Below are positions 1 to 49,449 of a stretch of DNA of 49,449 nt, piece after piece. The DNA lies in NCBI GenBank assembly GCA_022844405.1, contig JALHLV010000026.1, positions 1-49,449 of the forward strand. Direction: 5' to 3'. Both the position numbers and the translations under genes were made by a program. Each line of letters begins with the position of its first letter. Within the stretch, counting starts at the first letter, position 1. The notes beneath the pieces were generated by a model. The model did not search any database and had not been told where the DNA came from. It saw only the letters and a program-made list of their open reading frames with translations. The stretch is from Sphingomonadales bacterium. Its GTDB lineage: Bacteria; Pseudomonadota; Alphaproteobacteria; SMXS01.

Positions 1-32
1 ACGTGGCGTGGTGTCGCAAGAAAGCCCCATCC

Positions 33-512
33 GTGACGGACCCGTCTAAATTGCGCCTCGCACTCTTTCAACCTGACATCCCCCAGAATCTGGGTGCAAA
101 TCTCCGGCTTGCGGCGTGCTTTGGCGTCGCAGTCGACATCATCGAGCCGTGCGGCTTCCCGCTCACTGACCGCGCGTTGAAGCGCACAGCCATGGACTAT
201 GGGGAAAACGTCCCGATTTCCCGTCATTCCGGCTGGTCGGCGTTTCGCGAGTCGCAGCTGGAATCGGGAGCCCGACTGATCCTGTTCACGACCCGCGGCA
301 GCGTTCGTCTCGAAATGCATGCCTTCCAACCCGGTGATATCCTTCTCTTTGGCAGGGAATCTGCCGGGGTCCCGGACGCGGTCCACGCCGCAGCCGACTC
401 ACGCGTCGCGATCCCCCTGGCGGGAGGTGCACGCTCCCTGAATGTCGCGGTGTCTGCCGGCATCGCCCTGTGGGAGGCGCTTCGACAAACAGGCCAGTTG
501 CCAGCTGGCTGA
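33..512 (+). CDS. trmL: tRNA (cytidine/uridine-34-2'-O)-methyltransferase, TrmL/SPOUT family
   Basis: SPOUT-family methyltransferase that would 2'-O-methylate the wobble base of tRNA-Leu isoacceptors in the cytoplasm. The N-terminus carries the typical LALFQPDIPQNLGANLRLA segment. The C-terminal half has the SAM-binding knot elements LLFGRESAGVP and IPLAGGARSLNVAVSAGIALWEAL, with the family's R-E-S-x-G and S-L-N residues. From the GTG at 33 the protein is 159 aa, the usual size. An in-frame GTG at position 3 would add ten atypical residues, and the window edge hides anything further upstream. It is a housekeeping gene at the border of the photosynthesis cluster with no functional link to it. 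Confidence 0.88.
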   Translation: MTDPSKLRLALFQPDIPQNLGANLRLAACFGVAVDIIEPCGFPLTDRALKRTAMDYGENVPISRHSGWSAFRESQLESGARLILFTTRGSVRLEMHAFQPGDILLFGRESAGVPDAVHAAADSRVAIPLAGGARSLNVAVSAGIALWEALRQTGQLPAG

Positions 513-609
513 CCCGGACATGGCCAGGGACAAAGCCCGCCTCGACGATGCAATCGTGCCATGTCATCGTCATTTCTGCATTGCCGTTAGTGGATGAACG
601 CGCGGGCTC

Positions 610-1887
610 ATGGCGTCACCGGACCTTCAGTTGAAATTCCACAAGGACCGCGACCGCCTCCTCGCTGAGGCGCATGCACGGCCATCAACGCCCCTGGCGG
701 CGCCGGCACTTTCGACTCGCATCGTCTCCTTGTCAGGAGAAGCTGGGTCTGAGGGCGATCGTCTTCATATGGCCGCGCTCTGCCGCAAGTTCGCAGCTCC
801 GGAGCCGGGCGTCGGCGCCAGATGGTGCCTTCTTGAGGCGGGGTCGTGGTCGCTGCGTTGGGAGCGTCACACCGAAGCCTCCACATGGACTGTCTTCCGC
901 CCCGGTGTCGAACCTGACGTCGCCAATTTCGGCGTCACCGCACTCGATGTCGTCCCGCTTGACTGGCTGTCAAACATGCCGGGGGAAATACTCGTCGCAG
1001 CTCATGCCGCGATCGTTGCTGCCAGGCCCTCGCGTTTTCCGTTTGCCCCGGACGAACTGGTTGCCGCCCGCATCGCCTCCGGTGCGATTGAGGTGTTTAC
1101 CGATTTTCGCGCAGGTCCTGATTCCTTTACCCGCTTCGTTCTGGTGGATGGCGGCGTCGGCGACGCGCTTGTTGGGCGCACGCTGCAACAGCTGTTTGAA
1201 GTTGAAACCTACCGCCTGCTGGCCTTGCTCACTTACCCGCTGGCGCTTCAGGCAACGGCGGCGCTGACGGAGCTCGAGAGCGAGATCGACGCCGCGGCAG
1301 CTCAGGTGGTAAATGAGAACGGCGTGGAATCGGACCGAACTCTGGTGAACAAGCTTGCGGCCCTTGCTGGACAGGCCGAGCGTCTGGCGGGCCAGACTAA
1401 CTTCCGCGTCGCCGCCTCGCGCGCCTATTACGGCCTGGTCGGCGCCCGCATCACGAGCTGGAACGAGCTGGCCATCGACGGCCGGCCGACCTTGGGTGAG
1501 TTCATGGAACGCCGGCTTGCGCCCGCGATGCGCACATGTGTGTCCGTCGCCGAGCGCCAGCAGGGCGCCATCGAGCGGATCGCCCGCACTGTGCAGATTC
1601 TCAACACTCGCGTCGAAGTCGCCTCGGAGATGGTTAACGTCAACCTTCTGGCGTCGATGGACAGCCGATCGCGCGTGCAGCTCCGCCTGCAGGAGACAGT
1701 CGAGGGCCTGTCGATCGTCGCGGTCTCCTATTATGCGCTGTCGCTTCTGAAGGTGGCTTTCGACGGCGTCGCAGTCGTTGCGCCCTGGCTGGACCCCACA
1801 GTTGCAACCGCGCTGTCCGTGCCGGTCGTGGTCTATCTGGTCTGGCGCTTCCTGCGCGGCGTCAAGAAAACCGTGTTGAGCAAGTGA
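610..1887 (+). CDS. DUF3422 family membrane-anchored protein
   Basis: A 425-residue protein of unknown function. The N-terminus has the DUF3422 signature (an EAHARPSTPL stretch at about residues 19-28), followed by a mixed alpha/beta region and a long helical segment (about residues 220-350). The end holds two hydrophobic helices (about 360-380 and 390-412), so it is probably anchored in the inner membrane by its C-terminus. The family is common in Alpha- and Betaproteobacteria and has no established role. The ATG at 610 is used; no strong Shine-Dalgarno sequence precedes it. It sits between trmL and bchI. The 75-bp gap to bchI shows no obvious operator, so it is probably outside the photosynthesis regulon. 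Confidence 0.8.
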   Translation: MASPDLQLKFHKDRDRLLAEAHARPSTPLAAPALSTRIVSLSGEAGSEGDRLHMAALCRKFAAPEPGVGARWCLLEAGSWSLRWERHTEASTWTVFRPGVEPDVANFGVTALDVVPLDWLSNMPGEILVAAHAAIVAARPSRFPFAPDELVAARIASGAIEVFTDFRAGPDSFTRFVLVDGGVGDALVGRTLQQLFEVETYRLLALLTYPLALQATAALTELESEIDAAAAQVVNENGVESDRTLVNKLAALAGQAERLAGQTNFRVAASRAYYGLVGARITSWNELAIDGRPTLGEFMERRLAPAMRTCVSVAERQQGAIERIARTVQILNTRVEVASEMVNVNLLASMDSRSRVQLRLQETVEGLSIVAVSYYALSLLKVAFDGVAVVAPWLDPTVATALSVPVVVYLVWRFLRGVKKTVLSK

Positions 1888-1962
1888 GCGTCGAAAAGTC
1901 CGCGCTCATGCGCGCTTGACCCTCTTGCGGCAGGCGTCATCCTTGAGCACGGTCAAATTCTG

Positions 1963-2991
1963 ATGCGCACTGTTTTCCCCTTTTCGGCGATCGTTGGCCA
2001 GGACGCGATGAAGCGGGCCCTGCTGATCGCCGCCATCGATCCCGGCATCGGCGGCGTGATGGTGTTCGGCGATCGGGGCACCGGCAAGTCGACGGCCGTG
2101 CGCGCTCTCGCAGCCCTGCTGCCGCCCATGCGTGCGGTGAAGGACTGCCCCTACCATTGCGATCCGGAGGCAGACGCGGGCCGCTGCACGCCGGATTGTC
2201 CCTCGCGCACCACCAAGGGCGCCGTTAAGACCGAGCTGCGTCCGACTCCCGTCGTGGACCTGCCGCTCGGCGCCACCGAAGACCGTGTCGTCGGCGCGCT
2301 GGACCTGGAGCAGGCGCTGACCCGCGGCGAGAAACGCTTTGAGCCAGGCTTGCTGGCCAAGGCGCACCGCGGCTTCCTGTACATCGACGAAGTGAACCTT
2401 CTCGAAGACCATCTGGTCGATCTGCTGCTGGACGTGGCCGCGTCTGGAGAGAACGTCGTCGAACGCGAAGGCCTGAGCGTTCGCCATCCGGCGCGCTTCG
2501 TGCTCATCGGAACTGGCAACCCGGAAGAAGGCGAACTCCGCCCCCAGCTCCTCGACCGCTTCGGTCTTTCGGTCGACGTGAAGACGCCTACCGTCCTCGC
2601 TGATCGCGTCGCCGTTGTTCGCCAACGCGATGCGTTTGATCGCGACCCCGAAACCTTTGCCGCAGCGTGGACGAAGAAAGACGCGCAGGTACGCGATCGA
2701 ATTGTGAAAGCGCGCGCTTTGCACAGCAATCTTGCGCTGCCCGACGAGGTGGTCGAGTGCGCGGCCACGCTCTGCATGAAGATCGGCTCGGACGGCCTGC
2801 GCGGTGAGCTGACACTAATCCGCGCAGCCCGCGCGCTTGCCGCTCTTGAAGGCGCCAAGGCCGTTTCGACAACTCACCTGCGTGAGATTGCCGTGATGTC
2901 TCTGCAGCACCGGCTGCGTCGCAACCCGCTGGACGATGTAGGCTCGGCATCGCGTATTGAGCGCGCGCTGGGCGAAATCTTCGCGCCGTGA
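1963..2991 (+). CDS. bchI: Magnesium chelatase ATPase subunit I
   Basis: AAA+ ATPase subunit of magnesium chelatase, which with BchD and BchH inserts Mg2+ into protoporphyrin IX, the first committed step of bacteriochlorophyll synthesis. The 342-aa length is normal. The Walker A motif GDRGTGKS is at residues 36-43. Walker B is in [10 protein letters not shown] (about 137-146). The family insert with clustered cysteines ([14 protein letters not shown]...C) follows Walker A, and [20 protein letters not shown] gives the sensor and arginine-finger region. It starts a bchI-bchD-bchO operon and its stop overlaps the bchD GTG (GTGA at 2988-2991). No strong ribosome-binding site is visible before the ATG. 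Confidence 0.97.
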
Positions 2992-4709
2992 TCGCGGGCG
3001 CGCCAGTGCAGTTCGATCCATGGGCCGACGCCATGGCTGCTGCTGCACTGCTTGCTGTCGATCCTTCGGGACTAGGCGGTGCAATCATCCGCGGCTTTCC
3101 CGGTCCGGCGCGCGACGCGTGGCTGGATACGCTGAGGTCAATGCTCCCGGCAGACGCCCCCATGCGCCGCGCGCCATCTCACATCGACGACGAGCGTCTG
3201 CTGGGTGGGCTCGATCTCTCCGCAACGCTGGCCGCCGGCCGCCCGGTCGCCAGCCGCGGACTCCTGAGCGAAAGCGCCGGCGGCGCGGTCATACTGTCCA
3301 TGGCTGAGCGATGCTCAGCGGCGACCGGCGCACGAATCGCCGCGGTCATCGACGCCGATGCTGACCACGTTGGTTTCATTCTGGTCGCGCTCGAAGAGGG
3401 CGTCGAGCCTGATGAACGCGCGCCGGATGTGCTGGCGGAACGCGTCGCCTTTCATCTTGATGTCAGCAGCCTTCGGCCACGCTTGCTTCCCGTGCCAGCG
3501 TGCGAAGGTATTGCCGCCGCCCGCGCTGCACTTGCGCGGATGAGGGCGTGCGACGATCAGCTGATCGAGACGATCTGCTCGGCTGCGTCCGCTTTTGGCG
3601 TCTCCTCAACGCGCGCGGCGTTGTTCACGCTAAGGGCTGCGCGAGCTGCTGCTGCCGTCGCAGGACGACCAGCGGTCACGCAGGACGATCTCGAACTCGC
3701 AGCGCGCCTGGTGCTCGCACCCCGGGCAACGTTCGTACCGGCAGAAGCGCCGCCCAAGCAAGCGCCGCCGCCTCCTGATGATGCCGGCGAGGAGGGCGCG
3801 CCGCCTGAACAGCCAACGGCAGATGAAGCGGCAGACCGCGTCGTCGCCGCTGTGCAATCCGCCCTGCCGCCCGAATTCCTCTCGCAGTTCCTCGACGTGC
3901 GCGCCGAGCGTCGCGCCCTCGCGCGTTCAGGTGGGGCAGGAGCCGCCGCGAAATCTGCACGCCGGGGCCGGCCGCTCGGCGCCCGCTCCGGAACGCTTCG
4001 CACAGGCGACAGGCTCGACCTCGTCGCGACGCTTCGCGCCGCCGCGCCATGGCAGAAACTGCGCCGCCGGGAATCCGCCTCGAGCAAGGCCCGCGTGCTG
4101 GTGCGCAAGAACGACTTTCGCATCCGCCGCTTCGTGCAGCGGCTTGAGTCGACGACAATCTTCGTGGTCGATGCCTCTGGGTCGACAGCCGCGCAGCGCC
4201 TCGCCGAAGCCAAGGGCGCCGTCGAGAACCTGCTGGCCGAAGCCTACGTCACGCGCGCACGCGTCGCCCTGATCGTGTTCCGCGACAAGGCCGCAGAACT
4301 TCTGCTGCCGCCGACGCGCTCACTTTCACGGGCGAAGCGGTCCTTGGCGGACCTGCCCGGTGGCGGCGCAACGCCGCTGGCCACCGCAATCGATGTGGCG
4401 TCGCTTCTGGGCCAGGCTGAACGCGCCAAGGGGCGCACACCGCTGATCGTGTTCCTCACAGACGGCCGCGGCAATGTCGGTCGCGATGGCGAGCCCGGCC
4501 GGCCACGCGCGGAACAGGATGCGCGTGATGCCGCCCGGGCCCTTCGCGCCACGGCGCTTCCGGCGGTCTTCATCGACACATCTCCCCGTTCGCGTCCGGG
4601 GGCAGAAGACCTGGCCGTCGCGATGGGCGCCGCCTACGCGCAGCTGCCCTTCGTGGACAGCGGAGCAGTCGCCGCCGTCGTGCGGGCCAACGCTCCCTCA
4701 CGGCGATGA
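2988..4709 (+). CDS. bchD: Magnesium chelatase subunit D
   Basis: Non-catalytic AAA+/integrin-like subunit of Mg chelatase; it forms a double hexameric ring with BchI and docks the complex on BchH. The N-terminal AAA+-like domain lacks a proper Walker A, as is usual for BchD. A proline- and acid-rich linker follows at about residues 255-290 (PPKQAPPPPDD...). The C-terminal von Willebrand factor A domain has the MIDAS motif VVDASGSTAA at about residue 394 and IVFLTDGRGN further on. The 573-aa length is typical. The start is a GTG overlapping the bchI stop, and the end overlaps the bchO ATG (ATGA), so translation is coupled through all three genes. Confidence 0.96.
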   Translation: MIAGAPVQFDPWADAMAAAALLAVDPSGLGGAIIRGFPGPARDAWLDTLRSMLPADAPMRRAPSHIDDERLLGGLDLSATLAAGRPVASRGLLSESAGGAVILSMAERCSAATGARIAAVIDADADHVGFILVALEEGVEPDERAPDVLAERVAFHLDVSSLRPRLLPVPACEGIAAARAALARMRACDDQLIETICSAASAFGVSSTRAALFTLRAARAAAAVAGRPAVTQDDLELAARLVLAPRATFVPAEAPPKQAPPPPDDAGEEGAPPEQPTADEAADRVVAAVQSALPPEFLSQFLDVRAERRALARSGGAGAAAKSARRGRPLGARSGTLRTGDRLDLVATLRAAAPWQKLRRRESASSKARVLVRKNDFRIRRFVQRLESTTIFVVDASGSTAAQRLAEAKGAVENLLAEAYVTRARVALIVFRDKAAELLLPPTRSLSRAKRSLADLPGGGATPLATAIDVASLLGQAERAKGRTPLIVFLTDGRGNVGRDGEPGRPRAEQDARDAARALRATALPAVFIDTSPRSRPGAEDLAVAMGAAYAQLPFVDSGAVAAVVRANAPSRR

Positions 4710-5581
4710 CACGCGCGCTCGACTGGAATGTTCAGGGCCGAGACTGGCCCAACCGTGAGGCAAGCCGCTTTGTCGACGTTCGCGGCCTGCGCTGGCACGT
4801 TCAGGTCACGGGCGCGGGGCCGCCGCTTGTCCTGTTGCATGGAACAGGCGCCGCCACGCATTCCTGGCGCGATGTGGCGCCGCTGCTTGCGCGAACCCAT
4901 CAGGTTGTGGCTCTGGACTTGCCGGGACATGGCTTCACCGCGACGCCGCGCAGCAATAACGACTTCACGCTCCCGAATGTGGCGCGGGCCGTTGGCGAGC
5001 TTCTGAAGACGCTCGATGTTTCGCCTACCGCGCTTGTCGGACACTCCGCTGGCGCGGCCATCGCTGTCCGGATGGCGCTCGACCGCGTGTGCTCCCCTTC
5101 TGCGATCGTGGGGATCAACGCTGCGCTGCTTCCCTTCCCCGGACCGCTTGGCCCCCTCGCGCCCTTGCTCGCGCGAACACTGTTCTACAACCCGTTCTCG
5201 CTTGGCCTGTTCGCCTATCGCGCAGAGCAGCGCAACGCGATCAGCGACCTGATGCGCAGCACAGGTTCGACGCTTGATGAGCGCGGGCTCGATTTCTACG
5301 AGCGGCTGTTCCGCAGCCGCGACCATCTCAAGGCCACTGTCGCCCTGATGGCGCACTGGGATCTTGAGACGCTGCGACGTGACCTGCCGAGGCTTGCGTC
5401 CTCTTTGACGCTCATCGTCGGCGCCAGGGATCGCGCCGTGCCGCCGACCGCAGCTGACAGCGTTGCGCGGCTGGCTCAGCACGCGCGGATTGTGCTGGCG
5501 CCGGGGCTGGGCCACCTCGCCCACGAGGAAGCCCCCGCTGTTGTCGTGGACATGATCCTCGCCGCGCTGCATCACGTGTAG
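4706..5581 (+). CDS. bchO: Alpha/beta hydrolase BchO, Mg-chelatase-associated
   Basis: Alpha/beta-hydrolase fold protein that nearly always follows bchID in proteobacterial photosynthesis clusters; its exact reaction is not settled. Visible features are the oxyanion-hole segment LVLLHGTGAATHSW (about 41-54), the nucleophile elbow VGHSAGAA with Ser114, and the late catalytic histidine in GLGHLAHEEAP. At 291 aa it has the normal length. It is translationally coupled to bchD by an ATGA overlap at 4706-4709. A 49-bp gap separates it from crtI, and the 3' end of that gap contains a PpsR-type operator. Confidence 0.92.
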   Translation: MTRALDWNVQGRDWPNREASRFVDVRGLRWHVQVTGAGPPLVLLHGTGAATHSWRDVAPLLARTHQVVALDLPGHGFTATPRSNNDFTLPNVARAVGELLKTLDVSPTALVGHSAGAAIAVRMALDRVCSPSAIVGINAALLPFPGPLGPLAPLLARTLFYNPFSLGLFAYRAEQRNAISDLMRSTGSTLDERGLDFYERLFRSRDHLKATVALMAHWDLETLRRDLPRLASSLTLIVGARDRAVPPTAADSVARLAQHARIVLAPGLGHLAHEEAPAVVVDMILAALHHV

Positions 5582-5621
5582 CAAGACAATCGCCTTGCAG
5601 GACTGCGCAGGACGATCTTAG

Positions 5622-5639
5622 TGTCATCCCATGTTGACA
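5622..5639. promoter_or_regulatory. PpsR/CrtJ operator over the crtI start codon
   Basis: The sequence TGTCATCCCATGTTGACA matches the PpsR/CrtJ consensus TGT-N12-ACA exactly, and the arms TGTCA and TTGACA are close to a full palindrome. The crtI ATG (5631) lies inside the site. A bound PpsR dimer could therefore block either a promoter just upstream or elongation of transcripts arriving from bchIDO. Confidence 0.7.
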
Positions 5640-7169
5640 CTCGACCCTGCTCAGTCCGCCGCTCGGCCCGATCGCGATGACCGACGGCACGCCATCGTCA
5701 TCGGCAGCGGCTTTGGTGGCCTCGCTGCGGCCGTGAGGCTGGGGGCCAGGGGATATCGCGTCACCGTGCTGGAGCGCCTCGATGCCCCTGGCGGCCGCGC
5801 CTACGTGTATCGGCAGGACGGGTTCACCTTCGATGCTGGTCCAACCATCATCACCGCGCCCTACCTTCTCGAAGAGCTCTGGACGCTGTGCGGCAGACGA
5901 ATGGCAGACGACATCGATCTTCGCCGAATTGACCCGTTTTACAGAATTCGCTTCGATGACGGCAGCGTCTTCAGCGCCAGCAGTGATCATGCGGCAATGC
6001 GCGAAGAGGTTGCCCGCTTCGATCTTGGCGACGTTGCGGGCTTTGAACGTTTTCTGCGTGACAGCGAGAAGATCTACGAAACGGCTTTCGAGAAGCTCGC
6101 CGATCAGCCATTTCACCGTATCGGGACCTTGCTGAAAAGCGCGCCGGATCTCATCCGGCTTGGCGGCTACCGCTCAGTCTTCAGCCACGTGTCGCGCTAT
6201 TTTCGAAACGAGAAGCTCCGGATCGCTTTCAGTTTCCACCCACTTCTGATCGGCGGCAATCCGCTGTCCACCACAGCCTATTACAGCCTTGTGGGACATC
6301 TGGAGCGTACGCACGGCGTGCACTACGCCATGGGCGGCACAGGCGCGCTCGTCGATGGTCTTGTCCGGCTGATCGAGGGGCAGGGCGGTGCGCTGCGGCT
6401 GAATGCCGAAGTCGCGCAGATCACGGTCTCCTCCCGCCGTGCGACCGGCGTGCGGCTCGCGTCAGGGGAGCACGTCGCCGGTGATGTCGTGGTTTCGAAC
6501 GCCGATGTTGGCTGGACCTACACCCAGCTGCTTTCCGAGCACAAGCGGCGCCGCTGGACTGACCGGAAGTTTGCCGGCAAGCGCTTCTCGATGAGTCTTC
6601 TGGTCTGGTACTTCGGCACCAACCGCAGGTTCGATGATGTCTATCACCACACGATGGTGCTCGGTCCCCGCTATGAAGGGCTTCTGCGAGACATCTTCTA
6701 TCGCAAGATCCTGGCGAGAGACCTCAGTCTCTATCTGCATAGGCCAACCGCAAACGATCCGTCGCTAGCCCCGGCTGGTTGCGACGCCTTCTATGTCCTT
6801 GCGCCTGTACCTCACCTGGGCAGTGGTACCGATTGGGGCGAGGAGGGGGAACGGTGTCGCGCGATGATTCAGGCGCGCCTCGAGGAGACGCTTCTACCCG
6901 GACTCGGCGAAAGCATCGTTACCTCCCGCATGCTCACGCCTCAGGACTTTCGCGATCGTCTGCTATCGCTCAATGGCAGCGCCTTCTCGCTGGAGCCACG
7001 CCTTTTCCAGAGCGCCTGGTTCAGGCCACACAATGTCAGCGAAGAGATAGCCGGCCTCTACATGGTGGGCGCCGGTACCCATCCCGGTGCCGGCGTCCCG
7101 GGGGTCATCTCATCGGCGCGTATTCTCGACAAGGTCGTGCCTCACGCCGGTCGGGTTGTGGCTGGCTGA
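5631..7169 (+). CDS. crtI: Phytoene desaturase
   Basis: FAD-dependent, membrane-associated desaturase that converts phytoene to neurosporene or lycopene. The N-terminal dinucleotide fold is IVIGSGFGGLAA with GSGFGG at residues 25-30, followed by VTVLERLDAPGGRA. The C-terminal bacterial phytoene dehydrogenase signature is LYMVGAGTHPGAGVPGVISSA. The 512-aa length is standard. The initiating ATG is the only reasonable start ahead of the Rossmann motif, although it lies inside a PpsR-type operator and has no good Shine-Dalgarno sequence. Whether it makes three or four double bonds cannot be read from sequence. The presence of crtC, crtD and crtF implies an acyclic spheroidene or spirilloxanthin route. 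Confidence 0.96.
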   Translation: MLTLDPAQSAARPDRDDRRHAIVIGSGFGGLAAAVRLGARGYRVTVLERLDAPGGRAYVYRQDGFTFDAGPTIITAPYLLEELWTLCGRRMADDIDLRRIDPFYRIRFDDGSVFSASSDHAAMREEVARFDLGDVAGFERFLRDSEKIYETAFEKLADQPFHRIGTLLKSAPDLIRLGGYRSVFSHVSRYFRNEKLRIAFSFHPLLIGGNPLSTTAYYSLVGHLERTHGVHYAMGGTGALVDGLVRLIEGQGGALRLNAEVAQITVSSRRATGVRLASGEHVAGDVVVSNADVGWTYTQLLSEHKRRRWTDRKFAGKRFSMSLLVWYFGTNRRFDDVYHHTMVLGPRYEGLLRDIFYRKILARDLSLYLHRPTANDPSLAPAGCDAFYVLAPVPHLGSGTDWGEEGERCRAMIQARLEETLLPGLGESIVTSRMLTPQDFRDRLLSLNGSAFSLEPRLFQSAWFRPHNVSEEIAGLYMVGAGTHPGAGVPGVISSARILDKVVPHAGRVVAG

Positions 7170-7193
7170 GACAAGCTGGCGGCGCTGGCATCT

Positions 7194-8714
7194 TCAGGAG
7201 CTGCCGACCGGAAGCCGTATCGGCCGATTCCGATGTCGGGCGGCGCCGAAATCGGCCAATAAGCGGGCCGCAGCGAGGCGCCCCGACATCGTCGCCATCG
7301 GAACGCCTGGGCCCGGATGTACGCTGCCGCCAGCCAGGTAGAGGCCCGGCAACCTGCCGCGCGAACCCGCGCGGGCGAAACTGCCCATCATGCCGTGGTT
7401 GGCGCGGCCATAAAGGGCGCCGCCCGTGGCCGGAAAAAGCGCATTGAAGCCACTCGGTGTCGTAACCACTGGGTCAGAGGCCGCTCTCACGTTGAGGCCA
7501 CAGGCGCGAACCAGGCCAAACGCACGCTCGGAAAGATCAGCAATCGCTGCCTCATCGAGCGGCGCGCGGTCACCTTCGGCGGGTGCGTTGATCAGGGCGA
7601 GAAGGCGTTCCGGCGTGCCGGGAACAAACGCGCCAGCCTCGCCCCGGTCCTGCGCGCAGATATAGACAGTTGGTGCAGCTGTGATCTCGCGACGCCGAAA
7701 CACGGAATCAAACTCGCGAGCGTAGTCCTCTGCAAAGAACACATTGTGATGCGCAAGCTCAAAGCCCTCGGTTCGCGCTGACAGGCACCAGGTAACTGCC
7801 GACAGCGAGCGATCGCGCGGGGCCGTCGCCGGTGCAGGGCGCTCCCTGGCTGTCAGAGCGGAGATGTCGCCATTGAAGACCACCGCATCTGCGTTCAGGC
7901 GCTCGCCATTCGTCAGCTGGATCCCGACAACGCGCCCGTGTTCGACAACCATGTGCCGCATCTCGGCCCCGAACCGGAATTGCGCGCCATGGCGCTCCGC
8001 CAGGCTCTGAACCGCGCGCGCGACCTGATGAATGCCACCCTTGACCAGCCACACCCCGTCTTGCTCGACATGGGCAATCAGCATCAGCGTCGCCGGGGCA
8101 GCCCAGGGGGAGGCGCCGACATACGTCGCATAGCGGCCAAAGAGCTGGCGCAAGCGGGGGTCCTGGAAATGATCGCCAAGTGCGCTCCATAGGGTTCGCA
8201 TCGGCATCGTTCGCCACAGGTCCGGCAAGCCCCCAACACCGAGGCTTGCCACGAGGCTTGCCGGGGAGGGCCGCTCGGAGGCGATGAAGGGTCCAGCAAG
8301 CGTGCGATAGATTGCTCGACTCTGCTTGCAGAACGCCAGATAGGCGCTGGCCGCCGCTGGTCCCGAAAAGGCCCCGATCGCGTCAGCTGACCGCGTGATG
8401 TCCGCGAACAGGTCTAGTCTGCCGCCTTCGCGCCATGCGTGTCGCGCGAGTGTCTCGGCGGGCATCAAGCCGAGGCGATCATCCAGCTGCTCGCCCGCGT
8501 CGTTGAACAACCCCTCGAAGATCCATCGCATCGTGAAGACGGTCGGGCCTGCATCGATTGCAGCGCCTCCAACAGCGACCTGCCGCATCTTCCCGCCAGG
8601 CGCGGCAGCACGTTCGCAGACGATGACCTCCATTCCGGCTCGCGCCAGATCGGCGGCCGCCGCCAGGCCACCCATGCCAGCGCCGACGACAATGACGCGA
8701 CGACCGAGGCTCAC
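7194..8714 (-). CDS. crtD: 1-hydroxycarotenoid 3,4-desaturase (methoxyneurosporene dehydrogenase)
   Basis: CrtI-family flavoprotein that introduces the C-3,4 double bond into 1-hydroxy (or methoxy) acyclic carotenoids after CrtC. It begins VIVVGAGMGGLAAAADLARAG with GAGMGG near residues 11-16. It ends with LYLAGGSVHPGPGVPMATMSG, the signature of the CrtD/CrtI superfamily. I chose the GTG at 8714, which overlaps the stop of the upstream membrane-protein gene as GTGA and has GAGGG just before it; this gives 506 aa. It is the second gene of a minus-strand operon led by that membrane protein, convergent with crtI. Confidence 0.92.
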   Translation of the reverse strand: MSLGRRVIVVGAGMGGLAAAADLARAGMEVIVCERAAAPGGKMRQVAVGGAAIDAGPTVFTMRWIFEGLFNDAGEQLDDRLGLMPAETLARHAWREGGRLDLFADITRSADAIGAFSGPAAASAYLAFCKQSRAIYRTLAGPFIASERPSPASLVASLGVGGLPDLWRTMPMRTLWSALGDHFQDPRLRQLFGRYATYVGASPWAAPATLMLIAHVEQDGVWLVKGGIHQVARAVQSLAERHGAQFRFGAEMRHMVVEHGRVVGIQLTNGERLNADAVVFNGDISALTARERPAPATAPRDRSLSAVTWCLSARTEGFELAHHNVFFAEDYAREFDSVFRRREITAAPTVYICAQDRGEAGAFVPGTPERLLALINAPAEGDRAPLDEAAIADLSERAFGLVRACGLNVRAASDPVVTTPSGFNALFPATGGALYGRANHGMMGSFARAGSRGRLPGLYLAGGSVHPGPGVPMATMSGRLAAARLLADFGAARHRNRPIRLPVGSS

Positions 8715-9484
8715 CGCGAGGGAGGGTCGGATGCCCGCGCTGTGCGCCGCCCCAGCTGGGGCCAGATGCTCAGCCCCGCCTTCAGATCGATCCGGATGCG
8801 GTGATAGATGATGAGCGACAGCCCGACGCAGAGTGGTATGGACCACAGGACCGGATGCAGCGCCAGCGATGGGGCGAGGCGTATCGAGCCAAACGCAAGG
8901 AACGCAGTGTAGACGGAGATCCCAGCGCCCACCAGCGCCTTCAGATGCTCCTTCATCCACTGCACCGGGCTCGGGTTGCGTGCATAGATGAAGCGGAGGT
9001 TGGTGACGCCCGTCGCCAGGCCGACGATCGAAAGGCCGATCATCAATGGCTGACCGATCAGCACGCCCTCCCATGCGCAGACCGCAGCAGCCAGGAGGAC
9101 GAGGTACTGCAGTCCAATATTGAGAGCAGTCCGGTTGGCGGCGAGGTCGCGCCGGTTCGTTACGCACAGCCATCCGTACCAGCCAAGGTTGACCGTAAGA
9201 ATGCCATTGTGAAGCATCAGCCAGCCGAAGATCCCGCGGACAAACGGCTCGTCGAACCTGCCCACGAGAAGAGGGTGCACGCCCATTGGATCATAGAGTG
9301 TCAGCAGGCTCATCGCGATCGCGAAGGAGCCCGTAAGCAAAACGCACCATGTGAAGATGCGGCCCCACCTGCGATGATTGATGCCGCCTTTTCGCCCCAG
9401 GACAGGCACCCAGAACGCCAGGGCCGCAGCAGATCCTGTAATTACATGCACGAAGATGAGCCCGTGGAATATTGCCAGCTCCAT
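8711..9484 (-). CDS. Polytopic membrane protein of unknown function, coupled to crtD
   Basis: A 257-residue, strongly hydrophobic protein with about seven predicted membrane helices, beginning LAIFHGLIFVHVITGSAAAL. The cytoplasmic loop RKGGINHRRWGRIFTW resembles the H-R-x-x-G-R segment of DUF2306-type membrane proteins, but I assign that family only tentatively. GGAGAAG lies about nine bases before the ATG at 9484. It is the first gene of a two-gene operon with crtD (GTGA overlap) and is divergent from the cytochrome P450 gene, with an exact PpsR operator between them. The context points to carotenoid or pigment metabolism in the membrane. No catalytic motif is evident, and it does not look like CruF or CrtA. 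Confidence 0.75.
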   Translation of the reverse strand: MELAIFHGLIFVHVITGSAAALAFWVPVLGRKGGINHRRWGRIFTWCVLLTGSFAIAMSLLTLYDPMGVHPLLVGRFDEPFVRGIFGWLMLHNGILTVNLGWYGWLCVTNRRDLAANRTALNIGLQYLVLLAAAVCAWEGVLIGQPLMIGLSIVGLATGVTNLRFIYARNPSPVQWMKEHLKALVGAGISVYTAFLAFGSIRLAPSLALHPVLWSIPLCVGLSLIIYHRIRIDLKAGLSIWPQLGRRTARASDPPSR

Positions 9485-9537
9485 CCCATGCTTCTCCGTC
9501 CAGCAATCGTTGTGACTATCGCATTGGACTATCTCTC

Positions 9538-9555
9538 TGTAAAGTTATGTGTACA
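9538..9555. promoter_or_regulatory. PpsR/CrtJ operator between crtD operon and P450 operon
   Basis: TGTAAAGTTATGTGTACA is an exact TGT-N12-ACA match in the short divergent spacer between the membrane-protein/crtD operon (start 9484) and the P450 gene. The inner bases are less palindromic than in the other sites of this window, so affinity may be lower. It could repress both directions under aerobic or high-light conditions. Confidence 0.6.
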
Positions 9556-9584
9556 CCTTCGGGGTCAGAGGTGCGCGTCAAACG

Positions 9585-10994
9585 ATGCAGGCTGTGGCTG
9601 GAATTCCTGACGCAGGGCGAGGGCTCTATGCGCCGCCTAGGCCGGTGGCGCGACCTGCATTGCTGGCGCTGCTGCATGCTGCGCTGCGCGGCGATGGCGA
9701 TCTTCTCAGCCTGCTCCCAGCCAACGCCTATCGGATGGAGATAGGGCCCCTCGGTTACTCGCGCCGCTCCATCCTGATCGTCAATCGCCCCGATCAGGTG
9801 CGCCGTGTCCTGTCTGATCCCGAAGGCATCTTTCCCAAGAGCGATCTCATGGTCGCAGCTCTGGCGCCGCTGATCGGCGATTCGCTCTTTGTGTCCTCAG
9901 GCGACACCTGGTGCCGCCAGCGACGGATGATCGATCCTGCATTCACGATGATGCGGGTCAACCGCGCCTTCCCTTCGATGCTTGAGGGCGCTCAAGCCTG
10001 TCAGCAAAGCTTCGATGCCCATGCAAGAGATGGCGTTGCTTTCTCGCTTGATCTCGCGATGAGCCATCTCACGGCCGATATCATTTGCCGCACCGTTTTC
10101 AGCGCCAGCCTTGAAACGAGGGCGGCCCATGAGGTCTTCGCAGCCTTCACGACGTTCGAACGCAGCGTCGCTCAGGTGGAGATACGTCGCCTGATAATGG
10201 ACCGGGCCTGGACGAGTGTCCCGCAGCGCGATGATGTCCTCCTGGCCTGCAATACAATTCGGCGGCACCTCGGCGATCTGCTGGACACACATCTTGGTCC
10301 AGACGGCGCGCGGTTTGATGACATTGCCTCCTCGGTGATCACCGCGCGCGACGACTTCACCCGCACGGCCTTCAATCGCGAGGAGCTCATCGATCAGCTG
10401 GGCGTGCTCTTCCTTGCGGGCCATGAGACGAGCGCGAGCGCGCTCACCTGGGCTTTCTTCCTGCTGGCTGAGCAACCCGACCTCGTCGCGCGCGTGCGAG
10501 CTGAGATCCGCAAGGTGGTGGGTGATGGCGAGCCGCTCACCATAGAGGCCACCAGGCATCTGCCCCTGACCCGCAATGTCTTTCGTGAAACGCTAAGACT
10601 CTATCCCCCGATCACCTTCCTCCCGCGGGTTGCGACCGCTCCCACAACCATCGGGCGACATCAGGTCCGTCGCGGTGCGCTCGTCATGGTTGCGCCCTGG
10701 GTATTGCACCGCCACGCAAGCTACTGGCGCAACCCGCATGTCTTTGATCCGGATCGCTTCCTGCCGGAGCGCGAGGCCGAGCTGACCTCAGGCGCCTATA
10801 TTCCGTTTGGCCTTGGTCCCCGCGTCTGCGCGGGCGCAGCCTTTGCTCAGACCGAGGCGGTGCTGTTGATTGCTGAAATGTTTCGCCGCTTTGATTTCCA
10901 TGTTGTCGATCCAGCGCGCGTGCGTCCAGCGGCGCGCCTGACCACCCGTCCAACCGAACAGATCATGATGCGCGTGACTCGCGCAGACGCATGA
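9585..10994 (+). CDS. Cytochrome P450 of the photosynthesis gene cluster
   Basis: Heme-thiolate monooxygenase of 469 aa from the ATG at 9585. An in-frame ATG at 9549 would add 12 residues but lies inside the PpsR operator; neither start has a good ribosome-binding site. With the 9585 numbering, the I-helix oxygen-activation motif AGHETSAS is at 278-285, the K-helix ExxR (ETLR) at 335-338, and the heme-binding loop FGLGPRVCAGAAFA has its cysteine ligand at 415. All key residues are intact. There is no membrane anchor; the N-terminal YAPPRP segment resembles soluble bacterial P450s. The end overlaps the ATP-grasp gene (ATGA). The substrate is unknown. A carotenoid is likely from position between crtD and crtB and from the shared operator. 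No dedicated ferredoxin or reductase gene lies nearby. Confidence 0.95.
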   Translation: MQAVAGIPDAGRGLYAPPRPVARPALLALLHAALRGDGDLLSLLPANAYRMEIGPLGYSRRSILIVNRPDQVRRVLSDPEGIFPKSDLMVAALAPLIGDSLFVSSGDTWCRQRRMIDPAFTMMRVNRAFPSMLEGAQACQQSFDAHARDGVAFSLDLAMSHLTADIICRTVFSASLETRAAHEVFAAFTTFERSVAQVEIRRLIMDRAWTSVPQRDDVLLACNTIRRHLGDLLDTHLGPDGARFDDIASSVITARDDFTRTAFNREELIDQLGVLFLAGHETSASALTWAFFLLAEQPDLVARVRAEIRKVVGDGEPLTIEATRHLPLTRNVFRETLRLYPPITFLPRVATAPTTIGRHQVRRGALVMVAPWVLHRHASYWRNPHVFDPDRFLPEREAELTSGAYIPFGLGPRVCAGAAFAQTEAVLLIAEMFRRFDFHVVDPARVRPAARLTTRPTEQIMMRVTRADA

Positions 10995-12151
10995 CCACAG
11001 TGCTGCTCACGCTCGGCCGCCTTCCCAAGGCGCTTGACCTGGCGCGCGGTTTCAGTCGCGCAGGATCTCGCGTAATCGTGGCCGATCCCTTTGGCTGGAC
11101 GCTGACGGGCGCATCGCGCCACGTCGCCCGCGAGTTCGCCGTGCCCCCGCCGAGCAAGGGGTCTGCTGAATATCTCGCCGCCCTCGCGGAGATCGTCGCA
11201 CGCGAACACGTCGACATCGTTGTGCCTGTCTCCGAGGAGACGATGCATGTTGCCTTCCTGCCTGACTTGCTCGGCGGGCGCGCCCGTGTCTTTACCATGC
11301 CGCCCGATCGCGTGCTTTCCCTTCACAACAAGGCGGGATTTGTCCGCGCGGCGACTGCGATGGGCCTTCCCGTACCCGAAACCTGCCTACTCGGCGCGCC
11401 GGAGGCGAAGGCGCTGGCATCGGCCCACGCTGTGGTCGTGAAACCGGTCTTTTCATGCTCGGGACGTGGTGTGCGCATCCTGGGTCAAGGCGCTGCCCTG
11501 CCGGATGCTGATCCATCGAAGCCGGCCATTGTGCAGCGGTTCATCGCGGGCCGCGAGCACAGCAGCTGTACAATCGCGCATGAAGGCCGGGTCGTCTCCA
11601 CGATGATCTATCGTGGCACTGTCATGTCAGGATCTGTCGCGATCGCGTTCGAACGGGTCGAGGCGCCGGCGATTGAGCGCTGGATCGAAAGTTTTGTCCG
11701 TGCATCGGGCTGGACAGGATTTATCTCCTTCGATTTCATTGTCGACGCCGATGACTGCGTGTTTGGTATCGAATGCAACCCACGAACAACGAGCGGACTT
11801 CACTTCTGGCGTTCCGAGGACGTCGCTCGCGCCGTTCTCAGTCCCCAGACGAGCCCGCCAGTCGGAGTGCGTCGGCACAGCAACCTGCAGCAATTCTACT
11901 CCTGCCTTACTGAAACACAGATGGCGATGTTTCGCGGCCGAGGCTTTCTTCACCGGTTGGGTCGGCTCGTTGGCACGCGGGATGTCACATGGGACTGGCG
12001 CGACCCCTGGCCATTCCTCAGCATGACCCTGACGTCCTGGCCGATCATCCGCATGGCAGTTTCTCAGGGCGTCAGCTTCGGGGAGGCGGCAACGCATGAC
12101 GTTGGCTGGTACGAACAGGCCGCCAACGCGCCCGATGCTCAGCCGTCGTGA
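10991..12151 (+). CDS. ATP-grasp ligase-like protein, coupled to the P450
   Basis: A 386-aa ATP-grasp enzyme (carboxylate-amine/thiol ligase superfamily, carbamoyl-phosphate-synthase-like). The N-terminal Rossmann-like domain (1-105) is followed by ATP-binding lysines in LHNKAGF (K114) and VVVKPVFS (K151), a glycine-rich loop CSGRG (156-160), the hinge VQRFIAGRE, and the metal-binding IECNPRTTSG (E261, N263, R265). The C-terminal extension (about 300-386) is rich in tryptophan and proline (TWDWRDPWPF) and may contact membrane or a hydrophobic substrate. Translation is coupled to the P450 by ATGA at 10991-10994. The family joins a carboxylate to a nucleophile through an acyl phosphate. Substrate and product are unknown. 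It is not a purine, biotin or peptidoglycan enzyme by context. Confidence 0.85.
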   Translation: MTTVLLTLGRLPKALDLARGFSRAGSRVIVADPFGWTLTGASRHVAREFAVPPPSKGSAEYLAALAEIVAREHVDIVVPVSEETMHVAFLPDLLGGRARVFTMPPDRVLSLHNKAGFVRAATAMGLPVPETCLLGAPEAKALASAHAVVVKPVFSCSGRGVRILGQGAALPDADPSKPAIVQRFIAGREHSSCTIAHEGRVVSTMIYRGTVMSGSVAIAFERVEAPAIERWIESFVRASGWTGFISFDFIVDADDCVFGIECNPRTTSGLHFWRSEDVARAVLSPQTSPPVGVRRHSNLQQFYSCLTETQMAMFRGRGFLHRLGRLVGTRDVTWDWRDPWPFLSMTLTSWPIIRMAVSQGVSFGEAATHDVGWYEQAANAPDAQPS

Positions 12152-12591
12152 TCGCGACAGCGGTGGCGACATGCGCGGTGCGATCGTCGATGCCCGTCAG
12201 GGTGTCGCAATTTCGAGGCCCGCACGGAAAGGTCATGGATCGCCCTGTATGGTGCATGGATTGCGCCGTATCGCTCGCTCCTTGGTTGTAGACAGGGTTC
12301 TCTGCATGCGCGCCCAGGGCGCTTGCTGACATAGCGCTTGCGCGGAGAAGAGACAGGCAATTAGTCTCCAGAAATGTTGGATGCTGAGCCTGTTGAGGCC
12401 CTCGCGAATTTCGATCCAGGCATGTCCCTGTGCGCGCTGGCCGTTGCGGACTGGGGTTTCTCTCTGCAGCGGGGGCCAACTGGCCGGCGTGATGATGCTG
12501 GCCGGCTATCGTCTCGACGCCCTCGTTACCACCTGCGCGGCTCTGTCGAGCGCGCTGTCCTGCGCCCTTCCTGTTGAGCCGGAGCTGCTCC
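12152..12591. other. 440-bp region between ATP-grasp gene and crtB without a recognisable gene
   Basis: No conserved product, terminator or exact TGT-N12-ACA operator is apparent. Short open frames exist on both strands but none has a convincing ribosome-binding site or family motif. A 9-bp direct repeat (CTGGCCGGC at 12480-12488 and 12498-12506) with an 18-bp period lies near the 3' end. The promoter for crtB presumably lies here, unless crtB is read through from the P450 operon. Confidence 0.5.
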
Positions 12592-13644
12592 ATGCGTCCC
12601 AACGTGCGCAAACCCGAACGTGCGACGCCTGCTGACCTGGCGACTTGCCGGCAGATGATCCGCACTGGTTCTCGCTCATTCTTTGCCGCGTCGCTGCTCC
12701 TGCCCGATGCTGTACGTGGAGGGGCCTACGCCCTTTATGCCTTCTGCCGTCTGTCGGATGACACCATCGACGTGGACCATGGCGGCGAAGCGGGAATCGC
12801 GCGGCTCGCCTCTCGCCTCGATGCAATTTACGCTGGTGAGCCAGCCAACGCCGCAGTCGACAGGGCGCTGTTCGACGCTGTCGATCAGTATGCGCTGCCG
12901 CGTGCGCCGTTCGACGCACTTCTGGAGGGCATGGCGTGGGATGCCTCCGGGCGGGAATATGAAACGATCGAGGACGTATATGACTATGCGGCGCGTGTCG
13001 CAGGCGCGGTCGGTGCGATGATGGCGGCGCTGATGCGGACGCGTTCGCCGGAGATGGTTGCGCGGGCGTGCGATCTGGGCGTGGCCATGCAGCTGACGAA
13101 CATTGCGCGGGACGTTGGTGAGGATGCGCGCAATGGCCGTCTATATCTCCCTCGCGCCTGGATGCGCGAGGCTGGCCTTGACCCTGTTTCGTGGATGGCG
13201 CGTCCAGAGTTCAATCGCGAGATAGCGGGGGTCGTGGAGCGCGTACTTGAGCGCGCCCTTCAGCTTTACCAGCGTGCCGATCTTGGTATCGCCGGGTTAT
13301 CCCGCGCCTATCGCCCAGCGATCCATGCAGCGCGGCTTCTCTACGCCGATATCGGAGCCCGCGTCGCAATGCGCGGTCATGACTCGGTGTCCAGCAGAGC
13401 GATCGTGCCGACGTCTCGCAAGCTGCAGCTCCTGATGAAGGCGCTGACACGCTCGTGGCGGGCGCCGCCAAGCGCGGAGCTGGCAGCGCCTGCGCTGTCG
13501 CAGAACCAGTTTCTTGTTGATGCCGTTGTCGCTGGAAGTGGCACACACGATGAGCAGGATTCAGCGCGGGGCCTGCAGCACGATATCAGGTGGGTGATCG
13601 AGTTGTTTGCAGCGCTCGACGAGCGGCCCCGACGGTTGACCTAG
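12592..13644 (+). CDS. crtB: Phytoene synthase
   Basis: Head-to-head condensation of two geranylgeranyl diphosphates to 15-cis-phytoene. The two aspartate-rich substrate-Mg sites are visible: FCRLSDDTIDVDHG (about 50-63) and TNIARDVGEDARNGRLYLP (about 163-181). The 350-aa length counts from the ATG at 12592, which has GGAG seven bases upstream; a TTG six codons earlier is less likely. Unlike the common crtI-crtB pair, here crtB is separated from crtI by about 5.4 kb containing crtD and the P450/ATP-grasp genes. Confidence 0.96.
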   Translation: MRPNVRKPERATPADLATCRQMIRTGSRSFFAASLLLPDAVRGGAYALYAFCRLSDDTIDVDHGGEAGIARLASRLDAIYAGEPANAAVDRALFDAVDQYALPRAPFDALLEGMAWDASGREYETIEDVYDYAARVAGAVGAMMAALMRTRSPEMVARACDLGVAMQLTNIARDVGEDARNGRLYLPRAWMREAGLDPVSWMARPEFNREIAGVVERVLERALQLYQRADLGIAGLSRAYRPAIHAARLLYADIGARVAMRGHDSVSSRAIVPTSRKLQLLMKALTRSWRAPPSAELAAPALSQNQFLVDAVVAGSGTHDEQDSARGLQHDIRWVIELFAALDERPRRLT

Positions 13645-13694
13645 AGTGCAATCTGTTGCGACTGCGTATTTCGTCGGGGGCTGTCGAGTGGCGG

Positions 13695-14729
13695 TCAAGG
13701 TCGGCCGGCGAGGCGCGGCATGCGAAAGGGAAGCATCGCGCGCACGACGGGATTGCTGATCCGATCCAGTGACAGTGTCTCGTGCATGATGTCTGCCGGC
13801 GCGCCGTCGACTTGTCCTGCAAGATGCGATCGGGCGTAGAACGGGGCATCCTCGAGCACGCGCACAAGCCTTGGCCCCGTTCCGCGATCGCCGCGAGCCG
13901 TGGGCTGCATCCCCCAGAAGGTTTTCGGCATCCTGGTCAGCGGCGGGGCGTGGATGGCGATATCTTCGCCGGTTGAATCGAATTTCAGCGCAAGGGATCG
14001 TTGTTCGCCATTCCGGAGCGTGACGTCATAGTAGACGATTGTCGCATCGTCGGCGACGTGGGAACGCGACCAGTCCCAGGAACGGAACCTGCGTTCGAGT
14101 GGTTCGTCGCCGCAGTTGCTGTCGAAATAGCCCTCTCCATTCCACGATGTACCGTCTTCGAACTTCACTGCGACGCGTCCACGTGGAGCGATTGGTCGCC
14201 ATACATGGCGGGCTTCTGCGTCCAGCGCGAACGTCTGGCCCGCGAGATAGTAGGGATGCAGCGTCACTGTCCCGCGGAGTCGGGAGGGTAGGGGGGCTGT
14301 CCACTCGTCGACGTTGATGCGAAGTGTTTCGCTCTCCCAGCTCATGCTGCTGCGGCTGATCGCGATCCTGTCCGAGTCGCGATCGAGGCTCCTGTGACCG
14401 CGTTCGGTCATCGCCCAACGATTTCCCCTGACCGAATAGAGTGCGACATTCATGGCGCAATGGTTTTCGGGATGCCGCCACCCCGACCATGCGTAGTAGG
14501 GCGAGAAAACACTGCCGATGAAGGCGATGATTGTGAGACCATGCTGTTTGTCTTCGCTGAGCGCGTCGATGTACCACCAGGCATAGCCGCCTGATCCGAC
14601 TGGAATGTCGAAGCGCGGTGCAGGAAGTCTGTTGCCAGGAGCAGGCGCACGCCAGTGAGATCCCGCCCCGCCGGTTTCGTTCAGGAACTCCGTCGACTTA
14701 ACCGCGCGGGCGGTTGGTTGGTCGTTCAT
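13695..14729 (-). CDS. crtC: Carotenoid 1,2-hydratase (hydroxyneurosporene synthase)
   Basis: Adds water across the C-1,2 double bond of acyclic carotenes, starting the spheroidene/spirilloxanthin branch. Recognised by the CrtC core (GGYAWWYIDALS..., FIGSVFSPYYAWSGWRHPENHCAMNVALY split over about residues 47-98) and WDWSRSHV further on. It is 344 aa from the ATG at 14729, which has GAGG about nine bases upstream. A TTG two codons earlier is an alternative. The ATG overlaps the stop of an upstream minus-strand reading frame (ATGA), see 14726-15109. It is convergent with crtB; a 50-bp gap separates the stops. Confidence 0.95.
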   Translation of the reverse strand: MNDQPTARAVKSTEFLNETGGAGSHWRAPAPGNRLPAPRFDIPVGSGGYAWWYIDALSEDKQHGLTIIAFIGSVFSPYYAWSGWRHPENHCAMNVALYSVRGNRWAMTERGHRSLDRDSDRIAISRSSMSWESETLRINVDEWTAPLPSRLRGTVTLHPYYLAGQTFALDAEARHVWRPIAPRGRVAVKFEDGTSWNGEGYFDSNCGDEPLERRFRSWDWSRSHVADDATIVYYDVTLRNGEQRSLALKFDSTGEDIAIHAPPLTRMPKTFWGMQPTARGDRGTGPRLVRVLEDAPFYARSHLAGQVDGAPADIMHETLSLDRISNPVVRAMLPFRMPRLAGRP

Positions 14730-15109
14730 GCCCAACGCCTCGCCTTCGACACGGGAAGCTGCGCGTCCGTTCGCGTGAGCGCTGGGCGTCTTCTTCCCGC
14801 CTGCGCCATGTCCAGTTCACACTCGCGCAGGTGGCTGAACATCGTCATCCCGCGTGGAGCGGGATCAGCATTTGCGAGGTCGTGAGTATGCTCGCTCGCG
14901 AGGGCGGATTTGACGAAGCCGCGTTGACCCGGTGAATGGCTCAGGCGCCGGCGGGCGCTGAGAGCCCCCATCCCGGCTGTGCTGTACGCGCCCGCCGGAG
15001 GCATCCCGCGCCTCTCCACTTTGATCGCACGGACGTGACAGCCCGGTGCATTAGCGGTCGCCAGTTCCTGAAGTCCGCCACCCTGAAGGGTGGCGCTGTC
15101 GTTGATCAT
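14726..15109 (-). CDS. Possible small protein upstream of and overlapping crtC
   Basis: A 127-residue reading frame (start MINDSATLQGGGLQELATAN) with a good Shine-Dalgarno sequence (GAGGA, about five bases before the ATG) and an ATGA overlap with the crtC start. Coupled overlaps of this kind are the rule for real genes in this window. It also lies directly downstream of the PpsR operator at 15146 in the crtC direction. Against it, the composition is rich in Ala, Arg and Gly, there is no recognisable domain or membrane segment, and GC-rich DNA yields many such frames. It could be a true small gene, a translated leader for crtC, or chance. Confidence 0.35.
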   Translation of the reverse strand: MINDSATLQGGGLQELATANAPGCHVRAIKVERRGMPPAGAYSTAGMGALSARRRLSHSPGQRGFVKSALASEHTHDLANADPAPRGMTMFSHLRECELDMAQAGRRRPALTRTDAQLPVSKARRWA

Positions 15110-15145
15110 GGATTCCTCAAGGTCGATTGACTGGACGCTAGCATG

Positions 15146-15163
15146 TGTCCAATCTGTCGGACA
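15146..15163. promoter_or_regulatory. PpsR/CrtJ operator in the crtC-crtE divergent region
   Basis: TGTCCAATCTGTCGGACA is an exact TGT-N12-ACA match with palindromic arms TGTCC/GGACA. It lies 41 bp before the crtE ATG and upstream of the crtC transcription unit, so it can repress both crtEF and crtC. Confidence 0.72.
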
Positions 15164-15204
15164 TAGGTCGGGGTCTGCCCGATCGACAAGTCCGGGAGAC
15201 CGTC

Positions 15205-16071
15205 ATGACGCTACCTGCGCGTGTCGAAGCAGCGCTAAAGGCCGCAATCGACAGGGCAGACACGCCCAGCGCACCTCCCGGATTGATCAAGGCGCTTCGC
15301 TACGCGGTTTTCCCGGGCGGAGCTCGCGTGCGCCCGATGTTGTGCCTGGCTGTCGCGCGCGCCTGCGGCGACGACCGTCCCGAGATATCGGACGCAACGG
15401 CAGCCGCCGTCGAGCTCCTTCACTGCGCGTCCCTGGTTCACGACGATCTTCCATGTTTTGACAATGCCGGCTTCCGTCGCGGTAAGGTATCGGTCCACGC
15501 GGCGCATGGCGAACCACTTGCCTTGCTTGCAGGCGACGCGTTGATCGTGATGGCCTTTGAGCGTCTGGCCGTCGTTGGGGCAGCTGAACCTGGTCGGATC
15601 GCGCCATTGATCGAGGCAATCGCCCGGGGCGTTGGCGCCCCCGCTGGGATTACCGCAGGTCAGGCATGGGAAAGCGAGTCCGTCGCTCCGCTCGAAATCT
15701 ATCACCAAGCAAAGACAGGCGCACTGTTTGTGGCGGCGACGACGTCCGGGGCGATTGCTGCGGGGTCGGACGGAACGCCGTGGCGGTTCCTCGGGGAAAC
15801 TCTCGGCGCCGCCTATCAGGTCGCTGACGACCTGATGGATGCGGTCCAGTCTGGGCTCTGCGACAAGCCGGTGGGCCAGGACGCCCTTTTGCAGCGTCCA
15901 AATGTGGTCGCCGAGCGCGGTGTCCAGGGCGCGCTTGCAAAACTGGACGATCTGGTGGAGCAGGCCGTAGCCTCGGTCCCCGACTGCGAGGGTGCTCAGG
16001 AAATGCGTGATCTGGTTAGGATGACCGCGATGCGCCTTGCCCCCAAACAGCTGTCACGCAGTGCCGCGTAG
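15205..16071 (+). CDS. crtE: Geranylgeranyl diphosphate synthase
   Basis: Trans-prenyltransferase that makes C20 GGPP for both phytoene and the bacteriochlorophyll tail. The first aspartate-rich motif is in LVHDDLPCFDNAGFRRGK (residues about 77-94), the second is YQVADDLMDA (about 205-214), and the FPGGARVRPML substrate-binding segment lies near the N-terminus. The protein is 288 aa from the ATG at 15205, preceded by GGGAG with seven-base spacing. An earlier GTG at 15145 would overlap the PpsR operator and add 20 unconserved residues. It is followed after 6 bp by crtF. Confidence 0.95.
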   Translation: MTLPARVEAALKAAIDRADTPSAPPGLIKALRYAVFPGGARVRPMLCLAVARACGDDRPEISDATAAAVELLHCASLVHDDLPCFDNAGFRRGKVSVHAAHGEPLALLAGDALIVMAFERLAVVGAAEPGRIAPLIEAIARGVGAPAGITAGQAWESESVAPLEIYHQAKTGALFVAATTSGAIAAGSDGTPWRFLGETLGAAYQVADDLMDAVQSGLCDKPVGQDALLQRPNVVAERGVQGALAKLDDLVEQAVASVPDCEGAQEMRDLVRMTAMRLAPKQLSRSAA

Positions 16072-16077
16072 GCGCCT

Positions 16078-17178
16078 GTGAGTAACTGGCGCGCGCGGTG
16101 GATCGCGTGGCGCAATGCACGCATCTCGGATCCGCGATTTCAGAGATTTGCCGCAGATTTCCCGCTCACCCGGGCTGTCGCCCACAGCCGCGCGCGAGGC
16201 CTGTTCGACGTGGTCGCAGGCTTCGTTTATTCGCAGGTCCTGACCGCCTGCATCGAACTCGACTTGCTCAACGCGCTCAAGGCCGGGCCGCGTGAGGTTG
16301 CCGATCTGGCGACCGCGCTGAACGTCCCGCCAAGCGAGATGGCGCGCCTGCTCCGCGCGGCATCGGCACTCGATCTCGTTGAGCCGATCGGAGAGCAGTA
16401 CGCCCTCGGCGCTCAAGGCGCGGCGCTCCTTGGCAATTCGGGCCTGGCCGAGATGATCCGGCATCACGACAGGCTGTATGCTGACCTCCAGGATCCAGTG
16501 GCGCTCCTCAGGCGTGGCAGGGGCGAGCACCTCGCGGGCTACTGGCCGTACGCAACCGCTCAAGACCCGGAAAATACAGGAGAATTGGAAGTTTCTGCGT
16601 ACTCAGCCCTGATGGCGGCGACGCAGCCCGCAGTCGCGGCCGACATCCTCGCCGCCTATCCGATGCGTGGCCACCGGACGATCATGGACGTCGGCGGCGG
16701 GCAGGGTGCCTTCCTGTCGGCCGTTGCCTCGCGTTGGTCGCATCTGAACCTCCACCTTTTCGATCTGCCCGCTGTTGTGGAGCGCGCCCGGAAGGTTCTC
16801 GCGCCGCTTGCTTCACGCACGACGTTCAGCGGCGGCAGCTTCCTGTCGGATTCCCTTCCGCCCGGTGCAGACCTGATCACGCTCGTCCGGATCCTTCACG
16901 ATCATGACGACGACGGCCTGAGGAAGATACTGTTGTCCGCACGCGCAGCCCTCGCTCCTGGCGGCCGGCTGTTGATCGCAGAGCCGATGTCAGACGCGCG
17001 GGGCACGGACCGCGTCGGCGACACCTATTTCGGCCTGTACCTTCTGGCCATGGGGCGCGGACAGGCCAGAACGCCATCGCAGGTCGCCGGCTTCGTGGCG
17101 CAGAGTGGCTTTAGCCGCTCGCGAATGCTGCGCGTGCGAACGCCCGGGCTGCTTCGCGTGATGATCGCCGAGCCATGA
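16078..17178 (+). CDS. crtF: Demethylspheroidene/hydroxycarotenoid O-methyltransferase
   Basis: SAM-dependent methyltransferase that methylates the 1-hydroxy group of acyclic carotenoids to give methoxy end groups. The N-terminal winged-helix-like dimerisation region (about 40-120) is typical of the plant/CrtF-type O-methyltransferase family. The SAM site is IMDVGGGQGAFLSAV (about 201-215), and the catalytic-region segment is LITLVRILHDHDDD (about 265-278). The 366-aa length is normal. It starts with GTG at 16078, six bases after the crtE stop, so the two form an operon. Confidence 0.92.
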   Translation: MSNWRARWIAWRNARISDPRFQRFAADFPLTRAVAHSRARGLFDVVAGFVYSQVLTACIELDLLNALKAGPREVADLATALNVPPSEMARLLRAASALDLVEPIGEQYALGAQGAALLGNSGLAEMIRHHDRLYADLQDPVALLRRGRGEHLAGYWPYATAQDPENTGELEVSAYSALMAATQPAVAADILAAYPMRGHRTIMDVGGGQGAFLSAVASRWSHLNLHLFDLPAVVERARKVLAPLASRTTFSGGSFLSDSLPPGADLITLVRILHDHDDDGLRKILLSARAALAPGGRLLIAEPMSDARGTDRVGDTYFGLYLLAMGRGQARTPSQVAGFVAQSGFSRSRMLRVRTPGLLRVMIAEP

Positions 17179-17342
17179 TCTGCAGGCCTCCGAAGTAGCG
17201 GCGTTAGCGGCCTCCGGGTGATTCCGGCGGCCGGTCCCATTTCCAGCCCCGGGTTGGTCGGCGTTACCTAACGTCGTCCATCCCACCGGCAAACTTTAGT
17301 CGACAAACCCAGCAAACACGACCGGTTACGCATCCCCAAATG

Positions 17343-17360
17343 CGTCAGGCACAATTGACA
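17343..17360. promoter_or_regulatory. Probable PpsR/CrtJ operator and -35 element upstream of bchC
   Basis: CGTCAGGCACAATTGACA matches TGT-N12-ACA except for C in place of the first T, and GTCA/TTGAC form inverted arms. Its right arm is a perfect TTGACA (17355-17360) that could serve as a -35 box. The -10 element is not convincing: TAAGCT lies 16 bases further and TACACT 22 bases further. It lies about 80 bp before bchC. Confidence 0.5.
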
Positions 17361-17438
17361 CCCTAAGGCGTCCACGTAAGCTTACACTGTGCCAGCGCGA
17401 TGAAGTTGCGCGTGGCGCGGGTGGAAGTGGGAGACCCA

Positions 17439-18374
17439 ATGCAGACTGTCGCTGTCGTCCTGGATGGTCCTCAACAGATCGCTGTGCGCAGCCTTGCGCT
17501 CAACGCTGTGCGAGACGACGACGTCGTGATCGATGTCTCGTGGAGCGGGATCAGCACCGGAACCGAGCGGTTGCTCTGGACCGGTCGGATGCCGCCATTT
17601 CCGGGCATGGGTTACCCGCTCGTGCCTGGCTATGAGTCAGTCGGCCGCGTGGTCGATGCCGGCGCCAAGGCGACCCATCGCATCGGCGAGAACGTCTTCA
17701 TACCCGGGGCCACATGCTACAAGGATGCACGCGGCCTCTTCGGCGGCGCAGCGCGGACGCTGATCGCGCCAGGCTCACGGGCGACCGCGGTCCCCGAAAA
17801 TCTCGGCTCGCAAGCCGTCCTGATTGCGCTGGCGGCAACCGCTTATCACGCCCTCGATGGCGGCGCTCCGCCTGATCTGATTGTGGGTCATGGCGTACTC
17901 GGCCGCCTGCTCGCACGCATCACGGTCGCGATCGGAGCGCCAGCGCCGACCGTGTGGGAAACAAATGCCCAGCGGCGTTCGGGCGGCGTTGGCTACGAAG
18001 TCCTGCACCCTGATGAAGACCCGCGCACCGACTACGCGACGATCTACGACGCCAGTGGCGCGGGCTCACAGCTGGATTCCTTCGTGAAGCGGCTGGCGAA
18101 ACGCGGCGAGATCGTGCTCGCCGGCTTCTATGAAGACCGCTTGTCATTCTCGTTCGTCCCCACCTTCCTGCGCGAGGCGCGCTTCCGCGTCGCCGCCGAG
18201 TGGAAGCCGGAAGACCTGCGGGCGATCAGCGCCATGCTGCGGCTCGGCAGCCTGTCGCTGGACGATCTCGTCACGCACGAACAGACGCCCGAAAAAGCCG
18301 ACGACGCCTACGCCACCGCGTTCACGGACAGCGCGTGCCTCAAAATGGTCCTCGATTGGAGACACTGCGCATGA
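17439..18374 (+). CDS. bchC: Bacteriochlorophyllide 3-hydroxyethyl dehydrogenase
   Basis: Zinc-type (MDR) dehydrogenase that oxidises the 3-hydroxyethyl group of bacteriochlorophyllide to the 3-acetyl group. Recognisable BchC features are the N-terminal WSGISTGTERLLWTG, YPLVPGYESVGRV, and the cofactor region DLIVGHGVLGRLLARI. The protein is 311 aa from the ATG at 17439, which is preceded by GGGAG. An ATG at 17400 would add 13 residues without a good ribosome-binding site. It overlaps bchX (ATGA at 18371-18374) and leads the bchCXYZ-puf superoperon. Confidence 0.95.
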   Translation: MQTVAVVLDGPQQIAVRSLALNAVRDDDVVIDVSWSGISTGTERLLWTGRMPPFPGMGYPLVPGYESVGRVVDAGAKATHRIGENVFIPGATCYKDARGLFGGAARTLIAPGSRATAVPENLGSQAVLIALAATAYHALDGGAPPDLIVGHGVLGRLLARITVAIGAPAPTVWETNAQRRSGGVGYEVLHPDEDPRTDYATIYDASGAGSQLDSFVKRLAKRGEIVLAGFYEDRLSFSFVPTFLREARFRVAAEWKPEDLRAISAMLRLGSLSLDDLVTHEQTPEKADDAYATAFTDSACLKMVLDWRHCA

Positions 18375-19360
18375 GCGTGACGCTGCTGGACAATCGGGCT
18401 CTGCGCAGGGAAGCGGCCATCGAGCCGGATCCCGTGCCAACCGGCGAAGTCACGAAGGAAACGCAGATCATCGCCATCTACGGCAAGGGCGGCAGCGGCA
18501 AGAGCTTCGCGCTCGCCAACCTCAGCTACATGATGGCCCAGCAGGGCAAGCGCGTCCTGCTGATCGGTTGCGATCCCAAGTCGGACACCACCTCTCTGCT
18601 GTTCGGCGGCAAGGCCTGCCCAACCATCATCGAAACATCGTCGCGCAAAAAAGCGGCCGGTGACGAAGTGCGCATCGAGGACGTGTGCTTCCAGCGTGAC
18701 GGCGTCTTCGCGATGGAGCTGGGCGGGCCTGAAGTTGGCCGGGGCTGCGGCGGACGCGGCATCATTCACGGTTTCGAACTGCTCGAGAAACTCGGCTTCC
18801 ACGACTGGGGCTTCGACTACGTCCTGCTCGACTTCCTGGGGGATGTGGTCTGCGGCGGCTTCGGCCTGCCGATTGCGCGCGACATGTGCCAGAAGGTCAT
18901 CGTCGTTGGCTCGAACGACCTGCAATCGCTCTACGTCGCCAACAATGTCTGCTCGGCGGTGGAATACTTCCGCAAGCTGGGCGGCAATGTCGGCGTCGCC
19001 GGCATGCTCATCAACAAGGATGACGGCACGGGCGAGGCGGCTGCCTTCGCCGCGTCTGTCGGCATCCCCGTCCTGTGCGCCATTCCGGCTGACGAGGACA
19101 TCCGCCGCAAGTCTGCAAACTATCAGATCATCGGCACGCCCGGCGATCGCTGGGGCCCGATGTTCGAGGGCCTCGCCGCTAACGTCGCGACCGCGCCACC
19201 GGTGCGCCCGGCGCCGCTGACGCAGGACCAGCTGCTCGGTCTCTTCAAGTCCGACCAGGTCGGTGGCGGCGTTGTCCTCAAGCCGGCCACCCAGGCCGAC
19301 ATGCGCGGCGCGACCTACGTCGAGAAGCCCACCCTCGAAGTCATCTATGACGCGGTATGA
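18371..19360 (+). CDS. bchX: Chlorophyllide reductase iron protein, subunit X
   Basis: NifH-like ATPase that delivers electrons to BchYZ for reduction of ring B of chlorophyllide a. The P-loop GKGGSGKS lies near residue 38. The [4Fe-4S] cysteines are in EVGRGCGGRG and [10 protein letters not shown], the two conserved positions of the family. The 329-aa length is normal. The ATG at 18371 overlaps the bchC stop. A much longer in-frame extension upstream is only bchC read in another frame. Confidence 0.97.
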   Translation: MSVTLLDNRALRREAAIEPDPVPTGEVTKETQIIAIYGKGGSGKSFALANLSYMMAQQGKRVLLIGCDPKSDTTSLLFGGKACPTIIETSSRKKAAGDEVRIEDVCFQRDGVFAMELGGPEVGRGCGGRGIIHGFELLEKLGFHDWGFDYVLLDFLGDVVCGGFGLPIARDMCQKVIVVGSNDLQSLYVANNVCSAVEYFRKLGGNVGVAGMLINKDDGTGEAAAFAASVGIPVLCAIPADEDIRRKSANYQIIGTPGDRWGPMFEGLAANVATAPPVRPAPLTQDQLLGLFKSDQVGGGVVLKPATQADMRGATYVEKPTLEVIYDAV

Positions 19361-19363
19361 TGC

Positions 19364-20917
19364 ATGATTGACCGCGATCCCTCAGAAGCGCCACACGACG
19401 CCCCCGGCTACGAGGCCACCGACGTCGCCAGCGCCAGCGTTCCTGCTGAGGGCTCCGGCTGTCACGCAGGCGCCGAAGAACTTCACAAGGCCGCCGCCAG
19501 CGCCGGCAAGTCCGAAGTGCTGCAGCGTTACGCGAAGGACTATCCGAAAGGCCCGCACGACCAGCCGCAGAGCATGTGTCCTGCCTTCGGAAGCCTGCGC
19601 GTGGGCCTGCGCATGCGGCGCACGGCGACAATCCTGTCGGGCTCGGCCTGCTGCGTCTATGGCCTGACCTTCACGTCGCATTTCTATGGTGCGCGGCGCT
19701 CGGTCGGCTACGTGCCCTTCAACTCCGAAACGCTGGTGACCGGAAAGCTCTTCGAGGACATCCGCGAAGCGGTATTCAAGCTGGCTGACCCGGAACTCTA
19801 CGACACCATCATCATCACCAATCTCTGCGTGCCGACCGCCTCAGGCGTTCCGCTTCAGTTGCTCCCCAAGGAGATCAACGGCGTCCGCATCATCGGTATC
19901 GACGTCCCGGGCTTCGGCGTGCCGACGCATGCCGAGGCGAAAGACGTCCTCGCCGGCGCCATGCTGAAATACGCCCGCAACGAAGCAGAGCAGGGCCCGG
20001 TCGCCGCGCCGCGCGAACGCGCCTCAATGCCAGCTGTCACGCTGCTCGGCGAAATGTTCCCGGCCGATCCCGTGGGCATCGGCATGATTCTGGCCCCCAT
20101 GGGTCTCGCCGCCGGTCCCGTGGTCCCGACACGCGAATGGCGCGAGCTTTACAGCGCCCTCGATTGCGCCGTCGTCGCCGCCATCCATCCCTTCTACACC
20201 GCCTCTGTCCGCGAGTTCGAAGCAGCGGGCCGCAAGGTCATTGGCTCCGCGCCTGTCGGGCGTGATGGCACGGCCGCCTGGCTCGACGCCATCGGCGCGG
20301 CCTGCGGCGTGGCACAGGACAAGATCGACACCGCCAAGAACAAGATCCTGCCCGCCATCACGGGCGCGCTCGCCGGGTCGCCGATCAAAGGCCGGGTGAC
20401 GGTCTCCGGCTATGAAGGGTCCGAGCTTCTCGTCGCGCGCCTGCTGATCGACAGCGGCGCGGACGTGCCCTATGTCGGCACGGCTTGCCCCCGCACGCCA
20501 TGGTCCGAGCCAGATCGCGAGTGGCTAGAGTCCAAAGGCGTCCGCATCCAGTACCGCGCCTCGCTGGAACAGGACATTGCGGCGATCCACGAGTTCGGAC
20601 CCGATCTCGCGATCGGCACGACGCCGGTGGTCCAGCATGCCAAGGAGCGGTCGATCCCGTCTCTCTACTTCACCAACCTCATATCCGCCCGTCCCCTCAT
20701 GGGCCCCGCCGGCGCGGGCTCCCTGGCGACCGTCGTGAACGCAGCGCTCGCAAACAAGGGGCGCTTCGACCGCATGACGGAGTTTTTCGAGGGCGTCGGA
20801 ACCGGTCACACCGCTGGCGTCTGGGAAGACACCCCGCAGGATCGCCCCGAGTTCAAGGCGCGCTACGCCAAGACGATGGCTGCCTCGCGTGCGGCTGAGG
20901 AGGCGGTGGGCACATGA
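19364..20917 (+). CDS. bchY: Chlorophyllide reductase subunit Y
   Basis: NifD-like subunit of chlorophyllide a oxidoreductase; with BchZ it holds the catalytic [4Fe-4S] site that converts chlorophyllide to bacteriochlorophyllide. Cluster cysteines are seen in [10 protein letters not shown] and [10 protein letters not shown] near the N-terminus. The 517-aa protein has a roughly 60-residue N-terminal segment rich in Ala, Glu and Pro before the conserved core. It starts three bases after bchX and overlaps the bchZ ATG (ATGA). Confidence 0.96.
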
Positions 20918-22368
20918 CGCTCATCTTCGATCATGATCGCGCCGGTGGCTACTGGGGCGCCGTCTACGCCTTCACCGCGGTGAAGGGGTTGCAGGTCATC
21001 ATCGATGGACCGGTGGGTTGCGAGAACCTGCCAGTCACGTCGGTGCTCCACTACACGGACGGCTTGCCGCCACACGAGCTTCCGATCGTCGTGACGGGTC
21101 TGGGCGAGGAAGAACTAGGGAAGACCGGCACCGAAGGCGCAATGAAGCGCGCCTGGAAAACGCTGGATCGCGATCTGCCTGCAGTCGTCGTGACCGGATC
21201 GATCTCAGAGATGATCGGTGGGGGCGTGACGCCTGAGGGCACCAACATCCAGCGCTTCCTGCCGCGCACGATCGACGAGGATCAATGGCAGAGCGCGAAC
21301 CGCGCGCTCACCTGGCTGTGGACGCAGTTCGGGACGAAGAAGGTGCCCAAGCTGAAGCCGCGCAAGGAGGGCGAGAAGCCCAAGGTCAACATCATCGGCC
21401 CGATGTATGGCATGTTCAACCTGCCGTCCGACCTCGCCGAAATCCGCCGCCTGATCGAAGGCATTGGCGCGCAAGTGAACATGGTCTTTCCGCTCGGCAG
21501 CCACCTGGCCGACGTCAAGCAGCTGCCCCTCGCCGAAGTGAATGTGTGCATGTACCGCGAGTTCGGCCGGCAGCTATGCGAGACGCTGGAGCGGCCCTAT
21601 CTCCAAGCGCCAATCGGGCTGGAATCGACAACACTCTTCCTCCGCAAGCTCGGTGAACTCACCGGCCTTGACCCTGAGCCCTTCATCACCCGCGAGAAAC
21701 ACACGACGATCAAGCCGGTCTGGGATCTCTGGCGCTCCGTAACGCAGGACTTCTTCGGCACAGCCAGCTTCGCCATTGTCGCGAACGAAACCTACGCCCG
21801 CGGCGTGCGCAATTTCCTAGAGAACGACCTCGGCCTGCCGTGCACCTTCTCCTTCTCGCGCACCGCCGGGATCAAGCCCGACAACGTCGCGGTGCGCGAG
21901 GCCATACGCACGACGCCGCCCCTCGTAATGTTCGGCAGCGTCAATGAGCGGATGTACATGGCCGAGCTCGGCTCGCGCGCTTGCTACATCCCGGCGTCCT
22001 TCCCCGGCGCCGTCATCCGCCGCCACACCGGCACGCCGTTCATGGGCTATGCTGGCGCGACCTACCTGGTGCAGGAAGTCTGCAATGCGCTGTTCGATGC
22101 GCTCTTCCATATCCTTCCACTCGCCGGTCAGATGGACAAGATCGAGGCGACGCCGGCGCGCTCGCACGTAGAAGTCGCGTGGGACAACGATGCCAAGGCG
22201 GCGTTCGACAAGATCATCGACGCGCAACCGGTTCTGGTCCGCATTTCCGCGGCCAAGCGACTGCGCGATGCGGCCGAACGCATCGCACGTGCGGATGGCG
22301 CAGACCGTGTGACGTCTGCGCGCCTCGCGCGGGCGGGCGCGACGATATTCGAAGGGGCGCCCGCATGA
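20914..22368 (+). CDS. bchZ: Chlorophyllide reductase subunit Z
   Basis: NifK-like partner of BchY. It opens with the family sequence [18 protein letters not shown] and the cysteine-bearing [20 protein letters not shown]. It continues through [20 protein letters not shown] and ends in the small C-terminal PCP-reductase-like domain. The 484-aa length is normal. It is translationally coupled to bchY. The 169 bp to pufB contain no pufQ-sized conserved frame, so pufQ appears to be missing here. Confidence 0.96.
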
Positions 22369-22537
22369 GGCGCTTGCACCTTCAGACGAGCACAGCCTGG
22401 GCGCCTGGCGCCTCTGGTCATCAGATTGGATCTGGCCTTGCCGTGCCAGGTAACTCGTCGTGCTGGCAACAGTACGGCAGACCCAGCGCCACTTCGGTGG
22501 TTCTGGCTTTTCGGCAAACTAAGAACCGGAGGACTTT

Positions 22538-22768
22538 ATGTCAGAAAAAGACGCCCGAACAGGGACACTATCCGGCCTGACAGGGGCTGAGGCGAAGGAG
22601 TTCCACAATGCATATATGGGGAGCTTCCTTCTCTTCGTTCTCGTCGCCGTCGGCGCTCACATTCTCGTCTGGATGTGGCGGCCGTGGTTTCCGGCCGTAG
22701 GCGGTTACAGCGAAGTGAGTGACGGAATCGAAATGGCCCGCCAGATGGCTTTGGCCTATCTCGCATAA
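22538..22768 (+). CDS. pufB: Light-harvesting 1 beta polypeptide
   Basis: Beta subunit of the core antenna; a single membrane helix binds bacteriochlorophyll through the histidine in GAHILVWMW (His41). The N-terminal LTGAEAKEFHNAYMGSF and the RPWFP (48-52) after the helix are diagnostic. A strong ribosome-binding site GGAGG (22528-22532) precedes the ATG. Unusually, a 24-residue tail follows RPWFP (AVGGYSEVSDGIEMARQMAL...), giving 76 aa where many LH1 beta chains end within a few residues of this point. The tail should be periplasmic. pufA follows after 13 bp. Confidence 0.95.
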   Translation: MSEKDARTGTLSGLTGAEAKEFHNAYMGSFLLFVLVAVGAHILVWMWRPWFPAVGGYSEVSDGIEMARQMALAYLA

Positions 22769-22781
22769 GGGAGACGAATAC

Positions 22782-22973
22782 ATGTGGCGCATTTGGCTAC
22801 TTTTTGATCCGCGGCGCGTGTTGATCGGGAATGCTATTTTCCTGTTCACACTCGCGATCATTCTGCACTTCATCATGCTCAGCACTGACCGCTTCAACTG
22901 GATCGAAGGACCCGGCGCTGCGCCGGTGGCTTCAATCGAGCAAACGGTTGGGTCGCCGGACGCGCCCGTCTAA
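22782..22973 (+). CDS. pufA: Light-harvesting 1 alpha polypeptide
   Basis: Alpha subunit of the LH1 antenna, 63 aa. It shows the canonical MWRIWLLFDPRRVLIGNA start, one transmembrane helix with the bacteriochlorophyll-ligating histidine in AIILHFIMLSTDRFNW, and a short Pro/Ala C-terminal tail. The ribosome-binding site is GGGAG about eight bases before the ATG at 22782. An in-frame upstream extension is only pufB in another frame. It is followed by a hairpin-rich gap before pufL. Confidence 0.96.
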   Translation: MWRIWLLFDPRRVLIGNAIFLFTLAIILHFIMLSTDRFNWIEGPGAAPVASIEQTVGSPDAPV

Positions 22974-22988
22974 GGACGCGCTTCGGCA

Positions 22989-23083
22989 GCCCGAACGGGC
23001 ATGCAAGGCCAGCGGGCGCGATCGGTGAACACCGGTTGCGCTTGTTGCGCCCATCACAATCGGCCGCAAGGCATCCCTTGCGG
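22989..23083 (+). promoter_or_regulatory. pufA-pufL intercistronic hairpins
   Basis: Three stem-loops lie in the 130-bp gap. One is GCCC-GAAC-GGGC at 22989-23000. The second spans 23021-23036, again with a GAAC loop. The strongest is CCGCAAGG-CATC-CCTTGCGG at 23064-23083 (8-bp perfect stem). In Rhodobacter, similar structures protect the pufBA message so that antenna exceeds reaction-centre subunits. No U-run follows the last stem, so it is not a simple terminator. Confidence 0.6.
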
Positions 23084-23103
23084 ACAGACCGGAGCACTTA
23101 GCG

Positions 23104-23949
23104 GTGGCCCTACTCAGTTTTGAACGAAAATATCGCGTGCGCGGTGGGACGTTGATCGGCGGAGATCTGTTCGATTTCTGGGTCGGTCCCTTTTATGTGG
23201 GCTTCTTCGGCGTCACGACCATCTTCTTCGCGACGCTGGGCACCGCAATGATCGTGTACGGAGCAGCGATCGGCCCGACATGGAATGTCTGGCTCATCAG
23301 TATCAACCCTCCTGACGCCAGTTACGGCCTTGGGCTCGCGCCTCTGAAGGAGGGAGGTATCTGGCAGGTTGTCACAATCTGCGCGATCGGCGCTTTTGTA
23401 TCCTGGGCGCTTCGACAGGTGGAAATCTCGCGCAAGCTCGGCATCGGCCTTCACGTGCCGTTCGCCTTCTCTTTCGCCATCGGTGCTTACATCACGCTGG
23501 TCGTCATTCGCCCCGTCCTTCTCGGATCATGGGCCAACGGCTTCCCGTATGGCATTTTCAGCCACCTCGATTGGGTGTCGAACACCGGGTATCAGTACCT
23601 GAACTTCCACTACAATCCCGCGCACATGATCGCCATCACGTTCTTCTTCACGACGTGCTTTGCGCTCTCGCTCCACGGCTCGCTGATCCTTTCGGCGACC
23701 AATCCTGGAAAGGGTGAGGTCGTGAAACAGCCAGAGCATGAAGACCAGTTCTTCCGTGAGGTGATGGCCTATTCGATCGGTACGCTCGGCATCCACCGAC
23801 TGGGTCTGTTTCTTGCCCTGGCCGCCGTCTTCTTCAGCGCGGTCTGCATGATCATCAGCGGTCCGATGTGGACGCTTGGATGGCCGGAATGGTGGGACTG
23901 GTGGCTCGACCTCCCGATCTGGGCCGCTTCATCTGGAGCCGCGACATGA
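23104..23949 (+). CDS. pufL: Photosynthetic reaction centre L subunit
   Basis: Five-helix membrane subunit that binds the special pair, accessory pigments and QB with PufM. Begins [20 protein letters not shown]. Typical pigment and iron ligands lie in [14 protein letters not shown] and [17 protein letters not shown], and the fifth helix starts at [11 protein letters not shown]. The 281-aa length is normal. The start is a GTG at 23104; the conserved second residues (ALLSFE) fix it. The end overlaps the pufM ATG (ATGA at 23946-23949). Confidence 0.97.
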
Positions 23950-25082
23950 GCAACTACCAGAACATCTTTACACAGGTTCAGGTCCGAGGGCCGTTCGAGG
24001 AAGGGACGCCGCTGCCGCGGGACTACAAGTCGCCTCCAAGCGGCGCCTTCTTCTCGTGGCTGCTGGGCAAGATCGGAAATGCTCAGGTCGGGCCCCTGCA
24101 CCTCGGTTTCACCGGTGTCGCAGCCCTCTTCTGCGGCTTCATCGCGATCGAGATCATCGGTCTCAACATGTGGGCCTCGGTCGGATGGGATCCGATCGAA
24201 TTCGTCCGCCAGCTGCCCTGGCTGGCGCTCGAGCCCCCGCCGCCGGAGCAGGGACTGAACATCATGCCTCCGCTCGCCGAAGGCGGGTGGTGGCTGATGG
24301 CCGGCTTCTTCCTGACGATGTCGCTCATCCTGTGGTGGGTCCGCACCTACAATCGCGCAAAGGCCCTCGGCCTCGGCACGCACGTGGCATGGGCCTTTGC
24401 TTCCGCTATCTGGCTCTACCTGGTGCTGGGCTTCATCCGCCCGATCCTGATGGGCAGCTGGAGCGAGGCGGTGCCATTCGGCATCTTCCCGCACCTTGAC
24501 TGGACCGGCTCGTTCTCGATCACCTATGGCAACCTCTTCTACAACCCGTTCCACGCGCTCTCGATCGCCTTCCTCTATGGATCGGCGCTCCTGTTCGCGA
24601 TGCACGGCGCGACCGTTCTCGCCATCAGCCGTTACGGCGGCGAGCGCGAGATCGAACAGATCACTGATCGCGGCACGGCGTTCGAGCGTGGCGCTCTCTT
24701 CTGGCGCTGGACCATGGGCTTCAACGCGACGGCGGAATCGATCCACCGCTGGGCGTGGTGGTTCGCGGTGCTCACGACGCTCACGGGCGGCATCGGCATC
24801 CTGCTGACAGGGACGGCAGTCCCCAACTGGTACGACTGGGCTGTCGAGCACAACTTTGCGCCAGGCTACGAGACGAGCTCGACTTATGTCGGCACGCCTC
24901 TGCCGATCCCGGACGCGCTGCCGATCGCGCCGGACCTGCCGGGCGCTGGCGCCTTGGAGCCGACGCAACCGGATGGAGCGGTCATTCCCGCTCCGGATTC
25001 GACCGTTACGGACACGCCTATCGAGGGCACAGCGCCTTCAGTGCCGCCGGAAAACGGGCCAGCGCCGTCTGACCCCAACTGA
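23946..25082 (+). CDS. pufM: Photosynthetic reaction centre M subunit with long acidic tail
   Basis: Reaction-centre M subunit. It shows [24 protein letters not shown] with bacteriochlorophyll and iron histidines, the iron-ligating glutamate loop [13 protein letters not shown], and the QA-site tryptophan in [11 protein letters not shown]. The core to [13 protein letters not shown] is about 306 aa, the usual full length. Here it continues for 72 more residues, with 17 prolines, 10 Asp/Glu and no Lys or Arg, for a total of 378 aa. By RC topology (five helices, cytoplasmic N-terminus) this tail faces the periplasm. No pufC or pufX follows; a strong terminator does. Confidence 0.97.
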
Positions 25083-25118
25083 TTGAAGTTGGGTACAAGG
25101 TCGGACTGAATGTGGAAT

Positions 25119-25148
25119 GCGGCCGGAAGGAAACTTCCGGCCGCTTTT
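25119..25148 (+). terminator. Rho-independent terminator after pufM
   Basis: An 11-bp perfect GC-rich stem (GCGGCCGGAAG paired with CTTCCGGCCGC) with a GAAA tetraloop is followed directly by TTTT, 36 bp after the pufM stop. It ends the bchCXYZ-pufBALM superoperon. Confidence 0.9.
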
Positions 25149-25502
25149 CCATGGTGCGCAGAAAGCGCTCGGGGCGTTGGCCGGGGCGGGGACGTCTGGT
25201 TGTATCCAGGGCCCCGGGCGGGCCGATCCGGCAGTAGCCTTGGGCAGGGTCATGTTTCTGCAAGTGCGGCCCGGCTTGTCATTCCGGTCGAAGCGCGCAA
25301 CGCGCAAGGCCGGGAACATTCTTCCGCTCTCGCCGTCTCATGATGGTTCACCGGTAGCGCTGGTCTTGCCCGGAACGATCCCGGGGCGCTATCCGAAGTC
25401 AACGTGTTGCAGGTCTGAACGGCCCGGCCCTGGTTCGCGGCGCTACCTCGCGTACGCGATCAGCAGGTTGGACGCGCCGCGAGCTTCTGGAAGCCCGGCT
25501 TG
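25149..25502. other. 354-bp spacer between puf and the convergent idi gene, no gene seen
   Basis: The region between the puf terminator and the idi stop holds only short overlapping frames without recognisable motifs or ribosome-binding sites. In particular there is no CxxCH heme motif that would indicate a remnant of pufC. No second terminator for the minus-strand operon was identified. Confidence 0.5.
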
Positions 25503-26063
25503 CTAGAGGCCAAGCTCGCTCCATCGCTCCAGATAAATCCGGAACCAGGGCGCATACGTCTCCGCATTGATCCGCACGTCCCGGCTCAGCTCTTCAACGC
25601 TGGCCCATCGCGTCTCCAGAACCTCGGAAGCATCCGGCCGGATCTCGATCGTCGGTGCAGCTTCGCCGCGGAAGATGTGCACTCGCTCATGCTCCCACAG
25701 GCCATCAGTCACGCGCGCCTTGTACTCGACAATGTTGCAGGCCTCGAGCGGCAAGACAACGCCGAGTTCTTCCCGCAGCCGTCGCACCGCGCTGTCCGCC
25801 GGCGCCTCGCCCCAATGCGGATGCGAGCAGCAGGTGTTGGCCCACATCCCGCCGCAGTGATACTTCGCAAGCGCGCGTCGCTGCAGGAGCAGCTTCTCGC
25901 CCGACATCACAAACACCGACACCGCAAGGTGCAGCGCGGCGTGACGATGCGCGTCCATCTTGTCGATCGGATAAAGTGCGCCATCCGCGGCGATACCCGG
26001 AATCACGCCAGCCTTGGTCACGCCTTCAGCCGGCGCCATCGTCATGCGTGCGGCGCTGCTCAC
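25503..26063 (-). CDS. idi: Isopentenyl-diphosphate delta-isomerase (type I)
   Basis: Nudix-fold enzyme that interconverts IPP and DMAPP, supplying prenyl units for carotenoids and phytol. The active-site cysteine lies in [13 protein letters not shown], metal ligands include the histidines of that segment, and the catalytic glutamate is in WEHERVHIF. The GTG at 26063 overlaps the hemA stop as GTGA and gives 186 aa. An ATG at 26045 (180 aa) is an equally possible start. It is the last gene of the long minus-strand operon, as in Rhodobacter-type puh clusters. Confidence 0.93.
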
Positions 26064-27280
26064 GCCGCAACTGCGGAACGGCTGAGCGCGCACTGCGACC
26101 ACAGCTCCGACAGAGCCGCAACAAGCCGGTCGATGTCCTGGTCCGTGTGAAGCGGCGAGGGTGTGATCCGCAACCGCTCGGTGCCGCGCGGCACGGTCGG
26201 GTAGTTGATCGGCTGGATATAGATGCCGTACCGGTCGAGCAGCCAGTCGCTGATCTGCTTGCACTTCACCGCATCCTTCACCATGACCGGGATGATGTGG
26301 CTCGGATTTTCGAGACATGGAATGCCGCACGCTTCAAGCCTGTGCCGAACCCTGGCGACACGCTCCTGGTGACGCATCCGCTCGATCTGGCTTTCCTTCA
26401 GATGCTGGATGCTCGCAAGCGCGCCTGCCGCCACGGCTGGGGGCAGGGCCGTCGTGAAGATGAAGCCCGAAGCAAAGCTGCGCACGAAATCACACATTGC
26501 TGCGGACCCGGCGATGTACCCCCCGAACACGCCGAACGCCTTGCCCAGCGTGCCCTCGATGACGGTGAGCCGGTCCATGAGCCCTTCACGTTCGGCGATG
26601 CCGCCGCCGCGCGGCCCGTACAGCCCCACGCCATGAACTTCGTCCAGATAGGTCATCGCATTGTGTTTCTCGGCGACATCGCAGAGCTCAGCGATCGGCG
26701 CGATATCGCCGTCCATCGAATACACCGACTCGAATGCAACCAGCTTCGGCCGCGCCGGATCAAGCAGCGCCAGTTTGCGATCCAGGTCGGCCGGATCGTT
26801 ATGCCTGAAGATGATCCGCTCCGCGCCGCTGTGGCGAATGCCCTCGATCATCGACGCGTGGTTGCCGGCATCCGACAGCACTGCACAGTTCGGCAGCTTT
26901 CCAGCCAGCGTGCCAAGCGCCGCCCAGTTGGACACGTAGCCCGACGTGAACAACAGCGCCGCTTCCTTGCCGTGAAGATCGGCCAGCTCCTGTTCAAGGA
27001 GAACATGGTAGTGATTCGTGCCCGAGATGTTCCGTGTGCCTCCCGCACCAGCGCCGCACCGCGCAATCGCCTCGTTCATCGCCTGCGCGACCTTGGGGTT
27101 CTGTCCCATGCCGAGATAGTCGTTCGAACACCAGACCGTCACCTCGGACTCAGCCCCATCCTTGTGACGCATCGCCTGGGGGAACTGCCCCGCCTTGCGC
27201 TCAAGATCGGCGAAGACGCGATAGCGCCCTTCCTGCCGGAGCACCGCGAGTTGGTCCTGGAAGAAGCTTTCGTACATCAT
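26060..27280 (-). CDS. hemA: 5-aminolevulinate synthase
   Basis: PLP-dependent condensation of glycine and succinyl-CoA, the first step of tetrapyrrole synthesis (Shemin pathway). Family landmarks are the N-terminal [42 protein letters not shown], and the PLP lysine in [14 protein letters not shown]. From MMYESFF at 27280 it has 406 aa, the usual length. Its place next to acsF and puhE couples precursor supply to pigment demand. A housekeeping copy elsewhere in the genome is possible. Confidence 0.96.
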
Positions 27281-27291
27281 GAGCAGTCTCG

Positions 27292-28125
27292 TTACTCGAT
27301 GGGTCTGGAGGCGGAAAGGTGTGTTGCGCGGGCTGGAGGGGTCAAAGCGACAGCGCGGTGTGTTGTGTCCGGCGCGGCCCATCCCCACAGCAAGGCATTG
27401 GGCGGCGGCACGAACATGAAGATGTGCTCAAGTACGGCCAGCAACGTCATGGTAAGCAGCAGCGAGTAGCCAACCTGCTCCAGCGGCGCAGCGGAGGGCG
27501 CATGCGCGAGGCCCGCCAGCGCCCACGCCATCGCAATCCCGCCGACGATGGAGAGCGGGATCAGCGCATTCATCCGACGGTGCCTGAAATAGCTCTTCAG
27601 GTGCTGCAGATGTGGCGGGAGCAATTCCTCGCCACGATGAGGCGCGCCAAGGAACAGATTGAACTTTGCGCTCAGCCGCATGACCCAGAGCACCAGGAAA
27701 GTCAGGGTGCCCATCTGGTTCGGCTGGGTCCATGTCAGAGCCACGAGCGCGGCCAGGGTCAGCGCCAGCGCGACCTCGTGATGCATCACTGTCGCCGCGG
27801 CCAGCCGGAACCTGCGCCAGCCGCCTGCGTCCGCCGGGCAGGCATCGCGCCGTGGCCCTAGAATGAACCCCATCAGGAAGCTCATCTCATGCCACCCCCA
27901 TAGGGCGATCGCGCAAGCGAAAGCCATGTAGGCACCATATGTGCTTGTATCGCCAGCGCTGGCCACGAGGCCGATAATCGCCGCCAGAGTGACCACAGAC
28001 GCCACGCCGAAGGACCACCTGAACGTCGAGCGCGGCAGCCGGTTCAGCCACAGGATCGCACCGGTGGAGAACCACCAGACGAAAGCTGCGAACAGCATGG
28101 GCGGGGCGACTTCGGCGAACGTCAC
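27292..28125 (-). CDS. puhE: Photosynthetic complex assembly protein PuhE (DUF3623)
   Basis: A 277-aa polytopic membrane protein with about seven helices, matching the PuhE/DUF3623 family found beside acsF in nearly all proteobacterial photosynthesis clusters. Characteristic stretches are [38 protein letters not shown], and [19 protein letters not shown] near the C-terminus. In Rhodobacter, loss of PuhE alters reaction-centre and antenna assembly. It starts with GTG at 28125, 16 bp after the acsF stop. Confidence 0.9.
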
Positions 28126-28141
28126 GACCAGATTTGTCCCC

Positions 28142-29212
28142 CTACCAGGCCGGCGCCATGCGCACGGCGCGCGGCACTTCGTGCTCGACTACCGGATGCG
28201 TGAACAGTCTCAGCGCGGCGAAACCAAATTGCGCGATGAGTCCCAGCTTGCGCACGCCGGCAAGCATGCCCCCACGTTCCGCATTGTCGCTGAGCGCGTC
28301 GGCGATCGCCTTCACGCGTCCCATCTTGGCCCGGAAGCGCGGATCATCCGTGTCGAGCGTGAAGGGGAACACCTGCTTGGTGATGTCGGAGCAGATGCGG
28401 AAGACGCGATAGTCGTACTCGGTCGGATCGAGGCCGAGCGCGCGGTGGAAGGCGGGCCGGTTGTGATCGCGAATGAACATGGTCGTGTAGACCGCCGTCA
28501 GGAAGAAGCGGATCCAGAACCGGTTGCCGCCCTTGAGCAGTTTCGGATCATTCCGCATCAGCACGGCGAAGGCCTCGCCGTGGCGGAACTCGTCATTGCA
28601 CCACTCCCGGAACCAGTTGAAGATCGGATGAAACTTGCGTTCGGGGTGCCGCTCAAACTCTCGGAAGATCGTGATGTAGCGTGCGTACCCTATCTTCTCG
28701 GACAGGTACGTCGCGTAGAAAATGAACTTCGGCTTGAAGAAGGTGTACTTCTTCGTCTTGGTCAGGAAGCCAAGATCGACGCCGATGCCGTAGTCCTTCA
28801 GCGCCTCATTGATGAAGCCCGCATGCCGCGACTCGTCGCGGCTCATGTACTTGAACAGCGCCTTGATGTCGGGGTTCTTCGAGCGCTTGGCGATCTCGGC
28901 GTACAGCACGCAGCCCGAAAACTCGGCGGTGATCGAGCTCACCAGGAAGTCGACCCATTCCTTGCGCAGCTCGGGCTCGAGCTGGTCCAGCGTGTTCGTG
29001 AACGCCTCGACGCGCTTGAAGTGGTTCTTGTTCGGATCGGCTGCCAGTTCGGCGATCAGCGCGTCCCATTCGCGGCGCACTGGCGTGACATCAATCTTGT
29101 CCAGCGCGTCGAAGTCCGTGGTGTAGAACCGCGGGCTGAGCATGGTGTCTTCGCGCGCGATCCGCGTGGTCTCGTTGATAGCGCGCGGTGCTTCCAGGAC
29201 AGCAGTGTTCAC
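28142..29212 (-). CDS. acsF: Mg-protoporphyrin IX monomethyl ester oxidative cyclase
   Basis: Di-iron, oxygen-dependent cyclase that forms ring E of protochlorophyllide. Iron-ligand motifs are visible as [11 protein letters not shown] and [12 protein letters not shown], plus an upstream glutamate in the [17 protein letters not shown] helix. The 356-aa length is normal. It is the only cyclase in the window (no radical-SAM bchE), so bacteriochlorophyll synthesis from this cluster needs O2. Its ATG overlaps the stop of the small upstream gene (ATGA at 29209-29212). Confidence 0.96.
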
Positions 29213-29505
29213 AGGCGTCTCCTTGAAGAAAAGCTGATCTCGTACAATTCGCTCAGTTCAAACCGCGCCGTCAGGCGCGTCCACTGACGTTCCAACCAGT
29301 ACGCGCGCTCCACCGTCGCTGGTCTGCGCAGTGTCAAACGCTGACCAAATGTTACGCGGATCGGCGCCCCATGCACGCGAACCCGATCTCCCGGACGCAG
29401 GTCGGATTCGTCGTCAAGTTCGACATGCGCGTGGAGGCTCTCCTCGCTGTGCTCGATCTCTATCGTGCAGTGAGTATCGCGTGAGCGGCGGGCAAATCCG
29501 GCCAT
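29209..29505 (-). CDS. Small conserved-position protein between puhC and acsF
   Basis: A 98-aa soluble protein rich in charged residues. The middle (about 25-60) reads as a small beta-barrel-like fold, with [20 protein letters not shown] followed by [13 protein letters not shown]. The C-terminal part is [20 protein letters not shown]. Small unnamed genes are often found at this place in other clusters. It overlaps acsF at its end (ATGA) and puhC at its start (sharing base 29505), so it is firmly inside the operon. It has no cysteine pair or heme motif. A role in cyclase function or complex assembly is inference from position only. Confidence 0.8.
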
Positions 29506-29972
29506 CAGGTGGTGCTCCCAGCTGTTGCGAAGAGAAGTTGCGCAAACGCAACCCGGTTCTCGGCGCCGAAGGCGCCAAGCTCGATGCGCTTTCCGGTCGC
29601 GAGATCCTCAAGCGTCAGCCGTCCGTTCGGCCATTCCGCCAGCCGGAACGCTTCTTCCTGGCCAAGATCATGGGCGCGACGACTGCGCGCCATGCCACGC
29701 ATCACGCCACGGATGAAGCCGTTTGTGCCGGGCGCCACCACATACAGCACCTTCTCGCCAGCCGTATCGCGCACCTCGACCGCGCCATTCTCCATGTCGA
29801 AGAAGGTGAGGTCCCGCGCTGCGAGCGGCTTCATGCTCTGCGTCGCATCGATCTCCGCACTGCTGGTCTGGGCAAAGCGACCGGCCGCCGCGGCCGCGAT
29901 CGATCCGGCAACCAGCACGCCCGCAGCGATCAGGGCGAGGCGTGGGAAGGGCTTCGTGTCGATCTCGCTCAT
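29505..29972 (-). CDS. puhC: Photosynthetic complex assembly protein PuhC
   Basis: A 155-aa single-span membrane protein. A short cytoplasmic N-terminus (SEIDTKPFPR) is followed by a helix (about 11-31) and a periplasmic domain containing the PuhC core LTFFDMENGAVEVRD, VAPGTNGFIRGVMRGMARSR and FRLAEWPNGRLTLEDLATG. PuhC is needed for efficient assembly of the RC-LH1 complex in Rhodobacter. It lies 10 bp after puhB. Confidence 0.92.
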   Translation of the reverse strand: MSEIDTKPFPRLALIAAGVLVAGSIAAAAAGRFAQTSSAEIDATQSMKPLAARDLTFFDMENGAVEVRDTAGEKVLYVVAPGTNGFIRGVMRGMARSRRAHDLGQEEAFRLAEWPNGRLTLEDLATGKRIELGAFGAENRVAFAQLLFATAGSTT

Positions 29973-29982
29973 GGTGCGATCC

Positions 29983-30636
29983 TCAGGCGGGGCTCAGGGC
30001 GCCTTGCGGCGTTGTTTCCTGGACCAGGATAACGGGTGCGTGCACAATTCCACGATCACCATGCGCTGCCTTCAGGGCGTGCATCAGCTGCACGGCCACT
30101 GCGGATGCGTTCGGGATCGCGCGCAGGCTCGGTTGCGGGCGCGTCACTTTCCACGGCCGCGCATGCGGCCAGATCAGCAGGTACGCCACCTTGTTCGGAC
30201 TGGTCAGCGTTAGACCCAGATCGCCACTGCCGTCGCTGTTGGTCTTCAGCGTCGCAGTCTCGACGATGGTGAAGGGGATGTTGATCGCCTTCGGCAACGC
30301 AAAGCCGAACCGCAGCACGATGCGCTTCGTGGTGATCGTGTAGACAGTCGTCCGCGCTGTCAGCCAGGCGAGGCCGGCGAGCAGGCCGAGCGACACAACG
30401 GCAACGGGGAGCAAGCCAAGCGCCGACTGCAGCGCGCCAACCGTGTCAGCCCCGTCGATCGCCGCAGCGCCGCCACGCCAGGCCATCAGCAGGCCAAAAT
30501 ACACTGCCACCGTGCGCATGTGGAATGCGCGCTGCGCCAGCGCCCACCAGTCCGGCGCGCCCTGCCAGAGCATGGTCTCGCCCTTGGGAAGTTCGCCGGG
30601 CAGGCCGCGAACGGGTTCGAATTCATGTTCGGTCAC
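29983..30636 (-). CDS. puhB: Photosynthetic complex assembly protein PuhB
   Basis: A 217-aa membrane protein with a PH-like domain, needed for reaction-centre assembly. Recognised by the start FEPVRGLPGELPKGETMLWQGAPDWW, two to three central helices (about 40-115), the PH-type segment TTVYTITTKRIVLRFGFALPK, and LLIWPHARPWKVTRPQPSLRAI. The N-terminal ATG overlaps the puhA stop (ATGA at 30633-30636). Confidence 0.94.
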   Translation of the reverse strand: MTEHEFEPVRGLPGELPKGETMLWQGAPDWWALAQRAFHMRTVAVYFGLLMAWRGGAAAIDGADTVGALQSALGLLPVAVVSLGLLAGLAWLTARTTVYTITTKRIVLRFGFALPKAINIPFTIVETATLKTNSDGSGDLGLTLTSPNKVAYLLIWPHARPWKVTRPQPSLRAIPNASAVAVQLMHALKAAHGDRGIVHAPVILVQETTPQGALSPA

Positions 30637-31409
30637 AGCAAGGCCTCCGAGCGCGCGGGTGTTGCGTACAGTGTGCCCGCGCCGACATAGGCGCTGACAC
30701 GCTCCTCTTCATCGCGGGTGATCTGGTCGGGGCTCGCAAGCTGCGGAATGTTCTCGAACTGCGAAGCCAGCAAGGCGTTGACCTTGACGCGCTTGCGGCC
30801 GCCCTGAATGACCACCATCGGCATAGGCACCAGCACGCGCTTGGGTGAGTTGGCGACCTGCACCTCGAGATAGCGGATCATGTATTCCGACCGGTCGACC
30901 CAGACGTCGCTGATCGTACCGGCGACCACATTATCGGCTGCGACAACATTCATGCCGCGCGGATCTGCGTCGCGCTTGGCGAGATAGAAGTCCGTGGCGA
31001 TACGCAGCGGCACGATGCGTGGTGCGCCATGCAGCGTGAGGTCCGGCGTCCTGGCGCGGTTGGCGTAGGCGCCAGGTCCAACGCCAGCCGAGAGTGGATC
31101 TCCTACCGGCTCGAGCGGCGAGCCTGTCCACGCGGCCGTGCGGCGCGCCTTGAAATCGTCCGAGTCGCGGCTTCCATCCGGCTTGGACACCGTTCCAGCA
31201 TTGTGAGGCAGGCGGAAGACTTTCGGCTGGGCGGTGAAGAGGAGGCCGCCTTCCGACTCCCGGCGTCCGGTGACGTCATCCTCCAGCGGGTAGCCTTCGC
31301 GCCGATCCTCGCGGCGCAGATAGATGATCAGGCCAGCGAAGAACAGGAAGAACCCGTAAAGGACCCATTCCGTGACATCGAGGCCGCCGTTGAAGACTTG
31401 TTCTGGCAT
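30633..31409 (-). CDS. puhA: Photosynthetic reaction centre H subunit
   Basis: One N-terminal transmembrane helix (VTEWVLYGFFLFFAGLIIYL, about 12-31) precedes a cytoplasmic PRC-barrel-type domain that caps PufLM and shapes the proton path to QB. Diagnostic stretches are RREDRREGYPLEDD, FRLPHNAGTVSKPD, and GTISDVWVDRSEYMIRYLEV. It is 258 aa from the ATG at 31409, with GGAG about eight bases upstream; longer upstream frames are only lhaA read out of frame. It sits 20 bp after lhaA. Confidence 0.97.
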   Translation of the reverse strand: MPEQVFNGGLDVTEWVLYGFFLFFAGLIIYLRREDRREGYPLEDDVTGRRESEGGLLFTAQPKVFRLPHNAGTVSKPDGSRDSDDFKARRTAAWTGSPLEPVGDPLSAGVGPGAYANRARTPDLTLHGAPRIVPLRIATDFYLAKRDADPRGMNVVAADNVVAGTISDVWVDRSEYMIRYLEVQVANSPKRVLVPMPMVVIQGGRKRVKVNALLASQFENIPQLASPDQITRDEEERVSAYVGAGTLYATPARSEALL

Positions 31410-31429
31410 GCGTGAACTCCGATCGTGGT

Positions 31430-32859
31430 TCAGGTGGGGAATTCGGCAATGCCGAATTTCGTCGGTATTGAATGCGGTTGGTTGGATGCGTGCCGCGCCA
31501 GCGGCCCGATTGCGATCAGCGCCGCGAAGAGCAGCCCGATCTCGAGGTGGTAGACGAAGCCATAGCCGACAGCGGGTCCGGTCAGCGCTGGGCCAAGCGA
31601 ACCGCTTTCTGCTAGGGCGCCGATGACGTCGCGCAGCACGCCGCCGATTGCGACGCCTACGCCAGCCGCTGTTGCCTGCACCGCGCCCCAGGCGCCCAGC
31701 GCAAGACCCGAATGACCTTCGCGCGTCAGCGCCATCGAGGCCGTCAGCGTGCCGACGGCGAACAGGCCCCCGCCAAATCCGATGCCGGCAACGCCGATGC
31801 AGAAGACCGGCGTTGAGTTGAACGGGGCGGAGAGAATAACGAGGGTGAAGGCGGTCACGCCGATCAAGGCGCCAAAGCCGGCCAGCCGGTGGCACTCGTC
31901 GCCTGCCCCAAGGCGATAGGCGGCCAACGCGAAGCCTGCCAGCGATCCCCATGCCCAGAGCGCCGTCAGCGACGTTGTCGCGCCAACCGAAAGCCCGAGA
32001 ACCTGCGCGCCGTATGGCTCAAGCAGCACATCCTGCATGCTGAATGCGGCGGCGCCAAAGGCGACAGCGAGCAACAGGCGGCGCGTACGGCCAGCCGCCA
32101 TCAGCGAGCGCCACGCCGCAGAAAAGGGCTCGCGCTCGCGATCCGGGGAGGTGAGGGTGGGGTTACGAACCTCCTGCCGCCACAGTGCCACGACATTCAG
32201 CACCATCGTCACGACTGCACAGCCCTGGATCACCTGGATCAAGCGAAAGGCGCTGAAGTCCGACAGCAGGTAGCCAAGCAGGAGTGAGCTCACCAGCATT
32301 CCGGCGAGCAGCATTATATAGAGCAGAGCCACCACGCGCGGCCGCGCCTCCGGCGGCGCGAGGTCAGTGGCCAGTGCAAGGCCTGCCGTCTGCGTCGTGT
32401 GCATCCCCACGCCAACCAGCAGGAAGGCGATCACCGCCGCCACTTGCCCGACCATGATCGGCCCGTGCGTGTCACCGGACAGGATCAGCAGCGCAAACGG
32501 CATGATCGCAAAGCCGCCGAACTGCAGCATTGACCCAAACCAGATATAAGGAGTCCGCCGCCAGCCGAGCACCGACTTGTGCGTGTCCGACTTGAACCCG
32601 ATCAGTGCGCGGAGCGGCGCGAACACTAGCGGCAGAGACACCATCAAGGCCACGATCCAACCCGAGATGCCAAGCTCGACGATCATCACGCGGTTCAGGG
32701 TCCCGGTCAGCAACACGGCCGCCATGCCCACCGACACCTGGAATGACGCCAGACGCAGCAAGCGATTGAGAGGTAGCTCCGCCGTCGCTGAATCCGCGAA
32801 CGGCAGCATCCGCGCCGCGAGCTGGTTCCACGTCATTCTCTGGGGGCGCTCACCCGTCT

Positions 32860-32863
<4 letters not shown>
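31430..32863 (-). CDS. lhaA: LH1 assembly protein LhaA, PucC/MFS family
   Basis: A 477-aa, twelve-helix protein of the BCD/PucC branch of the major facilitator superfamily, thought to deliver bacteriochlorophyll to LH1 and assist its assembly. Typical elements are LTGTLNRVMIVELGISGWIV, the loop ALIGFKSDTHKSVLGWRRTPYIW, and ALAFGAAAFSMQDVLLEPYG-like sequence in the seventh helix. It overlaps bchM (ATGA at 32860-32863). A perfect 9-bp inverted repeat (31440-31458) covers its last codons. Confidence 0.94.
31440..31458. repeat. Inverted repeat at the lhaA 3' end before puhA
   Basis: AATTCGGCA and TGCCGAATT flank a single base, a perfect palindrome inside the last lhaA codons, 31 bp upstream of the puhA start. 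In RNA it would fold as an 8-bp stem with a three-base loop. It lacks a U-run, so it may serve for RNA processing or attenuation between lhaA and puhA rather than full termination. Confidence 0.5.
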
Positions 32864-34496
<1,633 letters not shown>

Positions 34497-37400
34497 TCAC
34501 GCCGCGGGTGCGGAGATGCCTTCCAGTTGGTCTTCGAGTTCGTCGCTGGCATTGCGAAGCGCATTCAGTGTCGATGCGTCCGGCCGCCAGTATTTGCGCT
34601 CGTGCGCCTCCAGCAGACGATTTGCCATTCGGGCAGAAGCCTTGGGATTGAGCTTGGTCAGCCGCTTGCGCATTTCGTCGTCGAGCACATAGGTCTCGCT
34701 GATGCGCTGGTAGATCCAGGGCTCGACCTGGCCGGTCGTCGCCGACCAGCCCATCGTGTTGGTCACCTGCGCCTCGATCTGGCGCACGCCTTCATAGCCG
34801 TGCTTCAGCAAGCCCTCATACCATTTCGGATTGAGCGTCCGTGTATGCGTCTCGAGAGACACCTGCTCCGCCAGCGTACGAACCTTGCCTTCGCCCTGCG
34901 TCTGGTCGCCGATATAAACCGGTGTCGCCGACCCACGGGCCCGCTGGATCGCTCGGCTCATGCCACCCAGCGCATCGACATAGTGGTCGATCGAGGTGAC
35001 GCCGAGTTCCACCGACTCGAGATTCTGATAAGTGAAGTCCACGCTCTTGAGGATGCTCTGCAGCATCTTCGACTGGCGCACTGCGCCACCCTTACGTCCA
35101 TAAGCGAAACACTTCCGGCTCTCGAATGCGTCGGCGAGTTCCTCTTCCTCGTTCCACGCGCTGGAGTCGATCAGCTGGTTGACGTTGGCGCCGTAAGCGC
35201 CATCAGCGTTCGAGAACACACGCAGCGCCGCCGTTTCCAGATCACACCCATGCGTTGCCTGCAGCGCGAGCGCGTGTCTGCGCACATGGTTCTGTTCGAG
35301 CGGCTCGTCAGCCGCCGCCGCAAGATAAGCGGCCTCCGCCAGCATCCTCACCTGAAGCGCCAGCAGGTCACGGAAGATGCCTGACAGCGTCATCACCACG
35401 TCAATCCGCGGACGCTTGAGTTCGGCCAGCGGGATCAGCGCCGCTCCGCAAAGCCGCCCATAGGAGTCGAACCGGGGCTTTGCGCCAATCAGCGCCAGAG
35501 CCTGCGCAATCGGCCCGCCCTCGCTCTTCAGGTTGTCCGATCCCCACAGAACCATGGCAATCGATTCCGGCAGGACGCCGCCGCTGCGCTTGGCGTGCTG
35601 CGCCAGTAGCCGGTTCGCCTGCATCGCGCCATCATGTGTCGCCAGGGCGCTCGGGATACGGAACGGATCGAAGCCATGCATGTTGCGCCCGGTGGGCAGC
35701 ACGGACGGATTGCGGACAATGTCCCCGCCTGCAGCCGGACGAATGTACCGTGCGTCCAGCGCGCTCAGGATGGCGTCGACTTCATGATCGCGCGCCAGCG
35801 ACGCGTCGATCACCTTCAGTTCGTTCATCGTGGCAAGCAGCGTCCGCGACTTCTTGCCAGCCCGGCCCAACGCCACTTCAGGCGTAACGCCCGCAACCAT
35901 CGCTTCAACGGCCGCACGTGGCGGCGTCTCGCCGCGGCCCTCGGCTATCGCGAGCAGGAGGTCTGTGCGTTCGGCGGCATCCGGCGCTACGCCCACGGTA
36001 TGCAGCCCGGCCGGGATCAGCGCGCCTTCGATTTCGGCGATCCGCTCGGAAAGCTGCGCGATCTCCGAACTGCTTGTAACGGACCAGGCTGGGGCCGCCT
36101 CGGCGATATCGATCCCGACCGCCGCTTCCTGAATGCTCGCCGCAAGAACCGCGCGCTCGTCACGGTCCGCTTTGTCCCACCGCCCGACCAGCGCCTTTAG
36201 ATCCTGCAGTCCCTGGTACAAGCCAGCCTTCGAGATCGGCGGCGTCAGGTGCGTGATCAGCGTCGCAGACGACCGCCGCTTCGCAATCATGCCCTCGGTC
36301 GGGTTGTTGCCCGCATAGAGATAGAAGTTCGGAAGATCACCGATCAGCCGATCCGGCCAGTCCGCGCCGGTGAGTCCCACCTGCTTGCCCGGCATGAATT
36401 CAAGCGCGCCATGCGTTCCAAAATGCAGCACTGCGTTCGCTGCGAAATCCTCACGCAGCCAGCGATAGAAGGCGGAGAACGCATGCGTGGGCGCGAATCC
36501 GCCCTCGAACATCAGGCGCATCGGGTCGCCCTCGTATCCGAAGCCCGGCTGCAGCCCGACGAACACGTTTCCGAATTCGACGCCCAGAACGAAGATCGAG
36601 CGTCCGTCCGTGAGCTGGCGTCCCGGCGCCGGTCCCCACTGACCCTCGATCTGCGAAAGGTGGCGCTCGCGCCGGACATGATCGTCCGCAGGAATCCGCG
36701 TATGGACGTTCGCATCCGTCCCGAAGCGCTTCGAGTTGCCTTCCAGCAGCTTGAGACGCAGCTCTTCAACCGAGCGCGGAACCTCCACAGAATACCCGCC
36801 GGCCTTCATTGCCTTCAGCGTGTTGTGGAGGGATGCGAACACCGACAGGTAGGCCGCAGACCCGACCGCGCCGGAATTCGGCGGGAAGTTGAACAGCACG
36901 ATGGCGATCTTGCGATCCTGCCGTCGTGTCTGGCGCAGCGCCACGAGCCTGCCGACACGCGCCGCCAGCATTTCGGCCCGTTCGGGGCAGGCGCACATCC
37001 TGGAGGCCACGGTCTGGGCCGGGAAGCGGCAGGCCTTGTGGCATCCCGTGCATGCCTCGCCCGCACCATCCGAACGACCGCCAAACACGATCGGCCCCGT
37101 CGCGCCGTCCAGTTCAGGAATCGCCACCATGATGGTCGACTCGACCGGCATCAGCCCCGTGCGCGAGGCGCCCCAGCGCTCCAGGCTCTGGAACTCCAGC
37201 GGCTGCGCCGAGATGTAGGGAACATCGAGGCGCGAGAGAATGTCTTCGGCCGCCACAGCGTCGTTGTAAGCCGGGCCGCCCACCAGCGAGAACCCGGTCA
37301 GCGAGATCACCGCGTCTACAACAGGCACGCCGTCAACGATAAAGAACTTCTCGATCGCCGGCCGCGCATCGAGACCGGTCGCGAAAGCCGGAAGCACCTT

Positions 37401-38216
37401 CAGGCCACGCGCTTCCAGCGCATCGATCACGCCGTCATAATGGCCGGCATCACCCGCCAGCACATAGGAACGCAGCACGAGTACGCCGACCACGCCGGTC
37501 TGCTTCACCTGCAGTGCGGGCAGGCTGTCCACCTGCTCCACGATCTTGCCCACGGCGCGGGGATGGTAGAGCCCGATCTCGGGATAATCGCGGGGCCCGA
37601 CAGCTTCGACCTTGTCGCGCAGCACGCGGCGCTCGCCCTCGGCATACCGGCCGACGAGGAAACGCACCATGTCGGCCACATTCTCCGGCGAACCGGAGAG
37701 CCAGTACTGCATCGTCAGGAAGTAGGAACGCAGGTCCTGCGCCTTGCCCGGGATGTATTTGAGGATCTTCGGCAGGCGGCGCAGCATCGCCATCTGGCCC
37801 GAACCCGAGCTGCTCGTCTTCGATCCGCGCAGCTTCTTCAGCCAGGCAAGCGGACCCTTCTGCGAGCCGTCCATGCGGAACGGGCCAAGCTTGGTGAGGC
37901 GGATGATTTCCCCGGACGACATCGCGCCGATGATCGCATCGCACGACTCGCGCCGCGCCTCCAGCGCAGGAAGAACTGCCTGGATGTGGTCTTCCATGAA
38001 CAGCATCGTCGCAATGATGATATCCGCAGATCCGATGTCGGCGATGCACGCCTCGCGCGCTGCTGTGTTATCGCCCCAGTCGGTCGCCGCATGCAGCGAG
38101 ATCGACAGGCCGGGAATCTCCGGCTTGAGCGACGCTTCCGCATGGCGCACCAGTCCGGCGAGGTGATTGTCGAGCGTGACAATCACAACGCGCACGGAGG
38201 GCGCGTCAGCGTGCAT
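34497..38216 (-). CDS. bchH: Magnesium chelatase subunit H
   Basis: Large porphyrin-binding subunit of Mg chelatase, 1239 aa from the ATG at 38216 ([20 protein letters not shown]). Family landmarks include [71 protein letters not shown] and, near the end, the [20 protein letters not shown]-like segment. The start overlaps the last codons of bchB by about 11 bp; ATGs at 38231 and 38234 are alternative starts. It is separated from its partners bchID, which are at the other end of the cluster. Confidence 0.97.
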
Positions 38217-39750
38217 AGTGGCTTTTTGCATCATACAGGGTTTCGATCTTGATGACGGCCAGGCCTTGTTCGGTCGCAAAACGCTCAGTGTTACGCCGTG
38301 CTTTCCCGCGCACGAAAAACGGGATCTTGGTAAGTTCGGCTTCGGCTTCCCGCGACCAGATCAGTTCGCTGGCAATCGGCGCAGATATCGGCGCCGGGGC
38401 GGGGGAGGGTGCGGGCTGGTGCGCTGCAAGGTGTGAAGCGCCTGCGCCGTCGTTGAACTCGAAATCCTCGCGGAACATCGCCAGCAGGTGCTCCTCGAGC
38501 CCCATGACCAGCGGATGCACCCAGGTGTCGAACAGCACATTCGCGCCTTCGAAACCCATCTGCGGCGAGAAGCGCGCCGGATAATCCTGCACATGCGCCG
38601 GCGCGGAGATCACCGCGCAGCCGACGCCAAGCCGCTTGGCGATATGGCGCTCCATCTGCGTGCCGAGCACGAGTTCCGGCTGCAATTCGGCAATCGCCTT
38701 CTCGACTTCGAGATAGTCGTCCGTGACCAGCGCTGTCAGCCCCAGCTTCTCGGCGGCCGCGCGCACATCGCGGGCAAACTCACGCGAGTACGTTCCAAGT
38801 CCGACAACCTCGAACCCCAGCTCTTCCGAAGCGACACGCGCCGCGGCAACTGCATGAGTCGCGTCGCCGAAGATGAACACGCGCTTGCCGGTCAGGTAGT
38901 TGGAGTCCACCGACCGCGACCACCACGGCATCCGCGCATTCGCGTCAGCCAGCACATGCGCCGGATCAACGCCCGTGATCGCCGCGATCTCAGCGATGAA
39001 ATCCTTCGTCGCATTGTGCCCGATCGGCACGGTGCGGATGATCTTCTGCCCGTGGTTCTTTTCCAGCCAGCGCGCCGCGACGTCGGCGATCTCGGCGTAG
39101 AGCACCACGTTGAAGTCTGCGTCCGGCAGCCGCGAGAGATCGGACGGCCGCGCATTCAGCGGGGCCACCACATTCACATCGACGCCGAGTTGTCCCAGCA
39201 GGCGCGTCACCTCGACCACGTCATCGCGATGGCGGAAGCCCAGCGCCGTCGGCCCGAGAATATTGCAGCGTGGCCGCGGCCCCGGCGTGCGGGCAGGAGC
39301 GCCATCGACCTTCGCCGCAAACGTGCGGACCAGCTGGTAGAACGTCTCCGCCGCCCCCCAGTTTTCCTTTTTCTGGTAGGACGGCAGGTCCAGCGCGATC
39401 ACCGGGATCGGCAGCTTCAGCGCGCGCGCGAGCCCGGCCGGGTCATCCTGGATCAGCTCCGCGGTGCAGGATGCGCCGACGATCATCGCCTCCGGTTGGA
39501 AGCGCTCATAAGCCTCCCGCGCCGACGTCTTGAACAACTCCGCCGTATCGCCGCCCAGATCGCGCGCCTGGAACGTCGTGTACGTTACAGGCGGTCGCGC
39601 ATCGCGGCGTTCGATCATCGTGAACAGCAGGTCCGCATAGGTGTCGCCCTGTGGCGCATGCAGCACATAGTGCAGGCCCTTCATGGCCGTCGCGATCCGC
39701 ATCGCGCCGACATGGGGTGGTCCTTCATATGTCCAGACAGTCAGCTGCAA
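38206..39750 (-). CDS. bchB: Light-independent protochlorophyllide reductase subunit B
   Basis: NifK-like DPOR subunit, 514 aa. The conserved start [20 protein letters not shown] fixes initiation at the TTG at 39750, four bases after the bchN stop and preceded by AAGG at fair spacing. The unusual cluster-ligand aspartate region is [15 protein letters not shown], and [20 protein letters not shown] supplies a cluster or substrate-site cysteine. The C-terminal PCP-reductase domain follows a Pro/Ala linker at about 430-455. Confidence 0.95.
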
Positions 39751-39754
39751 GATT

Positions 39755-41700
<1,946 letters not shown>

Positions 41701-41768
41701 TTCTGACCTCCCGCGCTGGGCGCGTTGGATGAAAGCACGATGGAAAGGTAGGTCGACGTCTTTCCGAT

Positions 41769-41786
41769 TGTCAAGGAAAGCGGACG
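41769..41786. promoter_or_regulatory. PpsR-like site, bchF-proximal
   Basis: TGTCAAGGAAAGCGGACG matches TGT-N12-ACA with one mismatch in the last base. It directly abuts the stronger site at 41785, so the two may bind PpsR cooperatively in front of bchF. Confidence 0.4.
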
Positions 41787-41802
41787 TCCAAAATGTTGGA
41801 CA
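41785..41802. promoter_or_regulatory. PpsR operator between bchF and aerR
   Basis: CGTCCAAAATGTTGGACA contains a perfect inverted repeat GTCCAA-N4-TTGGAC and fits TGT-N12-ACA except for the first base. It lies between the divergent bchF operon and the aerR-ppsR genes, allowing repression of the long bch/puh operon and autoregulation of the regulators. A further partial palindrome (GTCAAAATTGGAC) starts at 41816. Confidence 0.6.
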
Positions 41803-41927
41803 CATGCGTCAAACTGTCAAAATTGGACTCGCCTAGCGGCATAACTTCTGTCTACCGTGTCGTGCCGGGAGCAGAGACCCTCGACAGCGGGCGCAATCCT
41901 GGGAGGAAAGACCTGCATAGAGCCGGT

Positions 41928-42878
41928 ATGTCCTGGCTCGGTTGGCAGGCGCAGAAGCGGAAGCTGCCAAAGTGCAGATCCGCGGGAGATGGGGGCCAAA
42001 TGGCCAGCCTTCCTGGGACTTCAGTATTTGATCTTTGTGGCGAAGAGCCGATGCGGATCGCACCCATCGGGAAGCGCGCATCGTCGCTTTCAGTTGTGGA
42101 AGAAGCCCCACGACCGCAGCTCGGCGAACAGCTCGCGCGCATCGTCGAGGGCGAAATCATTCCGCGGCTGATGCTTGTGCATCGCCTCGAGCGTCAGGAT
42201 GGTCGGGAATCCATACCGCTATCGCCCGACACGATCGAGCGATTTGCCCTGTATTCTCTGTCTTCAGGGCACGACTCCCTGATGGCGATCGTTGGCACAC
42301 TGCTGCAGCAGGGTGTCGCCCTGGATTCGATTTACGTTGATCTCCTCGGGCCCGCAGCGCGCCGGCTCGGCGAGTTCTGGGAAGATGACAGGGTTTCCTT
42401 TGCCGACGTAACGATCGCCTTGGGTCGCTTGCAGCATGTCGTAAGGGAACTTAGTCTTCATGGGCAGAACGAGTTGCCGTCATCAGTCGGCAGGTCGGCG
42501 CTTTTTGCGGCCGCCCCCGGCGAGCAACACACATTTGGCCTTGTTATTATTGAGGAATTCTTTCGCCGGGCTGGCTGGCGCACATGGGCCGAGCTGTCTG
42601 GCTCCGTTGCCGAGGTTGTGGCTGCGGTGCAAGCGCATGAGTTCGATTTGTTCGGAATGTCAGCAAGCTCAGACGAACGGCTTGATCAAATCGCACCAAT
42701 GATTATGTCGGTTCGCAAGGCGTCAAGGAATCGAGACATCACTGTCATGGTGGGTGGACGACTCTTTGTTGAACGGCCGGAACTAGTTGCTAAGGTCGGT
42801 GCGGATACTATGGCCACCGACGCGAGGCAGGCCGTGCTGGGGGCGGAAGGCGCGGTGAGGCAACTCGCATCTCGCTAG
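41928..42878 (+). CDS. ppaA: AerR/PpaA cobalamin-binding antirepressor of PpsR
   Basis: B12-binding-domain regulator (AerR in Rhodobacter capsulatus, PpaA in R. sphaeroides) that binds cobalamin and modulates PpsR/CrtJ. Conserved features are the helical module with RFALYSLSSGHDSLMAIVGTLL, LLGPAARRLGEFWEDDR followed by SFADVTIALGRLQHVVREL, then a Rossmann-like B12 domain (about 200-316) with FDLFGMSASSDERLDQIAP and VMVGGRLFVE. The start is uncertain: ATG 41928 (316 aa), ATG 42051 (preceded by GAAGAG), and ATG 41793, which lies in the operator. R. capsulatus AerR is also made in long and short forms. It lies immediately before ppsR. Confidence 0.9.
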   Translation: MSWLGWQAQKRKLPKCRSAGDGGQMASLPGTSVFDLCGEEPMRIAPIGKRASSLSVVEEAPRPQLGEQLARIVEGEIIPRLMLVHRLERQDGRESIPLSPDTIERFALYSLSSGHDSLMAIVGTLLQQGVALDSIYVDLLGPAARRLGEFWEDDRVSFADVTIALGRLQHVVRELSLHGQNELPSSVGRSALFAAAPGEQHTFGLVIIEEFFRRAGWRTWAELSGSVAEVVAAVQAHEFDLFGMSASSDERLDQIAPMIMSVRKASRNRDITVMVGGRLFVERPELVAKVGADTMATDARQAVLGAEGAVRQLASR

Positions 42879-42914
42879 CTTTGCGGCCTCCCAAGAAAGG
42901 GCAGTGCGGGTTCG

Positions 42915-44345
42915 ATGGCGATCTATTCATCTACCCAGGGTCGTGTCGAACCAAGGTTCGCACGCGACACTTTGGGGGCGCTGGACGCCCGGATCGCCGC
43001 AAAGGTGGCCGCAGCTGGCGGTGACGTCGCGATGATCATCGATCGCAGCGGCTTCATCCGGGACATGGCGCTCAATAACAGCGACATGGTGCAGGACGGT
43101 TTTGAATCCTGGCTGGATCGCCGCTGGGCCGACACGGTCATGGCCGACAGTCGCCCCAAGATCGAAGAGCTGCTTCGCGACGCGGCCAACGACGCTGGCC
43201 CCCGCTGGCGCGAGATCAATCATCGCACGGACGACGGTGCGGCCGTCGCTGTTCGCTACATCGCAATGAATGCCGGCGAAGACGGCCGCATCATCGCGAT
43301 CGGCCGCGACCATCGCGCCATCAGCCAGCTTGAGCAGCGTCTCATCCAGGCGCAGCAGGCGATGGAGCAGGACTACCGAAAGCTTCGCGAAGCCGAGTCA
43401 CGCTACCGCCTCCTCTTTCAACTCGCGTCGGAAGCCGTCATCGTGGTTGATGCGACAACACGAAGGATTGTCGAAGCCAACCCAGCCGCCGATCGGCTTG
43501 TCGGCAGCGCAGAATCCTCGCTGGTCGGCCGCGAGTTTTCGTCTACCTTCGAAGAACAATCGCGCGACGCCGCCATTTCGCTTCTGGCGGTCGCGCAGGG
43601 CGGCCCGAACCTCACAGCGCAGTCCACCCTGCGCCAGGGCGGCCGCGCATTTGAGGTCGCTGCATCGCTCTTCCGGCAGGACCGTGCGTCTCTTTTCCTC
43701 GTCCGTCTGTCTTCGCCCGAATTGGGTGTCATACGCACCCCGGAATCAACCCAGCATCTTCTTTCCGTGCTGGAGCGCATTCCTGACGCATTCGTCGTCA
43801 CCGACGAAAATCTCCGTATCCTTGCCCAGAACGCCGCCTTCCTTGACCTGTCACGCATCGCCAGCAACGAGCAGGCAAGAGGCATGTCGCTCGACACAAT
43901 TCTTGGCCGGCCGGAGATCGACCGCAACGTTCTGCTCTCAAGCTTGCGCCAGCACGGATCGCTGAAGAACTTCGCGACTGTCTTGCGCACGCGTCTGGGC
44001 GAGCAGGAAGATGTCGAGGTTTCGGCCGTGCATGTCGCCACAGGCGAACAGCCCTGTTTCGGGTTCTCGATTCGCGCTGCCGCCCGCGGTGCCGTCGCCA
44101 GGCCGCGCATCGCGGGCGAGCTGCCGCGCTCGGTTGAGCAGCTTTCGCAACTGGTTGGCCGCGTCTCGCTCAAGGAACTCGTACGGGAGACCACCGAACT
44201 TGTGGAGCGTTTGTGCATCGAGGCTGCTCTTGAGCTGACAGGCAACAATCGCGCGTCCGCGGCCGAGGTTCTGGGCGTGAGCCGCCAAAGCCTTTACTCG
44301 AAACTTCACCGCTATGGCTTGGGTGATCTGGCAGCGGGCGAGTAA
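42915..44345 (+). CDS. ppsR: PpsR/CrtJ transcriptional repressor
   Basis: Master aerobic repressor of photosystem genes, 476 aa. It contains an N-terminal PAS-like domain, then a linker helix with a Q-rich coiled stretch (about 135-160), two PAS domains (about 165-265 and 285-390), and a C-terminal Fis-type helix-turn-helix, ELTGNNRASAAEVLGVSRQS. Only two cysteines are present: Cys381 (GEQPCFGF) and Cys434 at the beginning of the HTH domain (ERLCIEAAL). The latter fits the redox cysteine of CrtJ/PpsR; the cysteine expected near residue 250 is absent. It starts 36 bp after ppaA and probably shares its promoter. Operators of the expected type lie throughout the window. Confidence 0.96.
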   Translation: MAIYSSTQGRVEPRFARDTLGALDARIAAKVAAAGGDVAMIIDRSGFIRDMALNNSDMVQDGFESWLDRRWADTVMADSRPKIEELLRDAANDAGPRWREINHRTDDGAAVAVRYIAMNAGEDGRIIAIGRDHRAISQLEQRLIQAQQAMEQDYRKLREAESRYRLLFQLASEAVIVVDATTRRIVEANPAADRLVGSAESSLVGREFSSTFEEQSRDAAISLLAVAQGGPNLTAQSTLRQGGRAFEVAASLFRQDRASLFLVRLSSPELGVIRTPESTQHLLSVLERIPDAFVVTDENLRILAQNAAFLDLSRIASNEQARGMSLDTILGRPEIDRNVLLSSLRQHGSLKNFATVLRTRLGEQEDVEVSAVHVATGEQPCFGFSIRAAARGAVARPRIAGELPRSVEQLSQLVGRVSLKELVRETTELVERLCIEAALELTGNNRASAAEVLGVSRQSLYSKLHRYGLGDLAAGE

Positions 44346-44369
44346 GTCCAGCCGGCGAGACACATAAAG

Positions 44370-44387
44370 CGTCCAGATGAATTGACA
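44370..44387. promoter_or_regulatory. Probable PpsR operator and -35 box upstream of bchG
   Basis: CGTCCAGATGAATTGACA fits TGT-N12-ACA with one mismatch (first base), the same deviation as at bchC and bchF. The right arm is a perfect TTGACA at 44382-44387; a weak TAGCGT lies 17 bp downstream. It is 28 bp before the bchG ATG, so the promoter is close and repression would be by direct occlusion. Confidence 0.55.
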
Positions 44388-44415
44388 CTCGCCGTCGCGA
44401 TTTGTAGCGTTTGGC

Positions 44416-45330
44416 ATGGCGTCCACGCATGTCGAAACAATAGCGAGAACACTGCCGACGCCGGGCGCCGTCCTCGAACTTTTCAAACCGATCACCTGGT
44501 TTCCGCCCATGTGGGCGTTCGGCTGTGGTGTTGTTTCGTCTGGCGCGAACCTCGCTGAACGCTGGCCGATGGCGCTAGCCGGCATCGTCCTGGCCGGACC
44601 GCTGATCTGCGCCACCAGTCAGGCCGTCAATGACTGGTACGACCGCGACGTCGACGCCATCAACGAACCGAACCGGCCGATCCCGTCCGGCCGCATTCCT
44701 GGCCGCTGGGGCCTCTGGATCGCGATGGCGTGGACTGTCGTGTCGATGCTCTGGGCGCTCGCCCTGGGCCCATGGGTCTTCGGCGCCGCGGTCGTCGGCA
44801 TGATCCTCGCTTGGGTGTACAGCGCGCCGCCGCTACGCCTGAAGCAAAGTGGCTGGTGGGGACCAGCCGCCTGCGCGCTCTCTTATGAAGGCATCACCTG
44901 GTTTACCGGCGCCGCCGTCATGCTGGCGACTGTACCCAACGCCGAGGTCCTCCTTATCGCGGCGCTCTACAGCTTCGGCGCCCACGGGATCATGACGCTC
45001 AACGACTTCAAGGCGATTGAGGGCGATCGACAGACGGGCGTTCGTTCGCTCCCGGTGCAGCTCGGCGTCGACCAGGCGGCGCGCGTGGCCTGCATCGTGA
45101 TGGCCGCGCCGCAGGTCGTCGTTGTCGCGCTTCTGACCGCCTGGGGCGCGCCTTTCCACGCCGCCGCCGTTTCAGTGTCTCTGGCCCTTCAGCTCTACAT
45201 GATGTCCCGCCTTGTCACCGATCCGCGCAAGCTCGCCCCGTGGTACAACGGGACGGGCGTGCTTCTTTATGTTCTCGGCATGCTGGTCAGCGCATTCGCT
45301 CTCGGCAGCCTCGCTGGAATGCAACCATGA
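44416..45330 (+). CDS. bchG: Bacteriochlorophyll synthase
   Basis: UbiA-type membrane prenyltransferase that esterifies bacteriochlorophyllide a with geranylgeranyl (or phytyl) diphosphate. The two prenyl-diphosphate/Mg sites are visible: NDWYDRDVDAINEPNRPIPSG (about residues 74-94) and LNDFKAIEGDRQTGVRSLPV (about 195-214). It has about eight to nine helices. The 304-aa length is normal. The ATG at 44416 is 28 bp after a probable PpsR operator, and the end overlaps the next gene (ATGA). Confidence 0.96.
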   Translation: MASTHVETIARTLPTPGAVLELFKPITWFPPMWAFGCGVVSSGANLAERWPMALAGIVLAGPLICATSQAVNDWYDRDVDAINEPNRPIPSGRIPGRWGLWIAMAWTVVSMLWALALGPWVFGAAVVGMILAWVYSAPPLRLKQSGWWGPAACALSYEGITWFTGAAVMLATVPNAEVLLIAALYSFGAHGIMTLNDFKAIEGDRQTGVRSLPVQLGVDQAARVACIVMAAPQVVVVALLTAWGAPFHAAAVSVSLALQLYMMSRLVTDPRKLAPWYNGTGVLLYVLGMLVSAFALGSLAGMQP

Positions 45331-46634
45331 CACACGCACCGCTCAGCTGGCTCAGCATCATCCGCGTCGGCCTCGTGCAGAGCGCACTCGGGGGCGTCGT
45401 CGCCCTGACCACGTCGACGCTCAACCGCGTCATGGTCGTCGAGTTCGCATTGCCAGCCATGCTGCCGGCCGCGCTCGTCGCCTGGCACTATGCGATCCAG
45501 CTGTCGCGTCCGCGCTGGGGCTACGGCTCCGACATGGGCCATCGTCGCACGCCGTGGATCGTCGGCGGCATGGGCGTGCTGGCGCTTGGCGGACTTATCG
45601 CCACCAACGCCACGGTGATGATGGAATCATCGCCCCTGATCGGAATCCTTCTCGGCCTTCTCGCATTCACCATGATCGGTGCAGGCGTTGGTGCGTCTGG
45701 CACATCGCTGCTGGCGCTTCTGGCCTCGCGCACTGCGCCGCAGCGGCGTCCCGCCGCCGCCGCCACGACATGGATCATGATGATCGTCGGTATCGTCATC
45801 ACGGCGGGTGTCTCCGGTGCGCTCCTCGATCCATTCTCGCCCCAGCGCCTCGCGCTCGTCGCCTCTGGCATCGCCGGAATCGCATTGCTGCTCACGCTCT
45901 TCGCCGTCTGGGGCATCGAAGGCGAGCCAGAAAAGATAACCGCGTCCGAACTGGCCAAGCCGCCCTTCGCGCAGGTGCTGCGCGAGACATGGGCCGATCC
46001 GCTCGCCCGTCGCTTCACCGTGTTCGTCTTCGTCTCGATGCTCGCCTACAGCGCGCAGGATCTGATCCTCGAACCCTTCGCCGGCCTGGTCTTCGACATG
46101 ACGCCCGGCCAGTCTACGCAACTCGCCGGCGTCCAGAACGGCGGTGTGCTGCTCGGCATGATCCTCGTGGGCGTCTGCGGCGCACGCTTTGGCGACAAGA
46201 AGCGCGCATGGATGCGGCAATGGACCGTCGCGGGATGCATCGGTTCGGCGGCAGCGCTCGTCGCGCTTGCGTGCGCAAGCGCTGTAGGCCCTGCATGGCC
46301 GCTGCAACCAACCGTATTCGCCCTCGGCTTCGCAAACGGCGTGTTCGCTGTCTCCGCAATCGGCTCCATGATGGGCCTCGCCGGAGCAGGGCAGGCGTCG
46401 CGCGAAGGCGTCCGCATGGGGGTCTGGGGCGCAGCCCAGGCCTGCGCCTTCGCATGCGGTGGCTTCGCCGGCGCTGCCGGCATCGACATTCTTCGCGCAC
46501 TCCTGCCTCAGGACTCCAGCGCCTTCCTGATCGTCTTCTCGATGGAAGCCGCGCTCTTCACCTTCGCGGCGTTTCTCGCAGCCCGCCTGGACCTGACCGG
46601 CGAACGCTTCATCCCTGAGGGGGCCCGAACATGA
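45327..46634 (+). CDS. PucC-family (Bch2/ORF428-type) pigment-protein assembly transporter
   Basis: A 435-aa, twelve-helix member of the BCD/PucC family of the major facilitator superfamily, always found between bchG and bchP in such clusters. Family stretches include TSTLNRVMVVEFALPAMLPA, RPRWGYGSDMGHRRTPWIVGG, and YSAQDLILEPFAGLVFDMTPG. It is a paralogue of LhaA in this window; it probably handles bacteriochlorophyll delivery between BchG/BchP and antenna apoproteins. It is coupled to bchG and bchP by ATGA overlaps at both ends. Confidence 0.93.
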   Translation: MTHAPLSWLSIIRVGLVQSALGGVVALTTSTLNRVMVVEFALPAMLPAALVAWHYAIQLSRPRWGYGSDMGHRRTPWIVGGMGVLALGGLIATNATVMMESSPLIGILLGLLAFTMIGAGVGASGTSLLALLASRTAPQRRPAAAATTWIMMIVGIVITAGVSGALLDPFSPQRLALVASGIAGIALLLTLFAVWGIEGEPEKITASELAKPPFAQVLRETWADPLARRFTVFVFVSMLAYSAQDLILEPFAGLVFDMTPGQSTQLAGVQNGGVLLGMILVGVCGARFGDKKRAWMRQWTVAGCIGSAAALVALACASAVGPAWPLQPTVFALGFANGVFAVSAIGSMMGLAGAGQASREGVRMGVWGAAQACAFACGGFAGAAGIDILRALLPQDSSAFLIVFSMEAALFTFAAFLAARLDLTGERFIPEGART

Positions 46635-47836
46635 CCATGGAGACCTACGACGCAGTCGTCGTCGGCGGCGGCCCAGCCGGAGCAATAGCCGCAGGCGATC
46701 TGGCCCGCGCCGGACGAAAGGTCCTCCTGCTGGACCGCGCCGGTCGCATCAAGCCTTGCGGTGGTGCCATTCCCCCGCGCCTGATTCGCGACTTCGGAAT
46801 CCCCGACCATCTCCTCGTTGCCCGCGCCACAGCCGCCCGCATGGTCTCACCCACCAATCGCATCGTGAACATGCCGGTCGAGGGGGGCTTTGTCGGCATG
46901 GTTGATCGCGACGCGTTCGACGAATGGCTACGCGAACGCGCCGTTGCGGGGGGCGCTGAACGCCGCTCCGGATCATTCCTCCGCATCGAACGCGACGAAG
47001 ACGGCACGGCCGTCGTCTGCTTTCACGACAAGGGCGACGGCAAGGAAAACGTCCAGCGCGTCCGCGCCCGCGCAGTCGTCGGCGCCGACGGCGCCCGCTC
47101 GCAAGTCGCGAAGCAGACGATCAAGGACGCAGACCGCATGCCCTGCGTCTTCGCCTATCACGAAATCATCCGCGCCCCGGCGCACGGCGCAGGCGGCTTC
47201 GAGGAAAGCCGTTGCGACATCTACTATCAGGGCAAACTCTCGCCGGATTTCTACGCGTGGATCTTTCCACATGGCGACACGGCCAGCGTTGGCGTCGGAT
47301 CCGCCCGCAAGGGATTCTCGTTGCGCGGCGCCGTCAGCGATCTGCGACAAGTGTCGGGCCTCGCAGACTGTGAGACTATTCGCACTGAAGGTGCGCCGAT
47401 CCCGCTGAAACCTCTGCGGCGCTGGGACAATGGCCGTGATGTCGTCCTTGCAGGAGACGCATCCGGCGTCGTCGCGCCGGCGTCAGGGGAGGGGATTTAC
47501 TACGCGATGGTCGGCGGTCGCCTCGCCGCTGAGGCCGTCGTCGAAATGCTTGTGACGGGCAAGGCGAAAGCCCTCGCCGGAGCGCGCAAGGCATTCATGA
47601 AAGACCACGGCAAGGTCTTCTGGATTCTCGGCATCATGCAGCACTTCTGGTATCGTAGCGACAAACGCCGCGAGGGTTTTGTGAATATGTGCAACGATCC
47701 AGACGTGCAGCGCCTTACCTGGCAGGCCTACATGAACAAGGAACTCGTGAAAGCGGATCCGGCGGCGCACATGCGTATCTTCGTCAAGGACATGGGCCAT
47801 CTACTTGGCCTGTCGTCCTCGCCCCGTGCCCCTTGA
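46631..47836 (+). CDS. bchP: Geranylgeranyl reductase
   Basis: FAD-dependent reductase that converts the geranylgeranyl tail of bacteriochlorophyll to phytyl in three steps. The N-terminal dinucleotide fold DAVVVGGGPAGAIAAGDLAR is followed by RIKPCGGAIPPRLIRDFGIP, typical of BchP/ChlP. The second FAD motif is VVLAGDASGVVAPASGEGIYYA. The 401-aa length is normal. The end overlaps the tspO TTG start. Confidence 0.96.
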   Translation: MTMETYDAVVVGGGPAGAIAAGDLARAGRKVLLLDRAGRIKPCGGAIPPRLIRDFGIPDHLLVARATAARMVSPTNRIVNMPVEGGFVGMVDRDAFDEWLRERAVAGGAERRSGSFLRIERDEDGTAVVCFHDKGDGKENVQRVRARAVVGADGARSQVAKQTIKDADRMPCVFAYHEIIRAPAHGAGGFEESRCDIYYQGKLSPDFYAWIFPHGDTASVGVGSARKGFSLRGAVSDLRQVSGLADCETIRTEGAPIPLKPLRRWDNGRDVVLAGDASGVVAPASGEGIYYAMVGGRLAAEAVVEMLVTGKAKALAGARKAFMKDHGKVFWILGIMQHFWYRSDKRREGFVNMCNDPDVQRLTWQAYMNKELVKADPAAHMRIFVKDMGHLLGLSSSPRAP

Positions 47837-48315
47837 GCACGGGCACCCGACGACCGGTTGTCGTCGCTGCAGCGGCGGCGATACTTGTCGCCGTTCTTGG
47901 CGGCACCATCACGGATCTCGGCCCCTGGTACGAGGCCCTCAAGAAGCCTGACTGGCAACCGCCCGGGCCGGCCTTCGGCATCATCTGGACCACCATCTAT
48001 ACACTCACCTTAGTTGCGGCGGTCATCACATGGCGTCGCGCGCCAAAGGGGCCCGAGCGGGAGTGGCTTGTCGGCCTTTTCTCACTGAACGGTTTCCTCA
48101 ACATCCTCTGGAGCCTGCTGTTCTTCCGGCTCCACCGCCCCGATTGGTCGCTGATCGAGGTCTGTTTTCTCTGGCTGTCGATCGTGTCGTTGATCATCTT
48201 CACCGCCCGCCACTCGCGCCTCGCTGGCGTGCTGCTCACGCCCTACCTCGTCTGGGTGTCCCTGGCGTCGGTGTTGAACTTTGATGTTGTCCGACTAAAC
48301 GCGCCTTTCGGCTGA
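47833..48315 (+). CDS. tspO: TspO/MBR family tryptophan-rich sensory protein
   Basis: A 160-aa, five-helix outer-membrane-type porphyrin-binding protein. The diagnostic segments are WYEALKKPDWQPPGPAFGII, a W-rich LVGLFSLNGFLNILWSLLFF, and FLWLSIVSLIIF. It starts with TTG at 47833, overlapping the bchP stop (TTGA); upstream in-frame codons are bchP read out of frame. In Rhodobacter sphaeroides TspO (next to crtI/crtB there) lowers photosynthesis gene expression in oxygen, linked to porphyrin efflux or breakdown. Here it ends the bchG-bch2-bchP unit instead. Confidence 0.92.
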   Translation: MSTGTRRPVVVAAAAAILVAVLGGTITDLGPWYEALKKPDWQPPGPAFGIIWTTIYTLTLVAAVITWRRAPKGPEREWLVGLFSLNGFLNILWSLLFFRLHRPDWSLIEVCFLWLSIVSLIIFTARHSRLAGVLLTPYLVWVSLASVLNFDVVRLNAPFG

Positions 48316-48333
48316 GCAAGGAAGGGTGGTCTG

Positions 48334-48597
48334 ATGCAGGAATTCCTGCTGAGTGGTCGGGCGGTCGATCTGGTTCTGCTCGTCATCGCTGCCGAGTTCA
48401 TAGCTCTTCTGGCCTTGCGGCGAAAAATCTGGCGACGCGCTTTGCCGGACCTCTTCTTCGCGCTGATGCCCGGCGTGTTCCTGCTCGTCGCACTGAGGCT
48501 CGCACTTACCGGCGCGGAGTGGCACTGGATTGCCCTTGCAGTGGCGGCCTCATTCCCATTCCACATCACTGACCTCGTCAGACGCCGCAGTGCGTGA
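48334..48597 (+). CDS. Small three-helix membrane protein downstream of tspO
   Basis: An 87-aa hydrophobic protein with three predicted helices (about 10-28, 38-58 and 62-80) and basic ends (RRKIWRRALPD, DLVRRRSA). GAAGG-type ribosome-binding sequence precedes the ATG at 48334, 18 bp after the tspO stop, so it probably belongs to the same transcript. I do not recognise the family. It contains no cysteine and no obvious ligand motif. Confidence 0.7.
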   Translation: MQEFLLSGRAVDLVLLVIAAEFIALLALRRKIWRRALPDLFFALMPGVFLLVALRLALTGAEWHWIALAVAASFPFHITDLVRRRSA

Positions 48598-48641
48598 CCA
48601 AACCGGCACCTGCCCTGCAACCGCAGATATTCGCCACCAGA

Positions 48642-48675
48642 ACTGAAAAGGCCCGCCGGAATGCTCCGGCGGGCC
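48642..48675 (-). terminator. Rho-independent terminator of the cytochrome c gene
   Basis: An 11-bp perfect stem (GGCCCGCCGGA with TCCGGCGGGCC) and a four-base loop at 48650-48675. Read on the minus strand it is followed by TTTT, 25 bp after the cytochrome stop. It may also stop transcripts coming from tspO on the plus strand, though without a U-run. Confidence 0.85.
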
Positions 48676-48699
48676 TGATTGGCTTGCAGGTGAAGTCGT

Positions 48700-49122
48700 C
48701 TACTTCTGCCCGTTCACTTTCAGGAAGGCGATCAGGTCAGCGCGGTCTTGCGCCTTGGGCAGGCCGGCGAAGGCCATGATCGTTTTCGGGATGCGCTTCT
48801 TGGGGTTCTCAAGATAAACGAACAGCTCCTGCTCGGTCCACGTGATGCCCGATTTCTTGTTGGCTTCCGAATAACGGAAGTTCGCGACCGAGCCGGCCGG
48901 ACGGCCAACGATGCCGTGCAGCGACGGTCCCGTGCCGTTCTTGCCTTTGACCGGCGAGTGACACTGCACGCACTTCTTGAACACGGTTTGCCCGCGCGCC
49001 GTGTCGCCAGATACCGCGGCGCCGCCGGCGCCCTTGATCGCGAGGGGAATCGTCTGCGCGGCTACCGGACCCGCCAGCATCACGGCAAGTCCGAACGCGG
49101 CGGCACTTACGAGTATACGCAT
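48700..49122 (-). CDS. Soluble class I cytochrome c (cytochrome c2 type)
   Basis: A 140-aa periplasmic monoheme cytochrome. The signal peptide is residues 1-23, ending VAAQ. The heme site is KKCVQCHSP with Cys51, Cys54 and His55. The methionine ligand is probably Met116 in KTIMAFAG, as in cytochrome c2/c-550. Lysines cluster around the heme edge (KK at 49-50 and 89-90, KKR at 108-110). GGAGG lies six bases before the ATG. It fits the size and layout of cytochrome c2, which carries electrons from the bc1 complex to the reaction centre. With no pufC here it is the best candidate donor, though a general respiratory role is also possible. Confidence 0.92.
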   Translation of the reverse strand: MRILVSAAAFGLAVMLAGPVAAQTIPLAIKGAGGAAVSGDTARGQTVFKKCVQCHSPVKGKNGTGPSLHGIVGRPAGSVANFRYSEANKKSGITWTEQELFVYLENPKKRIPKTIMAFAGLPKAQDRADLIAFLKVNGQK

Positions 49123-49449
49123 CGAAATCCTCCAGATCCTTCGTCGCTTACTCGAACGCTCTGACGGGGGTGCCTGTCAAGATGTTTTGGCTGCCATACT
49201 GTCTCCAATGCGGATGTGGCGACAACGAGTCTCGCCGCTGCCAAAAGTTGACTCCAGCGCAGGGTCAAATTCGCGCCCGCGTCTGACGAAGGCGCATCGA
49301 ACCATCACGACTCTTTCAGAATGGCCACGCCGACAAGCAACCCGGGCAGGGGCGCGCGTGGCGCCTGAAGGCCGGTGGGGGTGAATCGGGTCCCAGTGCC
49401 TTCGATCTGCCCGGGCTGTCGCCCTGCTGTCCGAAAGGGCGTGCCGGAT
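49123..49449. other. 327-bp window end without a recognisable gene
   Basis: Contains the presumed promoter of the cytochrome c gene. A TTGACA-like box on the minus strand (49180-49175) lacks a convincing -10 partner. TGTCAAGATGTTTTGG at 49175 resembles one arm of a PpsR site but the second arm is not ACA. No coding signal or repeat was identified up to the window edge. Confidence 0.4.

Follow-up and report, generated by a model that had tools for sequence, protein, structure and literature searches.

A cytochrome P450, an ATP-grasp ligase and a predicted membrane protein form a three-gene module that recurs among the carotenoid genes of alpha-, beta- and gammaproteobacteria, and this sequence-level pattern points to pigment modification. 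On balance, we read the module as a carotenoid-tailoring unit that is under PpsR control in the window (the whole 49,449-nucleotide stretch of DNA analysed here) and in some other lineages. A search of the open-access literature, with subscription papers and preprints outside its scope, found no description of the module; a candidate trace is the entry ‘cytochrome P450’ among the numbered genes of a figure legend in PMC3338782, where that paper deals with the loss of phototrophy genes from Citromicrobium.

Gene organization of the locus

The P450 and ATP-grasp genes sit in a large photosynthesis gene cluster that also encodes PpsR. The features of the window discussed here are:

5631–7169, plus strand: crtI, phytoene desaturase family (TIGR02734, 623 bits)
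7194–8678, minus strand: crtD, start codon approximate (NF045637, 635 bits; cut-off 580)
8711–9484, minus strand: 257-residue predicted membrane protein, third member of the module (conserved neighbourhood, AF2 model)
9538–9555, no strand: putative operator of the PpsR/CrtJ type, TGT-N12-ACA, within the divergent promoter common to the P450 and membrane-protein genes (exact motif match)
9585–10994, plus strand: cytochrome P450, 469 residues, carotenoid-linked clade (PF00067, motifs, tree)
10991–12151, plus strand: ATP-grasp ligase, 386 residues (PF02655, AF2 model, fold matches)
12574–13644, plus strand: crtB, phytoene synthase, right flank (PF00494, 224 bits; NF045921, 379 bits, below the cut-off of 500)
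13695–14735, minus strand: crtC, carotenoid 1,2-hydratase (NF045922, 285 bits, below the cut-off of 400)
42915–44345, plus strand: ppsR regulator gene (TIGR02040, 444 bits)

The P450 and ATP-grasp genes overlap by ATGA, as predicted and as read directly in the window. The original prediction placed this pair between crtD and crtB; the pair does lie among carotenoid genes, but not directly after crtD, and in treating the unit as a pair the prediction overlooked a third gene. This gene, which encodes the 257-residue membrane protein between crtD and the P450, belongs to the same unit. It is divergent from the P450 gene and lies just upstream of crtD, which follows it on the same strand and with which it is probably co-transcribed. 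At its maximum length, the P450 reading frame begins with a GTG at 9549 and would overlap the operator; the ATG at 9585 is thus the likelier start.

The three proteins

The P450 is a clear member of its superfamily (PF00067, 240.1 bits; cut-off 22.8) and is intact, as had been claimed: the AGHET, ExxR and heme-loop cysteine motifs are invariant in a 36-row alignment of orthologues. It falls outside the named P450 families of NCBIfam (best score 164.9 bits; cut-off 700). The carotenoid-linked P450 clade has a support of 100/100 in a tree built from the window P450, those of 22 module loci among the 80 described below, three basal P450s and 25 of 26 outgroup P450s; L028, a stretch lacking the heme motif, was left out. 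The top PDB match is LUT5 (CYP97A3), which scores 239 bits in a profile search and 168 bits when a single sequence serves as query. With the latter query, a ‘putative P450’ (7wzl) comes close behind at 162 bits, with steroid and drug P450s ranking after it. Membership of the CYP97 family would call for an identity of about 40%; the likeness to LUT5 is at superfamily level only, which counts against the carotenoid-tailoring reading.

The ATP-grasp protein belongs to its superfamily by both fold and conserved residues (PF02655, 39.5 bits; cut-off 23.2), and scores below the threshold of NF005315 (PRK06849; 257.5 bits, cut-off 406). Its AF2 model (pLDDT 93.6) matches 2pn1 (Z 26.0, r.m.s.d. 2.9, 280 residues aligned), with GAR synthetase, PurK and PylC as further predicted fold matches, and the highest-ranking Foldseek matches of the model include PylC as well as two L-amino acid ligases. 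Residues K151, D248, E261 and N263, the conserved ATP/Mg residues of ATP-grasp enzymes, are invariant across 39 aligned rows. At E ≤ 1e-20, relatives occur in four of 385 class genomes; the other three are 30–32% identical, and their neighbourhoods (L124–L126) contain no match to the carotenoid proteins of the window. Matches on plasmids amount to 24 records, every one below 60% identity. The five plasmid-borne relatives that we looked at (29–38% identity) have KASIII genes alongside, so that ancestry does not imply a carotenoid acid as substrate.

The AF2 model of the membrane protein (pLDDT 91.9) predicts seven long helices. The protein scores below the gathering score of DUF2306 (PF10067; 15.1 against 31.6 bits). 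A sequence search of the PDB returned no match at E ≤ 10, Foldseek returned nothing that stood out (best E 0.062) and the best VIA match (Z 8.8 over 117 residues) lies within the range that this tool gives for chance helical matches; with no PDB match standing out, we dropped the attempt to derive a role from the fold. Strong sequence matches are present in three of the 385 class genomes (G000, G136 and the phototroph G153), and two further matches are weak and short. The G153 relative (38% identity) lies in a neighbourhood without a match to the carotenoid proteins of the window.

Putative control by PpsR

The operator predicted to precede the pair was found as an exact TGT-N12-ACA match, 29 bp ahead of the P450 ATG. 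The window holds nine such sites, compared with 4.3 expected, and two of 100 shuffles reached as many, so a single site is weak evidence. Comparison of orthologous promoters offers stronger evidence: an exact operator occurs in 23 of 79 shared promoters, including that of the window, against 1.2 expected from mononucleotide shuffles, although close relatives share sites and the independent cases are therefore fewer than 23. This count omits L115, where the P450 start could not be placed, and L050, whose contig carries no membrane gene. The other 56 promoters contain no exact operator, which counts against the carotenoid-tailoring reading with PpsR control. In the window, a putative operator in the promoter coincides with PpsR in the genome, as for a member of the PpsR/CrtJ regulon. 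From the operator, we infer PpsR control of the module in the window and some other lineages.

Distribution of the module

A scan of genome contigs seeded on the P450 alone, and requiring one of two short peptide patterns, yielded 229 relatives, the best 80 of which were analysed. These 80 loci span alpha-, beta- and gammaproteobacteria and include the named genera Roseococcus, Rubritepida, Roseomonas and Novosphingobium. The ATP-grasp gene lies beside the P450 in all 80 and the membrane gene in 79; carotenoid genes are present in 79 (the exception is on a 5.4-kb contig), and bch or puf genes with at least 40% identity in 47. In 55 of 79 loci, crtD borders the unit on the left at a distance of no more than 150 bp; when crtI is counted as well, 74 of 79 loci have one of the two genes within 150 bp of the membrane gene. 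Among the 74 same-strand loci with both gene ends placed, the P450 and ATP-grasp genes overlap by exactly 4 bp in 47 and are within 8 bp of each other in 68; this count leaves out three loci in which the ATP-grasp gene runs off the contig (L048, L084 and L112), two with the genes on opposite strands (L110 and L113) and L115, again for its P450 start. Across 75 loci, the pairwise distances for each of the three proteins correlate with those for the others (r 0.83–0.86; no control gene was included).

Co-occurrence with phototrophy genes had been proposed as a test of the prediction, and the scan bears it out, as does the class sample: an orthologous P450 is present in four of 385 class genomes, all of them among the 26 with reaction-centre genes (Photo_RC), a coincidence with a chance probability of 1.7e-5, or 2.5e-4 without the window. 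No close ATP-grasp gene turned up in three of these four genomes, so the P450 is not always dependent on this partner, a point against the favoured reading; the class-genome searches scored the best four or five candidates per genome, and such absences are not proof. Viral contigs gave no relative, and plasmids gave six records at E ≤ 1e-60 to the P450, every one below 60% identity.

Basal P450s and crtA

The P450s at the base of the clade adjoin either crtA or the membrane gene of the module without ATP-grasp. Two of the three (in G104 and G113) lie next to crtA, and the third (in G136) adjoins bchI, which is also near the P450 in G113. Next after the P450 in G113 come genes for a GMC oxidoreductase (PF05199) and for a protein that by eye resembles alcohol dehydrogenases, and then crtI and crtB, as if the basal P450 made an alcohol for further oxidation. 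A search for CrtA (NF045923, E ≤ 1e-10) found none in 23 module genomes, namely that of the window and 22 reached through a hand-picked part of the 80 loci; CrtA is encoded in two of the three non-module P450 genomes (G104 and G113, not G136). Because P450 and crtA co-occur in these two genomes, the P450 is not a simple substitute for CrtA, although replacement may still have taken place. The expectation that photosynthesis clusters carry crtA or nothing at this position was too simple, given that the module is widespread and a basal P450 stands beside crtA in two genomes.

Proposed function and alternatives

In the pathway that we favour, the P450 would use O2 to oxygenate an end group of an acyclic CrtC/CrtD product (spirilloxanthin series), and a carboxylate is the most likely outcome of this oxidation. 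A carboxylate would then be converted by the ATP-grasp enzyme into an acyl phosphate and joined to a partner, probably bearing an amine, so that a polar conjugate of the carotenoid results. The membrane protein might present the substrate, pass electrons or place the product in the membrane. In the original prediction, too, the P450 might oxidize an acyclic carotenoid (or else the bacteriochlorophyll side chain) to an acid, which the ATP-grasp protein might conjugate. The gene neighbours and the plant carotenoid hydroxylase as top PDB match favour a carotenoid substrate, and the formation of an acid, like its attachment to an amine or another nucleophile, is a step that we continue to infer. 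We found no pigment data showing such a conjugate for any carrier, and this counts against the reading. A broader and more tentative proposal is that many aerobic anoxygenic phototrophs make a new class of photosynthetic pigment, in which the P450 oxidizes an acyclic carotenoid and the ATP-grasp enzyme ligates it to a small molecule containing nitrogen. Such a pathway would have been built stepwise on a crtA-linked P450, with the membrane protein added before the ligase.

The roles could instead be reversed, with the P450 only hydroxylating and the ATP-grasp enzyme activating a small carboxylate, such as an amino acid or a similar compound, and esterifying it onto the hydroxyl, so that the carotenoid is the nucleophile. 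We regard this version as rather unlikely. In its favour, hydroxylation is what P450s ordinarily catalyse and also the reaction of the top PDB match, PylC and two L-amino acid ligases rank among the top Foldseek matches, and ester-forming ATP-grasp enzymes exist, such as D-Ala-D-Lac ligases and graspetide ligases. Most ATP-grasp ligases, however, make amides or thioesters, and no evidence here fixes the acyl donor. It is less probable still that the module acts on bacteriochlorophyll (or the tail of this pigment), on a quinone or on some other membrane lipid under the same regulation. The bch or puf genes in 47 of 80 loci and the bchI gene beside or near the P450 in G136 and G113 would fit; against this, neither bch nor puf genes are seen in the available DNA of 33 of the 80 loci, including five from Novosphingobium with full 10-kb flanks (L051–L053, L055 and L056), and all of the 33 except L050 have carotenoid genes. 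The closeness of crtD or crtI to the membrane gene, the position of two of three basal P450s next to crtA and the carotenoid P450 as top PDB match likewise argue for a carotenoid.

Photosynthesis clusters move between lineages as blocks, and the genes could be passengers, a conserved oxidation and ligation unit unrelated to pigments that travels with carotenoid and photosynthesis genes. Three genomes of the genus of the window (G003–G005) show neither reaction centre nor P450 among the best few candidates scored, as such transfer would allow. We nonetheless consider this improbable, as the operator recurs in the promoter, translational coupling is frequent and the module survives in alpha-, beta- and gammaproteobacterial clusters with differing gene order. 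A final candidate starts from Roseococcus thiosulfatophilus, which carries the module (L108) and for which PMC12654162 reports a C30 carotenedioate together with the diglucosyl ester of this pigment: the module would make this C30 carotene-dioate by cleaving the C3–C4 bond of a C40 carotenoid. A separate cluster in the same species, encoding two CrtI-family proteins, an acyltransferase, a GT2 protein and a squalene/phytoene synthase, with an aldehyde dehydrogenase slightly further away, can account for the C30 pigment without the module; this origin is very improbable, and we dropped it.

Comparison with known systems

Carotenoid pathways in purple bacteria are usually depicted with a small set of crt enzymes. 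The module would add a missing tailoring step, directly testable in the named genera that carry it, and might bear on the polar carotenoids of aerobic phototrophs. Among enzymes of known structure, the P450 is most like LUT5, and the carotene epsilon-monooxygenase (CYP97C1) ranks seventh by profile and ninth by single sequence. Both are plant plastid enzymes that act on cyclic end groups, whereas the neighbours of the P450 in the window are genes for acyclic carotenoids. CYP175A1 of Thermus, a bacterial carotenoid P450, also matches (1n97, 92.7 bits), far more weakly than LUT5. The ATP-grasp protein shares its fold over most of its length with PylC, GAR synthetase, PurK and L-amino acid ligases, at 10–19% identity and with unrelated substrates; the ATP-grasp proteins of plasmid clusters with KASIII, NAD(P)-oxidoreductase and MBL genes, the five noted above, are among its closest plasmid relatives but keep other gene company. 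A 2023 review (PMC10604819) states that nothing is known of the genes or enzymes for rhodopinal, glycosylation and fatty-acid esterification, and mentions P450s twice, in general terms or to say that CrtA is not one. CrtA, the spheroidene monooxygenase, whose gene adjoins the basal P450 in G104 and G113, resembles the activity proposed here in that it tailors acyclic purple-bacterial carotenoids in an O2-dependent reaction (PMC10604819); it is not a P450 and was not found in any of the 23 module genomes searched.

Organization of the P450 locus

The window carries a large photosynthesis gene cluster that includes bchI, bchD, bchO, crtI, crtD, crtB, crtC, crtE and crtF together with bchC, bchX, bchZ, pufL, pufM, puhA, bchH, bchF, ppsR and bchP, among others; bchI, bchD, crtE, crtF and bchC were named from domain hits and place. 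The original prediction described an intact P450 gene overlapped through ATGA by an ATP-grasp gene in the crtD/crtB interval and preceded by an exact TGT-N12-ACA operator, all of which is borne out in the sequence. Its gene set was right as to the pair but omitted a third, minus-strand gene encoding a 257-aa predicted membrane protein. We refer to the three genes as the module, the relevant features being:

8711–9484, minus strand, 257-aa membrane-protein gene, promoter in common with the P450 gene
9538–9555, exact TGT-N12-ACA, promoter site between the membrane gene and the P450 gene
9585–10994, intact P450 gene, between crtD and crtB
10991–12151, ATP-grasp gene, between crtD and crtB, ATGA overlap with the P450 gene
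42915–44345, ppsR, encoding PpsR

On the same strand as the membrane gene, whose coding end is 8711, crtD follows close downstream, with a start at about 8680–8700 that is not fixed exactly.

The module recurs beside carotenoid genes

A four-row P450 alignment, used to scan a single genome from each species, yielded 229 relatives, from which the best 80 were kept on P450 similarity alone and their neighbours identified by tblastn with the window's proteins. Among these best 80 of 229 loci, the ATP-grasp gene adjoins the P450 in all 80; the membrane gene adjoins the P450 in 79 and carotenoid genes are present in 79, and bch/puf genes at at least 40% identity occur in 47 (48 without an identity limit), both 10-kb flanks being complete in just 48. 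The sole locus without the membrane gene (L050) is a 5.4-kb contig with the P450 match beginning at its very end. Novosphingobium loci with full flanks (L051–L053, L055 and L056) carry no bch/puf genes, and thus the constant company of the module is carotenoid rather than bacteriochlorophyll genes.

The ATP-grasp gene shares the P450 strand in 78/80 loci (L110 and L113 have it on the opposite strand), and across the 74 same-strand loci with both gene ends placeable the overlap is exactly 4 bp in 47 and within 8 bp in 68. The gene flanking the membrane gene on its left, no more than 150 bp away, is crtD in 55 of the 79 loci and crtI in 19. A second, more distant crtD-like gene (44–50% identity), additional to the crtD beside the membrane gene, adjoins crtC in L059, L062, L086, L088, L091 and L108. 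Carriers include Roseococcus, Rubritepida, Paracraurococcus, Falsiroseomonas, Novosphingobium, Rhabdaerophilum, Methyloversatilis and bins with gammaproteobacterial labels. Two public bins labelled Klebsiella pneumoniae (L107) and Rhizobium sp. Q54 (L069) hold bch and crt genes, and these labels are probably wrong.

Of the 79 promoters shared by the membrane gene and the P450, 23 (22/78 excluding the window) contain an exact TGT-N12-ACA, compared with 1.2 expected from mononucleotide shuffles, a count that includes sites common to close relatives. Given this sharing and the 56 promoters lacking the exact site, PpsR-type control appears to be confined to some lineages.

Phototrophy and origin of the P450

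Scoring the best four P450 candidates in each of 385 class genomes gave matches at E <= 1e-150 (at least 50% identity) in four: the window's own genome (G000), G104, G113 and G136. Below these is a gap, the next identity level being 38%. All four fall among the 26 genomes with Photo_RC (chance 1.7e-5; 2.5e-4 excluding the window). The other 22 reaction-centre genomes, and G001, a phototroph from the window's own family, yielded no such match among their best four candidates, and the P450 is therefore far from universal in phototrophs.

Maximum-likelihood analysis of 51 P450s (23 module rows, G113, G104, G136 and 25 others) places the carotenoid-linked P450s in a single clade against the 25 others (support 100/100), within which G113, G104 and G136 branch in that order before all 23 module rows (100/99). 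The G113 P450 adjoins crtA between bchI and crtI/crtB; in this locus (L123, 7698–15610), next to bchI, crtA and the P450 are followed by genes for a 141-aa protein, a GMC oxidoreductase and an ADH-like protein and then by crtI and crtB, a different gene set around a member of the same clade. The G104 P450 also adjoins crtA, the only carotenoid gene matched in 18 kb. The G136 P450 adjoins bchI, with the membrane gene present and no CrtA found on searching. None of the three has an ATP-grasp match at E <= 1e-20, and G104 and G113 have no membrane-gene match at E <= 1e-6. Each basal branch being represented by a single genome, this order is a sketch; it suggests stepwise growth, from a P450 with crtA, through gain of the membrane protein, to gain of the ligase and loss of crtA.

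Proposed function

Our best reading is that the P450 would oxygenate an acyclic CrtC/CrtD carotenoid and the ATP-grasp enzyme would then ligate the product in an ATP-dependent step. We favour the joining of a carotenoid acid to an amine; the main rival is formation of an ester on a carotenoid hydroxyl. For the ATP-grasp model, Foldseek places PylC and L-amino acid ligases near the top of its ranking, and the fold matches do not fix the nucleophile.

A C30 carotenedioate, reported with its diglucosyl ester from R. thiosulfatophilus in the accessible part of a review that does not there contain 'P450' (PMC12654162), was considered as the module product and rejected. This genome carries the module (L108, L153) and, separately, a cluster of two CrtI-family proteins, an acyltransferase, a GT2 and a squalene/phytoene synthase (L152, 6310–15873), with an aldehyde dehydrogenase about 1.5 kb beyond. 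This separate cluster is likely a C30 carotenoid cluster and the probable source of the reported C30 carotenedioate glucosyl ester, so the C30 pigment cannot be taken as evidence for the module. The same portion of the review lists R. thiosulfatophilus and Paracraurococcus ruber among aerobic phototrophs in which LH1 is blue-shifted to 856 nm. Both carry the module (L108 and L090), an overlap of two species only that may be coincidence.

Comparison with known systems

We found no description in the open-access literature of a P450 paired with an ATP-grasp gene among carotenoid or photosynthesis genes. The available sections of PMC10715153 and PMC8776678 contain neither 'P450' nor 'ATP-grasp'; those of PMC10604819 state that the rhodopinal genes and enzymes, as well as glycosylation and fatty-acid esterification, are unknown. 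Excerpts of two further papers name 'cytochrome P450' in a figure legend on phototrophy-gene loss in Citromicrobium (PMC3338782), which may be the module P450 or another one, and record spirilloxanthin in Elioraea tepida (PMC8781829).

The membrane protein (model pLDDT 91.9) has no recognised fold in sequence and structure searches against solved structures; H13, H70, E179, H180, K182 and R202 are invariant in a 40-row alignment. Five plasmid-borne ATP-grasp relatives (29–38% identity) that we inspected all have a KASIII-type gene, an NAD(P)-dependent oxidoreductase and an MBL-fold hydrolase nearby, with an annotated F390-/CoF-synthetase-like gene in 4/5 and an annotated GNAT protein in 3/5 (none in the Pontibacillus record; genes there unnamed in the Roseateles record). 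This cluster recurs on Bacillota and Pseudomonadota plasmids (L162–L166), and L124 and L126 resemble it by eye.

Among solved structures, LUT5 (CYP97A3) is the top match of the window P450 both by profile (239 bits, followed by a putative P450 at 206 and cholesterol 24-hydroxylase at 190, with carotene epsilon-monooxygenase seventh at 174) and by single sequence (168 bits, the putative P450 7wzl being close at 162). The predicted ATP-grasp structure (pLDDT 93.6) aligns with 2pn1, GAR synthetase, PurK and biotin carboxylase (Z 23–26).
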